Positions 1 through 64,000 of a DNA stretch of 64,000 nt are shown here, piece by piece. This stretch comes from Bacteroides finegoldii DSM 17565. Lineage in GTDB: Bacteria > Bacteroidota > Bacteroidia > Bacteroidales > Bacteroidaceae. The stretch is taken from positions 186,001-250,000 of the forward strand of contig NZ_GG688320.1 in the NCBI RefSeq assembly GCF_000156195.1, read 5' to 3'. Below the pieces are notes generated by a model, which ran no database searches, was not told the origin of the DNA, and saw only the letters and a program-made list of their open reading frames with translations. Position numbers and translations under genes: made by a program. The number at the start of each line of letters is the position of its first letter. Within the stretch, counting starts at the first letter, position 1.

Positions 1-1736
1 ATCTTTCTTCCGATCCGATACAAACCGGTTTCAACGTATACAGAGACGGGAAGAAATTGACAGACACTCCCATCACTGTCAGCACCCTGTTCCGTGATAA
101 GAATAACAGTCAGGAAACGGCTGTTTACGAAGTGCGTCCTGTTCTAAAAGGAAAGGAGACGCATCACATTGACGGTACATACACATTCCCGGAAAACGCG
201 CCTCTCGGCTATCTGGAAATTCCCCTGCAAAAACCGGCAGACGGAATAACTCCGGCAGGTGATACCTACACGTACAGTCCCAATGATGCTTCCATCGGTG
301 ACGTAGACGGTGACGGCGAATACGAAATTATCCTCAAATGGGACCCCAGCAATTCACACGACAATTCACATGAAGGCTATACAGGCGAAGTATACATCGA
401 TTGTTACCGAATGAACGGAGAACAACTATGGCGTATCAACTTGGGTAAAAACATACGTGCAGGAGCTCATTATACTCAATTCATGGTGTACGATCTGGAT
501 GGCGACGGCAAAGCGGAAGTAGTGATGCGGACTGCCGACGGAACAGTGGACGGAAAAGGAAAAGTAATTGGAAATGCCGATGCAGACTATCGCGAAGCCG
601 GTACCTTTGACCAAAGCAGGAATCAAATGATGAAGCAAGGACGTATTCTGAAAGGCAAAGAATACCTGACTGTTTTTTCAGGAGACACCGGTGAAGCCTT
701 ACATACCATCGACTACATCCCTGCCCGCGGCAACGTTGCCGACTGGGGAGACGCAAAAGGTAACCGAAGCGACCGCTTCCTGGCTTGTGTAGCCTATCTT
801 GACGGAGTACACCCAAGTGTTGTCATGTGCCGAGGCTACTACACGCGTACTGTTCTGGCTGCCTTCGACTGGAACGGAAAAGAACTGAAGAACCGTTGGG
901 TATTCGACAGCAACCATCCCGGATGTGAGCAGTACGCCGGACAAGGAAACCACAATCTGCGTGTAGGCGATGTGGATGGTGACGGATGCGACGAAATCAT
1001 TTACGGTTCCTGTGCTATCGACCACAACGGCAAAGGACTTTATTCTACCCGAATGGGACATGGAGACGCCATCCACCTGACACATTTCGACCCTTCCCGT
1101 AAAGGTCTGCAAGTATGGGACTGCCACGAAAACAAACGTGACGGAAGTACGTACAGAGATGCCGCCACCGGAGAAGTGTTGTTTCAGCTAAAAAGCAATA
1201 CCGATGTAGGACGTTGTATGGGCACCGACATTGACCCGACTCATCCGGGTGTGGAAATGTGGTCAGGAGATTCACAAGGAATTCGAAACGTAAAAGGAGA
1301 AATCATAGCCCCTAAAATGAGAAATATGCCGACCAATATGGCTGTCTGGTGGGATGGAGACCTATTACGCGAACTATTGGATAGAAACATGATTATTAAA
1401 TACGACTGGGAAAATAAAAAGTTTGCTCCGCTTGTCAAATTCACAGGAACTCTTTTCAACAATGGAACGAAATCGAATCCTTGTCTGCAAGGTGACATTA
1501 TAGGCGACTGGCGGGAAGAAGTACTCGTACACTCCGAGGACAACGCTTCTCTCCGGCTCTACGTTTCGACTATCCCGACCGAATACAGATTCCACACCTT
1601 CCTTGAAGAACCGATATACAGAATCAGTATCGCTACCCAAAATGTAGGCTATAACCAGCCAACACAACCGGGATTCTATTTCGGACCGGACCTTATAAAG
1701 ATGAAAGGTACTTTCAGAGGATATCAATTCAAGTAA
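1..1736 (+). CDS. PL11 rhamnogalacturonan lyase, 5' end outside window
   Basis: The frame is open from the first bases of the window, so the N-terminus is missing; the TTG at 57 is internal. The product is a polysaccharide lyase family 11 enzyme, which cuts the rhamnosyl-galacturonate bonds of rhamnogalacturonan I by beta-elimination. Visible support: repeated Ca-binding-like blade motifs (DVDGDGEYEI, DLDGDGKAEV, DVDGDGCDEI), a conserved GTRDIDP-type region (TDIDPTHPGVEMWS) and a C-terminal GDWREEVL stretch, as in YesW/YesX-type beta-propeller lyases. It matches the second PL11 at 25473-27560 motif by motif. The first visible residues (GFNVYRDGKKL) look like the end of the FN3-like N-terminal domain seen in that paralogue. 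Localisation cannot be judged without the signal peptide. Family assignment is secure; exo versus endo action is not visible. Confidence 0.93.
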   Translation, partial: LSSDPIQTGFNVYRDGKKLTDTPITVSTLFRDKNNSQETAVYEVRPVLKGKETHHIDGTYTFPENAPLGYLEIPLQKPADGITPAGDTYTYSPNDASIGDVDGDGEYEIILKWDPSNSHDNSHEGYTGEVYIDCYRMNGEQLWRINLGKNIRAGAHYTQFMVYDLDGDGKAEVVMRTADGTVDGKGKVIGNADADYREAGTFDQSRNQMMKQGRILKGKEYLTVFSGDTGEALHTIDYIPARGNVADWGDAKGNRSDRFLACVAYLDGVHPSVVMCRGYYTRTVLAAFDWNGKELKNRWVFDSNHPGCEQYAGQGNHNLRVGDVDGDGCDEIIYGSCAIDHNGKGLYSTRMGHGDAIHLTHFDPSRKGLQVWDCHENKRDGSTYRDAATGEVLFQLKSNTDVGRCMGTDIDPTHPGVEMWSGDSQGIRNVKGEIIAPKMRNMPTNMAVWWDGDLLRELLDRNMIIKYDWENKKFAPLVKFTGTLFNNGTKSNPCLQGDIIGDWREEVLVHSEDNASLRLYVSTIPTEYRFHTFLEEPIYRISIATQNVGYNQPTQPGFYFGPDLIKMKGTFRGYQFK

Positions 1737-1813
1737 GTGTTATACTAAAAGTATCAGCGCCAACCACAAATACACATCTCTTGCCCTTGGTATTTTACTA
1801 TACGAAGGGCAGA

Positions 1814-1846
1814 TTTGTTTAAAATCCAAAGAAATAACTATCTTTG
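1814..1846 (+). promoter_or_regulatory. Bacteroides-type promoter of the chimeric gene
   Basis: TTTG (1814-1817), 21 bp, then TATCTTTG (1839-1846), which is the classical -33/-7 arrangement. Transcription would start near 1853, which rules out the TTG at 1844 and supports the ATG at 1874 as start. It lacks the locus operator described for the other promoters. Confidence 0.75.
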
Positions 1847-1873
1847 CCTGCATATAACACATATAAATCCACT

Positions 1874-3370
1874 ATGAAGAAGAATACATTCCTTATATTA
1901 TCGCTTTTATTGCTTTATCTCTATCCACTGTCGGCCTCCGTGGAAATTCGCTCCAATAAGCTGACTACCGGAGATGGATTAGCAAATAATTCGACCCGCT
2001 ATATGATGCAGGACAGTAAAGGATTTATCTGGCTGGGAACTCTCAACGGATTAAGTTATTATGACGGCAATTCTTTCGCATGGAATGATTTGTATGAAAT
2101 CGTAGCGCGTGCCAATATGTTCCTCAGCAAAACGGACGGTGTTACTTTCTCCGACGAAAAGATAAAGAATCAGTTTATCGGTGAAGCCAAATTCCTCCGG
2201 GCATTGGCTTACTTCGACCTGGTTCGTTACTTCGGACATATCCCCATCGTATTGGAACCTGTATCGGTGAATGAAGCAATGACCATCAAACAGTCAAAAC
2301 AAGTCGATGTTTACGAGACCGCAATTGTCCCCGATCTGGAAGATGCAGTGAGAAAGCTGGTAGACACTCCCTTGAATTATCAGGGAAACAATGCTTCTGC
2401 CGGACGCGCCACCTTAGCCGCTGCCAAATCGTTGCTGGGACGTGTTTATCTGACAATGGCAGGATATCCCGTGCAAGACGAATCCAAGAAAGCATTGGCG
2501 GAACAGCTATTCAGTGAGGTGATAGACTATGCCCGCGCCAATAATAAATATTGGGCACAAACGGGTGACGAATGGCAGAAAGTGTGGATCAGCGACAATG
2601 ATAACAAATACCATATTTTTGAAATTCAATACATAGCTTCCAAAAACTATGGTAATCCGATGGTGTTCAACTCGGTTCCGCAAGTGAATGATTCGTATAC
2701 AAAACTGGAAATGTCCGGTAATAGAATATGGTGTGAAGCCAGACTGGCAGGACGTTTCAAATTAATGGATACGGAAGGGGTGTCTTTGGATATACGTTGT
2801 CCGAGCACGATTTACACGGATGATTTCGTGGATGACGACGGTGTGCCTTATACGGGCGGTCCTTTCTTCCAGAAGTTCTTTGAACATAAGATGAAACGCA
2901 AGATGCTAGGTTACGAAGATATTGATGCACAGATTGCAGACCGTACCTATTTCCCTATCAATTATCCGATAATCCGTCTTGAAGATGTAATGTTGATGTA
3001 TGCCGAAATTGTAGGACCTACCGATAAAGCAAAATCATTGGTCGATGATATTTGCGAACGTGCCGGTGTCCCAACCGTACCCGATCATGTTACTCCCGAA
3101 GAATTTGCCGAAATTGTAGACTGGCAACGCCGTCTTGAACTGGCTTCCGAAGGCATCCGCTGGCATGACCTCGTACGCCAAAACCGTTATGTAGAGGTAT
3201 TGCAGGAAATGTTTAAGTTTAATGGCTCGGACGAGAACGGCGTGATTAGCAAACCGGAAACATACGAACTATATAAATTGGTTACAAAAGACTCATATAT
3301 CTATCCGATACCCGACTCGCAAATGAAGGTAAAAGAAGGGCTATATGAACAAAATAAAGGATATAATTAG
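1874..3370 (+). pseudogene. In-frame chimera: HTCS N-terminus fused to SusD C-terminus
   Basis: Residues 1-68 from the ATG at 1874 are the signal peptide and first propeller motif of a hybrid two-component regulator (TGDGLANNSTRYMMQDSKGF, then NGLSYYDGNSF). They align closely with the intact HTCS at 19203-23537 (DGLPNNSIRYIYQDTKGF, NGLSRYDGNSF). From base 2078 (AWNDLYEIVARANMF) the protein is a SusD/RagB outer-membrane glycan-binding protein through its normal C-terminus (PIPDSQMKVKEGLY). About 100 SusD N-terminal residues, including the lipobox Cys, and nearly all of the HTCS are absent. The frame stays open across the join and no insertion sequence is present. The product would be exported by a Sec signal but not lipidated and has no adjacent SusC, so function is doubtful. 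I infer a deletion of several kb; an assembly misjoin is the alternative. Confidence 0.85.
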
Positions 3371-3408
3371 ACGATACAATACCGGCATTCATTTATTAAA
3401 AGGTTGAT

Positions 3409-3454
3409 AAGAAAAGTCCTCCGGTCTGGTTCTACGGATCGGAGGACTTTTCTT
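3409..3454 (+). terminator. Strong bidirectional hairpin terminator
   Basis: A perfect 15-bp inverted repeat (AAGAAAAGTCCTCCG at 3409-3423, its complement at 3440-3454) with a 16-nt loop that can pair further, followed by a T/A-rich tail. It lies 38 bp after the chimera stop. Confidence 0.85.
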
Positions 3455-3943
3455 TATTATTATATTTTTCTTTATTATATAAGGTTTACTTGTATCAATT
3501 CCCCTTAGCTTTGGAACGTAAAGACCGTATGCTTTATCGGAAACATATAGACGAGGTAAGCACTTCTCCCGCACAAACTAATCATTGCATACCGTAATAC
3601 TAATAAAGTCTCCTAATAGAATTAAGATATTACACTTGAGCAACCTCAATAATACACAAGTGTAACCATTAAGTCAGACTTGTGCATCATCACGGTTGCC
3701 CAACAGCAACAGACTAATCGTAAACAAGCAGAATAATATAGAAGTAACAGGCTGATGAACAGACTGTTATCCAGAAAGTGCAATTTTATTTCCAAAAAGA
3801 GCGAAAACGACCTTATGTTTTCTGTAAACTTACTTTAATTTAGGGGCATTTTCATCATTAAGTATCTGATTATAAGCGATGTGACATTTTTGTTTTTCCC
3901 CGTATAAAACTTAAAATAAAGACAATTTTGTTGCACTGAAGAA
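3455..3943. other. Long AT-rich intergenic region without a gene
   Basis: I see no credible coding sequence. The only structure is a 9-bp inverted repeat (TTACACTTG 3630-3638, CAAGTGTAA 3657-3665), with an overlapping alternative pairing of GAGCAACC (3638-3645) and GGTTGCCC (3694-3701, 7 of 8). Its role is unknown. The region may be leftover DNA from the rearrangement that made the chimera. Confidence 0.5.
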
Positions 3944-3991
3944 ATAAGAATGGGGAAAACTGTCCTTACATACAGCTTTCCCCATTCTTAT
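3944..3991 (-). terminator. Terminator of the fimbrillin-like operon
   Basis: Perfect 15-bp inverted repeat (3944-3958 and 3977-3991), extended by CTGT/ACAG after one mismatch, with an 8-nt loop. It lies 17 bp past the stop of the 4009-4782 gene. Confidence 0.85.
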
Positions 3992-4008
3992 AAGAAATGA
4001 ATCTTCTT

Positions 4009-4782
4009 TTATTTTCCTATGGCACCAGCCCAGTCTTTGGCAAAGCGGAAATTACCGATATTTCCTTTAAACCCATTACGGTTTCTGAGTGCGACAGACT
4101 TCAGACCTGCTTTCAAAGCACCTTCTTCACCAGTAACTACTATATCTGCTTTTGGCTCGCTCTGTCCCAATTCCGGATCTACAAATAATGAAACTTCATT
4201 CTTCGTATAGTCTACCTTCAAGACCAATAAATGAGTTTTATTATAATCATAAGCCATCGGAGCTTCAGCACGTTCTTTCAACAATCCTACTGCAAATTTG
4301 ATTTTATCATTTCCTTCGCGTCTCACATATACCTGACCACGATTTCCACCACCTACATAACTGGCACTGGCAGCCAAGAAGTCGGCCAAGTTTGTTCCGA
4401 CTTTAGAGAAATTCGCCAGACAGGCAATATAATATGTACCTTTAGAATATACTTTTCCGGATTCAACCAATGAATATACGCTGACACGAGAGCCTTTCAC
4501 ACCTTGCGGAAAACCCAAAGTGATAGATGGCCCCGCTTCACTATATCCCTCATAAGTCAACGCCTTTCCTATCGTAGGGCTTACCGATCCTTCAACCGGT
4601 TTAGAAGTAAAACCACCACACCAAGTATCTACGTTGATAGGCGCTCTTTTATCATTATAAACTGTTTTCTCCAAAACATCACCTTCTTTATAACCTTTCA
4701 ATAGGTCATTCTTAACGATTTGAGCCTGACTGCCTAATGCTACAGCAGCTAAAGCTATTGATACAAATACTTTTTTCATCAT
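4009..4782 (-). CDS. Secreted LamG/concanavalin-like protein of unknown function
   Basis: A 257-residue protein with a Sec signal peptide ending near ALGSQAQ and no lipobox Cys, so probably periplasmic or released. The body is rich in beta-strand-like segments. It includes GKVYSKGTYYIACLANF, a phrase usual in laminin-G/concanavalin-type jelly rolls, and ends in GFKGNIGNFRFAKDW, the final strands seen in such folds. It is the last gene of a minus-strand operon behind three fimbrillin-like lipoproteins (18 bp after the previous stop) and is followed directly by a strong terminator. By position it may bind carbohydrate or cap the fimbrillin-like proteins, but no catalytic motif is visible. I cannot assign a function; the fold call itself is tentative. 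Confidence 0.7.
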   Translation of the reverse strand: MMKKVFVSIALAAVALGSQAQIVKNDLLKGYKEGDVLEKTVYNDKRAPINVDTWCGGFTSKPVEGSVSPTIGKALTYEGYSEAGPSITLGFPQGVKGSRVSVYSLVESGKVYSKGTYYIACLANFSKVGTNLADFLAASASYVGGGNRGQVYVRREGNDKIKFAVGLLKERAEAPMAYDYNKTHLLVLKVDYTKNEVSLFVDPELGQSEPKADIVVTGEEGALKAGLKSVALRNRNGFKGNIGNFRFAKDWAGAIGK

Positions 4783-4800
4783 TTTCTTATATTAATTCAT

Positions 4801-6402
4801 TCAAAAAGCAAAAGTAAAACGAAGATATGCCGTTCTAGTAGACTTATAGGCTCTAGCTTCCTTGATACTTTTTTCTGTTACTTTACTATTGTATGCATAC
4901 ATCATTTGGTTGTTAAATTCAGTACTTGACCAATAACCTAGTTGTTTATCATTAAGTACAAAATCCATTTCCTTTTGCTGCATTATTTCTAGCTTCTGAT
5001 TCACTATATCCTTATTTTTATAAAGTATAGCCAATTCCTGAATAGAAGGAATAAACCAGTTTGTCGTCATTTCAGGTAGTAAACAATTATCACGATATCC
5101 CTGTAAACTTCCAATATTAATATATTCAGATCCAGGTGCTTGTTTTACTATAGTTTCTATTACCTTTATGTTATTATATCCAAGCATTTTTTCAAACTTA
5201 CTTGAAATTCCATAATCTGCTATTTGCACATTGAAAAAAGAACTCTGCAAAGATAATGTTTCAAACCATTTACCAAACTCTATACTTTTCTTTTCCGTCT
5301 CCCAATAAATACGTTCATCTTCTCCATCAGTCAAAGCAACAACAAAAGCATGATTACATGCAGGATAGTCACGTTTCAATGCATCTTTAGTCACATCTCC
5401 ATATTCACCCTCATATAATTCAGAAGGAAAAGTTTTTCCCACATAATAAACCACACCAATACATCCTTTGACCGGAGGATTTTCATCTGTCACAGAGACA
5501 ATGTTACCATCTGCATAATAAAAATCACCCACCTGCAAATGATGTTTCTTTTCCTGATGACCACCATCAACAACGAAGCGTTTATATTTGCCTTGTTCCA
5601 TTTTACCTTCTGTCACTAGTGAACATTTCTTTCCATTATAATACCCTGTAATCGTTTCTGCAGACGACGGTTTTCTCAACAAGCGATACTCATCCTTAGC
5701 TGCATCATAATAAGGCAATATTTTCTCCTCTCCTATCTCAAACGAAATACTCGCCGGATTCGGTTTCGCAATATAAGGAGTTTCTTCCGGAAGTACCGTT
5801 CCCTCTGCATCCGTAAATAGATAATGTGTAGAAGGCAACTTCACCACAACCAGACTCATACGATGCGATAATTGAAAACTCAATGAATAATTTCCATTTT
5901 CACCAATTAGCTCCGTCTTACCCGAAGTCATTAAATCCTGTTTTGCGTACTCTTTCTGGTCACTTTGTGCATTAGTCAAATTCCAACTATCTACAAGAGG
6001 AGCAAAGAAATCCTCTCCCTGCAAATCAGTTTTACCCGTCATATCTGCTTGATAAGGATAATACGCATAAAATACTACGCCTTCCAAGCTTTCATCATAT
6101 AATATCGGCTTACCCGACCAACTAGAACCATTGTAAGTGAGCAGCATATTATTTATTTCATCCATAATCACACCATCCTTCACTGCGAACAGTCCTAATT
6201 GATCACCCTGCGTGAAGGTAGTCACAAATCCGTCGTCAACCGTGCGCGTCTGCGATTCACTACTTACCAACCCTGTATCAGCCACATTCAATACAACCAG
6301 ATTTTGCTGATTTACTTGTGTTTCTTCATCCTGTGAGCAGCTTGCACAACCCAATGCCAACACTGCCAACAACAGCTTTTGTATAAATTTATATTGTTTC
6401 AT
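4801..6402 (-). CDS. Fimbrillin-like lipoprotein with C-terminal Lcl/DUF1566-like domain
   Basis: 533 residues. The signal peptide ends in LGCASCSQ, a type II lipobox. Residues about 50-300 show the fimbrillin (Mfa/FimA-like) pattern common in Bacteroides: TRTVDDG, TFTQGDQLGLFAV, VVFYAYYPYQ, then a SHRMSLVVVKLP strand. The C-terminal part has WFIPSIQEL and YWSSTEF, typical of the Lcl/DUF1566 fold. It is a clear paralogue of the protein at 37603-39228, sharing FYAYYPY, the DYPACNHAFVVAL/DYPNCKHGLVLAL block and YWSST. It is third in the operon starting at 8300. Fimbrillin-family proteins are known as pilins or surface anchors. Here, coregulation with the pectin locus suggests a surface glycan-binding role (inference). 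Confidence 0.82.
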   Translation of the reverse strand: MKQYKFIQKLLLAVLALGCASCSQDEETQVNQQNLVVLNVADTGLVSSESQTRTVDDGFVTTFTQGDQLGLFAVKDGVIMDEINNMLLTYNGSSWSGKPILYDESLEGVVFYAYYPYQADMTGKTDLQGEDFFAPLVDSWNLTNAQSDQKEYAKQDLMTSGKTELIGENGNYSLSFQLSHRMSLVVVKLPSTHYLFTDAEGTVLPEETPYIAKPNPASISFEIGEEKILPYYDAAKDEYRLLRKPSSAETITGYYNGKKCSLVTEGKMEQGKYKRFVVDGGHQEKKHHLQVGDFYYADGNIVSVTDENPPVKGCIGVVYYVGKTFPSELYEGEYGDVTKDALKRDYPACNHAFVVALTDGEDERIYWETEKKSIEFGKWFETLSLQSSFFNVQIADYGISSKFEKMLGYNNIKVIETIVKQAPGSEYINIGSLQGYRDNCLLPEMTTNWFIPSIQELAILYKNKDIVNQKLEIMQQKEMDFVLNDKQLGYWSSTEFNNQMMYAYNSKVTEKSIKEARAYKSTRTAYLRFTFAF

Positions 6403-6424
6403 ATCCGATTCTTAGTTTTGAATA

Positions 6425-7315
6425 TTACTCTGCATCATCAGTTCCTTCCACTGATTCATCATCACCATCCCATGACGCTGAATTCTTCTCTACTTCCACC
6501 ACGAGTCCCGGTTTTCCTACTCCTACATTATATGTATACTGGTGTCCGCTTTCCAAAATTCCTTCACCATTGCCCGGTGTATGGGCAAACTTTCTCCCAT
6601 CTTTCAACTCTACCTGAAAAAACAATTTACCTGACATATCCTGAGGAACCGTCAACATCTGATAAGAAGCGACATAATCTTTTCTAACCTCCGATACAAA
6701 CGGATGCATCACGGAAGTCTCCACACCCTCTGCAGGGCTGATCTTCCCTTCGGAAACAGTTGCTTTTGTCACAGTTCTTACAGTAAATACCGCACCTTCC
6801 AAATCTGTCTCTGATACCGTATCGTCATCTCCTTTTACATTAATAATCAACTTAACCGTTCCATGACGGAAAGTAAGTTTCCGATCGCTACGGAATTTCA
6901 TCTTTTCATACGCATAAAGGAAATCCGCCTGATTGTACGCCTCTTCAGTAGTCTGATCTTCCGGTACAGTCCATCCGGTCAGCAATGTCTCCGAAGCCGG
7001 ATACCAGGCAAATAAAGTCTCTTCCTCCGTAGTTGTGTACCAATAAAGAGGATCGTTATTCTTGGCTGTCATTTCCTTGGAAGCCGAAACCTCATATAAT
7101 TTCTGCGTAACGCCATCATAAAGAGATATTTCCTCTCCACCATTCCAAGAGGTCTTTTCTCCAATAGCACGGGTAAAGGTCATATCCGCCTTTTCCGCCA
7201 TCAATTCTACCGGATACTTATTATTCTGAAAGTCATCTTCTGCCATATCGGTACACGCTCCGAAGAAACCTGTTACCATCAATAAGCAAGAAAGGGCTAA
7301 TTTATTTCTTTTCAT
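6425..7315 (-). CDS. Fimbrillin-like lipoprotein
   Basis: About 296 residues from the ATG at 7315 (MKRNKLALSC). The longer reading from 7342 adds nine residues without signal-peptide character. The lipobox is FFGAC. The fimbrillin-like pattern is TFTRAIGEKTSWNGGEEISLY, LFAWYPASE, LTFRHGTVKLIINV and a C-terminal GHQYTYNVGV strand, the usual end of such domains. Between its neighbours it is spaced by 22 bp (downstream) and about 34 bp (upstream), so it is cotranscribed. Unlike its downstream neighbour it lacks the Lcl-like domain. It has no counterpart in the second fimbrillin cluster at 37603-40304, which has only two genes. Exact role unknown. Confidence 0.8.
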   Translation of the reverse strand: MKRNKLALSCLLMVTGFFGACTDMAEDDFQNNKYPVELMAEKADMTFTRAIGEKTSWNGGEEISLYDGVTQKLYEVSASKEMTAKNNDPLYWYTTTEEETLFAWYPASETLLTGWTVPEDQTTEEAYNQADFLYAYEKMKFRSDRKLTFRHGTVKLIINVKGDDDTVSETDLEGAVFTVRTVTKATVSEGKISPAEGVETSVMHPFVSEVRKDYVASYQMLTVPQDMSGKLFFQVELKDGRKFAHTPGNGEGILESGHQYTYNVGVGKPGLVVEVEKNSASWDGDDESVEGTDDAE

Positions 7316-7349
7316 ACCGTTCTTTTTTTGAATCCTTATCATGCTTTAT

Positions 7350-8300
7350 TCACTCTGTCACTGACGCTGTCACATCCTTTTCATCTTCCTCAACCCAATC
7401 GGCAATTTCAGCAGTCTTAATAGTCATGGCGGGATTTTCAAATGTCACATTGTAAGGATATGCATGACCGGCCAACAGATTTTGTGCAGGAACATATTCA
7501 GTATAAGTCTCATTATTCATTCTGACTTCCAACAACACACTTTCAGTCATTTCTTGCGGGAACAGGATGATGGAAACATTCATTTCCCCTTCCGACGGTT
7601 TGGCTACATCCACTGTCAACTCAGAATCAGGAGTAGCTCCTTCTTTAGCAACCGCCTCTCCGGTATTCACATCAAATGTACCTTCCAGTTGCAGACTTTT
7701 CAGATGTACAGTCATATCATTCAATGTAGCACCATTCTTTGCTGCGAAACGAAGAATGATTTTAGCCATCCGATGTGTAAAATTAAATGTTACGGGAGAA
7801 TCCGCATATACTTCGGTAGCCTCTGCGAAAAGGAAGTCAATCTGAGGTTGTTTATCGACAGACTGTTCCGCTCCGCTTATTTTCTTTGTTATCACTCCTT
7901 CTTCTCCCGGCAAAGCACCGTTCTCTCCCTGATAAGGATAATACGCCGCCAATGTGTATGCGCCATCACCCTTCAAACGGATATTGTTATCCACAGAACC
8001 TTCGTTCACAACACGGAATGCATTGCCATTGTCTTTACGATACTGAATATTGATATAAGTATCGACTGCATTACCACTCGTCGGTCCGTCCACAGTGACT
8101 CCGATACGGTCGTCAGCTCCCCAGTTTGAGCCGACAGCACGGGTATTCTGAACATCAGTCGCATCATTGATAGTTCCCAAAATCTCGATTGGATTATAAG
8201 CACGGTCCGCTTTTCCCGATTCATCATCACTACAAGCTGTAAAAGCCAATGATACTGCCATAGCGACAGCCAGATACATGTTTTTCATTGATGTCTTCAT
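7350..8300 (-). CDS. Fimbrillin-like lipoprotein, first gene of operon
   Basis: 316 residues. The signal peptide and lipobox end in LAFTACSDD. Fimbrillin-type features: TRAVGSNWGADDRIGVTV, TLAAYYPYQGE, FNFTHRMAKIILRF, and a C-terminal GHAYPYNVTFE strand followed by a short acidic tail. It parallels the protein at 39288-40304 (TRATDTQWEVGDSIGIS, LSFNHKMSRLKVEF, ILLPQTV), so the two clusters start with orthologous-looking paralogues. It is the promoter-proximal gene of the 8300-to-4009 operon and is headed by the shared locus operator. This argues for expression during pectin growth rather than a housekeeping pilus. The start at 8300 is chosen; Met5 (8288) is also possible. Confidence 0.82.
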   Translation of the reverse strand: MKTSMKNMYLAVAMAVSLAFTACSDDESGKADRAYNPIEILGTINDATDVQNTRAVGSNWGADDRIGVTVDGPTSGNAVDTYINIQYRKDNGNAFRVVNEGSVDNNIRLKGDGAYTLAAYYPYQGENGALPGEEGVITKKISGAEQSVDKQPQIDFLFAEATEVYADSPVTFNFTHRMAKIILRFAAKNGATLNDMTVHLKSLQLEGTFDVNTGEAVAKEGATPDSELTVDVAKPSEGEMNVSIILFPQEMTESVLLEVRMNNETYTEYVPAQNLLAGHAYPYNVTFENPAMTIKTAEIADWVEEDEKDVTASVTE

Positions 8301-8331
8301 TTTTAAGTTATTATTTTCCGATTGTTTTTTG

Positions 8332-8381
8332 CAAATGTAAGCCTACTTATCGAAGTGCACAATGGACGATTGTACGCAAAT
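8332..8381 (-). promoter_or_regulatory. Promoter and HTCS-type operator, fimbrillin-like operon
   Basis: Read on the minus strand, the -7 box is TACATTTG (8332-8339). The operator box on the plus strand begins AATGGACGATTGTACGCAAA at 8361, that is 22 bp from the -7 box. A TTG (8360-8362) lies where the -33 is expected. The same box with the same spacing occurs at 9743-9792. Confidence 0.75.
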
Positions 8382-8409
8382 GACTTGGTAATCATCCATT
8401 GCTTCCCCT

Positions 8410-9690
8410 TTAATTGCCGTCCGGTTTTTCTATCTCCGTAAATGGACATAAATTCCATTTGAAGGTTTCAAATTTATCCGGTTGGGCAGGGTTGAATCCT
8501 TTATAATCTGCTCTCAAATAATTGACAATATCCAATTTTGCCTTTTTCATTCCTTCCACCACACACTTCGCAGTCTCATAAGCGCCATACGTGCTGAAAT
8601 GAGAATTATCCTTGAACTCTCTCGTTTGTCCGGGAAAAGTTCCTGCCGGATAGTGAACATATAATTTCATGGAGCCGTCAACTCCTAAAGCATCACAAAG
8701 CATGGTTGTCATCCCATTAAGCTCTATCAAAGGAACATTCTCCTTTTGTGCTACCCAACGAATAGCGTCCGGATATTCCCCATGTGTATTTACAGATTTT
8801 CCTTCTTTGTCAAAACGACGGCGACAAGTAGGAGTGACCAGCACCGGATTGGCTCCCTTAGCACGGGCCTCATCAATAAATATTTTCAGATTATAGACAA
8901 AAGAAAAGTAAGCCCCTGTTCCCGGTTGCTTCTGCTTTTGATCATTATGACCGAATTCAACGAGAAGATAATCTCCTTTTTTAATCTGGGACATGATTTT
9001 TTTCAAACGGTTGCCACTGATAAAAGTATTAGCGGACAAACCGGATTCGGCATGATTGGCTATACACACTTTATCCGTGAAGAAACGGGGAATCATTTGT
9101 CCCCAAGCTCCCCAAGGTTCATTGTCGTAGTCTACAACCGTTGAATTGCCACAAAGATAAACGGTCGGAACGTTCTCCACAGGTTCTATTATTAAAGAGT
9201 TCAAACGGGGAGATTCTCCGTTAAATTCCAGTGTCAGTTTATCATCCCAATTAAGTTTATTCTTCTCACGGGATTTGATACGTACTCTCTCTTTCCCGGA
9301 TATTTTAATATTACGCTTATTAATTGTAAACGTCTCTGTTTTCAATTCCCCTTTCTTGGTAGACAGGTTCTCTATAAACAAACGGCGCGACTCACCACGT
9401 ACCGTAGTGCTGGAGGGTTCATTCTTACTGCCTATGACCACTGTCACTTTATAATTTCCATCAGGAACATTCACCGAAAAGAAGAAAGGTTTGTTACTTT
9501 TGCCATCCCATGCGGGTTGCAAATCATACCCATAGCCTTGTTCATTGTTAAACAAAGTCTGAGGCGTAACCTTCAAATACCCCTCCTTTACTTTCTTATC
9601 CGAACTAAAATCGAACTTATAGGTCTGCTTTTGGGCAACACATATCGTTGCAACCAGTAAAACATTTAGCAATAATGCAATCTTTTTCAT
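8410..9690 (-). CDS. CE12-type SGNH rhamnogalacturonan acetylesterase
   Basis: 426 residues from the ATG at 9690. The reading from 9723 would leave almost no leader after the promoter at 9743. A Sec signal peptide (ending ICVAQ) precedes an N-terminal beta-sandwich, galactose-binding-like domain (about residues 20-170: YKFDFSSD, VPDGNYKVTV, TVRGESRRLFIENL). The SGNH hydrolase domain follows, with GNST (Ser183), GHND (Asn249) and the DNSH pair (Asp361, His364). CE12 enzymes remove O-acetyl groups from pectin backbones, which fits the neighbouring lyases. It is a close paralogue of 45068-46306: both share the N-terminal domain and the final FTEIEKPDGN. It sits alone in its transcript, just downstream of the operator at 9772. 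Periplasmic location inferred. Confidence 0.9.
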   Translation of the reverse strand: MKKIALLLNVLLVATICVAQKQTYKFDFSSDKKVKEGYLKVTPQTLFNNEQGYGYDLQPAWDGKSNKPFFFSVNVPDGNYKVTVVIGSKNEPSSTTVRGESRRLFIENLSTKKGELKTETFTINKRNIKISGKERVRIKSREKNKLNWDDKLTLEFNGESPRLNSLIIEPVENVPTVYLCGNSTVVDYDNEPWGAWGQMIPRFFTDKVCIANHAESGLSANTFISGNRLKKIMSQIKKGDYLLVEFGHNDQKQKQPGTGAYFSFVYNLKIFIDEARAKGANPVLVTPTCRRRFDKEGKSVNTHGEYPDAIRWVAQKENVPLIELNGMTTMLCDALGVDGSMKLYVHYPAGTFPGQTREFKDNSHFSTYGAYETAKCVVEGMKKAKLDIVNYLRADYKGFNPAQPDKFETFKWNLCPFTEIEKPDGN

Positions 9691-9742
9691 TATATCTGAA
9701 TTATTTAAAGTTGAACATTTCATCGCGTTCTCTCAATTATCG

Positions 9743-9792
9743 CAAAGATAGCGGGAATCAAGTAATCGGATAATGGAAAATTATACGTTAAT
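9743..9792 (-). promoter_or_regulatory. Promoter and HTCS-type operator, CE12 esterase
   Basis: Minus-strand -7 box TATCTTTG (9743-9750). The operator box on the plus strand reads AATGGAAAATTATACGTTAA from 9772, 22 bp away. A downstream half TTATCCATT with AATGGA gives partial dyad symmetry, as in the 8361 box. Confidence 0.75.
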
Positions 9793-9860
9793 ACAGGGAG
9801 GATTATCCATTCACGGCTTTTCCTGTCCCCCAAAAGCCTGGTTCTTCTACATATATACAA

Positions 9861-9911
9861 AAACGGTTGAAAGCCAATGCATCTTTTCCGATGAATTGTT
9901 TTCAACCGTTT
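9861..9911 (-). terminator. Terminator after the GH105 gene
   Basis: 12-bp inverted repeat AAACGGTTGAAA (9861-9872) and its complement (9900-9911). The inner pairing CAATGCATC/GATGAATTG has one mismatch. It lies just past the stop at 9952 on the minus strand. Confidence 0.75.
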
Positions 9912-9951
9912 CAATAAAATACAGTTGGTTTCTTTATTACTTAAAGAATGC

Positions 9952-11073
9952 TTATTTCAGTTTATACACTTCCGTTCCGGCAAGCAGGAAACAACCTACA
10001 CCGTAATCTTCAAAATCAGGCACACTCTTATAAGTCACCGGTTGTCCGTCTTTCGGCTCTTTACCCGTCCCTTGAACATAACCCAAGAATCCGTTCGGAT
10101 GAACAGCGTCTTTTACCATAGCATTCCATGCTTTCAAAAGAATGGGCAGATATTCACTACGGTCCAACAAGCCATTACGCACTCCCCAAGCCATTCCATA
10201 TACAAAAAGAGCTGTTCCGGAAGTTTCTTTTCCACCGAAGTTGGTAGGATCATGCAGGCTGACATTCCAGAAACCATCTTCACGCTGGCATTTCTTCAAT
10301 GCCTTACTCATGGTAAGGAAATCATTTATATAATCCTGACGATGCAGCTCGTCTGACGGGATTTCGTTCAGCACACGTACCAAAGCGGCATATACCCATC
10401 CGTTGCCACGACTCCAATAGCAGTCTTCACCGTTCGGTTCCTTATAAGGAGGGTTAAAATCCTGATCGCGCCACCACAAGCCATCCTTCTGATTGAACAT
10501 ACCTGTTTCGTCATGCTGGCTGCGTGTATAGTAATACATATCCCACATCTTATCATAATATTTCTGCTCTCCGGTCATTTTTCCGAATTTGGCAAAAATA
10601 GGCATTGCCATCTGTACGGCGTCAATCCACCACCAGTCATTGACTTGCGGAGTATTTACCACCATATCAATGGATAGTTTGATATTCTTAATCATCTCCG
10701 GTTGGGGACAGATATTATATAAATCGATATAGGTTTGTCCGCAGCAATGGTCATCGGCATTGCGGGTAGTGTTGCCATTACGCATTCCCCATTTATGGAA
10801 AGCTGCCCAATCATAAGCATATTCATAATAATCCTCGCGCGGATAGATAGAATGGAGCGACATCAGTCCTTCATAATAAACACCTCGTGTCCAGATATTG
10901 CTCGGACGTACACGGCCGTAAAAACTGGGAATCGTGTAATCGGCATACTTTTTCATAAAGTAACCGTTCACTTTTTTCATGACTTCCAGCGTTTCCTTTC
11001 GGTCGGGCAAAGATTGGGCACTGACAGAAACCGTCAACGCAAGAAAGAATAAGAGTACTAAATTATTTTTCAT
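9952..11073 (-). CDS. GH105 unsaturated rhamnogalacturonyl hydrolase
   Basis: 373 residues, the usual length for YteR/YesR-type GH105. The signal peptide ends VSVSAQ, so it is probably periplasmic. GH105 enzymes hydrate the 4,5-unsaturated galacturonate that PL11 lyases leave at the non-reducing end, releasing it from rhamnose. The alpha/alpha-barrel signatures are present: RNADDHCCGQTY (residues 104-115) and WWWIDAVQMAMP with the catalytic Asp at 151, plus CYWSRGNGWVYAAL and GTALFVYGMAWG. The gene is divergent from the GH106 rhamnosidase, with which it shares a two-sided operator region. Together they would strip the disaccharide products: first the unsaturated uronate, then rhamnose. Confidence 0.93.
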   Translation of the reverse strand: MKNNLVLLFFLALTVSVSAQSLPDRKETLEVMKKVNGYFMKKYADYTIPSFYGRVRPSNIWTRGVYYEGLMSLHSIYPREDYYEYAYDWAAFHKWGMRNGNTTRNADDHCCGQTYIDLYNICPQPEMIKNIKLSIDMVVNTPQVNDWWWIDAVQMAMPIFAKFGKMTGEQKYYDKMWDMYYYTRSQHDETGMFNQKDGLWWRDQDFNPPYKEPNGEDCYWSRGNGWVYAALVRVLNEIPSDELHRQDYINDFLTMSKALKKCQREDGFWNVSLHDPTNFGGKETSGTALFVYGMAWGVRNGLLDRSEYLPILLKAWNAMVKDAVHPNGFLGYVQGTGKEPKDGQPVTYKSVPDFEDYGVGCFLLAGTEVYKLK

Positions 11074-11107
11074 GTGTATTCAAAATGATTAATTAAACTT
11101 CATGCCG

Positions 11108-11157
11108 CAAAAGTAGATGGATTAATCGTACGAAACAATGTACATTTGTACATAATT
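11108..11157 (-). promoter_or_regulatory. Promoter and HTCS-type operator, GH105 gene
   Basis: Minus-strand -7 box TACTTTTG (11108-11115). The operator box reads AATGTACATTTGTACATAAT from 11137 on the plus strand, 22 bp away. It is the left half of an inverted pair with the box for the divergent GH106 gene. Confidence 0.78.
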
Positions 11158-11161
11158 CTAT

Positions 11162-11210
11162 GTATTAGTACAAATATGCATTTTTTTAAGGAAAGAATGC
11201 CGTAATTTAG
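11162..11210 (+). promoter_or_regulatory. Promoter and HTCS-type operator, GH106 gene
   Basis: The -7 box is TAATTTAG (11203-11210). The operator half GTACAAATATGCATT ends at 11182, 21 bp before it. Its complement AATGCATATTTGTAC matches the opposite box AATGTACATTTGTAC at 13 of 15 positions, so the two promoters are mirror images. Confidence 0.72.
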
Positions 11211-11260
11211 CAACGTGAAAAGAAACAGCCTCACAAAGCTAATGATACATATATAAAAAC

Positions 11261-14017
11261 ATGAAGAAAAATACACTATTGATAGGTCTCCTGCTTGTCA
11301 GCGGAACCTTAGCGGCACAAGATTGGCCGACAGTCCAAACAGAAGCGCGTCCCGGCAGCAGATGGTGGTGGATGGGAAACACAGTCGATATTCCCAATCT
11401 GACTTACAACATCGATGAATATGCTAAAGCCGGGTTGGGAACATTGGAAGTGACTCCAATCTACGGGGTACAAGGAATGGACGACAAAGAACTGAAATTC
11501 CTGTCACCCGAATGGACGGCTATGTTAAAGCATACCCAGGCAGAAGCAAATAGAAACGGTATGCAGATTGATATGAATACCGGAACCGGCTGGCCTTTCG
11601 GAGGACCGGAAGTTACGTTGGAGGACGCTGCCACCAAAGCCATATTTCAGGAATACAAGATAGAAGGAGGGGAAGAAAACATTCTCAATCTGGAGGTAAA
11701 AGACCCTAAACAAGCAAAGGTTGCAAAGTTGAATAAAGTTATGGCCTACAATGCACAGGGACAGAAACTGGATATTACCTCAAAAGTAAAAGATTACCGG
11801 CTCACATGGAAAGCTCCCAAAGGAGAATGGCGAATTATTGCATTATATATAGGAAAGACACAGCAAAAAGTAAAGCGTGCCGCTCCCGGAGGAGAAGGTT
11901 ATGTAATGAACCACTTGGATAAGGGAAGCGTTAAACGTTATCTTGACAAATTCGACAGGGCTTTTCAAAGAGATAAGGTCACTTACCCCAAAACATTCTT
12001 CAATGATTCGTATGAAGTGTACCAAGCCGATTGGACACCTGCCCTATTGGAAGAGTTCGCCCGCCGAAGAGGATACAAATTAGAAAATTACTTCCCCGAG
12101 TTTCTGGATGAAAAACGACCGGAAATAACGACACGCATCATAACGGATTACCGGGAGACGATCTCCGACTTACTGATTGAGAACTTTACCCGGCAATGGA
12201 CTGCATGGGCACATAAGCATGGAAGTATCACGCGTAATCAAGGGCATGGTTCACCCGCCAATCTGATTGATGTATATGCCTCCGTAGATATTCCGGAATG
12301 TGAAGGTTTCGGACTTTCCCAATTCCATATCAAAGGATTACGCCAGGATTCACTTACCCGCAAGAACGATTCGGACATTTCAATGCTGAAATATGCCTCT
12401 TCCGCTGCCCATATCACAGGAAAGCCATATACATCCAGTGAGACGTTTACCTGGTTGACGGAACATTTCCGGACTTCACTGTCTCAATGTAAACCGGATA
12501 TGGATCTGATGTTTGTCTCCGGAGTGAACCATATGTTTTTTCACGGCACCCCCTATTCTCCCAAAGAGGCGGAATGGCCGGGCTGGTTATTTTACGCCAC
12601 TATCAATATGTCACCGACCAATAGCATCTGGCGTGACGCCCCGGCTTTTTTCCAATACATCACCCGTTGCCAGAGTTTCCTGCAAATGGGTAAGCCTGAT
12701 AATGACTTCCTTGTTTATCTTCCGGTATATGATATGTGGGAAGAACAACCGGGACGGCTTCTCTTATTCGACATCCACCAAATGGCCAAGCGTGCTCCGA
12801 AGTTTATAAAAACCATCCACCAGATAACCTCCAATGGTTACGATGTAGACTATATTTCGGACAAGTACCTCCAGAATACCCGCTACGAGGGAGGAAATCT
12901 CCGTACAGAAGGAGGCAGTAACTATAAAGCAATTATCGTGCCCGCTGTAAAATATATGCCGGAGAAAGTATTGGCACATCTAGTCTCATTGGCAAAACAA
13001 GGAGCAACAATTGTATTCATGGAGAATTATCCTAAAGATGTTCCCGGATTCGGTAATCTGGAAAGTCGCAGAAATGCTTTCACAAAAGTTCAAAAACAAC
13101 TTCCCGACATCAGCGATTTTAACCAAAGCATTAGCAGTTCATTCGGAAAAGGACATATCATAACCGGTACGGATTATGCTGCGACATTAGGTAAATGTAA
13201 GGTAATGCCTGAAGAGATGAAGACGAACTTTGGTCTGCAATATATCCGCCGCCAACACAGCACCGGACACCATTATTTCATCTCTTCTTTGCAAGACAAA
13301 GGAGTAGATAATTGGATTACTCTCAGTGTTAATGAACCAACAGCCATGCTGTTTGATCCGATGACCGGAGAAAAAGGAAAAGCGCAAACCCGGATAAAGG
13401 ACGGAAAGTTACAAGTATATCTGCAATTACAGTCCGGCGAAAGTGTGATTATTCAAACATTCGATCATCCGGTTGAGACTCAAGCATGGAAATATATCCA
13501 AGAGCAACCTGTCAGCCTCAGCCTCGACCATGACTGGACGTTGCGTTTTGTACAAAGTACCCCCGCTATCGAAGGAACTTTCGCTATCGATAGCCCGACT
13601 TCATGGACGGAAATCAACCATCCAAACGCAAAAATCAATATGGGCACAGGGTTATACAGTCTTGAGACAGTTCTGCCTGCGCTGAACGCTGATGATTGGA
13701 TTCTCGATCTGGGAGATTTGCGGGAAAGTGCTCGCATACGCATTAACGGTAAAGAAGCGGGAACTGTCTGGGCCGCACCTTTCCGGTTAAAGGTCGGCAA
13801 ATATCTGCAACCGGGCAAGAATCTGATTGAGATTGAGGTGACCAATCTTCCCGCTAACCGTATTGCAGAATTGGACAGACAAAACGTTCCCTGGCGCAAG
13901 TTTAAAGAAATCAACTTTGTAGGACTCAACTACAAAAAGAATAAATACGACAGTTGGGAAGTCCTTCCTTCAGGCCTCAATGGAGGTGTGAAACTGATTC
14001 CGATAACTACTTTGTAA
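11261..14017 (+). CDS. GH106 alpha-L-rhamnosidase
   Basis: 918 residues with a Sec signal peptide (ending GTLAAQ). The N-terminal GH106 signatures are clear: RPGSRWWWMGNTVD, the AKAGLGTLEVTPIYG loop, FLSPEWTAMLKHTQAEA and MNTGTGWPFGGPEV. The central barrel includes PYTSSETFTWLTEHFRTSLS and GVNHMFFHGTPYSP, typical of this family. The C-terminus ends in a jelly-roll (LDLGDLRESARIRINGKEAG) that resembles a GH2-type sugar-binding domain. GH106 enzymes remove alpha-L-rhamnose by inversion. Here the likely substrate is backbone rhamnose of RG-I oligosaccharides freed by GH105 (inference from context). The 3' end overlaps the convergent GH2 gene by 11 bp. Confidence 0.92.
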   Translation: MKKNTLLIGLLLVSGTLAAQDWPTVQTEARPGSRWWWMGNTVDIPNLTYNIDEYAKAGLGTLEVTPIYGVQGMDDKELKFLSPEWTAMLKHTQAEANRNGMQIDMNTGTGWPFGGPEVTLEDAATKAIFQEYKIEGGEENILNLEVKDPKQAKVAKLNKVMAYNAQGQKLDITSKVKDYRLTWKAPKGEWRIIALYIGKTQQKVKRAAPGGEGYVMNHLDKGSVKRYLDKFDRAFQRDKVTYPKTFFNDSYEVYQADWTPALLEEFARRRGYKLENYFPEFLDEKRPEITTRIITDYRETISDLLIENFTRQWTAWAHKHGSITRNQGHGSPANLIDVYASVDIPECEGFGLSQFHIKGLRQDSLTRKNDSDISMLKYASSAAHITGKPYTSSETFTWLTEHFRTSLSQCKPDMDLMFVSGVNHMFFHGTPYSPKEAEWPGWLFYATINMSPTNSIWRDAPAFFQYITRCQSFLQMGKPDNDFLVYLPVYDMWEEQPGRLLLFDIHQMAKRAPKFIKTIHQITSNGYDVDYISDKYLQNTRYEGGNLRTEGGSNYKAIIVPAVKYMPEKVLAHLVSLAKQGATIVFMENYPKDVPGFGNLESRRNAFTKVQKQLPDISDFNQSISSSFGKGHIITGTDYAATLGKCKVMPEEMKTNFGLQYIRRQHSTGHHYFISSLQDKGVDNWITLSVNEPTAMLFDPMTGEKGKAQTRIKDGKLQVYLQLQSGESVIIQTFDHPVETQAWKYIQEQPVSLSLDHDWTLRFVQSTPAIEGTFAIDSPTSWTEINHPNAKINMGTGLYSLETVLPALNADDWILDLGDLRESARIRINGKEAGTVWAAPFRLKVGKYLQPGKNLIEIEVTNLPANRIAELDRQNVPWRKFKEINFVGLNYKKNKYDSWEVLPSGLNGGVKLIPITTL

Positions 14018-16412
14018 CCAACTTCTTTACTGCATCCTTCAATCCTTTGGAGGATGCAGTTATTACTACCTCGCCACCGGAACGGTCCGAACGTAAGATC
14101 GCCATGATGAATCCTTTATGCAACTTCTTCGTATTTCCGGTAAATAACTCATCTGTAAAATGATCCCCATTGTCCACAGCAATCAGCCTTGCAGCCCCCG
14201 AAACCTTAAAAGTAACCTCGTCTTTAGTATCAGGTACTACCCTTCCTTTATTATCCACCGCATATACCTTTACATATTGTAAGTCCATCCCATCCGCTTT
14301 CCAATCCTCCGGATTCTCTACCACCATTTTCAAAGCAGTCGCCTTACCGGTCGTTTCCAACCTATGACGTGCCACCTCTTTTCCGTTATTCCGGGCAACT
14401 GCTATGATATTTCCTCCTTTACCGTATGGTATGTTTTCCCAATAAATGATATTGCGCCGGGTGATATCCGTCCGGTCATTCTTACGTATCCCCATAGATT
14501 TGCCATTAACCAGCAATTCCACTTCATCAGCGTTGGTATATGTATATAAGTTCTGCATACTGCCCGTTGCCCAGTTCCAATGAGAAGCCAAAGATAAACT
14601 TCCCACCATAATATCATTCCATTCAATGGCTTCCTTACCATTATCCATCACTCCGATATGCACCAAAGGCTCTTCGCAGAAAGCACTCTTTATCAGATAG
14701 GCTTGCGGATAAGGTTCCAGACAATGATTGAAGAAAGAAAAGTTCCAGCCTTTCTTCGGCCATCCGTTCGATTCCCCCCAATACTCGATAGCTCCCCAAT
14801 AGGCGAGTCCCACCATCTTATCATGATCCATGCCAAAGAAAGGAGCAGCAAGCTCATTCGTTGTAGCTTCGCTCTGATATACGGTCATGTGCGGACACTT
14901 TTCCAGATATTGGGCATAGTTCAGATAACGATAATTGAAACTTGACACTTCTGTTACAGTTGCCAGCTCGGGAGGATATACTTTGGTGTTAAATTCCGGT
15001 TCATTCTTTCCGATAGCTCCGGCACGTGCCGGAAACATAGCCACAGTCGTTTTACGAGTCTTATCATAACGTTTGACAAGCACATCGAAGATACGGTAAG
15101 TGGTGACACCCCAATCACCGGTAGGAAATCCGGCTAAGTCTTCCCGCATCTGCAATTCATTTCCCAAACTCCATAATATAACAGACGGATGATTGCGGTC
15201 GCGTTTGATCCATTCGGGAATCATCTGATACCATAGTTGTGTGAAAGGCACTCTACCACCCCAATAGCTATTGTCGCTCCATTTATCAATCAGCTCATCC
15301 ACTACCAAAATACCATATTTATCAGCCAGTTTCAAGAACGACTCGGAATAAGGGTTGTGAGACGAACGAATGTGATTATAACCGAACCGCTTCATTAGCT
15401 GAAACTGCCGCTCGATAGCTCTGTCAAAAGCGGCAACTCCTACAGCTCCCAAATCATGATGGTTGGAAATACCTTTTAGGAACAATTTTTTGCCGTTCAG
15501 TTTAAATCCGAAATCAGGAGAGAACTCTAACGTACGAATGCCGAATGTCTCCGTCACACAATCAATAACTTTACCATCCTGCACCAAAGAAACTTCAGCA
15601 GTATAAAGATTAGGGGTCTCACAAGACCATAACCCGGGACTGTCTACCGTTACTATCGGAAGAGAAACCTCAACTGTTTGTAATTTCGATTTTTGAGGAG
15701 CCTTCCCTCTCGTACCGGCAACCGTTTTTCCGTCAGGAGCCAATATTCGGGCATTGATTTCAATATCCAGACTTTTATTGCGAATTCCTTCCAACTCTAC
15801 TTGTACACTGACTTCCGCCCTTTGCTCCGTGATTTTAGGAGTTGAGACAAATACGCCATGTCTTGCAATGGCAATGGGATTCTTGATGACCAAATGAACA
15901 TCCCGAAACAAACCACCGCCCGTATACCAACGCGATCCGTCTTTTTTGCCCGTTGAGGCCCAGACAGCCACTACATTATCCTCATCATATTTAAGCAAAT
16001 CAGTAATATCCGTTTCAAAACCAAGATAACCATAATCGGTACTCCCTACCTTCCTGCCATTTACCCAAACATCTCCAACAAGCATAATGCCTTCAAAGTC
16101 AAGCAAGACACGTTTACCCTTCCATGCAGGATTTGCCTTAAAATGTTTACGATACCAACCTGTCCCCATAGCTTTAAAGCCACGTGCCCCTCCGGCGGAC
16201 TCATCCCACGTTTGCTCTATCTGGAAATCATGAGGCAAATCCAGCACACGCCAATCATCATCATCATCATAAGTTACCAATTGAGCTTCTTTCAAATCAC
16301 CGGCCCGAAACTTCCAGTCAAAATTAAATAATTGCGATACACGCGGCTGTTCTTGCGCAAAGACTAACACTGCTTGCAGTACTAAAAAGGATAATAGAAT
16401 AAAATTTTTCAT
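14007..16412 (-). CDS. GH2 beta-galactosidase-like enzyme with DUF4982-type C-terminus
   Basis: 801 residues from the ATG at 16412. The promoter (-7 box at 16483) would start transcription near 16475, so the longer reading from 16478 is excluded. Order: signal peptide (VLVFAQ), sugar-binding jelly roll (FNFDWKFRAGD, GTGWYRKHF), Ig-like sandwich, TIM barrel, then C-terminal modules with the DUF4982/GH2 C-terminal pattern (LYTYTNADEVELLVNGKS). The acid/base Glu419 lies in LWSLGNE and the nucleophile Glu515 in VYQSEA. GH2 members of pectin loci usually remove beta-galactose from RG-I side chains or other beta-linked sugars; the exact substrate is not visible. The last codons contain a hairpin and overlap the convergent GH106 gene. 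Confidence 0.9.
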   Translation of the reverse strand: MKNFILLSFLVLQAVLVFAQEQPRVSQLFNFDWKFRAGDLKEAQLVTYDDDDDWRVLDLPHDFQIEQTWDESAGGARGFKAMGTGWYRKHFKANPAWKGKRVLLDFEGIMLVGDVWVNGRKVGSTDYGYLGFETDITDLLKYDEDNVVAVWASTGKKDGSRWYTGGGLFRDVHLVIKNPIAIARHGVFVSTPKITEQRAEVSVQVELEGIRNKSLDIEINARILAPDGKTVAGTRGKAPQKSKLQTVEVSLPIVTVDSPGLWSCETPNLYTAEVSLVQDGKVIDCVTETFGIRTLEFSPDFGFKLNGKKLFLKGISNHHDLGAVGVAAFDRAIERQFQLMKRFGYNHIRSSHNPYSESFLKLADKYGILVVDELIDKWSDNSYWGGRVPFTQLWYQMIPEWIKRDRNHPSVILWSLGNELQMREDLAGFPTGDWGVTTYRIFDVLVKRYDKTRKTTVAMFPARAGAIGKNEPEFNTKVYPPELATVTEVSSFNYRYLNYAQYLEKCPHMTVYQSEATTNELAAPFFGMDHDKMVGLAYWGAIEYWGESNGWPKKGWNFSFFNHCLEPYPQAYLIKSAFCEEPLVHIGVMDNGKEAIEWNDIMVGSLSLASHWNWATGSMQNLYTYTNADEVELLVNGKSMGIRKNDRTDITRRNIIYWENIPYGKGGNIIAVARNNGKEVARHRLETTGKATALKMVVENPEDWKADGMDLQYVKVYAVDNKGRVVPDTKDEVTFKVSGAARLIAVDNGDHFTDELFTGNTKKLHKGFIMAILRSDRSGGEVVITASSKGLKDAVKKLVTK
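14029..14060 (+). terminator. Possible terminator for GH106 inside the convergent GH2 gene
   Basis: ACTGCATCC (14029-14037) and GGATGCAGT (14052-14060) form a 9-bp stem 12 bp past the GH106 stop but within the last codons of the GH2 gene. No T-run follows, so intrinsic termination is uncertain. Confidence 0.4.
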
Positions 16413-16482
16413 CTTAGATTGTTTTCTTAGTATTATTCTTAAATAATTGTACGGATGATCCATATAATTATCATTCACCCAA

Positions 16483-16531
16483 CAAAGATAAACCGGAAAA
16501 TCATCTATCCCTATATAAATTCTACCGAATA
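16483..16531 (-). promoter_or_regulatory. Promoter with weaker operator box, GH2 gene
   Basis: Minus-strand -7 box TATCTTTG (16483-16490). ATTCTACCGAA at 16519-16529 resembles the ATTGTACGNAA core and has the expected spacing (box edge 21 bp away). The AATNNA part is degenerate. Confidence 0.55.
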
Positions 16532-16578
16532 CATATAAAATAATACACTTACAACTTCCTCATGTACTATTTTTCATG

Positions 16579-16628
16579 AAATCCGCACATATATCCATAG
16601 AAATGCTAAATCATATTCCCTACTTTTG
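16579..16628 (+). promoter_or_regulatory. Promoter with weaker operator box, deacetylase gene
   Basis: The -7 box is TACTTTTG (16621-16628). The sequence GCACATATATCCATA ends at 16599, exactly 22 bp before it, and keeps the TCCAT end of the operator while the GTAC core is GCAC. The promoter position excludes the upstream start at 16576. Confidence 0.55.
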
Positions 16629-16656
16629 CATAGTTAATATAATAAACTCAAATATC

Positions 16657-17613
16657 ATGAAGAAATTTCTTTTTTACCTTTTTACTTTAGGACTCTTTTC
16701 AAACTATGCTTTCAGTTCAGATAGCATTTACGTCGCCCGATATAAAGGAGACAAAGCTTGTGCCATCAGTTATACCTTTGATGACGGATTAGCAGAACAA
16801 TATACATTGGCTGCTCCCCAACTGGAGAAACGGGGATTTCGGGGAACTTTCTGTGTGAATGGCGCCAAAGTCAACAAAGACAACAAACACATCACAGATA
16901 CCACACGAGTGACCTGGACACAGTTAAAAGAAATGTCCGACAAAGGTCATGAAATCACAAATCACGGATGGGCACATAAGAATTTCTCCCGTTTTCCCTT
17001 AGAGGAAATCCGGGAAGATATAGTAAAGAATGATAGTGCCATATTAGCCAATACCGGCGTCATGCCCCGTACTTTCTTTTATCCCAATAATAACAAAAAA
17101 GAAGAAGGCAAACGAATTGCCGTACAGAACCGGGTAGGAACAAGGACCAAACAACGTTCCATAGGAAGAAAATCCACTCCACGAGACTTGGAAAAATGGG
17201 TGGCGACATTAATTGCCACAAATGATTGGGGAGTGGGTATGACACATGGTTTGACGTATGGTTACGATGCCTTCCCGAATCCACAACGTTTATGGGATCA
17301 TTGGGACAAAGTAAAAGCTATGGAAGATAAGATCTGGGTAGGTACTTTCCGAGAAGTGGCAGCTTATACCGAAGAACAGAAACATACGCGCCTGGACATT
17401 CGCCAACAAAAGAAAGGACTCATCATAACCCCGCAACTGGATCTGGATAAAGAGATTTTCACAGAACCGCTTACAATGGTCATTCAAAAAGAAGGTGTCA
17501 GAAAGATGACAGCCAGACAAGGAAAGAAAAAACTGGCAGTTCATAAAATTGGCGATAAATTCATATTCGATTTTAATCCTTTCGGAGAAGCAATCAAAGT
17601 TTATTTTAAATAA
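16657..17613 (+). CDS. CE4/NodB-type polysaccharide deacetylase
   Basis: 318 residues from the ATG at 16657. The Met codon at 16576 precedes the promoter, so it is rejected. A signal peptide (YAFSS) is followed by a NodB homology domain with motif 1 TFDDG (residues 40-44) and metal-ligand motif 2 NHGWAH (His103, His107), then RTFFYPNNN as a motif-3 equivalent and MTHG near the end. The family removes N- or O-acetyl groups using a divalent metal. The C-terminal 90 residues (KGLIITPQLDLDKEIF onward) form an extra beta-rich region. Expression from the same operator set as the pectinases suggests action on acetylated pectin oligosaccharides, but the substrate is not proven by sequence. Confidence 0.85.
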   Translation: MKKFLFYLFTLGLFSNYAFSSDSIYVARYKGDKACAISYTFDDGLAEQYTLAAPQLEKRGFRGTFCVNGAKVNKDNKHITDTTRVTWTQLKEMSDKGHEITNHGWAHKNFSRFPLEEIREDIVKNDSAILANTGVMPRTFFYPNNNKKEEGKRIAVQNRVGTRTKQRSIGRKSTPRDLEKWVATLIATNDWGVGMTHGLTYGYDAFPNPQRLWDHWDKVKAMEDKIWVGTFREVAAYTEEQKHTRLDIRQQKKGLIITPQLDLDKEIFTEPLTMVIQKEGVRKMTARQGKKKLAVHKIGDKFIFDFNPFGEAIKVYFK

Positions 17614-17632
17614 ACAAGAAGGAGGGTGATAA

Positions 17633-17728
17633 AAAACGCAGGATTAACGCAAATTATCGTATTATTTCAGTTATTAATCAACGACTTATAACATTATTTC
17701 TGCGATAATTTGCGTTAATCAGCGTTTT
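17633..17728. repeat. Long imperfect palindrome between convergent genes
   Basis: The left arm 17633-17659 and right arm 17703-17728 pair over about 26 bp with one mismatch and one bulge. The core GATTAACGCAAATTATCG is in both. The arms are separated by an AT-rich 43-bp loop. It may terminate both the deacetylase and GH28 transcripts. The motif resembles dispersed palindromes of Bacteroides genomes (from memory, unverified). Confidence 0.7.
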
Positions 17729-17752
17729 ACTTTTGAATTTCCATCCACCCCG

Positions 17753-19063
17753 TTAGCGTACCTCTTGCGAATTGACCTTTACATTCTTAACTACAAAACG
17801 GTCAACAATATCCTTATCAAACTGGCCTTTCTTCGCCCGGATATCCAGATCCTCAAAACAAAAATCGGACAACCGATATTGGTCAGACTTTTTCACATTG
17901 AAGAAAGTAGTACAATCCAGATCGATATTACGCATAGTAATATTATTAGAATATGAGATAGGGATATCTTTCCGGTCTCCTAAATTATAGAATTGAGTCC
18001 ACGGTGCCACATAGATAAAATCTCCGGCATTTCCTTTTATATCTTCCACCAAGATATATTCGTATTTCTGCGGAGTATCGGGACGCATCTTTAAATGCAG
18101 AAGAATACGTGCCTGATCCATCGTACTGCGACGGAATATTACATTGCGGTTATGTATTGACTCACTCCCGCAGGTCAAAGCACTGTGACAATAACCATAT
18201 CGGCAATCTTCAATAACAATATCATAGTTGCCGCCATTATTGACATCTTTGTCCGCCCAAGGACCTTTGCCTCCCTTTAATGCCACCGCATCATCGCACA
18301 CTGACATATAACAATTCTTTATCAACACATTGTTACAGACATCCAGATCAACAGCGTCCGTACTCGGGGCCTCCATCGGCTTGCGGGGAGATGTTATATG
18401 AAGATTCAATAGTTTCACGTAACTGCATTTATAGTAATGAGTAGTCCAAAACGGAGAATTGGCAATACTGATTCCTTCTATCTGAACATTCTTGCAGTTA
18501 GACAAATAAATGATACGGGGACGCTGCTCATCCATATTCGTACAGTTCGGATTCCACTCCCTACGCAACCAAAACGCTTTCCAATAACGGAAACCATTGC
18601 CATTGAGCATACCTTTTCCAGAGATAGTAAAACCGTCAATGCCGTCTGCATTAATCAAAGCTGTATAATACTTTACCGTTTGTCCTTCCATGCGGGTAAG
18701 CTGAATTCGGAAATCACCCGCATCATCACTTCCTTTCAATACGGCATTTTCTTCAAGATACAAATGCGTCTTCGGTTTAAAGAAAAGCGAACCGCTTAGA
18801 AAAGTCCCTTTAGGAATTACAATGACTCCCCCACCATTCTTCGCCGCCCGGTCAATCACATTCTGTATCTGTTCGGTTTGTAGTTTTGCACTGTCATTAA
18901 CTACCCCATAATCTGTTATCCTATACTGCTTACCGAGCGAATTTATATTCACGCTCTCATTATTCCTGAACCAGTCAGGAATCAGTTTACCATCAGGGAA
19001 CTTATCTTGTCCCAAAACCTGCAAGCAGCAGCAAAGTGTGATAAATGCAACAATCAATTTCAT
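17753..19063 (-). CDS. GH28 polygalacturonase-family enzyme
   Basis: 437 residues from the ATG at 19063; the frame continues upstream to 19165 but that lies beyond the promoter. The signal peptide ends QVLGQ. A right-handed beta-helix with GH28 landmarks in order: STDAVDLDV (about residue 234), CDDAVALKGG (about 255), YCHSALTCGSE in place of the classic GHG site (about 290) and HLKM for the RIK motif (about 324). GH28 hydrolyses galacturonide or rhamnogalacturonide bonds. The variant active-site residues (STDA, no GHG) suggest an exo-acting or unusual specificity. It shares a promoter region with tandem operator boxes and lies behind the HTCS gene. Confidence 0.88.
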   Translation of the reverse strand: MKLIVAFITLCCCLQVLGQDKFPDGKLIPDWFRNNESVNINSLGKQYRITDYGVVNDSAKLQTEQIQNVIDRAAKNGGGVIVIPKGTFLSGSLFFKPKTHLYLEENAVLKGSDDAGDFRIQLTRMEGQTVKYYTALINADGIDGFTISGKGMLNGNGFRYWKAFWLRREWNPNCTNMDEQRPRIIYLSNCKNVQIEGISIANSPFWTTHYYKCSYVKLLNLHITSPRKPMEAPSTDAVDLDVCNNVLIKNCYMSVCDDAVALKGGKGPWADKDVNNGGNYDIVIEDCRYGYCHSALTCGSESIHNRNVIFRRSTMDQARILLHLKMRPDTPQKYEYILVEDIKGNAGDFIYVAPWTQFYNLGDRKDIPISYSNNITMRNIDLDCTTFFNVKKSDQYRLSDFCFEDLDIRAKKGQFDKDIVDRFVVKNVKVNSQEVR

Positions 19064-19099
19064 CTTCGATATTACTTTTTTGATTAAACTTGTACATTG

Positions 19100-19171
19100 C
19101 AAAGTTATCACATCCACCGTAAATAGGAATGGACTAAAATAACAGAAGAATGCACTTTTGTACATTCTTCT
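19100..19171 (-). promoter_or_regulatory. Promoter with tandem operator boxes, GH28 gene
   Basis: Minus-strand -7 box TAACTTTG (19100-19107). Two boxes follow in the same orientation, 21 bp apart: AATGGACT at 19128, with a poor core, and AATGCACTTTTGTACATTC at 19149, with a good core. The region reaches into the 3' flank of the HTCS gene. Confidence 0.6.
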
Positions 19172-19202
19172 TTAATAATTCATATAAAATCGTTCATTCC
19201 TA

Positions 19203-22200
19203 TTAGTTTTCCGGTCTATTTTCTTCTTGTTCACCGGATTTCTCTTCTGGTAGCTCTTCCTCCGGTACAGCATCTCCGTCTACTCCGCGCTGATACACAG
19301 AAGGCGCTACACCAAAATGCTCCTTAAAACATTTACTGAAATAGAACGGACTATTAATCCCTACCCGATAAGCCACTTCCGAAACCGTCAACCGTTCATC
19401 CGACGATAATAGCTCGGCAGCTTTCTTCATACGTACTACACGTAGATATTCATTAGGGGAATAACCTGTCAAGCCACGTAATTTTCTATAAAATACCGTC
19501 CGCCCCAATTTCATAAATTGCGCAAACTCATCCACAGAGAACTCCGGTCGGGACAGATTACGCTCCATCACAATATCCAACCTTTTGGCAAACTCTTTAT
19601 CCCGGTCGGTAGCACAAATCGTAGTGCGCACTCCCTTCTCACTGGAGAATTTCTCTTTCAGTTTATCACGCTGTTCTATCAAACGGAATACCCGTGCCAA
19701 CAATAGTTTGATGCTGAAAGGTTTCGCAATGTATGCATCGGCGCCGGCCTCAATACCTTCCAAGTGTTTTTCCGCAGAATTCAATGCCGTCAACAAAATT
19801 ATCGGTATATGACTGGTTGCAAAATCCGTTTTCAGCTTCTTTGTCAACTCAAATCCTGTCATTCCCGGCATTAGCACATCACAGATTATCAAGTCCGCAT
19901 CATACGTAGTCGCTTTTTCGAATCCGGAAATTCCATCGGCAGCCACTTCCACCTCAAAATACACGCCAATCTCTTCCTGTAGGAATTGACGGATATCATT
20001 ATCATCCTCAATAATCAAGATTTTCCGTTTATTCAAAGGAGTCGTCATTTTATCCTGTCCGGGCAGTTCTTCCGGCAATTGTTCCAAATGGTGATTCCAG
20101 CTATCCGCTTCTTGCAACAGCACATTACCGGCAACCAGAAAATCTTTCTCTTCATAAACTGTCTTATCTGTCGGAATACACACCGTAAACACAGAACCGC
20201 CACCTTCGTTATCTCTATACTCAATAGTCCCCTTATGTACCTGTACCAGTTCATGGCTCAAATGCAAACCTACTCCAATACTGTCACCGGAGAAATTACT
20301 TTGCATAAAACGTTTGAATAACTCATTCTGCTTCTCTTTCGGAATACCGACTCCCGTATCTGAAACCTGAATCTGCAAAATCTTCTTCACCTCATCCACA
20401 TTTACAGACAGGATAATAATACCCTTAGAAGGAGTATATTTAAATGCGTTGGAAAGCAAATTATAAGTCACCTTATCCAAGTTGCCCTTATCAATAAACA
20501 TTTTGTAAGAAGGGACGGAAGGCTGGAATCGAAAATCCATCGCTTTTTGTTCCGCCACATCACCGAAACTCAGAAATATCTCGTAGAGGAAAGAAATTAC
20601 ATCCGTCTCTTCAAGGGAAAGAGCCAGTTTATTATTCTGCATTTTCCGGAACTCAAGCAACTGATTAATAAGGCGCAGCATACGTTGAGTACTCTTATCC
20701 ATTGTCTTTAACGGATGTACCAACTCACGCGGAATATCAGTCACACGCTGTATCTTTTCCAAAGCCCCGTGAATCAATGTCAGAGGGGTACGGAACTCAT
20801 GAGATATGTTTGTAAAAAACACAAGCTTGTATTCCGTCAGTTGCTTTTCTATATTGATACGGTTGCGTAAGCTATTGAAATTATGGATAATACGGAAGGC
20901 AAGATACAGGGCTATAACCAATACCAGAATATAACCGAATACCGCCCAATTAGTCTTCCAAAACGGAGGAACCACAACAATCTTCAAAGTAGTCTCATTT
21001 TCATTCCATATTCCCGAGCCATTGCAAGATTTTACATGCAACAGATAGGTTCCCGGATTGAGATACTTAAAAGATGCGAAATTAAGAGAAGACGGAGCAC
21101 TCCATCCTTTATCATAATTCTCCAGCCAATACATATATTTCGTACGTCCGCTATCCGAATAGTCCAGTGTTGAGAAGTCTATCAGAATGGAGCTTTGATA
21201 ATATTTCAAAGAAATCTCGTCCGAATAAGCCAGTGACTGTTGCAAAGGCGAATCCTCCATTTCGGGATTCATCTGGATTCCATTCACATACAAATTAGTG
21301 AAAACAACCGGAGAAAAAGAATCACTGTTTTGTATCTTCTCCGGATCAATGACAATCATTCCATAGTTTGTTCCAAAAAGCAACTTGCCGTCTTTTCCCA
21401 CACAAGCACTGTTCTCACTATATACATTTCCTAAAGTATAAGAAGAGAAATAATAATTATCAGAAGAATGAGTAACCGGATTAAACTTCGAAATACCATA
21501 CTCGGTAGCCACCCATAAGTCACCGTTTTTATCTCCGAGAATGGATTGGATAACATCGTTTACCAACCCTTCGTCTGTTCCGTAATTCTCATATTTCAGC
21601 AAATCATAGTTTTCTTGTGGTTCACAAAGATTCAATCCCGACCCCGACGTACCAATCCACATACGCCCCTTATCGTCCCGATAGATACATTTAATCTCAT
21701 TACTACAGAATTTACCGTTCGTGTAGCTGAACAAATGATAATTATCGGCATCGGCAATCAATGAGTCAGGATGGAAAATGCATATTCCCTCGCTGGTTCC
21801 CACCCAAACCATACCGTTCTCGTCTTCTTCTATCACACGAACCATCCGCAGGCCCAACCTTTCCTGAAAAAAGTGCCTGAATTTATATCCCCCGTCCGCA
21901 GTCGGTTCAGCCAAATCAAGTCCTCCCCCGAAAGTACCTACCCACATCCGGTCTTTCCGGTCACGATAGATCGAAAAGACATCATTAGCGGATAATGTAG
22001 TCGGATTCGAAGGATCATTGACATACCATGAATCCGCTATCTTTAATCCGTTTCCACGAGTCCCCATCCACATTTTCCCTTCTTTATCCTCAGTAATGGC
22101 ATAAATGTTGGAATGAAAATACTGATTTGTTATCTTCGAATGAAAATCCGAGTCAATGGTATACAGTCCTCCCCTACGCGTACCAAACCAGATATCTCCG

Positions 22201-23537
22201 TCGGATGTCTTAGTCAGCATACGAATGGTATTCGAACGGTCGAACAAATCGGGAGATTCCGGATAAATACGAGAAGTACCTTCGTTCAAAACAGAGATAT
22301 GGGATAATCCGGAATACTCCGAACTTACCCAGATTCCACCGGAACGATCCTCCATCACATAAAGCAGGAAATCTGAAGCGATATGACTTTTATCGTTTAT
22401 ATTGGCCAGAAAATGTTCCAATTTATCCTCAGCCGTATCATAGGCAAAGAGACCATTACCATACGTAGATATCCAGATAATGCCACGCGAATCGTGCACA
22501 ATATGATAACGCTCAAAATCGATATAGCTCAACTTGTCTTGGGGAATCAACCGGAATTCCTTTATTTTTCCACTATCGGCTGTGATATAGGTAAGACACC
22601 CTGTGTGATTAAAAATCCAGTAATCACCACGATTGTCCATTGTTAATTTGCCATGTTTGATATTCAGGCGGGAATCCGCAGCTATTTCTCCGGTACTGAA
22701 ATCATACATATACACTCCGGTAGTAGTAAGGATCACCCATTGGTCCTTCAACAGAAAATTCCCGGTAGGTGATGTTTTTCCCGCAATAGAAGCAATAGAA
22801 GCACATTTTTTCATCTTTTGCGTAGTAGCCTGATAGCAATAGACATCTCCCTCTTCCGTCAGAAAATACATATCATTCTTATAGGACTGAGAAAAAGCAA
22901 AATGAATCAACCGGTCTTCAATCCTGTACTGACCGTTAGAAACGGATACTAATCCGCTCTGTGTCCCAATCCATATCCGTCCATCCGCACCCTCACTGAC
23001 AAACCGCACTCTATTGTCCGGCATATTGCCCCGTTCTGTTTTAAACACAGTCGATGTCATCTCTCCGTTATCCTTATGAACGATTCTCCGACAACCATTT
23101 CCGGAATGCCATAACCACACATCACCATTGTTCGCTACGAATATAGTCGAATAGTTCTGCCTCAAATCTCCGCAACCTGTATAATCAACGAAACGTGCAC
23201 GCTGCAGGTCATAGCAACTGATCAATTCCGGTGTCGTAGAAATCCATAGAAAGCCATCCTTGTCTTCTGTAAGGTCAAAAATACGGTTATCAGACAACGA
23301 TACTTTATCTCCGGCTTGCGGGCGGAATGTCAGAAACGAATTACCATCATAACGGCTCAGTCCATTCAAGGTTGCCAGCCATAAGAATCCTTTAGTATCC
23401 TGATATATATAGCGAATAGAATTGTTGGGCAAACCATCACTTGTTCTCATTTGTGTAGAGCGAAGTTCAGTCGCCCCGTAAATGTTCAGCACAAGACCGA
23501 TAGATAAGATGAAGAATAAGATATGTCTGTTTATCAT
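19203..23537 (-). CDS. Hybrid two-component system regulator (HTCS)
   Basis: 1444 residues, full length. Order: signal peptide; two seven-bladed propellers made of repeats such as GFLWLATLNGLSRYDG and RMWVGTFGGGLDL (to about 750); Y_Y_Y domain; one membrane segment near 870; HisKA with the phospho-acceptor His in NISHEFRTPL (about 912); HATPase with DTGVGIP; receiver domain with Asp in DLIICDVLMPG (about 1219); AraC-type helix-turn-helix to about 1415; acidic tail. HTCS proteins sense oligosaccharides in the periplasm and activate their locus from the cytoplasm. It is central in the cluster, and its own promoter carries the shared operator, implying autoregulation. It is the only intact regulator here, since a second copy survives only as the 1874-3370 chimera. 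Confidence 0.96.
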   Translation of the reverse strand: MINRHILFFILSIGLVLNIYGATELRSTQMRTSDGLPNNSIRYIYQDTKGFLWLATLNGLSRYDGNSFLTFRPQAGDKVSLSDNRIFDLTEDKDGFLWISTTPELISCYDLQRARFVDYTGCGDLRQNYSTIFVANNGDVWLWHSGNGCRRIVHKDNGEMTSTVFKTERGNMPDNRVRFVSEGADGRIWIGTQSGLVSVSNGQYRIEDRLIHFAFSQSYKNDMYFLTEEGDVYCYQATTQKMKKCASIASIAGKTSPTGNFLLKDQWVILTTTGVYMYDFSTGEIAADSRLNIKHGKLTMDNRGDYWIFNHTGCLTYITADSGKIKEFRLIPQDKLSYIDFERYHIVHDSRGIIWISTYGNGLFAYDTAEDKLEHFLANINDKSHIASDFLLYVMEDRSGGIWVSSEYSGLSHISVLNEGTSRIYPESPDLFDRSNTIRMLTKTSDGDIWFGTRRGGLYTIDSDFHSKITNQYFHSNIYAITEDKEGKMWMGTRGNGLKIADSWYVNDPSNPTTLSANDVFSIYRDRKDRMWVGTFGGGLDLAEPTADGGYKFRHFFQERLGLRMVRVIEEDENGMVWVGTSEGICIFHPDSLIADADNYHLFSYTNGKFCSNEIKCIYRDDKGRMWIGTSGSGLNLCEPQENYDLLKYENYGTDEGLVNDVIQSILGDKNGDLWVATEYGISKFNPVTHSSDNYYFSSYTLGNVYSENSACVGKDGKLLFGTNYGMIVIDPEKIQNSDSFSPVVFTNLYVNGIQMNPEMEDSPLQQSLAYSDEISLKYYQSSILIDFSTLDYSDSGRTKYMYWLENYDKGWSAPSSLNFASFKYLNPGTYLLHVKSCNGSGIWNENETTLKIVVVPPFWKTNWAVFGYILVLVIALYLAFRIIHNFNSLRNRINIEKQLTEYKLVFFTNISHEFRTPLTLIHGALEKIQRVTDIPRELVHPLKTMDKSTQRMLRLINQLLEFRKMQNNKLALSLEETDVISFLYEIFLSFGDVAEQKAMDFRFQPSVPSYKMFIDKGNLDKVTYNLLSNAFKYTPSKGIIILSVNVDEVKKILQIQVSDTGVGIPKEKQNELFKRFMQSNFSGDSIGVGLHLSHELVQVHKGTIEYRDNEGGGSVFTVCIPTDKTVYEEKDFLVAGNVLLQEADSWNHHLEQLPEELPGQDKMTTPLNKRKILIIEDDNDIRQFLQEEIGVYFEVEVAADGISGFEKATTYDADLIICDVLMPGMTGFELTKKLKTDFATSHIPIILLTALNSAEKHLEGIEAGADAYIAKPFSIKLLLARVFRLIEQRDKLKEKFSSEKGVRTTICATDRDKEFAKRLDIVMERNLSRPEFSVDEFAQFMKLGRTVFYRKLRGLTGYSPNEYLRVVRMKKAAELLSSDERLTVSEVAYRVGINSPFYFSKCFKEHFGVAPSVYQRGVDGDAVPEEELPEEKSGEQEENRPEN

Positions 23538-23595
23538 AATAGATTTTCAGATTAATAATGAATTAGACAGGCAAAAGTACTAAAAAAACAACACA

Positions 23596-23645
23596 CAAAG
23601 GTACAGGCCATAGCTTTTTATTAAAATAGAATATTGTACGTAATT
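23596..23645 (-). promoter_or_regulatory. Promoter and operator of the HTCS gene (autoregulation)
   Basis: Minus-strand -7 box TACCTTTG (23596-23603). The operator box AATAGAATATTGTACGTAAT begins at 23625, exactly 22 bp away. The predicted leader is about 50 nt. Confidence 0.75.
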
Positions 23646-23701
23646 ATATAGAAATTGTGATATAACCTCATTCAGACTGTACTATGCACAATATTGAATA
23701 A

Positions 23702-23749
23702 ATATGAATGAATTTATATTGAAAAGAAGAAGAACACATCGTACTTTTG
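23702..23749 (+). promoter_or_regulatory. Promoter of the double-esterase gene
   Basis: The -7 box is TACTTTTG (23742-23749). A weak operator-like end (TTATATT) finishes at 23720, 22 bp upstream. A further GTAC-containing element lies at 23690-23694. The operator match here is poor. Confidence 0.5.
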
Positions 23750-23775
23750 CACCAATTATCTATAAAAAATAAATC

Positions 23776-25413
23776 ATGAGAAACAAGTTATTTTATTATT
23801 TATGTTGGCTGACAGCCGTCACAGGCAGTTTGCAGGCGCAAGCACAAAATAAAGTGGTTGCTCCGATGAAAGATGTCAATCAAGTAATCGACAACACATT
23901 GGATAGTCTGAACAAGGCACGTACAGCCAGACCGATAGCCGGTTCCAGCCGGAAAGGCGATAATCCGGTATTATTCCTGGTCGGTAACTCCACCATGCGT
24001 ACAGGTACATTGGGAAACGGAAACAACGGACAATGGGGATGGGGATTTTATGCGGGCGACTACTTCGATCCGGACAAGATCACAGTAGAGAATCACGCAT
24101 TGGGAGGAACCAGCAGCCGTACTTTTTATAACCGTCTTTGGCCGGATGTCATCAAAGGGGTACGTCCCGGAGACTGGGTTATCATAGAACTTGGCCATAA
24201 CGACAATGGTCCTTATGACAGCGGTCGTGCCCGTGCCTCTATTCCGGGAGTAGGCACAGACAGCCTGAACGTGACAATCAAAGAAACCGGAGTGAAAGAA
24301 ACTGTATATACATACGGAGAATATATGCGTCGTTTCATCCGTGATGTCAAAGCCAAAGGCGGACATCCCATTTTGTTCTCCCTTACTCCACGTTACGCCT
24401 ATGAAGATAAAGACAGTACTATCATCAAACGTGTCAATAAAACATTCGGTCTATGGGCAAAGCAAATAGCAGAAGAACAGAACGTACCTTTTATTGATCT
24501 GAATGACATTTCAGCCCGCAAATTTGAAAAGTTCGGTAAAAACAAAGTGAAGTATATGTTCTATATCGACCGTATTCATACCAGTGCATTCGGAGCAAAG
24601 GTCAATGCCGAATCTGCCGCTGACGGTATACGAGCCTACGAGGGACTGGAACTTGCCAATTACCTAAAGCCTGTCTCGCAAGACACAAAGACCGGTTCCA
24701 GCCGGAAAAAAGGACGACCGGTATTATTCACCATCGGCGACAGCACGGTGAAAAATAAAGATAACGACAAAAATGGTATGTGGGGATGGGGCAGCGTAAT
24801 AGCCGATGAGTTCAACCTTGACAAAATATCCGTCGAGAACTGTGCTATGGCAGGACGTAGCGCCCGCACTTTCTTGGATGAAGGACGTTGGGATAAAGTA
24901 TACGAAGCTTTGCAGCCCGGTGATTTTGTACTCATTCAGTTCGGACACAACGACGCAGGAGCTATCAATACAGGAAAAGCCCGTGCAGAACTACGTGGTT
25001 CCGGAGAGGAAAGTAAAGTCTTTCTGATGGAAAAGACCGGCAAATATCAGGTAGTATATACTTTTGGCTGGTATCTTCGCAAATTCATCATGGATGCTCA
25101 GGAAAAAGGAGCAATACCTATCGTATTGAGCCACACTCCACGCAACAAATGGAAAGACGGAAAGATAGAACGCAACACCGATTCTTTTGGAAAATGGACA
25201 CGTGAAGCAGCAGAAGCTACCGGAGCCTATTTTATTGATTTGAATAAAATCAGTGCCGACAAACTGGAAAAAAAAGGTATCGAAAAGACAGCCGCTTATT
25301 ACAATCACGACCATACGCATACTTCTTTAAAAGGAGCACACATGAATGCCGAAAGTATTGCGGAAGGATTGAAAATGGTTAATTGTCCGTTGAAGGATTA
25401 TTTGAAGAAATAA
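23776..25413 (+). CDS. Double-domain CE12-type SGNH esterase
   Basis: 545 residues: a signal peptide (ending QAQAQ), then two complete SGNH domains in tandem. Domain 1 (about 62-297) has GNST (Ser72), GHND (Asn142) and DRIH (Asp265, His268). Domain 2 (about 312-540) has GDST (Ser323), GHND (Asn392) and DHTH (Asp512, His515). All catalytic residues are present in both. The two halves share many phrases (WGWG, ENCAMAGRSARTF versus ENHALGGTSSRTF, GEYMRRFI versus GWYLRKFI), so they arose by duplication. CE12 enzymes deacetylate rhamnogalacturonan. Unlike the other two esterases here it lacks the N-terminal galactose-binding-like domain. It is divergent from the HTCS gene and convergent with the PL11 gene. 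Confidence 0.92.
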   Translation: MRNKLFYYLCWLTAVTGSLQAQAQNKVVAPMKDVNQVIDNTLDSLNKARTARPIAGSSRKGDNPVLFLVGNSTMRTGTLGNGNNGQWGWGFYAGDYFDPDKITVENHALGGTSSRTFYNRLWPDVIKGVRPGDWVIIELGHNDNGPYDSGRARASIPGVGTDSLNVTIKETGVKETVYTYGEYMRRFIRDVKAKGGHPILFSLTPRYAYEDKDSTIIKRVNKTFGLWAKQIAEEQNVPFIDLNDISARKFEKFGKNKVKYMFYIDRIHTSAFGAKVNAESAADGIRAYEGLELANYLKPVSQDTKTGSSRKKGRPVLFTIGDSTVKNKDNDKNGMWGWGSVIADEFNLDKISVENCAMAGRSARTFLDEGRWDKVYEALQPGDFVLIQFGHNDAGAINTGKARAELRGSGEESKVFLMEKTGKYQVVYTFGWYLRKFIMDAQEKGAIPIVLSHTPRNKWKDGKIERNTDSFGKWTREAAEATGAYFIDLNKISADKLEKKGIEKTAAYYNHDHTHTSLKGAHMNAESIAEGLKMVNCPLKDYLKK

Positions 25414-25475
25414 AACATAAAAATCCCTCGATATACGTAAGAGCCACATTATATCGAGGGATTTTTTATGTTTTA
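25411..25475. terminator. Bidirectional terminator built from both stop codons
   Basis: The left arm 25411-25435 begins with the TAA of the esterase. The right arm 25450-25475 ends with the stop of the convergent PL11 gene. The arms pair over 25 bp with one bulged base and a 14-nt loop; the stem core is ATCCCTCGATAT with A/T runs on both flanks. Confidence 0.9.
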
Positions 25476-27560
25476 TTTCATTGTTTCTGCACCGACATAA
25501 TATCCTAGGTTAGTACCTTGATTATATCCCATATTCTGCATAGCTTGAGACATATCATAATTATGATCTGTCATCAGATGGCGAAGTCGGTGAGTAGTCG
25601 GATGATTTGTAGAGAAAATATAAATAGAACGATAATCACTAGAGCCTAAGATAACCTCTTCACGATAATCTCCCAAGAAATCTCCGTAATAACAAGGATT
25701 ATATTTGGTCCCATGATTTCCATCATTACTACCATAATGACCAAAATACACTAAACGGCTCTTATTCGTTTTATTTACATCCGGATTATCTTTATAACTT
25801 ACAATACAAGCACGATCATACATTTCCCGTGTTCCTTGCCCGCTCCAATAGATAGCAGCATTATACATCACCCCGCTACCGATACCTGTCGGGTAATTGG
25901 TAGAAACAACTCCACCACCATTACAACTATACATACCGGACTGTAAAGATGAATAATACTCAAATCCCGGACTGTCCGGATCTACATCGCCAACAATACA
26001 ACGTCCCACATCACCATTCTTACCCGCTCCGTGCCCGGTTATCAGGCTGCCGTCCCTCGCATCAATTACTTGACAAGCATATCCAAGCCCCTGCACGCTA
26101 TAAGTATCCTCTTCTTCAAAGCTAGCAACTATTTGTAATCCGCTACGATTTTGAATGAATTTACCCACATACAGACAGTCACCATGTCCGTTTCCGGTAC
26201 ACCATAATTCTTTCCCATTATCATCAATCGCCGCCGAACCATACAGTATCTCATCTTTTCCATCACCATCCAAATCTGCAACACGGAAAGCGTGCGAACA
26301 CATTGCCAACCATTTTTCGCTATGATCAGCAGTATCAAATTTCCAACGATTCACTAACTGGTTACTTTGCAAATCAAGTGCCCATACTTGCCAGTTTTTA
26401 TAAATACCTCGAGAAATAATCAGGCTTGGATTGCTTTTTCTTACACCAGTCTTCTCATCAGGTATACCATCCAGATAGGCTGCTCCGATAAAGAAACGGT
26501 CCATACGATTTCCATAATCATCTCCCCAATAAGAATCCCAATATTGGGCACGTGCTACTTTTGACTCATCCTCACGGCCACGAGGTATATTGGGAGTTCG
26601 GGTAATTTCACAACCGTCAAAGCCACGACAGATAGAAATATACTCAGGACCTTCCAACACTAGTCCGGCAGTAGAATACAAACTTTTTCCGGAATACCAT
26701 CCCACACCGTTCGTATCTCTTAAACGATAATCATTCACGAACCCATTGGCATCAGTAATAATTCTTCCGTTAGGGAATTTAGTACCTTCGGATGAACGGA
26801 ATGCAATTTCACACAAACCATCTCCATCGAAATCATATAAAATATAAGAGGTATAATGTGAACCGGAACGAATGTTTAGTCCTAAATCTATACGCCATAA
26901 AAAGGTACCATCCATTTTGTAAGCCTCCAAAAGAGTGGTTCCATTGTGCCATCCTCCTTGATTAGCTCCATCATACGGCTCTCTCTTGACTACGATTTCC
27001 AATTCTCCATCTCCATCCAATTCACCCAATTGTATATCATCAGGAGCATACGTCAATGCTGCATCAGGTACATCACTTCTTAGTACAATTTCCCGATAAA
27101 ATTTTGTTGCCATGTCAGAAGTATACGTATAGTCGCACAATGTTTCTTCTTGACCGGCCAATGTCACCCGATAATAATTAGTCTTTGTGGGATCAATATT
27201 CTCATCCACCCAACAAGTAGTCTTCGTTATCGCTTCTTCATTCAACTTAACTTCTTCGCTCCCATCCTCCGACTTATAAATATCGAAACCTACATCTTCC
27301 GGATCTGTCAATAACATTCTCCAACTAACTAACGCAGAAGATATTCCTGTTGCATTATGTCCATTAGTATCCGACATAGGGTCATAACTCACCCACATTG
27401 CACGGCTTCCCGTAATAATCTCCGTAGGCAAGTCTTTCAATGGTTCTTCCACAATATTATTATTGAAATCCGGTTCCTCATCCACTATCGGTTCAGTATC
27501 CGAACATGCTCCAAATGTTAATAATCCAAACAGTCCTAGTATATATAATAACTTCTTCAT
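25473..27560 (-). CDS. PL11 rhamnogalacturonan lyase, surface lipoprotein
   Basis: 695 residues with a type II signal (LLTFGACSD) and an acidic segment after the Cys (DTEPIVDEEPDFNNN), the kind of stretch linked to surface export of Bacteroides lipoproteins. An FN3-like domain (about 45-150: ALVSWRMLLTDP, GFDIYKSEDG) precedes the PL11 beta-propeller with Ca-binding-like motifs ELDGDGELEI, DFDGDGLCEI and DLDGDGKDEI and the C-terminal GDYREEVILG and MGYNQGTNLGYY. It would make the first cut in rhamnogalacturonan I at the cell surface. It is the last gene of the SusCD operon, 48 bp behind the second SusD. It is a paralogue of the partial lyase at 1-1736. Confidence 0.94.
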   Translation of the reverse strand: MKKLLYILGLFGLLTFGACSDTEPIVDEEPDFNNNIVEEPLKDLPTEIITGSRAMWVSYDPMSDTNGHNATGISSALVSWRMLLTDPEDVGFDIYKSEDGSEEVKLNEEAITKTTCWVDENIDPTKTNYYRVTLAGQEETLCDYTYTSDMATKFYREIVLRSDVPDAALTYAPDDIQLGELDGDGELEIVVKREPYDGANQGGWHNGTTLLEAYKMDGTFLWRIDLGLNIRSGSHYTSYILYDFDGDGLCEIAFRSSEGTKFPNGRIITDANGFVNDYRLRDTNGVGWYSGKSLYSTAGLVLEGPEYISICRGFDGCEITRTPNIPRGREDESKVARAQYWDSYWGDDYGNRMDRFFIGAAYLDGIPDEKTGVRKSNPSLIISRGIYKNWQVWALDLQSNQLVNRWKFDTADHSEKWLAMCSHAFRVADLDGDGKDEILYGSAAIDDNGKELWCTGNGHGDCLYVGKFIQNRSGLQIVASFEEEDTYSVQGLGYACQVIDARDGSLITGHGAGKNGDVGRCIVGDVDPDSPGFEYYSSLQSGMYSCNGGGVVSTNYPTGIGSGVMYNAAIYWSGQGTREMYDRACIVSYKDNPDVNKTNKSRLVYFGHYGSNDGNHGTKYNPCYYGDFLGDYREEVILGSSDYRSIYIFSTNHPTTHRLRHLMTDHNYDMSQAMQNMGYNQGTNLGYYVGAETMK

Positions 27561-27608
27561 ATTCTGCTTTTAATATTAAACAATCATTTTTCAATTCCGG
27601 GGTAACCT

Positions 27609-29339
27609 CTACCACCCCGGATTCTGTGTCAAATTAGGATTCTTTGCTTTCTCACTTTGCGGAATAGGAAAGAAATACATCTTATCATCCCATTGTCTAT
27701 TCACAGTAACACGCCTATATGAATACGAATCCCCACTCTTATATATTTTCATTTCATCAATACTGCTGAAATGTTTGTCTCCTTCCTTCCAACGGCGCAC
27801 ATCCCAAAAACGATGTCCCTCGAATGCTAACTCTACCATACGCTCATTCTGGTATTTCTCCCACCATAACTTATTATCCAGACCTGCGGGAAATTTAGGC
27901 ATATTTACCTTTGTACGCCGACGAGTTTTGCTCACCATCTCATTGGCAGGAATAGGGAACTCATTATTGGTAGCATAAGCAGTACCTAAATATTTGAATA
28001 ACGCTTCTGCGTAATTCAGGTAGAACTCACCCAAACGATATATAATCCATGTATGATTATCCGTCGTAGGTTTCGCTGTCGTAGTATTAATACTTGTTTG
28101 GCAATATTTTTTCAAATAATAACCTGTAGGTGTCCCTCCGCTCAGGGGTTCCGCATTTGCACCTCCCTGATAGGTTTCCAACGCAGTTTCATTCCAATTC
28201 GGCCATTTTGTATCACCATTCTTAGCAATAGTTTTCTCAAATCGAGGATCACGTCCTTCGTAATAAGGTTTATTTTTATCATAATCCGCTTTTTTATCAG
28301 GCCTTTCACCACTGTCCTTCAACTCATAGGCATCCACCAATGTCTGTGTAGGGCAGTTTCCACCTCGACAGTTCTCCAGTCCGACAGGAAAATTATATTT
28401 CTCAAAAGAATTGGTAGCACGTATGGCACGACAACCGAAAATGAGTTCATCGATTGCAATACTATAACTTTTTGCATCCCATAAATTCTCGTAGTCATCT
28501 ATCAGTCTCATACCGGCATCTTCGCAAGTCTCGATCAATTCCTTATTGGCCTTGGCTGCGCGATACCACAACTCCTTGTACCCTTGACTCCCTTCCTGAT
28601 GAGAATTGAATAACGGACTTGCAGCATACAGAGCCGTACGCGCTTTCAATGCTAGTACAGTACGCTTGTTGGCACGCCCTGTTTCCGCCGATTCACCGGA
28701 AGGTACCAAAGCCCCCAGGTTATTATAATCCGGTATTATCAGATCTTTTATCTCGTCACATTCTTTAATAATCCAGTCGAATACCTCTTGGGCAGGTTTA
28801 CGTGTTAGCGTATTCACCTCAGTGGTTGACAATACATGGTCGGTAAATGGTACATCCCCATATTGTCTTACCAAATTAAAGTAGAAATACGCCCGCAGGA
28901 AACGGACTTCATACTGATAGTTATTATAGCGATACATTTCAGCTTCATAGTCAGAAATTTGTTCATACTCCGAGAATGTCAGTCCGGTAAATTCCTCCAG
29001 ATAATTGTTACAATTAGCAATTGCTTTATAACAGGAAGTCCACATACTGCTTTGTGCATTTACCGGACTCCATGCCCCATTGTAAAAAGTCTCAATAGCA
29101 TTACCTGTATAGGAATATTGTGATTCATCCGTAGCAGAACCAAGAATAGCACCACTATAATTTCCGAAATCAGAGTCGAGCGACTGGTAAATGTTAGATA
29201 CCAATCCTCCTACATCATAAAAAGTACGCTTTACATAACCCGCATCATAAGGATTGTATTCCGAATATTCCATCTGGTCCGCACAAGAAGAAAAAGCGAA
29301 GATGGTCAGAACACCATATATCAAATTATTCAGTTTCAT
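27609..29339 (-). CDS. SusD/RagB-family glycan-binding lipoprotein (pair 2)
   Basis: 576 residues. The lipobox is AFSSCADQ. SusD landmarks: the N-terminal SUS fold beginning DQMEYSEYNPYDAGYV, TPR-like helices with EVRFLRAYFYFNLVRQYGDVPF (about 140-160), NERMVELAFEGHRFWDVRRWKEGDK, and the C-terminal end YFFPIPQSEKAKNPNLTQNPGW. SusD proteins form the lid of a SusC transporter on the cell surface and help capture oligosaccharides. It follows its SusC partner by 21 bp. The RG-I substrate is inferred from the surrounding enzymes. Confidence 0.95.
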   Translation of the reverse strand: MKLNNLIYGVLTIFAFSSCADQMEYSEYNPYDAGYVKRTFYDVGGLVSNIYQSLDSDFGNYSGAILGSATDESQYSYTGNAIETFYNGAWSPVNAQSSMWTSCYKAIANCNNYLEEFTGLTFSEYEQISDYEAEMYRYNNYQYEVRFLRAYFYFNLVRQYGDVPFTDHVLSTTEVNTLTRKPAQEVFDWIIKECDEIKDLIIPDYNNLGALVPSGESAETGRANKRTVLALKARTALYAASPLFNSHQEGSQGYKELWYRAAKANKELIETCEDAGMRLIDDYENLWDAKSYSIAIDELIFGCRAIRATNSFEKYNFPVGLENCRGGNCPTQTLVDAYELKDSGERPDKKADYDKNKPYYEGRDPRFEKTIAKNGDTKWPNWNETALETYQGGANAEPLSGGTPTGYYLKKYCQTSINTTTAKPTTDNHTWIIYRLGEFYLNYAEALFKYLGTAYATNNEFPIPANEMVSKTRRRTKVNMPKFPAGLDNKLWWEKYQNERMVELAFEGHRFWDVRRWKEGDKHFSSIDEMKIYKSGDSYSYRRVTVNRQWDDKMYFFPIPQSEKAKNPNLTQNPGW

Positions 29340-29360
29340 TCTTTACCTCGTTTTTAATGA

Positions 29361-32225
29361 TTAAAATCCTATCTTAACACCTACTACCACACTCTTGGTC
29401 AATGGATTTGTCGCACCGTAAGATTCCGGATCTGCCACGTCGATATGATCAAAACAAAGCAAATCCACTCCCCGTACATACAATTTGGCACTACCTAATA
29501 TTTTTGTTCGCTTCATCAGACGTTGAGGGAATTTATAATAAACCTCCACATTGCGCAATTTCAAGAATGAACGGTCGGCAAGCCAGATCGTATTAGTCTG
29601 ATAATTATTGGCATTACTCTGCGAACTCAGACGCGGATATTTTGCATTCAAGTTCTCCGGAGTCCAGCGATTTTCATAATAGTGCGTGGAAAGTGATGTA
29701 TTGTTAATCAACGGCCAAAACATACTCTTTGTATTCAAGACGGCAGAATAGTTTCCTGTTCCCTGAAACATAGCATCTAATCCAATCCCCTTCCATTCTG
29801 CTCCCAAATGGAAAGAATAATAAATTTCCGGAGCAGCCGTACTATATCCAATAGCGGTCACATCGTTTGCATCAATCACTTCATCTCCATTTACATTCTT
29901 ATATTTGATATCACCGGGAACTACTGTACTGAAGTTCTGTGCCGGGCTACTCGCGATCTCTGCTTCATCTCTGAAAATTCCTTCCGCTACCAAGCCATAT
30001 ACTTGATTCAACCGGTGTCCTGTCCGTTTCAAATTATCATATAAACGCGGTTCTTCTCTCTGTTCCTTAATCTCATTCCGGTTAAAAGCAAAGTTTCCTC
30101 CGGCATTAACAGTCCAGTCACCCCATCGCTTCGTATAATCCAAACCGAACTCAGTGCCCCAACTATCCACAATACCAGCATTTTCATAAGGAGAATCCAT
30201 ACCAAGTACTGTTGAGTATTGACCGCTAGGGTCTACCCAAATATCTTTTCGACGTTGATAATATCCTTCTACCGTCAAATTCAATCCTTTGAACAGTGTC
30301 GCATCCACCCCCACATTATATTTATAAGCTTTCTCATGTGTCGAATTTATTGTAGCCAACCGATTCATGTAAGTAGTTCCAAAATTGGATCCATAACCGA
30401 CATCAAACAGATAGCGTGTACCCGTTGTCGTATAGATTTGTTCCCAATAGTTATACACTGAGTTGTCACCGTCTTTCGGTAGATAATCAGCATTAATAAC
30501 ACCAAACGAAGCACGTAACTTTAAAAGATCAACCCAAGAAACCTCTTTCATAAAGTCTTCTTCCGAAAGCACCCAAGCTGCAGAAACAGTTGGTGAGAAA
30601 GCCCATTTATGTCCTGGAGCCAATAGATTTGAGGCCGATCCGACCAATGCCAGATCTACATAATAACGCTTATTGAAGCCATAGTGAGTATACCACGATA
30701 TATTTTGACGATATATACTGGTATTCACTCCATAAGTGTCACGAAATTCATACTCCCATTTCAACTGCGAATAAACATCATGTTTGCCGAACGAACGATT
30801 ATAATCAAAACCTCCGGAGAAATTGAACTGACGCGCCCAATCGTTTGTATCGGCACCGGTTGCCATCTCACTGGGTTTTCCACCTGTAACAACTGTGTAC
30901 AACGGACCACCGGCGCTTGAATCCTGCCAGCTAGGTATATATCCCCTATAAGCATACGTCTTGCTATGATCTTCCCAGATGGAAGAGTAGTTGTCATACG
31001 CCAAACGAAAACTCACACCTAGCCCCTTCACTAATCCGGACAAATCTTGGGATAAAGTCAAATCTGCCAGCAAGCTACGTGTATGTCCCTTACTATAAGC
31101 TGCTCCTTGCGATTGCGCCACCGGATTCATCGTACCTGACCAAGTGGAACTTCCTCCCCACGAACCATCATCTGATAGTATAGGAAAGGCTGCGGAAGGA
31201 ATCGAATAAACCATATCCCACAAATCCGTACTAGAGGTTCCCGGACGACTTGATTCAGACAATGAGCCGAGAAGATTTAATTTGAGTTTGGTAGTACTCG
31301 TCAAGTCAATATCCAAATTTGTGCGTAAGTTAGCACTAGAATATTTGTCTTGTGTAGAATAACCGTCATTCATATTAGCATTGGCAACAAACCCTTTGTC
31401 TGTCATCAACCCCAACATAGCATAGTAACGGAATTTACTGCCACCTCCTGTAAACTCAATATTATATTTATTAGAAACTCCCATATCACGGAATGTTTCA
31501 TCAATCCAATCCACATTCGGATAAAAATAAGGCAATTGCACATTGATACGATCACCTAGTCCCTTCACTCTTCCATAACGGAACGCATGAATTTCGAGAG
31601 GAGTATAACGTACGTCTAATCCTTCGTAACCTCGTGCCTCGTTCACAGCTTCGGCATAAGTAGCCGCATTTACAAAATCAGGACGACGTGATTGGAAATT
31701 GATTACATGATCGTAAGTAAACTTTATTTCCCTCGAATGATATTTTCCCCGTTTGGTTGTTATCAGAATAGCTCCATTAATACCTTTATAACCATATAAC
31801 GCCACTGCAGCGGCATCTTTCAATATAGAGACCGATTCTACCTCTTCCGGTGACACAAGGCTCATATCACGTTCCAACCCGTCTACCAAAACTAACGGTG
31901 AACTGCTAGATAGGCTTTGTAAACCACGTACGTAAAAAGTAGGTTCCGTACTGGAAAAGTTACCCGCATTCTGTAAGGCTGTTAATCCTAGTCCCTGTCC
32001 GAAAAGAGAGTTAGAGATATTCTTTGACGCCCTTTTATCAAATTCTTCATTATAAACGGTAGAGACTGCCGCAGTCGATTCATGACGACTGAACGTCCGG
32101 TTAGCCCCTACATCTACAGTGACGGAATCTCCAGACACTCTTCCTTTATTATCCATATTCTGTGCTCCTATCGGCATACCCAAAGATGCCAACAGAGCCA
32201 GTACCAGCATTTTATTATTTTTCAT
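29361..32225 (-). CDS. SusC-family TonB-dependent transporter lacking the N-terminal extension (pair 2)
   Basis: 954 residues, shorter than the two other SusC proteins here (1072 and 1088). After the signal peptide (GMPIGAQ) and about 40 linker residues it goes straight to the plug domain (VYNEEFDKRASKNISNSLFG, PTFYVRGLQSL, VSILKDAAAVALYGYKGING). The carboxypeptidase-regulatory-like domain that usually precedes the plug is absent, and no clear Ton box is seen. The 22-strand barrel follows and ends in a typical C-terminal aromatic (VVVGVKIGF). It lies 37 bp behind the pair-1 SusD, in the same operon. It would import RG-I oligosaccharides together with the next gene. Confidence 0.93.
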   Translation of the reverse strand: MKNNKMLVLALLASLGMPIGAQNMDNKGRVSGDSVTVDVGANRTFSRHESTAAVSTVYNEEFDKRASKNISNSLFGQGLGLTALQNAGNFSSTEPTFYVRGLQSLSSSSPLVLVDGLERDMSLVSPEEVESVSILKDAAAVALYGYKGINGAILITTKRGKYHSREIKFTYDHVINFQSRRPDFVNAATYAEAVNEARGYEGLDVRYTPLEIHAFRYGRVKGLGDRINVQLPYFYPNVDWIDETFRDMGVSNKYNIEFTGGGSKFRYYAMLGLMTDKGFVANANMNDGYSTQDKYSSANLRTNLDIDLTSTTKLKLNLLGSLSESSRPGTSSTDLWDMVYSIPSAAFPILSDDGSWGGSSTWSGTMNPVAQSQGAAYSKGHTRSLLADLTLSQDLSGLVKGLGVSFRLAYDNYSSIWEDHSKTYAYRGYIPSWQDSSAGGPLYTVVTGGKPSEMATGADTNDWARQFNFSGGFDYNRSFGKHDVYSQLKWEYEFRDTYGVNTSIYRQNISWYTHYGFNKRYYVDLALVGSASNLLAPGHKWAFSPTVSAAWVLSEEDFMKEVSWVDLLKLRASFGVINADYLPKDGDNSVYNYWEQIYTTTGTRYLFDVGYGSNFGTTYMNRLATINSTHEKAYKYNVGVDATLFKGLNLTVEGYYQRRKDIWVDPSGQYSTVLGMDSPYENAGIVDSWGTEFGLDYTKRWGDWTVNAGGNFAFNRNEIKEQREEPRLYDNLKRTGHRLNQVYGLVAEGIFRDEAEIASSPAQNFSTVVPGDIKYKNVNGDEVIDANDVTAIGYSTAAPEIYYSFHLGAEWKGIGLDAMFQGTGNYSAVLNTKSMFWPLINNTSLSTHYYENRWTPENLNAKYPRLSSQSNANNYQTNTIWLADRSFLKLRNVEVYYKFPQRLMKRTKILGSAKLYVRGVDLLCFDHIDVADPESYGATNPLTKSVVVGVKIGF

Positions 32226-32262
32226 ATCACTGTTCTAAAATCAATTTTACTCATGTTTCTCA

Positions 32263-34278
32263 TCACCAGCCGGGATTTTGAATCAAACCGTATCCTTTGT
32301 TGATTTCATTCTGAGGAAACGGAGACAGATACCATTTCGGATCGAATCCCTGCGTCCACCAAACACGTGCTCTGTTATGCAATTCAAATTTCTGATATTC
32401 GAATCTCGTAGGCTGCATGGCATTTTTACCAAACGCATCTGTTCCATCTCTCCAAGGTTTCTCTATACGGTTACCCGCCTCATCCAAGCGATAAATTAAT
32501 AGCCCATGCAGTTTCTTTTCAAAGCGATCTGCACGTTTGTAACGAATCAAGTCAAAATATCGACTGTCTTCCATACCTAATTCACAGGCACGTTCGCGAA
32601 GTATTTCCTCCAATAAAGCATCTTTATCACTCGTCAGATTTTTATTCGGGAGGCAATCTTCCAGTTTACCTAAACCAACGCGCTTACGTACTTCATTCAC
32701 CCAATAAAGAGCATCTGTGAAATTATTATCGGCTTGTAATAAAGCCTCTGCATACGTCAAAAAGAGATCAGACAAACGAAGATATACCCAATGAATAGGT
32801 TGGCGTTCATAATCACTATCGCTCAAATAATATTTCATATTATCATATCCGGTAGCAAAACGCATATTTTCCAATGCAGGAGCCGTCTTTGCATCTGTAC
32901 CTCCCACCCACAATTCCCATGGGTAATCACTCATTTTAGGAGAAGACCATCCCAAATTTCGAGGTATATTGTTCACAATAACAGATTCGTATAACCGTGG
33001 ATCACGAGTCAGTATGAGATTGGAAAGAGTATTTTCTCCATTAACAAACTCGCCAGTCAAAAACATATCGTTCAACTTACCTTCTGTATCTGCCTTATTC
33101 CAGTCAAAAGGTGTTCCATCCGCCCAAGGAAACATTTCAACATACTCTTGGGTGGGAGTATAAGAGTTACGTCCATTATTACACCAAGTACGCCATATAT
33201 AAGTAGAGGACCCACCCGGACATTCATAGCCCGCTACACGTACGGAATGCAAGACCTCAGGACTATCCAGAAGGATATATCCCATCCGGTAAGCATACCG
33301 ATATTCAGTAGGAGTAGGATTGTCACCTGCTGCTTTCCGCAACTCATAGAAGCCATTTGCCTCTATGGCGTTGAAAAACTGCCTGCAATATTCAAGACAT
33401 TTATTCCACAAATCGGGGCGTTTACTTCCATACCACACCAAATGTTGTTGCTCCGCCTCACTACGTCCACCGGCATATCCTTGAGTATCATTGAACAAAG
33501 GAGAAGCAGCAAACTGCCATAGCTTACATCTCAATGCCATAGCCCCTGCTAATGTCCAATGACCACCATCGGAATTAAAATCAGCTCCTTCATACGACCA
33601 TTTCAGGCCACCGGAGCCAATAGCCTCCTCCAGCATTTTATCCATATAGTTCACGGTTTCTTCCACCGTGGCGCGCGGAAATTGGTAGTTTGTCTCTGTT
33701 CCCGTAAACGATGAATAAATGAGCGGTAACCCGCCATAGTGGCGGAACATATCAAAATAGCGAGCAGCAATAAGGCATTTTGCTTCTGCTTTCATCTGCA
33801 CTTTTTCATCTTCTCCCATACCAGGTACTCTGTCTACGTTCTCCAACAGTAACCAGCACCACCGCACAGTCTGCCAAACACCTTCACGAGTATATCCGAA
33901 AATATCCCCACGAACACCGTAATTAGCAGTATGTGTACCACTATAATAACTGTTATAAATTGTAGTTCCCGAATAGTGAAGTTGCCAACAATCAGTCAAT
34001 GCATCAAACTTTCCTGTATAAGGATTAGAAGAATCCGGAAAGTCGTCAACAGAAGAATTTACGTAAGGTAAACCATAATATTGGCGGCTATAACAGGTGT
34101 TCAGAAACTGCCGGGTATAAGTGACACTATTAAATATAGTATCTTGAGTAGCAGATCCACCCGGTGCTTTTTCGAGAAAGCTGTTACCGAATTTAATCTC
34201 GTCTACGCAAGAAGTCGCTCCCATACCAAGCACTCCTGCTATCATTGCTCCGATAAACCATTTATATTTTTGTTTCAT
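32263..34278 (-). CDS. SusD/RagB-family glycan-binding lipoprotein (pair 1)
   Basis: 671 residues from the ATG at 34278 (MKQKYKW); the reading from 34287 adds three residues. The lipobox is GATSCVDE. SusD traits: KCLIAARYFDMFRHYGGLPLIYS, LSDLFLTYAEALLQ, ILRERACELGMEDSRYFDLIRYKR, and the C-terminal YLSPFPQNEINKGYGLIQNPGW. It is longer than the usual 500-600 residues, with insertions in the central part. It is translated 16 bp after its SusC stop, so it is tightly coupled. It binds glycan at the cell surface over the SusC channel; the specific ligand is inferred only from the locus. Confidence 0.95.
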   Translation of the reverse strand: MKQKYKWFIGAMIAGVLGMGATSCVDEIKFGNSFLEKAPGGSATQDTIFNSVTYTRQFLNTCYSRQYYGLPYVNSSVDDFPDSSNPYTGKFDALTDCWQLHYSGTTIYNSYYSGTHTANYGVRGDIFGYTREGVWQTVRWCWLLLENVDRVPGMGEDEKVQMKAEAKCLIAARYFDMFRHYGGLPLIYSSFTGTETNYQFPRATVEETVNYMDKMLEEAIGSGGLKWSYEGADFNSDGGHWTLAGAMALRCKLWQFAASPLFNDTQGYAGGRSEAEQQHLVWYGSKRPDLWNKCLEYCRQFFNAIEANGFYELRKAAGDNPTPTEYRYAYRMGYILLDSPEVLHSVRVAGYECPGGSSTYIWRTWCNNGRNSYTPTQEYVEMFPWADGTPFDWNKADTEGKLNDMFLTGEFVNGENTLSNLILTRDPRLYESVIVNNIPRNLGWSSPKMSDYPWELWVGGTDAKTAPALENMRFATGYDNMKYYLSDSDYERQPIHWVYLRLSDLFLTYAEALLQADNNFTDALYWVNEVRKRVGLGKLEDCLPNKNLTSDKDALLEEILRERACELGMEDSRYFDLIRYKRADRFEKKLHGLLIYRLDEAGNRIEKPWRDGTDAFGKNAMQPTRFEYQKFELHNRARVWWTQGFDPKWYLSPFPQNEINKGYGLIQNPGW

Positions 34279-34302
34279 AATAATCAATCTTTAAATCTGT
34301 TT

Positions 34303-37300
34303 TTAGAATCCCAGTTTCAGCCCCAATGTATATGTCTTTGTCAATGGGTACGAAGGTGCATTACTAGCTCTTGCTTCCGGGTCTCCCCATAAATAAGGTG
34401 TAAGAGTCCACAAATTATAACCGCTAAACGATAGCTGACAAGTACTCATCCCCAACTTCTTCATCAGAGGGAACTGAAAATTATAAGCAATAGTAAGGGT
34501 CTTGAGACGCAAATATTTGGAATCCTGTTCGTAAAGAGTTGATTCCGCATAGTTGTTATCAGCGTTCTCCCATGTAGCACGTGGATATTTCGCATCTTGC
34601 GACGGATTCTCTTTTGTCCATGTATTCGTCAAGTGATAGGCAAGCAAACCACCCGCAACATTACCGGAACTAGATAAAAAAGGCCGACGGAATACATCCG
34701 AAATCATTCGACTCACATTCCATGCACCGGTCCATTGCGTATTCACTTCCAGATTCTTCCAAGAAAATCCGAGATTCATACCTACCATGTATTCCGGATC
34801 ATCCGTAAATCCGTAATCATAGCCCATATCATTTTCATCGATTTTTCGATCACCATTCAAATCGACATACACAGCATCCCCATCTTGCAGAACAACCGAA
34901 TGAGCAGGAAACGGACGATGGAATGTTTGTTCATACAGTGCCGGTGTCTGTTCATCATAATAACGCCAGAAAGCATATTGCTTACGTGAACCGATACGAT
35001 GTCCTTTCTGGTACAGATAGTCGTACTCCTGAGGAGCTTCTTTACGCTCGATGATTTCATTTTGATTATAAGAAAGGTTTATACCCGCCCAATAACGGAA
35101 ATCTTTTCCAATCTTATCGTTCCATTTCAACGAAAGTTCCCATCCCCAGTTATTTACCTCACCTAAATTGGAGAAAGGTTGAGCAAAACCTAACATACTC
35201 GGAGCTGTTCCGTCTTGCAGAAGAATGTCCCACCGGTGTTCCTTATAGTATTCTATTGTAGCAGATAAACGATCGTTTAAAAAGTTGATATCAACACCAT
35301 AGTTCTGTTTAAACGCTTTTTCCCATGTCACATTCGCATTGTTAATCGCCCACTCATGTGCTCCTAAACTCACAGTAGAAGTCTGTCCTCCCTGACCGAA
35401 AAGATATCCATAGGCAGCCTGTAATTGAGCAAGATTACCAGTTCCATAACCAGAGTTACTTACATATCCGTTCAAATTAACATGATAAGGATTAGCAGTA
35501 TACATAAAACGAGAGCCACCGATTTTATCGTTACCTACTAAACCGAAACTGGCGCGTAGTTTCAGAAAGCTTATTACCGGTTTGACAGATTCCCAAAACT
35601 TTTCTTCACTCGCTACCCATCCTACGGAAGCTGCCGGAAAGAGAGCAAAACGATTGCCCGCAGCAAAGTTCTCCGAACCATTATAACCCATGTTAGCTTC
35701 TACCATATAACGGTTTTTCCAGTCATAAGTTACACGTCCTACCAAACCGACATATCCTCGCGGAACATCTGAATATTCTTTAGGATAATATTCTTTAGAC
35801 TGATTATAAAGCACCAATGCCCCTATATTATGATCACCAAACGAATGATTATAATTCAATGCGGCTTCCATATACCAGTTACGTGATTTTCCCCGAGTAA
35901 TTCCATAGCTCACATTAGTATACTTACTACCGTCTATCGGTCGTAGTCCTACACTTCCATCACTCTGCAATACCGGTGTATAAGTCATTTCCGTACCACC
36001 CGACAAATTCTTATTAATGGTAAATGAGCTATTGTATGAACCTTTCAATTTGAATGAAAGTCCTTTAGTGATAAAATCCAATTTCTGATTCAAAATAAGG
36101 TCGGCGTTCAACGAGTTGTTGATACTATGTGCTGCCCCACCCCCATAATAAGTGAATGGATCTGCATCACCGACAAAAGGCAAGTTCAACCCATCGGACT
36201 GTGAGTCAGTAGTAGTATATACCAATTTATCATTTACAAAGCCGGCACTCCTAAACGGAGTAGAATAATAGATATTTTTAACCATTCCGGATGACCCTTG
36301 ACTAGTGCGTGGCTTCTCAGAAGAATTAACGTTTCCTGCCACATTGAACGAAATAGTAGTGGTTTTCGTTACATCTATATCTAAATTACTTCGGTAATTG
36401 AAACGGCGATATTGATAACTGATACCATAAGGCAAACTAAACTCATTGAAAAGTCCGCCTTGCGTATAAGCACCTGCTGAGATAAAATAACGTACCTTAT
36501 CCGTACCTCCGGAAATATTCAGATTATGCTGGCTCTGCAGAGTAGCGTCTCCCATGATATAATCAATCCAATTGATACTTGGAAAACGGATAGGATCAGA
36601 ACCATCCCGGAATTTCTGAATAACTCCATCCGAGAATGTCTTGACAGGTTTTTCCCCCGCAGGTGTATCATTGGCCATCATTTGATTATAAAACATTGCA
36701 TATTCATAAGAGTTGGCAGTTTCCACCATTTTAGTAGGCATTTGTATAGAAGCAGAAGTACTAAAAGAGATGTGTGCCTTTCCTTCTCTACCGCGCTTGG
36801 TAGTTATCAAAATAACACCATTAGCTCCGCGTACACCGAACACAGCAGTAGCAGAAGCGTCCTTCAAGATAGATATAGACTCAATTTCATTCGGATCTAT
36901 ATCATTCATGCTACGTTCCACACCATCTACCTGAATTAATGGAGACGCATCTCCCCACGTCGCTTTACCACGAATAAAAACCTCGGCGGCATCTGCACCC
37001 GGTTCACCGGATGTTTGAATAGTAGTCAGACCAGCCATCTGACCTCCTAATACATTAGATACAGAACCGATAGAAGTACGTGTCAGGGCTTCGGTCTTAA
37101 CACTTGCCACAGCACCTGTCATCGTTACTTTCTTCTGCACACCATACGCCACGATTTCCACCTCTTGTAAAGTGGTAGCGTCTTCAGATAAAACCACTCG
37201 CATATTATTCTGGGCTACTACCACTTGTTCGGTATACCCGATAAAGGTGATTTTCAGCTTCGCCCCTGCTTTCGCATTGATCTTAAACACACCGTCGATA

Positions 37301-37521
37301 TCAGTAATAGTACCGACAGAAGTACCTACAACAAGGACATTGGCCCCAATCACCGGCTCGCCTTTATCGTCCACCACAGTTCCCTTAATACTGCCTTGTT
37401 GCTGAACGATGTCAACAGCAGCTACAGCCTGTCCTTGATTGCCGAAAGTCGGTATCAGGGCGAAAGAGAAAAACAGGGCAACAGGTAAAGTTGTTCCTTT
37501 TATTAAGTTTTTCTTATTCAT
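34303..37521 (-). CDS. SusC-family TonB-dependent transporter (pair 1)
   Basis: 1072 residues, normal full length. The signal peptide is followed by a carboxypeptidase-regulatory-like domain (GSIKGTVVDDKGEPVIGANV, about 44-120), the plug (EVEIVAYGVQKKVTMTGAVA, VSNVLGGQMAGLTTIQTSG, ISILKDASATAVFGVRGANG) and the outer-membrane beta-barrel, ending TYTLGLKLGF. It uses TonB energy to import oligosaccharides with its SusD partner. It is the third gene of the operon, 81 bp behind the fimbrillin/Lcl-like gene; I see no clear internal promoter in that gap, so cotranscription is likely. Confidence 0.96.
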   Translation of the reverse strand: MNKKNLIKGTTLPVALFFSFALIPTFGNQGQAVAAVDIVQQQGSIKGTVVDDKGEPVIGANVLVVGTSVGTITDIDGVFKINAKAGAKLKITFIGYTEQVVVAQNNMRVVLSEDATTLQEVEIVAYGVQKKVTMTGAVASVKTEALTRTSIGSVSNVLGGQMAGLTTIQTSGEPGADAAEVFIRGKATWGDASPLIQVDGVERSMNDIDPNEIESISILKDASATAVFGVRGANGVILITTKRGREGKAHISFSTSASIQMPTKMVETANSYEYAMFYNQMMANDTPAGEKPVKTFSDGVIQKFRDGSDPIRFPSINWIDYIMGDATLQSQHNLNISGGTDKVRYFISAGAYTQGGLFNEFSLPYGISYQYRRFNYRSNLDIDVTKTTTISFNVAGNVNSSEKPRTSQGSSGMVKNIYYSTPFRSAGFVNDKLVYTTTDSQSDGLNLPFVGDADPFTYYGGGAAHSINNSLNADLILNQKLDFITKGLSFKLKGSYNSSFTINKNLSGGTEMTYTPVLQSDGSVGLRPIDGSKYTNVSYGITRGKSRNWYMEAALNYNHSFGDHNIGALVLYNQSKEYYPKEYSDVPRGYVGLVGRVTYDWKNRYMVEANMGYNGSENFAAGNRFALFPAASVGWVASEEKFWESVKPVISFLKLRASFGLVGNDKIGGSRFMYTANPYHVNLNGYVSNSGYGTGNLAQLQAAYGYLFGQGGQTSTVSLGAHEWAINNANVTWEKAFKQNYGVDINFLNDRLSATIEYYKEHRWDILLQDGTAPSMLGFAQPFSNLGEVNNWGWELSLKWNDKIGKDFRYWAGINLSYNQNEIIERKEAPQEYDYLYQKGHRIGSRKQYAFWRYYDEQTPALYEQTFHRPFPAHSVVLQDGDAVYVDLNGDRKIDENDMGYDYGFTDDPEYMVGMNLGFSWKNLEVNTQWTGAWNVSRMISDVFRRPFLSSSGNVAGGLLAYHLTNTWTKENPSQDAKYPRATWENADNNYAESTLYEQDSKYLRLKTLTIAYNFQFPLMKKLGMSTCQLSFSGYNLWTLTPYLWGDPEARASNAPSYPLTKTYTLGLKLGF

Positions 37522-37602
37522 ATATTTCTATTTTCATGATAGAGGAGTATGAGGCGGCAAAATACGCCGCCCTTATTTACTTTGAAAAAACATTGTATGG
37601 GT

Positions 37603-39228
37603 TTAAAATGCAAGCATCAAACGGAAATAACCGGCAGCAGTACTTCCATACGAGTTTACTATATTATAACTTCCACCATTCATAGCGTGTACCCATTGTG
37701 TATATCCATTTCGCAAAGTACTACTCCAATAAAAACCAAATTTTGCACTTGCTTCGACTGATTCCAATTGTGTAGCGGCCTCTACTTTCCCTAAGCTACT
37801 GTTCACTGCACTCAGATTTTTAGCAACCTGTTCCAAACAAGCAATAGATGGAAGATACCATGGAGTAGTATTCGCAGGAACAGATACATTGTCACGATAA
37901 GAGGTAATTTGCTTGTAGGCATCATCACACATGGTTGGCTGTCCTTTCCCTTCATAGCACATCGTCAACAACATTGTATTGTTATACCCCATAAAAGCAG
38001 GATATTGCTCCACCCATTTATCTTTAGTCGCACTATTATTACCCGTATTACAGTCAACGAACTTACCCATCCATTCTTCATCTTTGCTAAACCAATCACA
38101 ATATGCTTCACCAACAGTTCTCCAACTACTAAATTTATTCGTATTATCTAATGTATTATTTAACGCCAATACCAACCCATGTTTACAATTCGGATAATCG
38201 CGTTTTAGAGCATCATTGTCTTCGGTATTACCACTTTGGGGATGCGTTATAGATGGCTGAGGATTACCTATATAACATACAATACCAATTACATTATTAG
38301 GAATATCTTTATCATCTACCCCCTTGCTTACAATTGAACCATCTGCACAATAATAATCTCCTATTGACAACGTATATTCTTTTTTATTCGTATCGCTAAC
38401 TGTATACACTTTAGCAGTTCCTTCATTTAACTTAGCAGTAGCAGTGCACGTCATTTCCTTTACTCCTGTATAAGAGCCTTCTATTTTAAACTCCTCTCCC
38501 GGTTTTACCAAAAAACGATATGCACCTGTACTCTTTTGATAATACGGAGTTACTTCTTTATTATTCAGTTTGAAAGAAGCATTCGTTATCGGTAACTCAT
38601 AATCATCTATCGTTACATCCGAATTAATAAAGTTATAGACTAGGTTAGGCATCTTCAATACAGCTAAAGCCATACAATGCTGCATCTTAAAGTTGATTTC
38701 CCCTTTAAAACGATTGTCTACCACAGCACTGCTTGAACTTGTCATCAAATCATATTTCGTATATTTCTCACCGCTTTGATCATTACCAAGTGTCCACTCA
38801 CTAATATACTCAGCAAAAGGATCCCCCTCCGTAACATTAAATTTCACATTGACATCGTATGGATAATATGCATAAAACTTCATTTGTTTGAATTCAGCTC
38901 CGTTGTATTTGATTTGTTCACCGTCTATTTTCCAATTACCGTCTGCCGTCATCATACATTTCCGATTATTGATATTCTCTACTATTCCATTAGCGTCCAC
39001 TCCAAAAATACCAATCTCGTCTCCTTCGGTAAACTCGGTAGCATATCCTTTCTCTATAGCACGTGTACCTGGAGTTGTATCAAAATATCCACCATCAGAT
39101 ACACTGATTTGTAAACCACTAGAAGAGTTGTCTCCGTTCATTTCCTTTACATCTTCCTCTTGTGAACAAGAAGAGAAACTTGCAATACCTGCAATTAAAA
39201 GTGCTGATATATAACTATATATTTTCAT
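37603..39228 (-). CDS. Fimbrillin-like lipoprotein with Lcl/DUF1566-like domain, second copy
   Basis: 541 residues with lipobox ASFSSCSQE. The N-terminal fimbrillin-like pattern is TRAIEKGYATEFTEGDEIGIFGV, MKFYAYYPYDV and INFKMQHCMALAVLKMP. The C-terminal Lcl-like part is TPWYLPSIACLEQVAKN, FGFYWSSTLRNGYTQWVH and AAGYFRLMLAF. It aligns over its whole length with the 533-residue protein at 4801-6402, sharing the block DALKRDYP. Placed directly ahead of two SusCD pairs in the same operon, it occupies the position of a surface glycan-binding protein; that role is my inference. It is the second gene, 59 bp behind the first. Confidence 0.83.
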   Translation of the reverse strand: MKIYSYISALLIAGIASFSSCSQEEDVKEMNGDNSSSGLQISVSDGGYFDTTPGTRAIEKGYATEFTEGDEIGIFGVDANGIVENINNRKCMMTADGNWKIDGEQIKYNGAEFKQMKFYAYYPYDVNVKFNVTEGDPFAEYISEWTLGNDQSGEKYTKYDLMTSSSSAVVDNRFKGEINFKMQHCMALAVLKMPNLVYNFINSDVTIDDYELPITNASFKLNNKEVTPYYQKSTGAYRFLVKPGEEFKIEGSYTGVKEMTCTATAKLNEGTAKVYTVSDTNKKEYTLSIGDYYCADGSIVSKGVDDKDIPNNVIGIVCYIGNPQPSITHPQSGNTEDNDALKRDYPNCKHGLVLALNNTLDNTNKFSSWRTVGEAYCDWFSKDEEWMGKFVDCNTGNNSATKDKWVEQYPAFMGYNNTMLLTMCYEGKGQPTMCDDAYKQITSYRDNVSVPANTTPWYLPSIACLEQVAKNLSAVNSSLGKVEAATQLESVEASAKFGFYWSSTLRNGYTQWVHAMNGGSYNIVNSYGSTAAGYFRLMLAF

Positions 39229-39287
39229 ATTCGTATTTCTTTTTTATTGAATAATTAATGTATATATAAATAGGTTTAAAAGATAGA

Positions 39288-40304
39288 CTATTGTTTTTCA
39301 GTAGCAGTAATCTCCCCTTCTTCTACATTCCAATTAGGATTCTCTGTCGTAGCTCCTGTATCAGGGGCGGTGGATTCGGCTTCAATATCTTCTTCTTCCG
39401 TAGTCCAATCATTTATTTGCGTACCCTCTTTCGTGATACTAAATACATACTCCTTTTGATCCACCGACATATTTGCCGTAATTGTATAATTATAAGAAAC
39501 GCCCATATCCAACTTCGTTAATTTGGGAAATTCTACTTCATACAAACGACCTTCCATTCGTGCTTGAATACTCACCTTGTTATCTACAGTTTGCGGTAAT
39601 AAAATAGCCTGCATCTTATATTCATCTACCGCTCCCACATTACCCCAATAAATGTCAGTAGGCTTTGCAGTTTCGTTAACAGTTGTTGCCCCCGTCATTG
39701 TATTGAATGTACCTTCGAGTTTCAAACCGATGAGATAGCAATCAATATCCGAAAGCTCAACTCCATCACCAGCTTTAAACTCCACTTTCAGGCGGCTCAT
39801 CTTGTGATTAAATGACAACTGCACATTTGGCTGAGTAGCACTTGCTTTTGCTGTAGCATAAAGAAAGTCAAGGTATTTCCTCTTTGCTTCCGTAGCTTGA
39901 TTTTCACTATCAGTCAAAACCTGCACTACCCCTTGACTGATACCGGATGTACCAACAAATGGACAATAGGCAGCCACATCATATTCTTGTGTACCTAACA
40001 CCCAAATTTCTTCTGCTACTCCACCTTTCGCTACAAACATATTATTTGCATCACCGGTGTATTTGTAGTGAATGTTCTGTTGATTATTTCCACAAGAGAT
40101 CCCTATAGAATCTCCAACTTCCCATTGGGTATCAGTTGCTCTAGTCGGTGCCAACGTACTTCCTGTTGAGTTATTGATCACTGCACTAAAAGAGACTTTC
40201 ACCCCCGTCTCTCCCGCAAATTTGATGTCAGATTCCTTAACATCAGTACTACATCCTGCTAAGAATAACAGAATAATAGCAATCATTACATAGTTTTTCT
40301 TCAT
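39288..40304 (-). CDS. Fimbrillin-like lipoprotein, first gene of the SusCD operon
   Basis: 338 residues from the ATG at 40304 (MKKNYVMIA); the upstream Met at 40313 adds three residues. The lipobox is LAGCSTD. Fimbrillin-like features: VSFSAVINNS, TRATDTQWEVGDSIGISCG, VAAYCPFVG, LSFNHKMSRLKVEF and GVSYNYTITANM. The tail is acidic and probably unstructured. It is the closest match in the window to the 7350-8300 protein. The leader is long (about 210 nt from the -7 box at 40525), which leaves room for post-transcriptional control. It is first of seven genes ending with PL11 at 25473. Confidence 0.83.
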   Translation of the reverse strand: MKKNYVMIAIILLFLAGCSTDVKESDIKFAGETGVKVSFSAVINNSTGSTLAPTRATDTQWEVGDSIGISCGNNQQNIHYKYTGDANNMFVAKGGVAEEIWVLGTQEYDVAAYCPFVGTSGISQGVVQVLTDSENQATEAKRKYLDFLYATAKASATQPNVQLSFNHKMSRLKVEFKAGDGVELSDIDCYLIGLKLEGTFNTMTGATTVNETAKPTDIYWGNVGAVDEYKMQAILLPQTVDNKVSIQARMEGRLYEVEFPKLTKLDMGVSYNYTITANMSVDQKEYVFSITKEGTQINDWTTEEEDIEAESTAPDTGATTENPNWNVEEGEITATEKQ

Positions 40305-40524
40305 ACCATGCATTTTAAAGTTTTTATAAATATGTATTGTTGATTAAATCCATTATAATATGGAATGAAAAGAAGTTGCCGACAAAATTCATTTTGCATC
40401 GCAACTAAAGTAGAAAATGCTTGTTTTTCATTGTGTATCATTTTTATTATACTTAAGTTAAACAAAAGTTAGATTAAGTTTTAATCAGGCATCATTATTT
40501 ATATTATATACCTAAAAACTGATG

Positions 40525-40574
40525 CAAACTTAGAGAACAATACAGTTATTAACAATACAATATTGTACATAAGC
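40525..40574 (-). promoter_or_regulatory. Promoter and HTCS-type operator of the 15-kb SusCD operon
   Basis: Minus-strand -7 box TAAGTTTG (40525-40532). The operator box AATACAATATTGTACATAAG starts at 40554, exactly 22 bp away. A second TTTGTAC lies at 40591-40597. Confidence 0.77.
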
Positions 40575-40754
40575 ATAAAAAATACTGCCTTTTGTACAAA
40601 TGAACATGGGATGAATAGGACATATATGGAATAAACAGGCCAAAAGAACATCTCATATCCGTTCTATTACATATTTTGATAAATTCAGAAAACCCGGATC
40701 AGAAAAAACAAGTCGAATCTATCCGTAATACAGTCCAAGTTTCATGTCCGACTA

Positions 40755-40785
40755 TTGCTTTTTACTAATTATTTTTGTATCTTAG
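40755..40785 (+). promoter_or_regulatory. Orphan plus-strand promoter
   Basis: TTG (40755-40757), 20 bp, TATCTTAG (40778-40785). No plus-strand gene follows before 42178. The transcript would begin just ahead of the four 22-bp repeats and run antisense to the GH43 gene. Confidence 0.45.
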
Positions 40786-40812
40786 AAGTTTCCATCTTCT
40801 CAAAAACAAATG

Positions 40813-40903
40813 GTCACCTTATAAAGTGCCATTTGTCATTCTATAAAGTGCCATTTGTCCCGTTATAAGATGACTATTGTCCCATTATAAGGTGACAACT
40901 ACC
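40813..40903. repeat. Four tandem 22-bp repeats with mirror-image ends
   Basis: Units start at 40819, 40841, 40863 and 40885, an exact 22-bp period. The core is TTATAARRTGMC followed by WTTGTC in the first three. The outer copies make a perfect 12-bp inverted repeat: GTCACCTTATAA (40813-40824) and TTATAAGGTGAC (40885-40896). The rest of 40598-40994 holds no gene I can support. Confidence 0.85.
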
Positions 40904-40994
40904 CGAATGCATAAACTATACTAGTTTTATGCACTGAAAATCTTTAATCTTCGCACTGAGAACCCTTGAAAACAACGATGAAATGATGGAAACC

Positions 40995-41936
40995 TTATTG
41001 TATCATATCAAGAATAACTGAAGCATCCACCGCAAAGGCCGTTCCATGACGGATTCCTTTCGGAAAAGAGACTTGATCGGAAACGTCTTCCCACGTTTCT
41101 CCATGATCGAGGGAACGGACAGCCCCATAACGATGGTCACGATACTTATCAAAATACACATAAAGAGTATCACCTATAAAAAGAGGAGCAGGCCCCTCCG
41201 CCCAATAGTTGCCTGTGATGGGAGCCGATACTTTGGTTGGAAATCCTCTCCTTATATTCTCCGTACGTGTCACACGCAGGTTTTTCTCCGGCGGATTAGA
41301 GTTCTCATTCTTAACTACCATAATCAGATCGTTCCTCTTTGGATCTTTCACAATAGCAGCATCGATAACGCTGAAATCCGGATTGAAAAACATGGCAGTC
41401 TTCGAGAAAGATTTGAAATCCTTAGTCGTTACATAATAGATACGGTGGTTCAGTCCCTTTTCACTTTCACTGGTAGGCACTTCCTTATGACGGCCGGGGA
41501 TCGTAGTTGCCCAGAAGATATAATAGGTTTGTGACGATTCATCATAAAACAGTTCGGGAGCCCAGCAGTTATGTGCGGCAGGTTCATTCATCATCACAGG
41601 AATAGCCTTTTGCTCACTCCAATGAATCAAGTCACGGGAAGAAGCATAACCAATAATCCGGTCCGTCCAGCTAGAAGTCCAGACCATGTGAAAAGTTCCG
41701 TCGGGAGCTTGACAAATACTAGGATCGCGCATCAATTTATCTTTGCCCACAGTAGGAGTTAAAAAGGAACGACCACCATTCAAAGCCGTCCAGGTCAGTC
41801 CATCATAACTATAAGCCAGATGCAAGCCATCTTTACTGTTATTTATAAAATAGGAAAAGAGATAAACGGTATCTCCGGCGGTAACGTTCATTATAGACCA
41901 GACGGTCAAAATCATCCAGACAATTACATTTTTCAT
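40995..41936 (-). CDS. GH43-family glycosidase
   Basis: 313 residues, one five-bladed beta-propeller domain after a signal peptide (NVTAG). GH43 features: DGLHLAYSYDGLTW in blade 1, MRDPSICQAPDGTFHMVWTSSW, HNCWAPELFYDE, SVIDAAIVKDP (pKa-modulating Asp, about 190) and GNYWAEGPAPLF with the general-acid Glu (about 243). GH43 enzymes are inverting arabinosidases, galactosidases or xylosidases. In an RG-I locus, removal of arabinose or galactose from side chains is plausible, but the subfamily cannot be fixed by eye. It is transcribed alone, divergent from the GH2-CE12-GH28 operon. Two TATCTTTG -7 candidates lie at 41968 and 41986. Confidence 0.85.
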   Translation of the reverse strand: MKNVIVWMILTVWSIMNVTAGDTVYLFSYFINNSKDGLHLAYSYDGLTWTALNGGRSFLTPTVGKDKLMRDPSICQAPDGTFHMVWTSSWTDRIIGYASSRDLIHWSEQKAIPVMMNEPAAHNCWAPELFYDESSQTYYIFWATTIPGRHKEVPTSESEKGLNHRIYYVTTKDFKSFSKTAMFFNPDFSVIDAAIVKDPKRNDLIMVVKNENSNPPEKNLRVTRTENIRRGFPTKVSAPITGNYWAEGPAPLFIGDTLYVYFDKYRDHRYGAVRSLDHGETWEDVSDQVSFPKGIRHGTAFAVDASVILDMIQ

Positions 41937-41967
41937 GGTTCATTCTAAGATTAATAGATTCAGTTCG

Positions 41968-42042
41968 CAAAGATACCGTATCTTCCAAAGATACCGAAAA
42001 GCAAAGGGATAGATTAATTGGTATATTCATACAATTTTGTAC
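41968..42042 (-). promoter_or_regulatory. Promoter region of the GH43 gene
   Basis: Two minus-strand TATCTTTG boxes (41968-41975 and 41986-41993). An operator-like CATACAATTTTGTACACATA begins at 42028, but no good -7 box lies at the usual 22-bp distance. Which element is used is unclear. Confidence 0.45.
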
Positions 42043-42082
42043 ACATACATCTATACATCCCATTTTTGATACGATTGTTTAT

Positions 42083-42132
42083 GTTTCTGTACATCTTTAT
42101 ATTTCAAGAAGTTCGAAAAAGCCCTACTTTAG
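42083..42132 (+). promoter_or_regulatory. Promoter and HTCS-type operator, GH2-CE12-GH28 operon
   Basis: The -7 box is TACTTTAG (42125-42132). The operator half GTACATCTTTATATT ends at 42103, exactly 22 bp before it, with TTTCT ahead of the GTAC. Confidence 0.68.
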
Positions 42133-42177
42133 CACCAGAATTTAAAAGATAACGAAAATATATCAATCTTACGTATC

Positions 42178-45057
42178 ATGATAAAACATTTTCTAGGCAG
42201 TATTATTCTTGCATTTCTTTCGATATCGACCGTTACAGGTCAAAGCAATGCTCTTGATCTATCCGGTAAGTGGAATTTCCAAATAGACCGGGAAGATACA
42301 GGCGTAAAAGAGCAATGGTTTCGAAAAATATTGGAAGACCACATCAATCTGCCCGGTTCCATGCCCGAGAAGTTAAAAGGCGACGAAGTGACCGTACACA
42401 CGCAATGGACAGGAAGTTTATACGACAGTTCCTACTATTTTAATCCTTATATGGAGAAATACAGAATGGAAGGGCAAGTAAAACTACCATTCTTCCTGAC
42501 TCCGGACAAACATTATGTAGGTGTGGCCTGGTATCAGAAAAACGTAACCATACCATCCGATTGGAAAGGTGACAGGATCATTTTATTTTTAGAACGTCCT
42601 CATATAGAAACCACCGTTTGGGTAAATAACCGGGAGATAGGAATGCAGAATAGCCTCTGTGTGCCGCACGTTTATGACCTAACTGCCGCCGTTGCTCCGG
42701 GAAAATCTTGTCGGATTACCATCCGCATTGATAACCGTATCAAGGATATCAACGTAGGACCGGATTCTCATAGTATTACCGACCAGACTCAGGGCAATTG
42801 GAATGGTATCGTAGGACGCATAGAGTTACAGACCACTCCTAAAGTTCATTTTAGCGACATACAGATATATCCGGACTTGAAAGAACGGAAAGCCACAGTG
42901 CGAATCAGTCTGTACGCACCAGCCTCTGCCAAAGCAACGTTACAATTATCCGCTGAAAGTTTCAACTCGGATAAAAAACATTCCGTCCCTACTGTACAAC
43001 AGAATATCTCAGTACGTTCCGGAGATAACAAAATCAAAATGGAACTACCGATGGGAGAAGGTTTTCTGACTTGGGACGAATTTGATCCGGCACTCTATAA
43101 ACTGACAGCGACACTGACCTGTGGCAAAGAGAGAGAAGTCAAAGAAGTACAATTCGGTATGCGCGAATTTACCATCAAAGGTAAATGGTTCTATGTGAAC
43201 GGTCGGAAAACAATGCTTCGCGGCACAGTAGAGAATTGTGATTTTCCGCTTACCGGCTACGCTCCTATGGATGTAGCTTCATGGGAACGGGTATTCCGCA
43301 TTTGCCGCAACTACGGGCTGAATCATATGCGTTTCCACTCTTTCTGTCCGCCGGAAGCCGCATTTATTGCTGCGGACCTTGTCGGTTTTTATTTGCAGCC
43401 GGAAGGTCCAAGCTGGCCTAATCACGGTCCGAGACTGGGCAACGGCCAGCCTATCGACAAGTATCTGATGGACGAAACGATTGCCTTGACCAAGCAGTAT
43501 GGAAACTATGCCTCTTATTGCATGTTGGCGTGTGGAAATGAGCCTTCCGGACGCTGGGTGCCATGGGTAAGCAAATTCGTTGATTATTGGAAAGCAACCG
43601 ACCCACGCCACGTATATACAGGAGCTTCCGTAGGCAACAGCTGGCAATGGCAGCCCCATAACCAATATCATGTAAAAGCCGGTGCGCGCGGACTCAGCTG
43701 GACCGGTGCGCAGCCGGAAAGCACATCGGACTACCGTAACCGAATTGATACGGTAAAACAGCCGTATGTTTCCCATGAAACCGGACAATGGTGTGCATTC
43801 CCGAACTTCAACGAGATACGTAAATATACCGGAGTAAACAAAGCCAAGAACTTTGAAATCTTTCGGGATATATTGAATGATAACTACATGGGAGGTATGG
43901 GACACGATTTTATGATGGCTTCCGGCAAGCTGCAAGCGATCTGTTACAAGCATGAGATAGAAAAGACATTGCGTACTCCCGACTATGCGGGATTCCAATT
44001 ATTAGCTCTCAATGATTATTCGGGTCAGGGAACGGCACTGGTAGGATTGCTGGATGTATTCTTTGAAGAGAAAGGATACATTAATGCCGCAGAGTTCCGC
44101 CGTTTTTGCAGTCCGACCGTTCTATTGGCACGTATCCCCAAGTTCACATACACCAATAACGAAACGTTCCATGCAGATATCGAAATATCCCACTTCGGAA
44201 AAGAAGCTTTGCAAAAAGCAAATACAGTCTATTGCGTAAAAGATAAATACGGCAAGATATATGCTCGCGGAGTGGTTAGTACACGGGATATTCCTATCGG
44301 CAATCTATTCTCGTTGGGCAGCATAGACATGAAACTGAACGATATCCGTACTCCCCAAAAACTGAATCTGGAAGTACGTTTGGAAAACAGTGATATTGTC
44401 AACGATTGGGACTTTTGGGTATATCCTGACAAAGTGAAACTTACACAAGGAAACGTATACACAACGGACACATTGGACGAGAAAGCGATATCCATCTTGC
44501 AGGAAGGTGGAAACGTATTGATAACAGCAGCCGGGAAAATAAAATACGGCAGGGAGGTCAAGCAATATTTCACACCCGTTTTTTGGAATACATCTTGGTT
44601 CAAGATGCGCCCGCCACATACGACAGGTATTTTTCTGAATGATTATCACCCGCTTTTCCGTGATTTTCCGACTGAATATCACAGTAACCTGCAATGGTGG
44701 GAACTATTGAACAAAGCGCAAGTTATGCAGTTTACGCATTTCCCCGCTGAGTTCCAACCGACTATTCAAAGCATAGACACTTGGTTTATCAGCCGTAAAA
44801 TAGGAATGCTGTTCGAGGCTAATGTATTGAACGGCAAACTGATAATGACCAGCATGGACATCACTTCCCAACCGGAGAAAAGGATTGTTGCCCGTCAGAT
44901 GCATAAAGCGATTCTTGATTATATGAATTCGGATGCTTTCCACCCGAATACAATCATAAGTCCCGAACAGATTCAGACATTATTTACTAAAATAGCCGGA
45001 GATGTGAAATCTTATACGAAAGATTCACCGGACGAGCTAAAACCGAAAATTAATTAA
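42178..45057 (+). CDS. GH2-family glycosidase
   Basis: 959 residues. A signal peptide (ending TVTGQ) is followed by a GH2 sugar-binding domain (LDLSGKWNFQIDRED, YVGVAWYQKNVTIP, TTVWVNNREIGMQNS), an immunoglobulin-like domain, and a barrel with the acid/base Glu455 in MLACGNEPSGRW and the likely nucleophile Glu534 in VSHETGQWCAF. A long C-terminal region follows, ending in a jelly-roll-like segment. The barrel motifs diverge from classic LacZ and from the GH2 at 14007, so substrate specificity differs; beta-galactose or a beta-uronide from RG-I are options. First gene of a three-gene operon, 10 bp ahead of the CE12 gene. Confidence 0.9.
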   Translation: MIKHFLGSIILAFLSISTVTGQSNALDLSGKWNFQIDREDTGVKEQWFRKILEDHINLPGSMPEKLKGDEVTVHTQWTGSLYDSSYYFNPYMEKYRMEGQVKLPFFLTPDKHYVGVAWYQKNVTIPSDWKGDRIILFLERPHIETTVWVNNREIGMQNSLCVPHVYDLTAAVAPGKSCRITIRIDNRIKDINVGPDSHSITDQTQGNWNGIVGRIELQTTPKVHFSDIQIYPDLKERKATVRISLYAPASAKATLQLSAESFNSDKKHSVPTVQQNISVRSGDNKIKMELPMGEGFLTWDEFDPALYKLTATLTCGKEREVKEVQFGMREFTIKGKWFYVNGRKTMLRGTVENCDFPLTGYAPMDVASWERVFRICRNYGLNHMRFHSFCPPEAAFIAADLVGFYLQPEGPSWPNHGPRLGNGQPIDKYLMDETIALTKQYGNYASYCMLACGNEPSGRWVPWVSKFVDYWKATDPRHVYTGASVGNSWQWQPHNQYHVKAGARGLSWTGAQPESTSDYRNRIDTVKQPYVSHETGQWCAFPNFNEIRKYTGVNKAKNFEIFRDILNDNYMGGMGHDFMMASGKLQAICYKHEIEKTLRTPDYAGFQLLALNDYSGQGTALVGLLDVFFEEKGYINAAEFRRFCSPTVLLARIPKFTYTNNETFHADIEISHFGKEALQKANTVYCVKDKYGKIYARGVVSTRDIPIGNLFSLGSIDMKLNDIRTPQKLNLEVRLENSDIVNDWDFWVYPDKVKLTQGNVYTTDTLDEKAISILQEGGNVLITAAGKIKYGREVKQYFTPVFWNTSWFKMRPPHTTGIFLNDYHPLFRDFPTEYHSNLQWWELLNKAQVMQFTHFPAEFQPTIQSIDTWFISRKIGMLFEANVLNGKLIMTSMDITSQPEKRIVARQMHKAILDYMNSDAFHPNTIISPEQIQTLFTKIAGDVKSYTKDSPDELKPKIN

Positions 45058-45067
45058 GCAGACTGAT

Positions 45068-46306
45068 ATGAAAACTACCTTCATAGGGCTTCTGTTTCTG
45101 ATAGCCCCTTATATAAACGCACAGGAGAAAATCCGAACTTTTCAACTGTCGGATGCACCGCGTTACAGCGAAGAAACTGGATACGGATATGATCTTACCG
45201 ATACACCGGAAAAAGGCAGTAAGGCACCCTTCTTCTTTTCTGTCCGTGTACCGGACGGTAACTACCAAGTAACCGTTCGTCTGGGAAACAAGAAACAGGC
45301 AGGAGTGACAACAGTAAGAGGCGAGTCACGCCGACTGTTCATTGATAACCTTGCGACCCAAAAGGGACAATTCGTAGATGAAACATTTATCATCAACAAA
45401 CGCAATCCCCGCATTTCCGAGAAAGAATCCGTACGAATCAAACCCCGCGAAAAGGCCAAACTGAACTGGGACGATAAACTGACGCTGGAATTTAACGGTG
45501 ATGCACCCGTATGCCAGAGTATCAGTATCAAGCCTGCCGATCCGTCGGTGATTACCGTTTTTCTATGCGGTAACAGTACCGTAGTCGACCAGGACAACGA
45601 GCCATGGGCCAGCTGGGGACAAATGATACCTCATTTTTTCGGTACGGACGTTTGTATCGCCAATTATGCGGAATCGGGGGAATCAGCCAATACGTTTATT
45701 GCCGCAGGACGTTTGAAAAAAGCATTGAGCCAGATAAAGAAAGGAGATTATCTTTTCATGGAATTCGGGCATAACGACCAAAAGCAAAAAGGACCAGGCA
45801 AAGGAGCTTATTACTCTTTTATGACCAGCCTGAAAACATTTATTGATGAAGCCCGTGCGCGGGGAGCATATCCCGTACTGGTCACTCCCACCCAACGCCG
45901 GAGTTTTGACGCCACCGGACATATCCGTGACACACACGAAGATTATCCAGAAGCCATGCGCTGGCTGGCTGCTAAAGAAAATGTTCCGTTGATCGACCTC
46001 AACGAAATGACCCGTACGCTTTATGAAGCTTTGGGAACAGAAACGTCAAAGCGTGCTTTCGTACACTATCCGGCAGGGGCTTATCCGGGACAAAAACAAG
46101 ATTTTGCCGATAATACCCATTTTAATCCTTACGGTGCCTATCAGATAGCCCAATGTGTGATTGAAGGAATGAAGAAAGCCGTACCTAACCTAGCGAAGCA
46201 CCTAAAAATAGATCCGGCATACAATCCGGCATACCCGGACAATCCGGATACTTTCCACTGGAACAATTCACCTTTTACAGAGATAGAGAAGCCGGATGGT
46301 AACTGA
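45068..46306 (+). CDS. CE12-type SGNH rhamnogalacturonan acetylesterase
   Basis: 412 residues. The signal peptide ends INAQE. An N-terminal galactose-binding-like beta-sandwich (about 20-155: VPDGNYQVTVRLG, TVRGESRRLFIDNL) precedes the SGNH domain with GNST (Ser170), GHND (Asn236) and DNTH (Asp348, His351). It is a close paralogue of 8410-9690, with the same architecture and the same ending FTEIEKPDGN. Deacetylation of the RG-I backbone would open it to the GH28 and GH2 enzymes encoded in the same operon. It begins 10 bp after the GH2 stop, and the next gene begins 24 bp later. Confidence 0.92.
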   Translation: MKTTFIGLLFLIAPYINAQEKIRTFQLSDAPRYSEETGYGYDLTDTPEKGSKAPFFFSVRVPDGNYQVTVRLGNKKQAGVTTVRGESRRLFIDNLATQKGQFVDETFIINKRNPRISEKESVRIKPREKAKLNWDDKLTLEFNGDAPVCQSISIKPADPSVITVFLCGNSTVVDQDNEPWASWGQMIPHFFGTDVCIANYAESGESANTFIAAGRLKKALSQIKKGDYLFMEFGHNDQKQKGPGKGAYYSFMTSLKTFIDEARARGAYPVLVTPTQRRSFDATGHIRDTHEDYPEAMRWLAAKENVPLIDLNEMTRTLYEALGTETSKRAFVHYPAGAYPGQKQDFADNTHFNPYGAYQIAQCVIEGMKKAVPNLAKHLKIDPAYNPAYPDNPDTFHWNNSPFTEIEKPDGN

Positions 46307-46330
46307 TATGTATATAAACTGATATAGTAT

Positions 46331-47848
46331 ATGAAAAATAAAAACATACTTGCCCTATGTGTAGCAGTACCTCTGTTTATCGCATGCACTCCTGCCAAAC
46401 AAACCGGAAAAGACTTCCAATGGGGAGAACTTCCGCAACAGCCTGATTTATCATGGGCTGATAGTGTCGGTAGTCGGCAAGAGCCTATCAATCATATAGC
46501 CCTATCTGCCAATTCTTTAGGTGCGGTAGCAGACAGTACTGTACTCAGTACAACAGCTATACAAAAAGCAATCGACAGTTGTGCCGTCTCCGGCGGGGGA
46601 ACCGTCACTCTCCAACCGGGATATTACCAGACAGGGGCACTCTTTATCAAAAGCGGAGTAAACCTCCATTTGGACAAGGGTGTGACTTTACTGGCCAGTC
46701 CTCAAATTCACCATTATCCGGAATTCCGTTCAAGAGTTGCAGGAATCGAAATGACATGGCCAGCGGCAGTTATCAATATCATAGATGAGAAAAACGCATC
46801 TATCAGCGGAGAAGGGACACTGGACTGTCGGGGAAAGGTATTTTGGGATAAATATTGGGAAATGAGGAAAGAATATGAGGCGAAAGGACTGCGTTGGATT
46901 GTCGACTATGACTGCAAACGTGTACGGGGAATCCTCGTTGAACGCAGCTCGGATATCACATTAAGCGGATTCACTTTAATGCGTACCGGTTTCTGGGGAT
47001 GTCAGATTCTTTATTCCGACCATTGCACCATCAACGGATTAACAATCAATAATAATATCGGAGGACACGGTCCCAGTACGGATGGCATCGATATCGACTC
47101 ATCCACCCATGTATTAGTTGAAAATTGCGACATAGATTGCAATGACGATAATATCTGCATCAAATCCGGACGAGACGCAGATGGCCTGCGGGTGAACCGT
47201 CCTACCGAAAAAATTGTGATACGTAACTGTATAGCCCGCAAAGGCGCCGGCCTCATCACTTGCGGAAGTGAGACTTCAGGAAGTATCCGTAATATATTAG
47301 GATACAATCTGGATGCAGAAGGAACTTCTACGGTACTGAGACTGAAAAGTGCCATGAATCGCGGAGGAACAGTCGAAAACATCTACATGACCCGAATCAA
47401 TGCTAAGAATGTGCAACAGGTTCTGGCGGCGGATCTAAACTGGAATCCCAATTACAGCTACAGCATCCTGCCCAAAGAATATGAAGGCAAAGAAATTCCC
47501 GAGCATTGGAAAGTAATGCTGACTCCCGTTAATCCGCCGGAAAAAGGATATCCACATTTCCGGAACGTGTATCTGTCTGATGTAAAAGCAGAAAACGTAA
47601 ATGAATTTATCTCTGCTTCCGGATGGAACGATTCCTTACGCCTGGAGAATTTCTATCTCCATGCCATCAAGGCAACGACAAACAGTCTCGGAAAAATATG
47701 TTATACGAGAAACTTTAATTTATCTGACATTACATTGTATGCCAAAAACAGAAACGATATGGAACTGAAAGAAAATGAACAAAGCAATATCCAGTTCAGT
47801 TACGCCAATCCGACAAATTCTGACGACAGAACCGCCGAACACCTGTAA
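46331..47848 (+). CDS. GH28 polygalacturonase-family lipoprotein
   Basis: 505 residues with lipobox FIACTPA. The beta-helix carries classic GH28 sites in order: STDGIDID (about 249), NDDNICIKSGRD (about 270), GAGLITCGSE (about 305) and LRLKS (about 337). Compared with the GH28 at 17753 it keeps STDG and the DD pair, so the catalytic aspartates are in place, while the GHG motif is again replaced by a GAGLITCG variant. Family members cut galacturonan or release galacturonate from rhamnogalacturonan. It is the last gene of the GH2-CE12-GH28 operon. Only a weak 7-bp inverted repeat (47858-47899) is seen as a terminator. Confidence 0.9.
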   Translation: MKNKNILALCVAVPLFIACTPAKQTGKDFQWGELPQQPDLSWADSVGSRQEPINHIALSANSLGAVADSTVLSTTAIQKAIDSCAVSGGGTVTLQPGYYQTGALFIKSGVNLHLDKGVTLLASPQIHHYPEFRSRVAGIEMTWPAAVINIIDEKNASISGEGTLDCRGKVFWDKYWEMRKEYEAKGLRWIVDYDCKRVRGILVERSSDITLSGFTLMRTGFWGCQILYSDHCTINGLTINNNIGGHGPSTDGIDIDSSTHVLVENCDIDCNDDNICIKSGRDADGLRVNRPTEKIVIRNCIARKGAGLITCGSETSGSIRNILGYNLDAEGTSTVLRLKSAMNRGGTVENIYMTRINAKNVQQVLAADLNWNPNYSYSILPKEYEGKEIPEHWKVMLTPVNPPEKGYPHFRNVYLSDVKAENVNEFISASGWNDSLRLENFYLHAIKATTNSLGKICYTRNFNLSDITLYAKNRNDMELKENEQSNIQFSYANPTNSDDRTAEHL

Positions 47849-47881
47849 TGGACAAGGGCAGTCAGATATCCGATAAAGTTC

Positions 47882-49051
47882 TTATTCATTATTGACTGCT
47901 CGTTCCAATTGCTTTAATGCCTGTTCCAATGTAGCACGCGGGCAGGCAACATTTAACCGCATAAAGCCTTCGCCCTCCTTGCCGAATGTTGTTCCGTCAT
48001 TCAGTGCCAGATGCGCTCTTTCTACAAACAGGCGATTCAAACTCTCTTGGTTCAATCCCAGTTCCCGGCAATCCAAAAAGATAAGATAGGAAGCCTGCGG
48101 ACGAATCATCTTGACGGCAGGAATATGTTCCCGCAAATAGTTTTCGGTAAAGTCTACATTGCCTTTGATATATGCTATCACCTGATCCAGCCATTCCGTA
48201 CCATGGCTATAAGCCGCCGCCACACTCAGATAGGCAAACAGATGGCCTTCACAAAACTCACTCGCTTCCATGTAGGTACGGAAACGTCGAAGAAGTTCCT
48301 CATTTTCGATGATTACATAAGAGCTTGCCAGTCCCGGCATATTGAAAGCCTTGCTCGGAGACATAAAGACAAGTGAGTTCATCCGTGCTTTTTCTGAAGT
48401 CAAAGCAAAAGTGGGATGTTTATAAGGTGGCAAAGTCAGGTCTGCATGAATCTCGTCGGAGATAACCAAAGTACCGGTTTCCTGACAAATATCAGCAATC
48501 TGCGAAAGCTCTTCTTTCGTCCATACTCGTCCGCCCGGATTATGAGGATTACTTAAAATCAGTATTTTACAACCTTGTACATCCCGGCGGAAACGGTCGA
48601 AATCAATGTAATACTGTCCGTTCCTCAACACTAACGGGCTGAATACAACTTCGCGTTCATTTTTCTGCGCCACAAGGAAAAAAGGATGATAGACAGGCGG
48701 CATTACCATCACTTTATCTCCTTTTTCCGTGAAACAGTGGATAGCAAAAGCCAACCCGCGAACAATGCCGGGAGTAAACGTCAGCATTTCTTCGGTGACC
48801 GACCATCCGTGACGTTCTTTCAACCAATGGATAATGGAAGCCGCCCATTCCTTACAGGCGAATGTATATCCCAGCACTTCATGCTCCAACCGCTTTTTCA
48901 AAGCCTCTATCACAAATGGAGCCGTACGGAAATCCATATCGGCTACCCACATAGGAATCAGGTCATTGCGTCCCCAACGGCCTTCCACTCCATCCCATTT
49001 TACGGAATCCGTACCGTTACGGTTTATTATTTCATCAAAATTATAGTTCAT
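47882..49051 (-). CDS. MalY/PatB-type PLP-dependent C-S lyase or aminotransferase
   Basis: 389 residues, cytoplasmic, no signal peptide. Fold-type I PLP enzyme: the N-terminal WVADMDF motif typical of the MalY/PatB group, NPHNPGGR (about 168-175), SDEIHADL with Asp199 for the pyridine nitrogen, SPSKAFNMPG with PLP Lys234, and the C-terminal FMRLNVACPR with the carboxylate-binding Arg. The group includes cystathionine beta-lyases and regulators of maltose genes in enterics; here cystathionine or cysteine-conjugate lyase activity is the safest reading. It is not part of the pectin locus. It is divergent from the HAD gene over a palindromic promoter. Confidence 0.9.
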   Translation of the reverse strand: MNYNFDEIINRNGTDSVKWDGVEGRWGRNDLIPMWVADMDFRTAPFVIEALKKRLEHEVLGYTFACKEWAASIIHWLKERHGWSVTEEMLTFTPGIVRGLAFAIHCFTEKGDKVMVMPPVYHPFFLVAQKNEREVVFSPLVLRNGQYYIDFDRFRRDVQGCKILILSNPHNPGGRVWTKEELSQIADICQETGTLVISDEIHADLTLPPYKHPTFALTSEKARMNSLVFMSPSKAFNMPGLASSYVIIENEELLRRFRTYMEASEFCEGHLFAYLSVAAAYSHGTEWLDQVIAYIKGNVDFTENYLREHIPAVKMIRPQASYLIFLDCRELGLNQESLNRLFVERAHLALNDGTTFGKEGEGFMRLNVACPRATLEQALKQLERAVNNE

Positions 49052-49078
49052 ACTGCATGATGTTTTTATGTTATATGA

Positions 49079-49099
49079 GACAAAAGTAGTACTTTTGTC
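49079..49099. promoter_or_regulatory. Back-to-back -7 boxes forming a palindrome
   Basis: GACAAAAGTA (49079-49088) and its complement TACTTTTGTC (49090-49099) flank a single G. Each arm contains a TACTTTTG -7 box, one for the minus-strand lyase gene and one for the plus-strand HAD gene, so polymerase cannot occupy both at once. The -33 elements are weak. Confidence 0.65.
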
Positions 49100-49119
49100 T
49101 TCAATTCAAAAAGGAATCT

Positions 49120-49905
49120 ATGACGAAAGCTTTATTTTTTGATATAGACGGTACACTGGTCAGCTTCCATACTCACCGTATCCCGTCTTCCACTATCGAG
49201 GCTCTGGAAGCCGCCCATACGAAAGGACATAAAATATTTATCGCTACCGGACGTCCGAAAGCCATTATCAACAATCTCTCCGAGCTACAGAAGCGGAATC
49301 TCATTGATGGATACATCACGATGAACGGAGCCTATTGTTTTGTCGGAGAACAAGTTATTTATAAGAACGCCATCCCCCAGGAAGAGGTAAAAGCAATGGG
49401 AGATTTCTGCGAAAAGAAAGGAGTACCCTGCATTTTTGTAGAGGAACATCATATTTCCGTTTGCCAGCCCAACGAGATGGTAAAGAAGATTTTTTATGAT
49501 TTCCTACACGTGGATGTTATCCCGACCGTCTCTTTTGCAGAAGCGACCGACAAGGAGATTATACAAATGACTCCTTTCATTACGGAGGAAGAAGAAAGAG
49601 AAATCCGCCCGTCAATCCCAACTTGCGAGATAGGCCGCTGGTATCCCGCCTTTGCCGATATAACCGCCAAAGGAGATACCAAACAAAAAGGCATAGACGA
49701 AATAATCCGTTATTTTGATATCAGACTGGAAGACACGATGGCATTCGGAGATGGGGGAAACGACATCAGCATGCTCCGTCATGCTGCTATCGGTGTGGCT
49801 ATGGGGCAAGCTGAAAAGGACGTAAAAGCTGCCGCCGATTACGTAACAGCTCCGATCGACGAGGATGGTATCAGCAAAGCGATGAAACATTTCGGAATTA
49901 TTTAA
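49120..49905 (+). CDS. Cof-type HAD-IIB sugar-phosphate phosphatase
   Basis: 261 residues, cytoplasmic. Motif I FFDIDGTL has the nucleophile Asp8 and Asp10. ATGRP supplies motif II, the Lys is in the KGDTKQKGIDE region, and motif IV is FGDGGNDISML. The C2-type cap between motifs II and III marks the Cof/YkrA subfamily, which dephosphorylates sugar phosphates or cofactor precursors with broad specificity. It starts 20 bp after the palindromic promoter and is followed after 27 bp by the helicase gene, so the two are probably cotranscribed. No specific substrate can be read from the sequence. Confidence 0.9.
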   Translation: MTKALFFDIDGTLVSFHTHRIPSSTIEALEAAHTKGHKIFIATGRPKAIINNLSELQKRNLIDGYITMNGAYCFVGEQVIYKNAIPQEEVKAMGDFCEKKGVPCIFVEEHHISVCQPNEMVKKIFYDFLHVDVIPTVSFAEATDKEIIQMTPFITEEEEREIRPSIPTCEIGRWYPAFADITAKGDTKQKGIDEIIRYFDIRLEDTMAFGDGGNDISMLRHAAIGVAMGQAEKDVKAAADYVTAPIDEDGISKAMKHFGII

Positions 49906-49932
49906 CAAGGGGGATTTACTCTATTTATCAAC

Positions 49933-51930
49933 ATGAGCGTAGACACTAACAACGCAGAGTTTCAAGATGCCTTGAACCTGATTCAATATACACGCCAATC
50001 TGTTTTTCTAACCGGAAAGGCGGGTACAGGAAAATCTACATTCTTGCGTTACGTCTGCGAAAACACCAAGAAGAAATATGTTGTACTTGCTCCGACGGGT
50101 ATTGCCGCCATCAATGCCGGAGGAAGTACGATGCATAGTTTCTTCAAACTGCCTTTTCATCCACTGCCACCGGACGACCCGAATCTCAGTCTCCAACGGG
50201 GACGCATCCACGAATTCTTTAAATATACAAAACCGCATCGAAAGTTACTGGAACAGATAGAACTGGTGATTATCGACGAAATTTCAATGGTACGGGCGGA
50301 TATTATTGATGCTATCGACCGTATTCTGCGTGTATATTCCCATAACTTACGCGAACCTTTCGGTGGAAAGCAGCTGTTATTGGTGGGTGATGTTTTTCAA
50401 TTAGAACCGGTTGTAAAGAACGATGAACGGGATATATTGAACCGCTTCTATCCTACTCCCTATTTCTTCTCCGCACGAGTATTCGGTCAGATAGACTTGG
50501 TATCCATCGAGCTTCAGAAAGTATACAGACAGACCGATCCTGTTTTTGTCAGCGTTCTCGACCATATCCGTACGAATACGGCCGGAGCAGCCGATCTGCA
50601 ACTGCTGAATACCCGATACGGGAGCCAGATTGAGGAATCGGAAGCCGATATGTACATCACTCTTGCTACAAGACGGGATACAGTAGACTCTATCAATGAG
50701 AAAAAGTTGGCGGAACTGCCGGGAGATCCAATCACTTTCGAGGGAGTTATCGAAGGAGACTTTCCCGAAAGCAGCCTGCCTACCTCGCAAGAACTTGTAC
50801 TCAAACCCGGTGCCCAGATTATCTTTATCAAAAACAATTTCGACCGCCGATGGGTGAATGGAACGATCGGTGTCATATCCGGAATTGATGAGGAAGAAGA
50901 AACGATATACGTTATCACCGATGACGGAAAAGAATGTGATGTAAAACGGGAATCATGGCGGAACATCCGCTACCGTTACAATGAAAAGACCAAAGAAATA
51001 GAAGAAGAGGTATTGGGCAGCTTTACTCAATATCCTATTCGGCTGGCTTGGGCGATAACTGTTCATAAGAGTCAGGGGCTCACTTTCAGCCGGGTAGTCA
51101 TCGATTTCACAGGTGGTGTATTTGCCGGAGGGCAAGCATACGTGGCACTCAGCCGGTGCACTTCTCTGGAGGGGATTCAACTTAAAAAGCCCATCAGCCG
51201 GGCAGATGTTTTCGTCCGGCCCGAGATTGTGAACTTTGCCGGACGGTTTAATAATCGTCAGGCTATTGACAAGGCTTTGAAACAAGCACAGGCCGACGTA
51301 CAATATGTTGCCGCCGCACGTGCTTTCGACAAAGGAGACATGGAGGAATGCCTGGAACAATTCTTCCGTGCTATTCATTCCCGTTATGATATAGAAAAAC
51401 CTGCTCCCCGTCGGCTGATCCGTCGCAAACTGGGTATCATCAATACGCTGAAGGAACAGAATAGGAGACTCAAGGAACAATTACAGGAACAGCAGGAGCG
51501 TCTGCGGCAATATGCTCATGAATATTTATTGATGGGTAACGAATGTATTACCCAAGCCCACGATGCACGAGCCGCCATTGCCAATTATGACAAAGCGCTC
51601 AGCCTCGATCCCAATTATGTGGACGCCTGGATACGAAAAGGGATTACCCTCTTTAATAATAAAGAATATTTTGACGCGGAAAACTGCTTCAATACTGCCG
51701 TAAGCCTCCATCCCGCCAACTTCAAAGCTGTATATAACCGGGGAAAACTCCGTCTAAAACTTGAAAATATGGAAGGGGCTATTGCCGATTTGGATAAAGC
51801 CACCAGTCTGAAACCGGAACACGCCGGCGCACACGAACTTTTCGGAGATGCACTGATAAAAGCAGGAAAAGAAGGAGAAGCTGCACTGCAATGGAGAATT
51901 GCGGAAGAACTAAGGAAAAAGAAATCATAA
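49933..51930 (+). CDS. PIF1/RecD-like DNA helicase with C-terminal TPRs
   Basis: 665 residues. SF1B helicase core: Walker A GKAGTGKS (28-35), motif Ia APTGIAA, Walker B IIDEISM (113-119), motif III GDVFQLEPV, and the RecD2/PIF1-type motifs HKSQGLTF and GQAYVALSRC (around 370-400). After about 450 there is a charged coiled-coil segment (LKEQNRRLKEQLQEQQERLRQ) and then three tetratricopeptide repeats (ANYDKALSLDPNYVDAWIRKG and the next two). The TPR tail suggests a protein-protein interaction role added to a 5'-3' helicase. Such fusions are familiar in Bacteroides but not experimentally explained, as far as I know. Confidence 0.9.
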   Translation: MSVDTNNAEFQDALNLIQYTRQSVFLTGKAGTGKSTFLRYVCENTKKKYVVLAPTGIAAINAGGSTMHSFFKLPFHPLPPDDPNLSLQRGRIHEFFKYTKPHRKLLEQIELVIIDEISMVRADIIDAIDRILRVYSHNLREPFGGKQLLLVGDVFQLEPVVKNDERDILNRFYPTPYFFSARVFGQIDLVSIELQKVYRQTDPVFVSVLDHIRTNTAGAADLQLLNTRYGSQIEESEADMYITLATRRDTVDSINEKKLAELPGDPITFEGVIEGDFPESSLPTSQELVLKPGAQIIFIKNNFDRRWVNGTIGVISGIDEEEETIYVITDDGKECDVKRESWRNIRYRYNEKTKEIEEEVLGSFTQYPIRLAWAITVHKSQGLTFSRVVIDFTGGVFAGGQAYVALSRCTSLEGIQLKKPISRADVFVRPEIVNFAGRFNNRQAIDKALKQAQADVQYVAAARAFDKGDMEECLEQFFRAIHSRYDIEKPAPRRLIRRKLGIINTLKEQNRRLKEQLQEQQERLRQYAHEYLLMGNECITQAHDARAAIANYDKALSLDPNYVDAWIRKGITLFNNKEYFDAENCFNTAVSLHPANFKAVYNRGKLRLKLENMEGAIADLDKATSLKPEHAGAHELFGDALIKAGKEGEAALQWRIAEELRKKKS

Positions 51931-51967
51931 AACTCCCCTTTTATCCTTTATTATCAAAAAGTTTTAT

Positions 51968-51975
51968 TAGTTTTG
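51968..51975 (+). promoter_or_regulatory. Possible -7 box ahead of the AsmA-like gene
   Basis: TAGTTTTG fits TAnnTTTG; the -33 is poor (CTTTAT). It lies 39 bp before the start codon. Confidence 0.45.
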
Positions 51976-52013
51976 TCTCTTGTATATTCGTCAAACTCTT
52001 AAAATAAAAGTAA

Positions 52014-54539
52014 ATGAAAAAAGGTTTGAAAATCGCAGCTATCACTGTAGGAGTTATTATCATCCTCATGCTCCTTCTCCCTTTCGCCTTCAAAGGTAAG
52101 ATAGCCGATATCGTAAAGACAGAAGGCAACAAAATGCTTAATGCACAATTTGATTTTGAGAGACTTAACATTAGCCTGTTCCGCAACTTTCCACAGGCTT
52201 CTGTCACACTCGAAGATTTCTGGCTGAAAGGTGCAGGAGAATTCGCTAACGATACTCTCGTACAAGCCGGAGAGGTTACCGCAGCTATCAATCTATTTTC
52301 ACTTTTCGGAGATAGTGGCTATGATATTTCTAAAATCTTCATTGAAGATACCCGGCTGCACGCTATTGTATTGCCGGACGGGCAAGTGAACTGGGATATC
52401 ATGAAGCCGGACACCACAGCAACAGAGGAAACACCTACGGCAGAAGAGGAATCTTCTCCTTTCAAGGTGAAGCTACAACAGTTTGTCATCAAAAACATGA
52501 ACTTGGTTTATGACGATCAGCAAGGGAAAATGTATGCTGACATCCGTGACTTCAATGCCGTTTGTTCCGGCGATTTGGGAAGTGACCGTACCACATTGCA
52601 ACTGGAAGCGGAAACCCAATCTTTGACTTACAAGATGAACGGCATTCCTTTCTTGGCAGATGCCAATATTTCCGCTAAAATGGATATAGACGCCGACTTA
52701 GCCAATAATAAATATACATTGAAGGATAATACTATCCGCCTTAATGCCATTCAGGCAGGTATTGACGGCTGGGTTGCCCTACAAGATCCCGCTATCGACA
52801 TGGATTTGAAACTTAATACGAATGATATCGGATTTAAAGAAATTCTTTCGTTGATTCCGGCCATCTATGCTACTGAGTTCTCAAGTCTGAAAACTGACGG
52901 GACTGCTACTCTGACTGCTGCTGCCAAAGGCGTTCTGCAGGGAGATACCGTACCCGCATTCAATATCGATATGCAGATCAAGAATGCCATGTTCCGCTAT
53001 CCGGCTCTACCGGCTGGTGTAGATCAAATCAACATCAGCGCCAATGTTCAGAATCCGGGAGGAAATATTGACTTGACTACCGTTACCATCAATCCGTTCA
53101 GCTTCCGTCTGGCAGGAAATCCGTTCAGTCTGACTGCCAACGTGAAAACTCCAATCAGCGACCCGGACTTTAAAGCGGAAGCAAAGGGCATCCTTAATTT
53201 AGGTATGATCAAACAAGTGTATCCACTCGGTGATATGGAGCTGAATGGAACGATCAATGCCGATATGCAGATGTCCGGCCGTCTTTCTTATATAGAAAAG
53301 GAACAATATGAACATATACAGGCTGCCGGTACGATCGGATTGACAGGCATGAAACTTCAGATGAAGGATATGCCGGATGTAGAAATCCAGAAATCCCTTT
53401 TCACTTTTACTCCGAAGTATCTTCAGTTGAGCGAAACGACCGTCAATATCGGAAAGAATGATATCACAGCCGATAGCCGCTTCGAGAACTATATCGGATA
53501 TGTACTGAAAGGAACTACCTTGAAAGGAAATCTGAACATTCGCTCCAATCATTTTAATTTGAATGATTTCATGGGTGATTCCGCCGAAGGAACAGACGCA
53601 ACACCGAATACCGCCACTACAGACTCGGTTGCTACTTCAACCGGAATCTTTGAAGTCCCCCGTAACATTGACTTCCAAATGGACGCTAATCTGAAAGAAG
53701 TATTGTTCGATAAGATGGTCTTCAACAACATGAATGGCAAACTCATTGTGAAAGACGGTAAGGTAGACATGAAAAACCTTTCCATGAATACAATGGGAGG
53801 AAATGTAGTAATGAATGGATATTATTCTACCGCCAACGTGAAGAAACCGGAGATGAAAGCCGGATTCAAACTGTCGAATATCGTTTTCGCACAGGCTTAC
53901 AAAGAACTGGATATGATACAGAAGATGGCTCCTATCTTTGAAAACCTGAAAGGTAATTTCTCCGGCAGTATCAATGTATTGACTGATCTGGACGCAACTA
54001 TGAGCCCTGTATTGGACACAATGCAAGGAGACGGCAGCCTCTCCACCCGCGATCTCAGTCTGAGTGGAGTAAAAGCGATTGACCAGATTGCCGACGCTGT
54101 GAAACAGCCGAGTCTGAAGGAAATGAAAGTGAAAGATATGACACTGGAGTTCACTATCAAAGACGGACGTGTGGAAACAAAACCGTTTGATATCAAGATG
54201 GGTGACTACAACTTGAATCTTTCAGGTAGTACGGGACTCGACCAAACCATCGATTATACAGGAAAGATCAAGCTGCCCGCTTCTGCCGGTAACATTTCCA
54301 AGCTGATGACTCTTGACTTGAAGATCGGAGGCTCGTTTACCTCTCCTAAAGTCAGTGTTGATACAAAGAGCATGGCAAGTCAGGCTGTTGAGGCCGTAGC
54401 CGACGAGGCTATCAGCAAACTGGGACAAAAACTAGGTCTGGATTCAGCCGCTACCGCCAATAAAGATTCTGTCAAGCAGAAAGTGACGGAAAAGGCGGCA
54501 GAGAAAGCACTGGATTTCTTAAAGAAGAAACTCAAATAA
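52014..54539 (+). CDS. AsmA-family envelope protein
   Basis: 841 residues. One N-terminal membrane anchor (about 6-26, AAITVGVIIILMLLLPFAF) is followed by an AsmA-like N-terminal domain (IVKTEGNKMLNAQFDFERLN, SLFRNFPQASVTLEDF) and a long beta-rich repeat region with a C-terminal AsmA_2-like block (GDGSLSTRDLSLSGVKAIDQIADAV, LNLSGSTGLDQTIDYTGKIKLP). The end is Lys-rich and helical. AsmA-family proteins are inner-membrane anchored and are thought to form bridge-like grooves moving phospholipids to the outer membrane. Members of this size are usual in Bacteroidetes. It is followed after 17 bp by the YciO/Sua5-like gene. Confidence 0.88.
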   Translation: MKKGLKIAAITVGVIIILMLLLPFAFKGKIADIVKTEGNKMLNAQFDFERLNISLFRNFPQASVTLEDFWLKGAGEFANDTLVQAGEVTAAINLFSLFGDSGYDISKIFIEDTRLHAIVLPDGQVNWDIMKPDTTATEETPTAEEESSPFKVKLQQFVIKNMNLVYDDQQGKMYADIRDFNAVCSGDLGSDRTTLQLEAETQSLTYKMNGIPFLADANISAKMDIDADLANNKYTLKDNTIRLNAIQAGIDGWVALQDPAIDMDLKLNTNDIGFKEILSLIPAIYATEFSSLKTDGTATLTAAAKGVLQGDTVPAFNIDMQIKNAMFRYPALPAGVDQINISANVQNPGGNIDLTTVTINPFSFRLAGNPFSLTANVKTPISDPDFKAEAKGILNLGMIKQVYPLGDMELNGTINADMQMSGRLSYIEKEQYEHIQAAGTIGLTGMKLQMKDMPDVEIQKSLFTFTPKYLQLSETTVNIGKNDITADSRFENYIGYVLKGTTLKGNLNIRSNHFNLNDFMGDSAEGTDATPNTATTDSVATSTGIFEVPRNIDFQMDANLKEVLFDKMVFNNMNGKLIVKDGKVDMKNLSMNTMGGNVVMNGYYSTANVKKPEMKAGFKLSNIVFAQAYKELDMIQKMAPIFENLKGNFSGSINVLTDLDATMSPVLDTMQGDGSLSTRDLSLSGVKAIDQIADAVKQPSLKEMKVKDMTLEFTIKDGRVETKPFDIKMGDYNLNLSGSTGLDQTIDYTGKIKLPASAGNISKLMTLDLKIGGSFTSPKVSVDTKSMASQAVEAVADEAISKLGQKLGLDSAATANKDSVKQKVTEKAAEKALDFLKKKLK

Positions 54540-54556
54540 AAAAGGAGAAAAAGGTT

Positions 54557-55171
54557 ATGCTTCTGAAGCTATATGATAAAAATAATAACCCGCAGGATTT
54601 ACAACGAATCATTGATATCCTGAATGATGGCGGACTTATTATCTATCCCACCGACACGATGTATGCTATCGGTTGTCATGGTTTGAAAGAACGTGCGATA
54701 GAACGGATATGTCGTATTAAGGAGATAGATCCGCGCAAGAATAATTTGTCAATTATCTGCTATGACCTGAGCAGTATCAGCGAATATGCCAAAGTCGACA
54801 ATAATGTATTTAAGCTTATGAAGCATAACCTTCCGGGACCATTCACCTTTATTCTGAACGGAACAAATCGGTTGCCTAAGATTTTCCGTAACCGAAAGGA
54901 AGTAGGTATCCGCATGCCGGACAATCATATTATCCGAGAGATAGCACGGCTGCTGGACGCTCCCATCATGACTACCACCCTGCCTCATGAGGAAAACGAG
55001 GACTTGGAGTATATAACCGATCCGGAACTTATAGACGAAAAGTTCGGAGATATCGTGGATCTTGTTATTGACGGAGGTATCGGAGGCATAGAACCGTCAA
55101 CTGTCGTAAAATGCACAGAAAACGAACCGGAAATCGTGCGTCAGGGAAAAGGGTGGCTAGAGGAGAATTGA
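54557..55171 (+). CDS. YciO/YrdC/Sua5-family protein
   Basis: 204 residues, one YrdC-like domain: YPTDTMYAIGC (29-39), KEIDPRKNNLSIIC, PGPFTFIL and VGIRMPDNHI, ending in the EPSTVVKCTE motif. The family contains L-threonylcarbamoyladenylate synthase for tRNA t6A37 and the less understood YciO branch. The short length without the Sua5 C-terminal domain and the KKNNLS-type loop (RKNNLS instead of KRP.. forms) lean toward YciO. Cytoplasmic. It lies 17 bp behind the AsmA-like gene and is followed by a strong terminator. Confidence 0.87.
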   Translation: MLLKLYDKNNNPQDLQRIIDILNDGGLIIYPTDTMYAIGCHGLKERAIERICRIKEIDPRKNNLSIICYDLSSISEYAKVDNNVFKLMKHNLPGPFTFILNGTNRLPKIFRNRKEVGIRMPDNHIIREIARLLDAPIMTTTLPHEENEDLEYITDPELIDEKFGDIVDLVIDGGIGGIEPSTVVKCTENEPEIVRQGKGWLEEN

Positions 55172-55209
55172 ACCATTTATAATTGTTCATACTCTGATTG
55201 TTCATATAG

Positions 55210-55251
55210 AAAACGGGCTGCATCAACGTTGAATTGATTGCAGCCCGTTTT
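55210..55251. terminator. Strong terminator between the YciO-like gene and nagB
   Basis: AAAACGGGCTGCA (55210-55222) pairs perfectly with 55239-55251; an inner TCAA/TTGA extends the stem. A and T runs on both sides allow termination in either direction for these convergent genes. Confidence 0.9.
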
Positions 55252-55274
55252 TATAGAGTATATTCCACTTCTTA

Positions 55275-56084
55275 CTAAATCAAAGACTCTGGATCCAGAT
55301 GAGCGGATTCAATGTCTTTAAAGTAACGATAGGTACCTACTTTCAGTTCTACCGTAGCAGCATCGTCACAAACGATGATACCCTTTTCGTGCATCTGCAG
55401 AGCACTGATAGTCCACATCTGAGTGATAGCGCCTTCTACCGCATGATACAAAGCACGTGCCTTGTTATGACCATTAACGATAATCATCACTTCCTTTGCA
55501 GAAAGCACAGTACCGACTCCCACTGTCAATGAGGTCTTAGGCACTTTATTGATATCATTGTCAAAGAAACGGGAGTTAGCGATAATTGTATCCATTGTCA
55601 ATGTTTTCTGACGAGTGCGTGAAGTCAGTGAGGATCCCGGTTCGTTGAAAGCAATATGCCCGTCAGGGCCGATACCACCCATAAACAGGTCTATGCCACC
55701 GTATGATTTAATTTTCTCTTCATAACGTGCACATTCCGCATCCAAATCAGGAGCGTTACCGTTCAAAATATTTGTATTCTCCGGCTTAATGTCAATATGG
55801 CTGAAGAAGTTATTCCACATAAAAGAATAGTAGCTTTCCGGATGTTCCTTCGGTAAACCTACATACTCATCCATATTGAACGTTACGACATTCTGGAAAG
55901 AAACAATACCCTTCTTATTCAGGTCGATCAAAGCCTTATACATTCCAAGTGGGGAAGAACCGGTAGGACATCCTAATACAAATGGTTTTTCAGGAGTTGG
56001 GTTAGCAGCTTTTATTTTTGCAGCAACATAATGTGCAGCCCACTGAGATACAGACTGATAGTCCGGTTGAATAATTAATCTCAT
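55275..56084 (-). CDS. nagB: Glucosamine-6-phosphate deaminase
   Basis: 269 residues, cytoplasmic. Converts glucosamine-6-phosphate to fructose-6-phosphate and ammonia. The catalytic residues fall at the same numbers as in the E. coli enzyme: Asp72 (FNMDEYVG), Asp141, His143 and Glu148 ([13 protein letters not shown]). The phosphate-binding loop [13 protein letters not shown] (about 37-49) and the SRFF/TVGVGT region are intact. The C-terminal [10 protein letters not shown] part matches hexameric NagB with the allosteric site. It lies 50 bp downstream of the flavodiiron gene on the same strand and may share its transcript, although there is no obvious metabolic link. Confidence 0.97.
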
Positions 56085-56134
56085 AAGTCGATTGTTTTAT
56101 AGGTTAGTTAATAAATAATATCTCATTCACTGTT

Positions 56135-57331
56135 TTATCGGTCTTTCTTCAAGCGGTCCGCCATTGCTCGTGCCAGATTTTCGCACTGAGTATAAGTGAT
56201 ATCCCTCATCGCCTGCTTCATCTCCACAGGATCGCCCACTAACTCGAATTTGCTCTTTTCCGCAAATTCAGCCAGACGTTTCACAGCAGCACCTGCCCAT
56301 GTAAAGGAACCGAAGTAACCTAAATAGCGACCTTTCACCTCACGCAACAGAATCTTTGAAAGCAACGCATCTACTTCGGGGAATAACTGATTGCTGTAAG
56401 TAGGCGAACCGATGATTAATCCTTTATAACGGAAAATATCTGCTATGATATAAGAAGGATGGCTCTTCGTCACATTGTGCATGACTATATTTTTGATTCC
56501 TTGTGCCGAAAGCTCTGCAGCGATAGCCTCAGCCATTTGTTCCGTATTTCCATACATACTTCCGTACACAATCACCACACCTTCATCCGCATCATAACGG
56601 CTCAGTCTGTCATAGATACCAATCACTTTGGCAATATTCTCTGTCCATACGGGTCCGTGAGTAGAGCAGATAGCAGAAATAGGAAGTCCGCCCAGTTTTT
56701 GCAAAGCCTTTTGTACAGGGCTTCCATATTTACCTACAATATTTGAATAATAACGTACCATTTCTCCCCAATATCTGTCTACATTCATGCCAGTATCCAG
56801 AAAACCGCCATCCAATGTACCAAAGCAGCCGAATCCGTCACCGGAGAAAAGAATTCCTTCCGTTTCATCAAAGGTCATCATCGTTTCAGGCCAATGCACC
56901 ATCGGAGTCATATAAAATCGCAGTTTGTGATGTCCTAAAGCTAAGAAATCCCCATCCTTCACCAGATACTGTTCGCCAGTCACTCCGTAGAAGCCTTCAA
57001 TCATACCAAAGGTCTGCTTATTACCCACAATAATAATTTCCGGGTAATGTTGCTTTATCAATCGGATAGAGCCGGAATGATCCGGTTCCATGTGATTTAT
57101 AATCAAATAATTGATGGGACGTTCGCCAATCACCTGCTTTATTTTACGCAAGTAGACTTCAAAATAACAGATATCTACCGTATCCACCAATGCCACCATT
57201 TCATCATCAATCAGATAAGAGTTATATGAAACTCCATAGGGCAATGGCCACATCGCTTCAAACCGGTGTTTGTTACGGTCATTTACTCCCACATAGTGGA
57301 CATTTCCTTTAATTCTTGTTTTATGTTCCAT
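56135..57331 (-). CDS. Flavodiiron protein (A-type flavoprotein, FprA/ROO family)
   Basis: 398 residues, cytoplasmic. The N-terminal beta-lactamase-like diiron domain has NHMEPDHSG (His-x-Glu-x-Asp-His ligands), MVHWPETM (His), FSGDGFG (bridging Asp) and STHGPVW (His). The C-terminal flavodoxin domain begins at about 250 with the FMN loop YGSMYGNTEQMA and later GSPTYSNQLFP and GSFTWAGAA. These enzymes reduce O2 to water or NO to N2O and protect anaerobes. The usual length and full ligand set argue for an active enzyme. It starts 10 bp after the radical SAM gene, so the pair is an operon. Confidence 0.94.
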   Translation of the reverse strand: MEHKTRIKGNVHYVGVNDRNKHRFEAMWPLPYGVSYNSYLIDDEMVALVDTVDICYFEVYLRKIKQVIGERPINYLIINHMEPDHSGSIRLIKQHYPEIIIVGNKQTFGMIEGFYGVTGEQYLVKDGDFLALGHHKLRFYMTPMVHWPETMMTFDETEGILFSGDGFGCFGTLDGGFLDTGMNVDRYWGEMVRYYSNIVGKYGSPVQKALQKLGGLPISAICSTHGPVWTENIAKVIGIYDRLSRYDADEGVVIVYGSMYGNTEQMAEAIAAELSAQGIKNIVMHNVTKSHPSYIIADIFRYKGLIIGSPTYSNQLFPEVDALLSKILLREVKGRYLGYFGSFTWAGAAVKRLAEFAEKSKFELVGDPVEMKQAMRDITYTQCENLARAMADRLKKDR

Positions 57332-57341
57332 TCTTCAGTTA

Positions 57342-58313
57342 TTAAGTGGTAAACTTATCATCTGCAAAAATAATCCTTTTTTCCGAATCCTTATACTTCT
57401 TGCCTTGATAAGCATCTCTTTCTTTCATTCTTTTTTGTAAACGTGCCACAAATTCATAATTTTTCAATCCCCAATCCGGTGCTATTAATAATTCTTTAGG
57501 AGATTGAGAAACAAAACGTTCCACCACCATATCAGGTCGGAGGTGTTCTATATAATCGATTACCAGATCAATATATTCGTCCACTTCCGTAAACAGATGG
57601 AAATCGTCCGGAACTTCAGCATACTCATGCGCCATTCGAGTACCCCGAATTAACTGTAACTGATGAATTTTAAGGGTAGATAGAGGCAATCGGGAAAGGA
57701 TTCCGGCTTGCTCCACCATCGTTTCATGCGTTTCTCCCGGAAGTCCAAGAATAATATGCCCACCTGTCAAAATACCACAGGCAGCCGTTCGTTCTACAGC
57801 CTCCACTGTTTCCGCATACGTATGCCCACGGTTGATACGTTGCAAAGTTTTATCACAAGTACTTTCTATACCATATTCTACCATGAGGAAAGCATGTTTA
57901 TTCAGTTCTTCCAGATAATGCAACAGTCCTTCCGGCATACAATCCGGCCGGGTTCCAATCACTAGCCCTACAACACCGTCAACCTTTAAAGCTTCTTCAT
58001 ATTTGCGTTTTAGCCCCTCCAACTCCGCATACGTATTTGTGTATGCTTGAAAATAGGCTAAATACTTCATCTCCGGATATTTGTGTGCAAAAAAGTATTT
58101 TCCTTCCTGCAACTGAGTAGTAATGGACTTCTCCGTCCGACAGTAATCGGGATTAAAAGTTTGATTGTTACAATATGTACAGCCTCCCCACCCTTTCGTT
58201 CCATCCCGGTTAGGACACGTAAACCCAGCATTTAATGATATCTTTTGTACTTTATAAGAAAAGTATTTCCTCAAAAACGTTGGAAAGTCATTATATAATA
58301 TAGGTGTGGACAT
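57342..58313 (-). CDS. Radical SAM protein of the YhcC/TIGR01212 type
   Basis: 323 residues. The N-terminal FeS motif has Cys33, Cys45 and Cys48 (FTCPNRDG then GCTYCNN), the spacing typical of the YhcC/TIGR01212 group rather than CX3CX2C. Further support: YFQAYTNTYAELEGLK, VIGTRPDCMPE, MVEYGIESTCDKTLQRINRGHTY and GGHIILGLPGE, the Elp3-like barrel. The substrate of this group is not established, as far as I know. First gene of the operon with the flavodiiron protein and possibly nagB. A minus-strand -7 box TATGTTTG (58344-58351) lies about 30 bp upstream. Confidence 0.92.
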   Translation of the reverse strand: MSTPILYNDFPTFLRKYFSYKVQKISLNAGFTCPNRDGTKGWGGCTYCNNQTFNPDYCRTEKSITTQLQEGKYFFAHKYPEMKYLAYFQAYTNTYAELEGLKRKYEEALKVDGVVGLVIGTRPDCMPEGLLHYLEELNKHAFLMVEYGIESTCDKTLQRINRGHTYAETVEAVERTAACGILTGGHIILGLPGETHETMVEQAGILSRLPLSTLKIHQLQLIRGTRMAHEYAEVPDDFHLFTEVDEYIDLVIDYIEHLRPDMVVERFVSQSPKELLIAPDWGLKNYEFVARLQKRMKERDAYQGKKYKDSEKRIIFADDKFTT

Positions 58314-58439
58314 ATTTACTCCCTTCTTTTAGTATTTAATCGGCAAACATAAGAAAAATCAGTGAGTTACAGAAAGTTAGTGCAAAATATCTTCAATATA
58401 TTAAATATTTCATAATTACCATAAGATAAATTAATAAAT

Positions 58440-58472
58440 ATTGCGATTCAAAAAATTATTTAATTAGTTTTG
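58440..58472 (+). promoter_or_regulatory. Promoter of the small RNA candidate
   Basis: TTG (58441-58443), 21 bp, TAGTTTTG (58465-58472), a canonical Bacteroides promoter on the plus strand with no protein gene behind it. Confidence 0.7.
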
Positions 58473-58478
58473 CCATGA

Positions 58479-58622
58479 TTTTAGGCATTGACGGGAGGAT
58501 ACTTGTGAAAGTCTTGTGCAATTTATTCCCCAATTATGATTTCATCTCACCATACCCCATGCAACTCTCGTCAATAAAATTATCCTCTCTATATTCCAAA
58601 TAAGAATATGGAGAGGATTTTT
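58479..58622 (+). ncRNA. Candidate structured small RNA, about 143 nt
   Basis: It starts about 8 nt after a good promoter. It contains a long-range stem ATTGACGGGAG (58487-58497) with CTCTCGTCAAT (58565-58575), 11 bp including one G-U pair. It ends in a terminator: a 15-bp stem (58582-58596 with 58604-58618, one G-U) with the 7-nt loop CAAATAA and five T residues. It lies between the radical SAM gene and the end of the PL1 gene, antisense-facing to the latter. No named RNA family is recognised. A 42-codon frame from ATG 58475 exists, but its start precedes the expected RNA 5' end. Confidence 0.62.
58582..58622. terminator. Terminator of the small RNA, possibly also of the PL1 gene
   Basis: Stem ATCCTCTCTATATTC / GAATATGGAGAGGAT, loop of 7, T-run to 58622. 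On the minus strand the hairpin is followed by a partly T-rich stretch, so it may serve the PL1 transcript too. Confidence 0.8.
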
Positions 58623-58678
58623 AATTCATCAATAGAAAACAAATGGCAAAGGAACAAAGAATAGAAAGAAGAAAATTA

Positions 58679-60250
58679 CTAATCTGCATTTTGGTCTTGA
58701 ACGATACCGTGCACCAAACTATTCATGTACATTTCCAAATTAGTATATTTGCCATTTACATCAATCATTTTCTTATTTCCATCCGAGCTATCATTGGGAT
58801 CTAAGCCATACTCTATTTCCCATTCATCCGGTATACCATCACCATCAGAGTCTATCACACAACGTTTAGTATCCAATGATAATTCCGGCCATGAATTACT
58901 TCCTAATTCTATTATATCGTTCGGTGTATTGATATACCCATCTAAATTGCCGGAAGCAGTGTAAGATGCCCCCCGATTTTTCACATCCTTTATAACCAGA
59001 TTATCGACTTTATCCCTATAATCACAACACCCAACATATTTCATTACTTTATTATAAGCAACTTCTGCCGTATGGGTAGTCACTGTCCCGTAATCCAATG
59101 GCTTAGATAATTTCAACCCAGCTTGAGCAGCCCTTGTCCACATATTATCCACTTTGTCATCATTCGTTTGTTGGGCATACACTCCATTCGTCCAATTATC
59201 TACAGTCACTCCACTATTACCCTCCATCACATTTCCATCAATGTAAAAGGTTCCCCATTTTTGTGCATACGGTGCAAAAGAAGGGTTCTTCTGAACATAT
59301 TCCTGTGTATAGATTCCTATTTTAGCAATACGATACTGTACTTTAGAAGAAGCCTTGTCCGTAGCAGGTCCTGGTTTATAATAATTATTCACGAGATTGA
59401 CATGTTGGTCTTCCCCTCCATAGCAACCTTCACCTGCCCAATTATAAAAAACGTTATTACGAATATCCACACATTCTGTCAGAGCTAACGTAGTAGGACG
59501 AGGTCCCAAACGTGGGACACGGCTCTCGCAATGTGCAATCATATTATGATGATAGGAAGCATAATGACCACCCCAGTTTCCTCCAAACCCATGCGGTTTA
59601 TCTTTCGAAGGAGTATCACGTAACGCCTGAGCAGCCAAACACCATTGCACTGTCGAGTTTTCCATTCCATATACAGATAGGCATTCATCCGTGCACCAAC
59701 TGATAGAACAATGGTCTACTATAATATTCTTTTTATCCATCCCACCTAATCCATCCGAGTCTAAATTTACATTTCCAGGACGAAAACGCATAAAACGAAT
59801 AATTACATTATTAGAATTGATTACAAAGTCATAATCAGCAATGCAAATACCACCTGGAGAAGTTTGTCCAGCTATTGTCAAATTATCATTTGTTGTTTTT
59901 AACTGAGCTTTTAGTTTAATTGTACCTGCCACATCAAAAACGATTGTCCTTGCTCCTTTTTGAGTAAGCGCCCAACGGAAAGAACCTTTTTGAGGATTAG
60001 TAGGATTATCCTCCAATGTAGTAACATGATACACACTCCCTCCTCGCCCCCCTGTAGTACTTCGTCCATGTCCTTCTGCACCGGGGAAAGCTAATAATTG
60101 TCCATAATCCAACTTCTTTATTGCAGTAGGAATATTCTCTCCTTGATTACCAAATTCATCATGAGACTCCGTGTTTTCATTAGAACAAGCCCAAACGCCA
60201 CAAAGAGGTAGAATGGTAATACATAAAAAATAAAAATACTTTTTCATCAT
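58679..60250 (-). CDS. PL1-family pectate lyase lipoprotein
   Basis: 523 residues with lipobox GVWACSN. A parallel beta-helix PL1 domain begins FPGAEGHGRSTTGGRGGSVYHV, with IRFMRFRPG, DHCSISWCTDECLSVYG, and the loop HNMIAHCESRVPRLGPR carrying the catalytic Arg region. Past about 460 there is a short thrombospondin type 3-like Ca-binding segment (DSDGDGIPDEWEIEYGLDP). PL1 enzymes cleave homogalacturonan by beta-elimination using Ca2+. A surface location is likely. It is divergent from a SusC gene, forming the start of a second pectin locus distinct from the RG-I cluster. Confidence 0.93.
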   Translation of the reverse strand: MMKKYFYFLCITILPLCGVWACSNENTESHDEFGNQGENIPTAIKKLDYGQLLAFPGAEGHGRSTTGGRGGSVYHVTTLEDNPTNPQKGSFRWALTQKGARTIVFDVAGTIKLKAQLKTTNDNLTIAGQTSPGGICIADYDFVINSNNVIIRFMRFRPGNVNLDSDGLGGMDKKNIIVDHCSISWCTDECLSVYGMENSTVQWCLAAQALRDTPSKDKPHGFGGNWGGHYASYHHNMIAHCESRVPRLGPRPTTLALTECVDIRNNVFYNWAGEGCYGGEDQHVNLVNNYYKPGPATDKASSKVQYRIAKIGIYTQEYVQKNPSFAPYAQKWGTFYIDGNVMEGNSGVTVDNWTNGVYAQQTNDDKVDNMWTRAAQAGLKLSKPLDYGTVTTHTAEVAYNKVMKYVGCCDYRDKVDNLVIKDVKNRGASYTASGNLDGYINTPNDIIELGSNSWPELSLDTKRCVIDSDGDGIPDEWEIEYGLDPNDSSDGNKKMIDVNGKYTNLEMYMNSLVHGIVQDQNAD

Positions 60251-60293
60251 TCAAATTACATATTATTAGATTAATGTTTTCTTTCAGACGGCA

Positions 60294-60341
60294 CAAAGGT
60301 AAAAGAGTAATGGAAAGAAGATGTTGAAATATTGTTTTTTC
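60294..60341 (-). promoter_or_regulatory. PL1 promoter with operator half
   Basis: Minus-strand -7 box TACCTTTG (60294-60301). AATATTGTTTTTTC (60328-60341) starts 27 bp from it and is mirrored on the SusC side. The element differs from the RG-I operator. Confidence 0.6.
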
Positions 60342-60386
60342 TAGAGATACTACTCTCAAAGTACTAAATAACAAAAAATACGAAGC

Positions 60387-60433
60387 GAAAAACAAATATT
60401 ACACATAGCTATATTTACATTCATATACTTTTG
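60387..60433 (+). promoter_or_regulatory. SusC promoter with operator half
   Basis: The -7 box is TACTTTTG (60426-60433). GAAAAACAAATATT (60387-60400) ends 26 bp before it and is the near-complement of the PL1-side element. Confidence 0.6.
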
Positions 60434-60499
60434 TAGCGATAAATAAACACAGAAAAAGAAAGTGATACAGCTAAATCAAATTAATAACTATTTATAAAC

Positions 60500-63400
60500 A
60501 TGCAAAGAATGTCTAACAAAGTGGAAAACATGCGTACCTTGCTGTTAATGCTATTTGCAGCAATATCGCTCAGCGTATCTGCACAAACAATTACTGTAAA
60601 AGGTAATGTGAAAGATACCAGTGGAGAGCCTGTTATTGGCGCTTCCGTTGTTGAAAAAGGTAATACGACCAACGGTACGATTACAGATCTGGATGGCAAC
60701 TTTTCCATCAAGATTGATGGGAAGAAAACATTGGTTATTTCATACATAGGTATGAAAACTCAAGAAATTGCAATTCAAGGTAAAAAAGTAATTAACGTAC
60801 AGATGACCGATGATTCTAAAGCATTGGATGAAGTAGTCGTAATCGGTTATGGAACAGTTAACAAAAGAGATTTAACAGGATCGGTAGCTTCTGTCAATTC
60901 CAAGGACCTGGCAGTTGTTCCGGTATCCAGTGCCACCGAAGCCCTTACTGGAAAACTTGCAGGGGTAAGTATTACAACAACCGAAGGAGCTCCTGATGCA
61001 GACGTAAAAATTCGTGTTCGCGGTGGTGGTTCTTTATCCCAAGATAATTCACCTTTATATATTGTAGACGGTTTTCCGGTTTCAAGTATCAGTGACATTG
61101 CCCCATCCGAAATACAAAGTATTGATGTTTTAAAAGATGCATCATCCACTGCTATTTATGGTGCCCGTGGTGCAAACGGTGTTATTATCATTACTACAAA
61201 AAGTGGCAAAGAAGGGAAAGTACAAGTTGATTTCGGTGCCTCCTATGGTTTCAAAAAGGTTACTAAACTCAATAAAGTTATGAGCCCATACGACTATGTG
61301 GCTTATCAATATGAAACCGGAAGAACGGAAGAATACGGTCTTTTTGAAGATATGGATATTTGGAAAACAATGGAAGGTACTGATTATCAGGATGAGATAT
61401 TCGGACGTACCGGCAACCAAGCCCAATATAACCTGAATGTCAGTGGCGGCAGCAAGCAATTAAAATATAACATCAGCTATGCTCACAATGACGAAAAGAG
61501 TATAATGTTAGGGTCAGGTTTCAATAAAGACAATGTGAATGCTAAGATCAATTCAGAATTAAACAAGTGGCTTTCTTTAGATTTCAACGTACGTATGAGC
61601 TACAGTACACTAGATGGTCTGAGTGGAGGTGCTGACACGAACGAATCAAATGCGGCTAATTCCATTGTAGCCAATGCCACCCGTTTCCGCCCGGTCAATC
61701 CAATGGCGTATGACGCAAGTGATGATGAAGCAAATAATGCCTATACCACAAAGAATCCATTAGAACGCCTATTAGGAGTATATAAGAAAAAGACTACTTT
61801 CAATCAGAATTATAATGCAGGCGTCAACTGGAAACCATTCAAAAACTTCACATTCCGTTCTGAATTCGGTTACGGATGGAAGTATGAAGATACTGATCAG
61901 GTTTGGAATGCCGATGGTGCACAAAATTCAAAGTTAGGCTATAACGGACAACCGCAAGCTGTATTCACTAGAGTTACTACTAAAAACTGGCGTAATGCAA
62001 ATACATTGACATACGATAACAAAAAGCTGTTTGGAGGACGTGATAGAATCAATGTACTTTTAGGACACGAAGTAAGTAGTAACGAAAAAAAGACATTGGA
62101 GAATACTTCTGTCGCATTTCCTACCAGCATGAGCATTGAAGAAGTTTTGTCTACTGCCGGTGCAGGAACAGCATTACCCAATCAAACAACACTTGCTGCC
62201 AAAGAAAATCTGCTTTCTTTTTTCGGTCGAGCCAACTATACATTAATGGACAAATACCTTCTCACCGTAACCGTTCGTGCAGATGGTTCCAGTAAATTCG
62301 CCAAAGGCAATCAATGGGGAGTATTCCCATCAGCTGCATTGGCATGGCGTATATCTGATGAACAATTCATGCAAAACACGCGCAATTGGCTTTCTAGTCT
62401 GAAATTACGTTTAAGCTATGGTACTGCAGGTAATAACCGTATCAATTCAGGACTGACATATACAGCATATTCACTGTCAAGCAATACTGCCCGTGCTCCT
62501 TTCTTCAATGGTGATCGCACCAGCATGATGGAATTGGGCAGTTATCTATACAATCCGAAATTAAAATGGGAAACAACCGTCACAAGAAACTTTGGTATCG
62601 ACTACGGATTCTGGAATAATCGTTTATCCGGTTCTATTGACCTTTATTGGAATACAACCAACGACTTGCTCATGAAAACGGAAATACCGGCTAATGCCGG
62701 CTATAACTACCAATACCAAAATTTCGGAAGTACCTCCAATAAAGGTGTAGAACTATCTATGAATGCGATCATTGCTGACAAGAAGAAGTTTGGACTGAAT
62801 TTTAATTTCAATATTTCCTACAACCGTAACAGGATTGAGAAACTAAATACGGACAATCCGTGGCAAAGTAGCGGTTGGGGCGGAAGTACCATCGCAAAAT
62901 ATGAGGATTTCCGTGTAGAAGAAGGCGGACGACTTGGAGAAATTTGGGGATACAAAACCAACGGGTTCTATACAGCCTATGACCCTGTAACAAATCCGGA
63001 AGGCGAACTAATCCTAAACGGAACAAACTGGGTATTGAAGGACGGTCTGAAAGACAATAGCGTAAACATTACAGGCGGAAGTTATTTCCCCGGAGGATTA
63101 AAAGTAGAATGTGATGAGAATGGAGAACCGATCAAACAAAAGCTAGGTAACACAGTAGCTCCGGTTTATGGTGGTTTTGGCTTCAATGGTCGCGCCGGTA
63201 ACTTTGATTTCACTCTCTTCTTCAATTTCTCTATTGGAAATAAGATTGTTAATGCCACCAAACTAGCTACCTCATTCTTTGCCGGAACTTCATACGGTTA
63301 CAACCTGAATGAAGACTTCTGTTCTGGAAAACGCTACACTTGGATTGATCCGACAACCGGCTATAATTTAGGCAAATCTATAAGTTCAGACGCACTTGCT

Positions 63401-63766
63401 TACTATGGTGGTGAAGCAGGAATCATATCACGTTTGAATCAAATCAATGCAAATGCCAGCATTTACAATCCGGTAGCCGTCACTCAAATGCAGTTGACAG
63501 ACTATGCTGTTGAAAATACCTCTTTTTTACGTGTGAACAACATTACCATCGGTTATTCACTTCCTAAGTCATGGATTCGCAAATGTTATATGCAAAACGT
63601 ACGAATCTACGTAACCGGGTATAATCTTTTCTGCCTGACTAACTACTCCGGTACCGATCCGGAAGTTGATACCAGCAGCAAACGAAATCCGATGACTCCA
63701 GGTATTGACTATGCTGCTTATCCGAAAAGCCGTTCATTTGTCGGTGGTATTAACGTAACATTCTAA
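60500..63766 (+). CDS. SusC-family TonB-dependent transporter of the second pectin locus
   Basis: 1088 residues from the ATG at 60500; Met4 (60509) and Met11 (60530) are alternative starts, the last giving the most typical signal peptide (MRTLLLMLFAAISLSVSAQ). A carboxypeptidase-regulatory-like domain (VKGNVKDTSGEPVIGASV) and plug (DEVVVIGYGTVNKRDLTGSVA, IDVLKDASSTAIYGARGANG) lead into the barrel, ending RSFVGGINVTF. It would import galacturonan oligosaccharides made by the divergent PL1 lyase. It is followed after 24 bp by its SusD gene. The long N-terminal extension contrasts with the shortened SusC at 29361. Confidence 0.95.
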   Translation: MQRMSNKVENMRTLLLMLFAAISLSVSAQTITVKGNVKDTSGEPVIGASVVEKGNTTNGTITDLDGNFSIKIDGKKTLVISYIGMKTQEIAIQGKKVINVQMTDDSKALDEVVVIGYGTVNKRDLTGSVASVNSKDLAVVPVSSATEALTGKLAGVSITTTEGAPDADVKIRVRGGGSLSQDNSPLYIVDGFPVSSISDIAPSEIQSIDVLKDASSTAIYGARGANGVIIITTKSGKEGKVQVDFGASYGFKKVTKLNKVMSPYDYVAYQYETGRTEEYGLFEDMDIWKTMEGTDYQDEIFGRTGNQAQYNLNVSGGSKQLKYNISYAHNDEKSIMLGSGFNKDNVNAKINSELNKWLSLDFNVRMSYSTLDGLSGGADTNESNAANSIVANATRFRPVNPMAYDASDDEANNAYTTKNPLERLLGVYKKKTTFNQNYNAGVNWKPFKNFTFRSEFGYGWKYEDTDQVWNADGAQNSKLGYNGQPQAVFTRVTTKNWRNANTLTYDNKKLFGGRDRINVLLGHEVSSNEKKTLENTSVAFPTSMSIEEVLSTAGAGTALPNQTTLAAKENLLSFFGRANYTLMDKYLLTVTVRADGSSKFAKGNQWGVFPSAALAWRISDEQFMQNTRNWLSSLKLRLSYGTAGNNRINSGLTYTAYSLSSNTARAPFFNGDRTSMMELGSYLYNPKLKWETTVTRNFGIDYGFWNNRLSGSIDLYWNTTNDLLMKTEIPANAGYNYQYQNFGSTSNKGVELSMNAIIADKKKFGLNFNFNISYNRNRIEKLNTDNPWQSSGWGGSTIAKYEDFRVEEGGRLGEIWGYKTNGFYTAYDPVTNPEGELILNGTNWVLKDGLKDNSVNITGGSYFPGGLKVECDENGEPIKQKLGNTVAPVYGGFGFNGRAGNFDFTLFFNFSIGNKIVNATKLATSFFAGTSYGYNLNEDFCSGKRYTWIDPTTGYNLGKSISSDALAYYGGEAGIISRLNQINANASIYNPVAVTQMQLTDYAVENTSFLRVNNITIGYSLPKSWIRKCYMQNVRIYVTGYNLFCLTNYSGTDPEVDTSSKRNPMTPGIDYAAYPKSRSFVGGINVTF

Positions 63767-63790
63767 TTCTAACACAAAGGAGATTATTTT

Positions 63791-64000
63791 ATGAAAAAGA
63801 TAGCAAAGATATTATTTCTGTCCGCCAGCCTTTTCTGTACTACGGCTTGTTCGGACTTCCTAGACCAGACAGCACCATCCGAACAACCCGGAGAAAATGT
63901 ATTTGAATCTACTTTCTTCACAGAACTGGCAGTCAATAAGCTTTATGGACTTATGACACAAGATGCCACATACTCTCGTGACATACCTATCGTTCTGAGT
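63791..64000 (+). CDS. SusD-family lipoprotein, 3' end outside window
   Basis: ATG at 63791, 24 bp after the SusC stop, open to the window end (70 codons). The signal peptide has the lipobox TTACSDFLDQ, and SDFLDQTAP is the usual start of mature SusD proteins. It continues with NVFESTFFTELAVNKLYGLM, the first helix of the fold. It is the partner of the preceding SusC. Confidence 0.92.
   Translation, partial: MKKIAKILFLSASLFCTTACSDFLDQTAPSEQPGENVFESTFFTELAVNKLYGLMTQDATYSRDIPIVLS

Follow-up and report, generated by a model that had tools for sequence, protein, structure and literature searches.

An in-frame HTCS-SusD reading frame as the probable scar of an inter-species exchange in a rhamnogalacturonan-type PUL island of Bacteroides

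How a single open frame came to begin as an HTCS regulator and to end as a SusD, immediately beside a rhamnogalacturonan lyase gene, is the question raised by this locus. The frame lies in the window (the whole stretch of DNA that was analysed, 64,000 nucleotides), which sits on contig C30 of genome G000, a 33-contig draft, and which was compared with the relatives G106 (main contig of 5.24 Mb), G021 (a single contig of 6.47 Mb), G086, G012, G091, G110 and G127. The open frame at 1844-3370 (+) given in the preliminary description is present in the list of open reading frames, although its start is more likely the ATG at 1874 than the TTG at 1844. The TTG (1844-1846) forms the final three bases of TATCTTTG, a -7-like box, and was rejected as the start codon for that reason; from the ATG the frame runs for 498 codons without a stop. 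A pattern scan together with the upstream sequences of relatives places the promoter-like boxes of the former HTCS gene at 1814-1846 (+), with TTTG at 1814 and TATCTTTG at 1839-1846 separated by a spacer of 21 bases. The arrangement TTTG-N21-TATCTTTG is one that we take to be the Bacteroides promoter pattern. Both boxes are identical in G021 and are also found in G086, and the upstream box differs in G106.

The first 68 codons (1874-2077, +) are the remnant of a regulator of about 1445 residues and are identical to the start of the G021 HTCS; over 1740-2078 all 339 of 339 bases match the G021 HTCS start and the region upstream of it. The encoded residues read as a signal-peptide-like N-terminus followed by the first propeller repeat, to judge from their sequence, and Reg_prop was not called by Pfam in the fused frame at the cut-off of E<=0.001. 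These N-terminal 68 residues had been described as belonging to an HTCS related to the one at 19203-23537, which holds when the 68 are counted from 1874: residues 6-68 share 59% identity (38 of 64 aligned positions) with this intact paralog (-, 1444 residues; Pfam Reg_prop, Y_Y_Y, HisKA, HATPase_c, Response_reg and HTH_18). By Pfam the G106 HTCS has its periplasmic propeller, kinase, receiver and AraC-type DNA-binding domains all present. The fused frame lacks this domain set, its only Pfam matches being two SusD domains.

From 2078 to 3370 (+) the frame consists of SusD codons 105-534 and the stop, with 98.3% DNA identity to the SusD region of G106 over 1319 bases, and both SusD_RagB and SusD-like_3 score above the Pfam cut-off. 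Of the 191 positions of SusD-like_3, the intact G106 SusD matches from position 2 and the fused frame from position 59 (59-191). The earlier reading of a SusD from 2078 minus its first ~100 residues and lipobox is borne out, with 104 codons gone, the signal peptide and lipobox included (the N-terminus of G106 SusD is MKLYKYIICGGLALTLTLSSCES, read as a lipobox by eye). The intact SusD has 34 distinct relative sequences in the PDB; structure prediction for the fused frame from the single sequence gave a mean pLDDT of 35.8 and was uninformative. A paired SusC adjacent to the fused frame is absent. The neighbours are the PL11-type rhamnogalacturonan lyase gene (1-1736; feature at 3-1736, +, with the 5' end outside the window; Pfam RGL11_C, 765 bits) and an ORF at 4009-4782 with no Pfam match, and at 4801-8300 (-) three adjacent fimbrillin-like Mfa_like_1 genes lie beside the pectin island. 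Just 3' of SusD, G106 carries an insertion sequence with a Mutator-type transposase (G106:2771223-2772452) between two copies of TCATTTAT, and comparison with G106 marks an empty target site TCATTTAT in the window at 3389-3396 (+).

In G106 and G021 the locus is intact, and its genes follow one order on one strand: PL11-type lyase, HTCS (1433 or 1445 residues), GH2 (987), SASA-family esterase (292), SusC (1043) and SusD (534 residues), the Pfam names of the lost genes being taken from the G106 proteins. Missing between the points that meet at 2078 are 11,955 bp by the spacing in G106 and 11,982 bp by that in G021. The two halves are separate in all five relatives in which both were matched here (G106, G021, G086, G012 and G091), at distances of 7.8-12.0 kb, with alignments placing them ~11.9 kb apart in G086 and in G091 and ~7.8 kb apart in G012; the G012 locus (L032) has a 990-residue ORF after SusD, and gene order varies among the relatives. 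A multi-kb loss of the remainder of the HTCS, a SusC and the start of SusD had been suggested from the sequence; it comes to about 12 kb, includes the GH2 and esterase genes as well, and alignment of the flanks places a full HTCS and a SusC/SusD pair in this same position in G106 and G021. When the missing 12-kb stretch of G106 was used as a DNA query against the G000 draft (the esterase being covered by this query alone), no close copy was present among the matches listed, which comprised HTCS paralogs at 65-68%, short repeats or motifs and the known SusD part. The best-scoring G000 match of the lost SusC reached 37% (short N-terminal stretches up to 46%) and that of the lost GH2 38% (one stretch of ~100 residues at 41%). 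With the HTCS kinase and regulator domains, GH2, esterase and SusC lost, we infer that this sensing and uptake set would have been abolished.

At the level of single bases, the HTCS parent reads ...AATTCTTTCGTCAAT... and the SusD parent ...ACTCTTTCGTCTGCATGG... where the window reads ...AATTCTTTCGCATGG..., and the parental alignment leaves one base common to both at the join, G2078 (+). The product is in frame, as the preliminary description had it. A 9-base match, TCTTTCGTC, occurs in both parents and overlaps the join; when two points were drawn at random 20,000 times, 0.13% of the draws gave a match of at least 9 bases no farther than 12 bases from both. A plain exchange at TCTTTCGTC would nevertheless have left 4 more bases than are observed and a product out of frame, and the join did not arise in that simple way. 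The ORF list agrees with the statement that no mobile element lies at the join: no other ORF of at least 90 residues is present in 1737-4008, and a transposase at the join was rejected on this ground. An integrase-made join was likewise rejected, the sole PF00589 match on C30 being ~82 kb away (C30:105776-106264). This match is near the right end of a ~95-kb stretch (C30:11843-107570) that has no match of at least 700 bases in the fetched G021 and G106 regions and that is perhaps ICE-like, with its tyrosine integrase.

What the preliminary description had missed is that the two halves differ in origin, with the switch at the junction itself. Ancestry was profiled in 400-base bins against G021, G086 and G106. 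Bins -2400 to 1999 are 93.8-100% identical to G021 (97.8% over the 4.4 kb left of 2078, of which the final 339 bases are identical), and across the PL11 gene (bins 0-1599) identity is 94-98% to G021 versus 71-80% to G106; G110 aligns at 94.2% over -1845 to 1738. On the other side of 2078, bins that align show 93-99% identity to G106 and 71-84% to G021, bin 4800-5199 has no alignment to G021, G086 or G106, and from 5600 on the window is 97-99% identical to G106. Between the join and C30:322644 the pieces aligned to G106 are 95.4-98.5% identical, separated by four unaligned gaps of ~0.6-12.4 kb, the largest at C30:244634-257036. The ancestry switch and the deletion junction are the same base, 2078.

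Which side is foreign was judged against the genome background in two 20-kb samples, from contigs C26 and C28. Their collinear parts are 93-98% identical to G106 versus 79-88% to G021 and G086. The left block, at 93.8-100% to G021 in bins, compares with 81-88% to G021 in the collinear C26 and C28 parts, and is nearer to another species than is the genome background. The background is itself patchy: at ~6,870-13,018 the C28 sample is 85% identical to G021, and for the greater part of this segment its identity to G106 does not exceed 78%. Because the collinear parts of C26 and C28 are mostly G106-like, on balance the left block appears to be the foreign one and the right side native. Farther left, -6800 to -2801 (C30:179200-183199) is 97-99% identical to G086 in every bin and 92-96% to G106, C30:160001-176152 is 92% identical to G127, and C30:171923-176201 is 98% identical to G110 and 97% to G021. 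At least two sources thus contributed to the mosaic left flank, in which a G086-like block stands upstream of the G021-like block, and since it holds G086-, G127- and G110-like parts no one relative stands out as the donor. G106 in turn carries an 18.2-kb block (G106:2720714-2738929) that is 96% like G021 5650393-5668607 and was not found in G000; this block reads as another exchange in the same island, which is mosaic in G106 too.

Taken together, the fused frame is very probably a recombination scar, left in one or two steps by an inter-species exchange in a rhamnogalacturonan-type PUL island. A segment from another species would have become attached to the native locus, and the HTCS-GH2-esterase-SusC-SusD set would have been lost in the process. 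The fused frame itself is most likely a young, non-functional relic. If expressed, its product would be an exported, non-lipidated SusD without its N-terminal fifth and without a SusC partner; a regulator promoter driving the SusD fragment is possible, the promoter-like boxes being kept. In a single step, a non-homologous or microhomology-assisted event would have linked the right end of the foreign segment, inside the HTCS gene, to SusD. In two steps, a homologous exchange would have ended within the now-missing 12 kb, and the border would have been erased by a later, independent deletion, for which short repeats in the HTCS and SusD genes may have served. This second course is possible but doubtful: the TCTTTCGTC match lies near both ends, order and spacing are the same in the relatives, and the exchange model outlined in PMC8845570 has homologous ends, but two events are needed where one suffices, and a plain exchange at the 9-base match would not give the join observed.

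An assembly misjoin, by which a contig from a contaminating strain was attached to a native contig at 2078, is improbable. The misjoin of two contigs had been offered as an alternative to the deletion, and that ancestry changes exactly at the join, in an assembly of 33 contigs, speaks for it. The synteny kept on both sides disfavours it, since each side retains the place and orientation of the intact loci in G106 and G021, and so does the tie between the left end of C30 and the native contig C32, which share an exact 186-base repeat at their facing ends (C30:32-217 = C32:396985-397170). This repeat corresponds to one point in G106 (87% over 165 bases) and in G021 (85%), at which both genomes pass from the genes of C32 to those of C30, and C32 is 98.6% G106-like up to C32:393728. 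C32 extends 3.8 kb past its copy of the repeat, so that the two contigs do not simply abut, and an insertion bounded by a direct repeat probably lies between them; the sequence at the end of C32 looks like the beginning of a transposase gene. A second native left flank was not seen among the 11 G000 matches of G106:2740001-2758000 (six on C30, two at the C32 end and three on C25 and C33 at 68-79%). Further against a misjoin, the left block is a mosaic rather than a single strain, the contamination estimate for G000 is 0.33%, and the parental overlap of 1 base, or at most 9, would be too little for an overlap-based join.

That the fusion is instead a working gene, a periplasmic SusD-like binding protein expressed from the HTCS promoter and kept by selection, is most improbable. 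It is in frame and free of stops throughout, with its promoter-like boxes and signal-peptide-like start kept, and non-synonymous changes are few. From SusD codon 105 to the stop, 19 codons differ from G106, of which 16 differ synonymously (the stop counted), and the base differences comprise 16 synonymous and 5 non-synonymous; four of the codons are assigned to the G000 branch (one non-synonymous), six to the G106 branch (none) and nine are ambiguous (two non-synonymous). A recent origin accounts for such low divergence, which fits a recent event and is no proof of lost function. Chance alone gives an in-frame join 1 time in 3, while the lipobox, SusD residues 1-104 and the SusC partner are all missing, and the junction occurs in a single genome of the 158 searched.

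The remaining explanations were rejected: a deletion alone within one lineage, with no exchange, by the switch at 2078 from a G021-like left to a G106-like right, and a conserved fusion family by the distribution of the junction. The case of relatives all carrying the same fused gene, named in the preliminary description as evidence against a real loss, was not observed; a 30-base junction pattern with at most 3 mismatches, a search that a diverged fusion would escape, was found across 158 genomes of the genus only in G000. A DNA search of 149 genomes of the genus, an even sample of a larger set with G000 among them, gave a match in 51, with many of the matches short.

The one-step course would resemble HFIR, a process in which the other end of the incoming DNA is joined by homologous recombination within the same event and recipient DNA can be lost. 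Its illegitimate ends of 3-10 bp identity are described, in the account given in PMC6382021, for transformable bacteria. Here one end of the incoming DNA would be joined with 1 shared base and an overlapping 9-base match that does not give the observed product; unlike HFIR in transformable bacteria (PMC6382021), the present event is known from the sequence of one join. B. ovatus and B. xylanisolvens exchange PUL islands, mostly without mobile-element functions, and a two-node homologous model is outlined for them in PMC8845570. The present locus is like the exchange described there in involving a variable PUL island and a block nearer to another species than to the background, and like those islands, of which most variable regions are described as being without mobile-DNA functions and genes as eliminated as well as added (PMC8845570). 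Unlike the nodes on both sides in that model, the visible (right) border lies here inside two different genes that share 1 base.

The island also resembles the B. thetaiotaomicron RG-I PUL BT4145-BT4183, for which PMC3878776 and PMC3243724 report two related HTCS genes, BT4178 and BT4182, assigned to rhamnogalacturonan; when BT4182 was disrupted, growth showed no defect on those pectins that were tried. In the window, similarly, the fused gene has a PL11-type lyase beside it and a related HTCS at a distance of 16 kb. Among the open-access papers listed, no title or abstract opening named such an HTCS-SusD fusion. The exchange of PUL islands is known; new here is an ancestry switch placed at base level, with an apparently non-homologous border.

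At this locus the border of an exchange between species, within an island for pectin use, is resolved to the base, and the genes that went missing are identified. It indicates that a strain can lose a glycan sensor and transporter set through an exchange of this kind. Where an annotation shows one isolated in-frame 'fusion' ORF, that ORF may accordingly be a scar rather than a new protein. We suggest, tentatively and from this one junction, that PUL exchange between species of gut Bacteroides may finish with one homologous end while a microhomology-type join within unrelated genes seals the other, in which case the gain of a foreign block and the deletion of a resident set would be a single event, with chimeric genes as its scars. 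Should one-sided joins of this kind prove frequent, the loss of whole sets from PUL islands without mobile elements would be accounted for.
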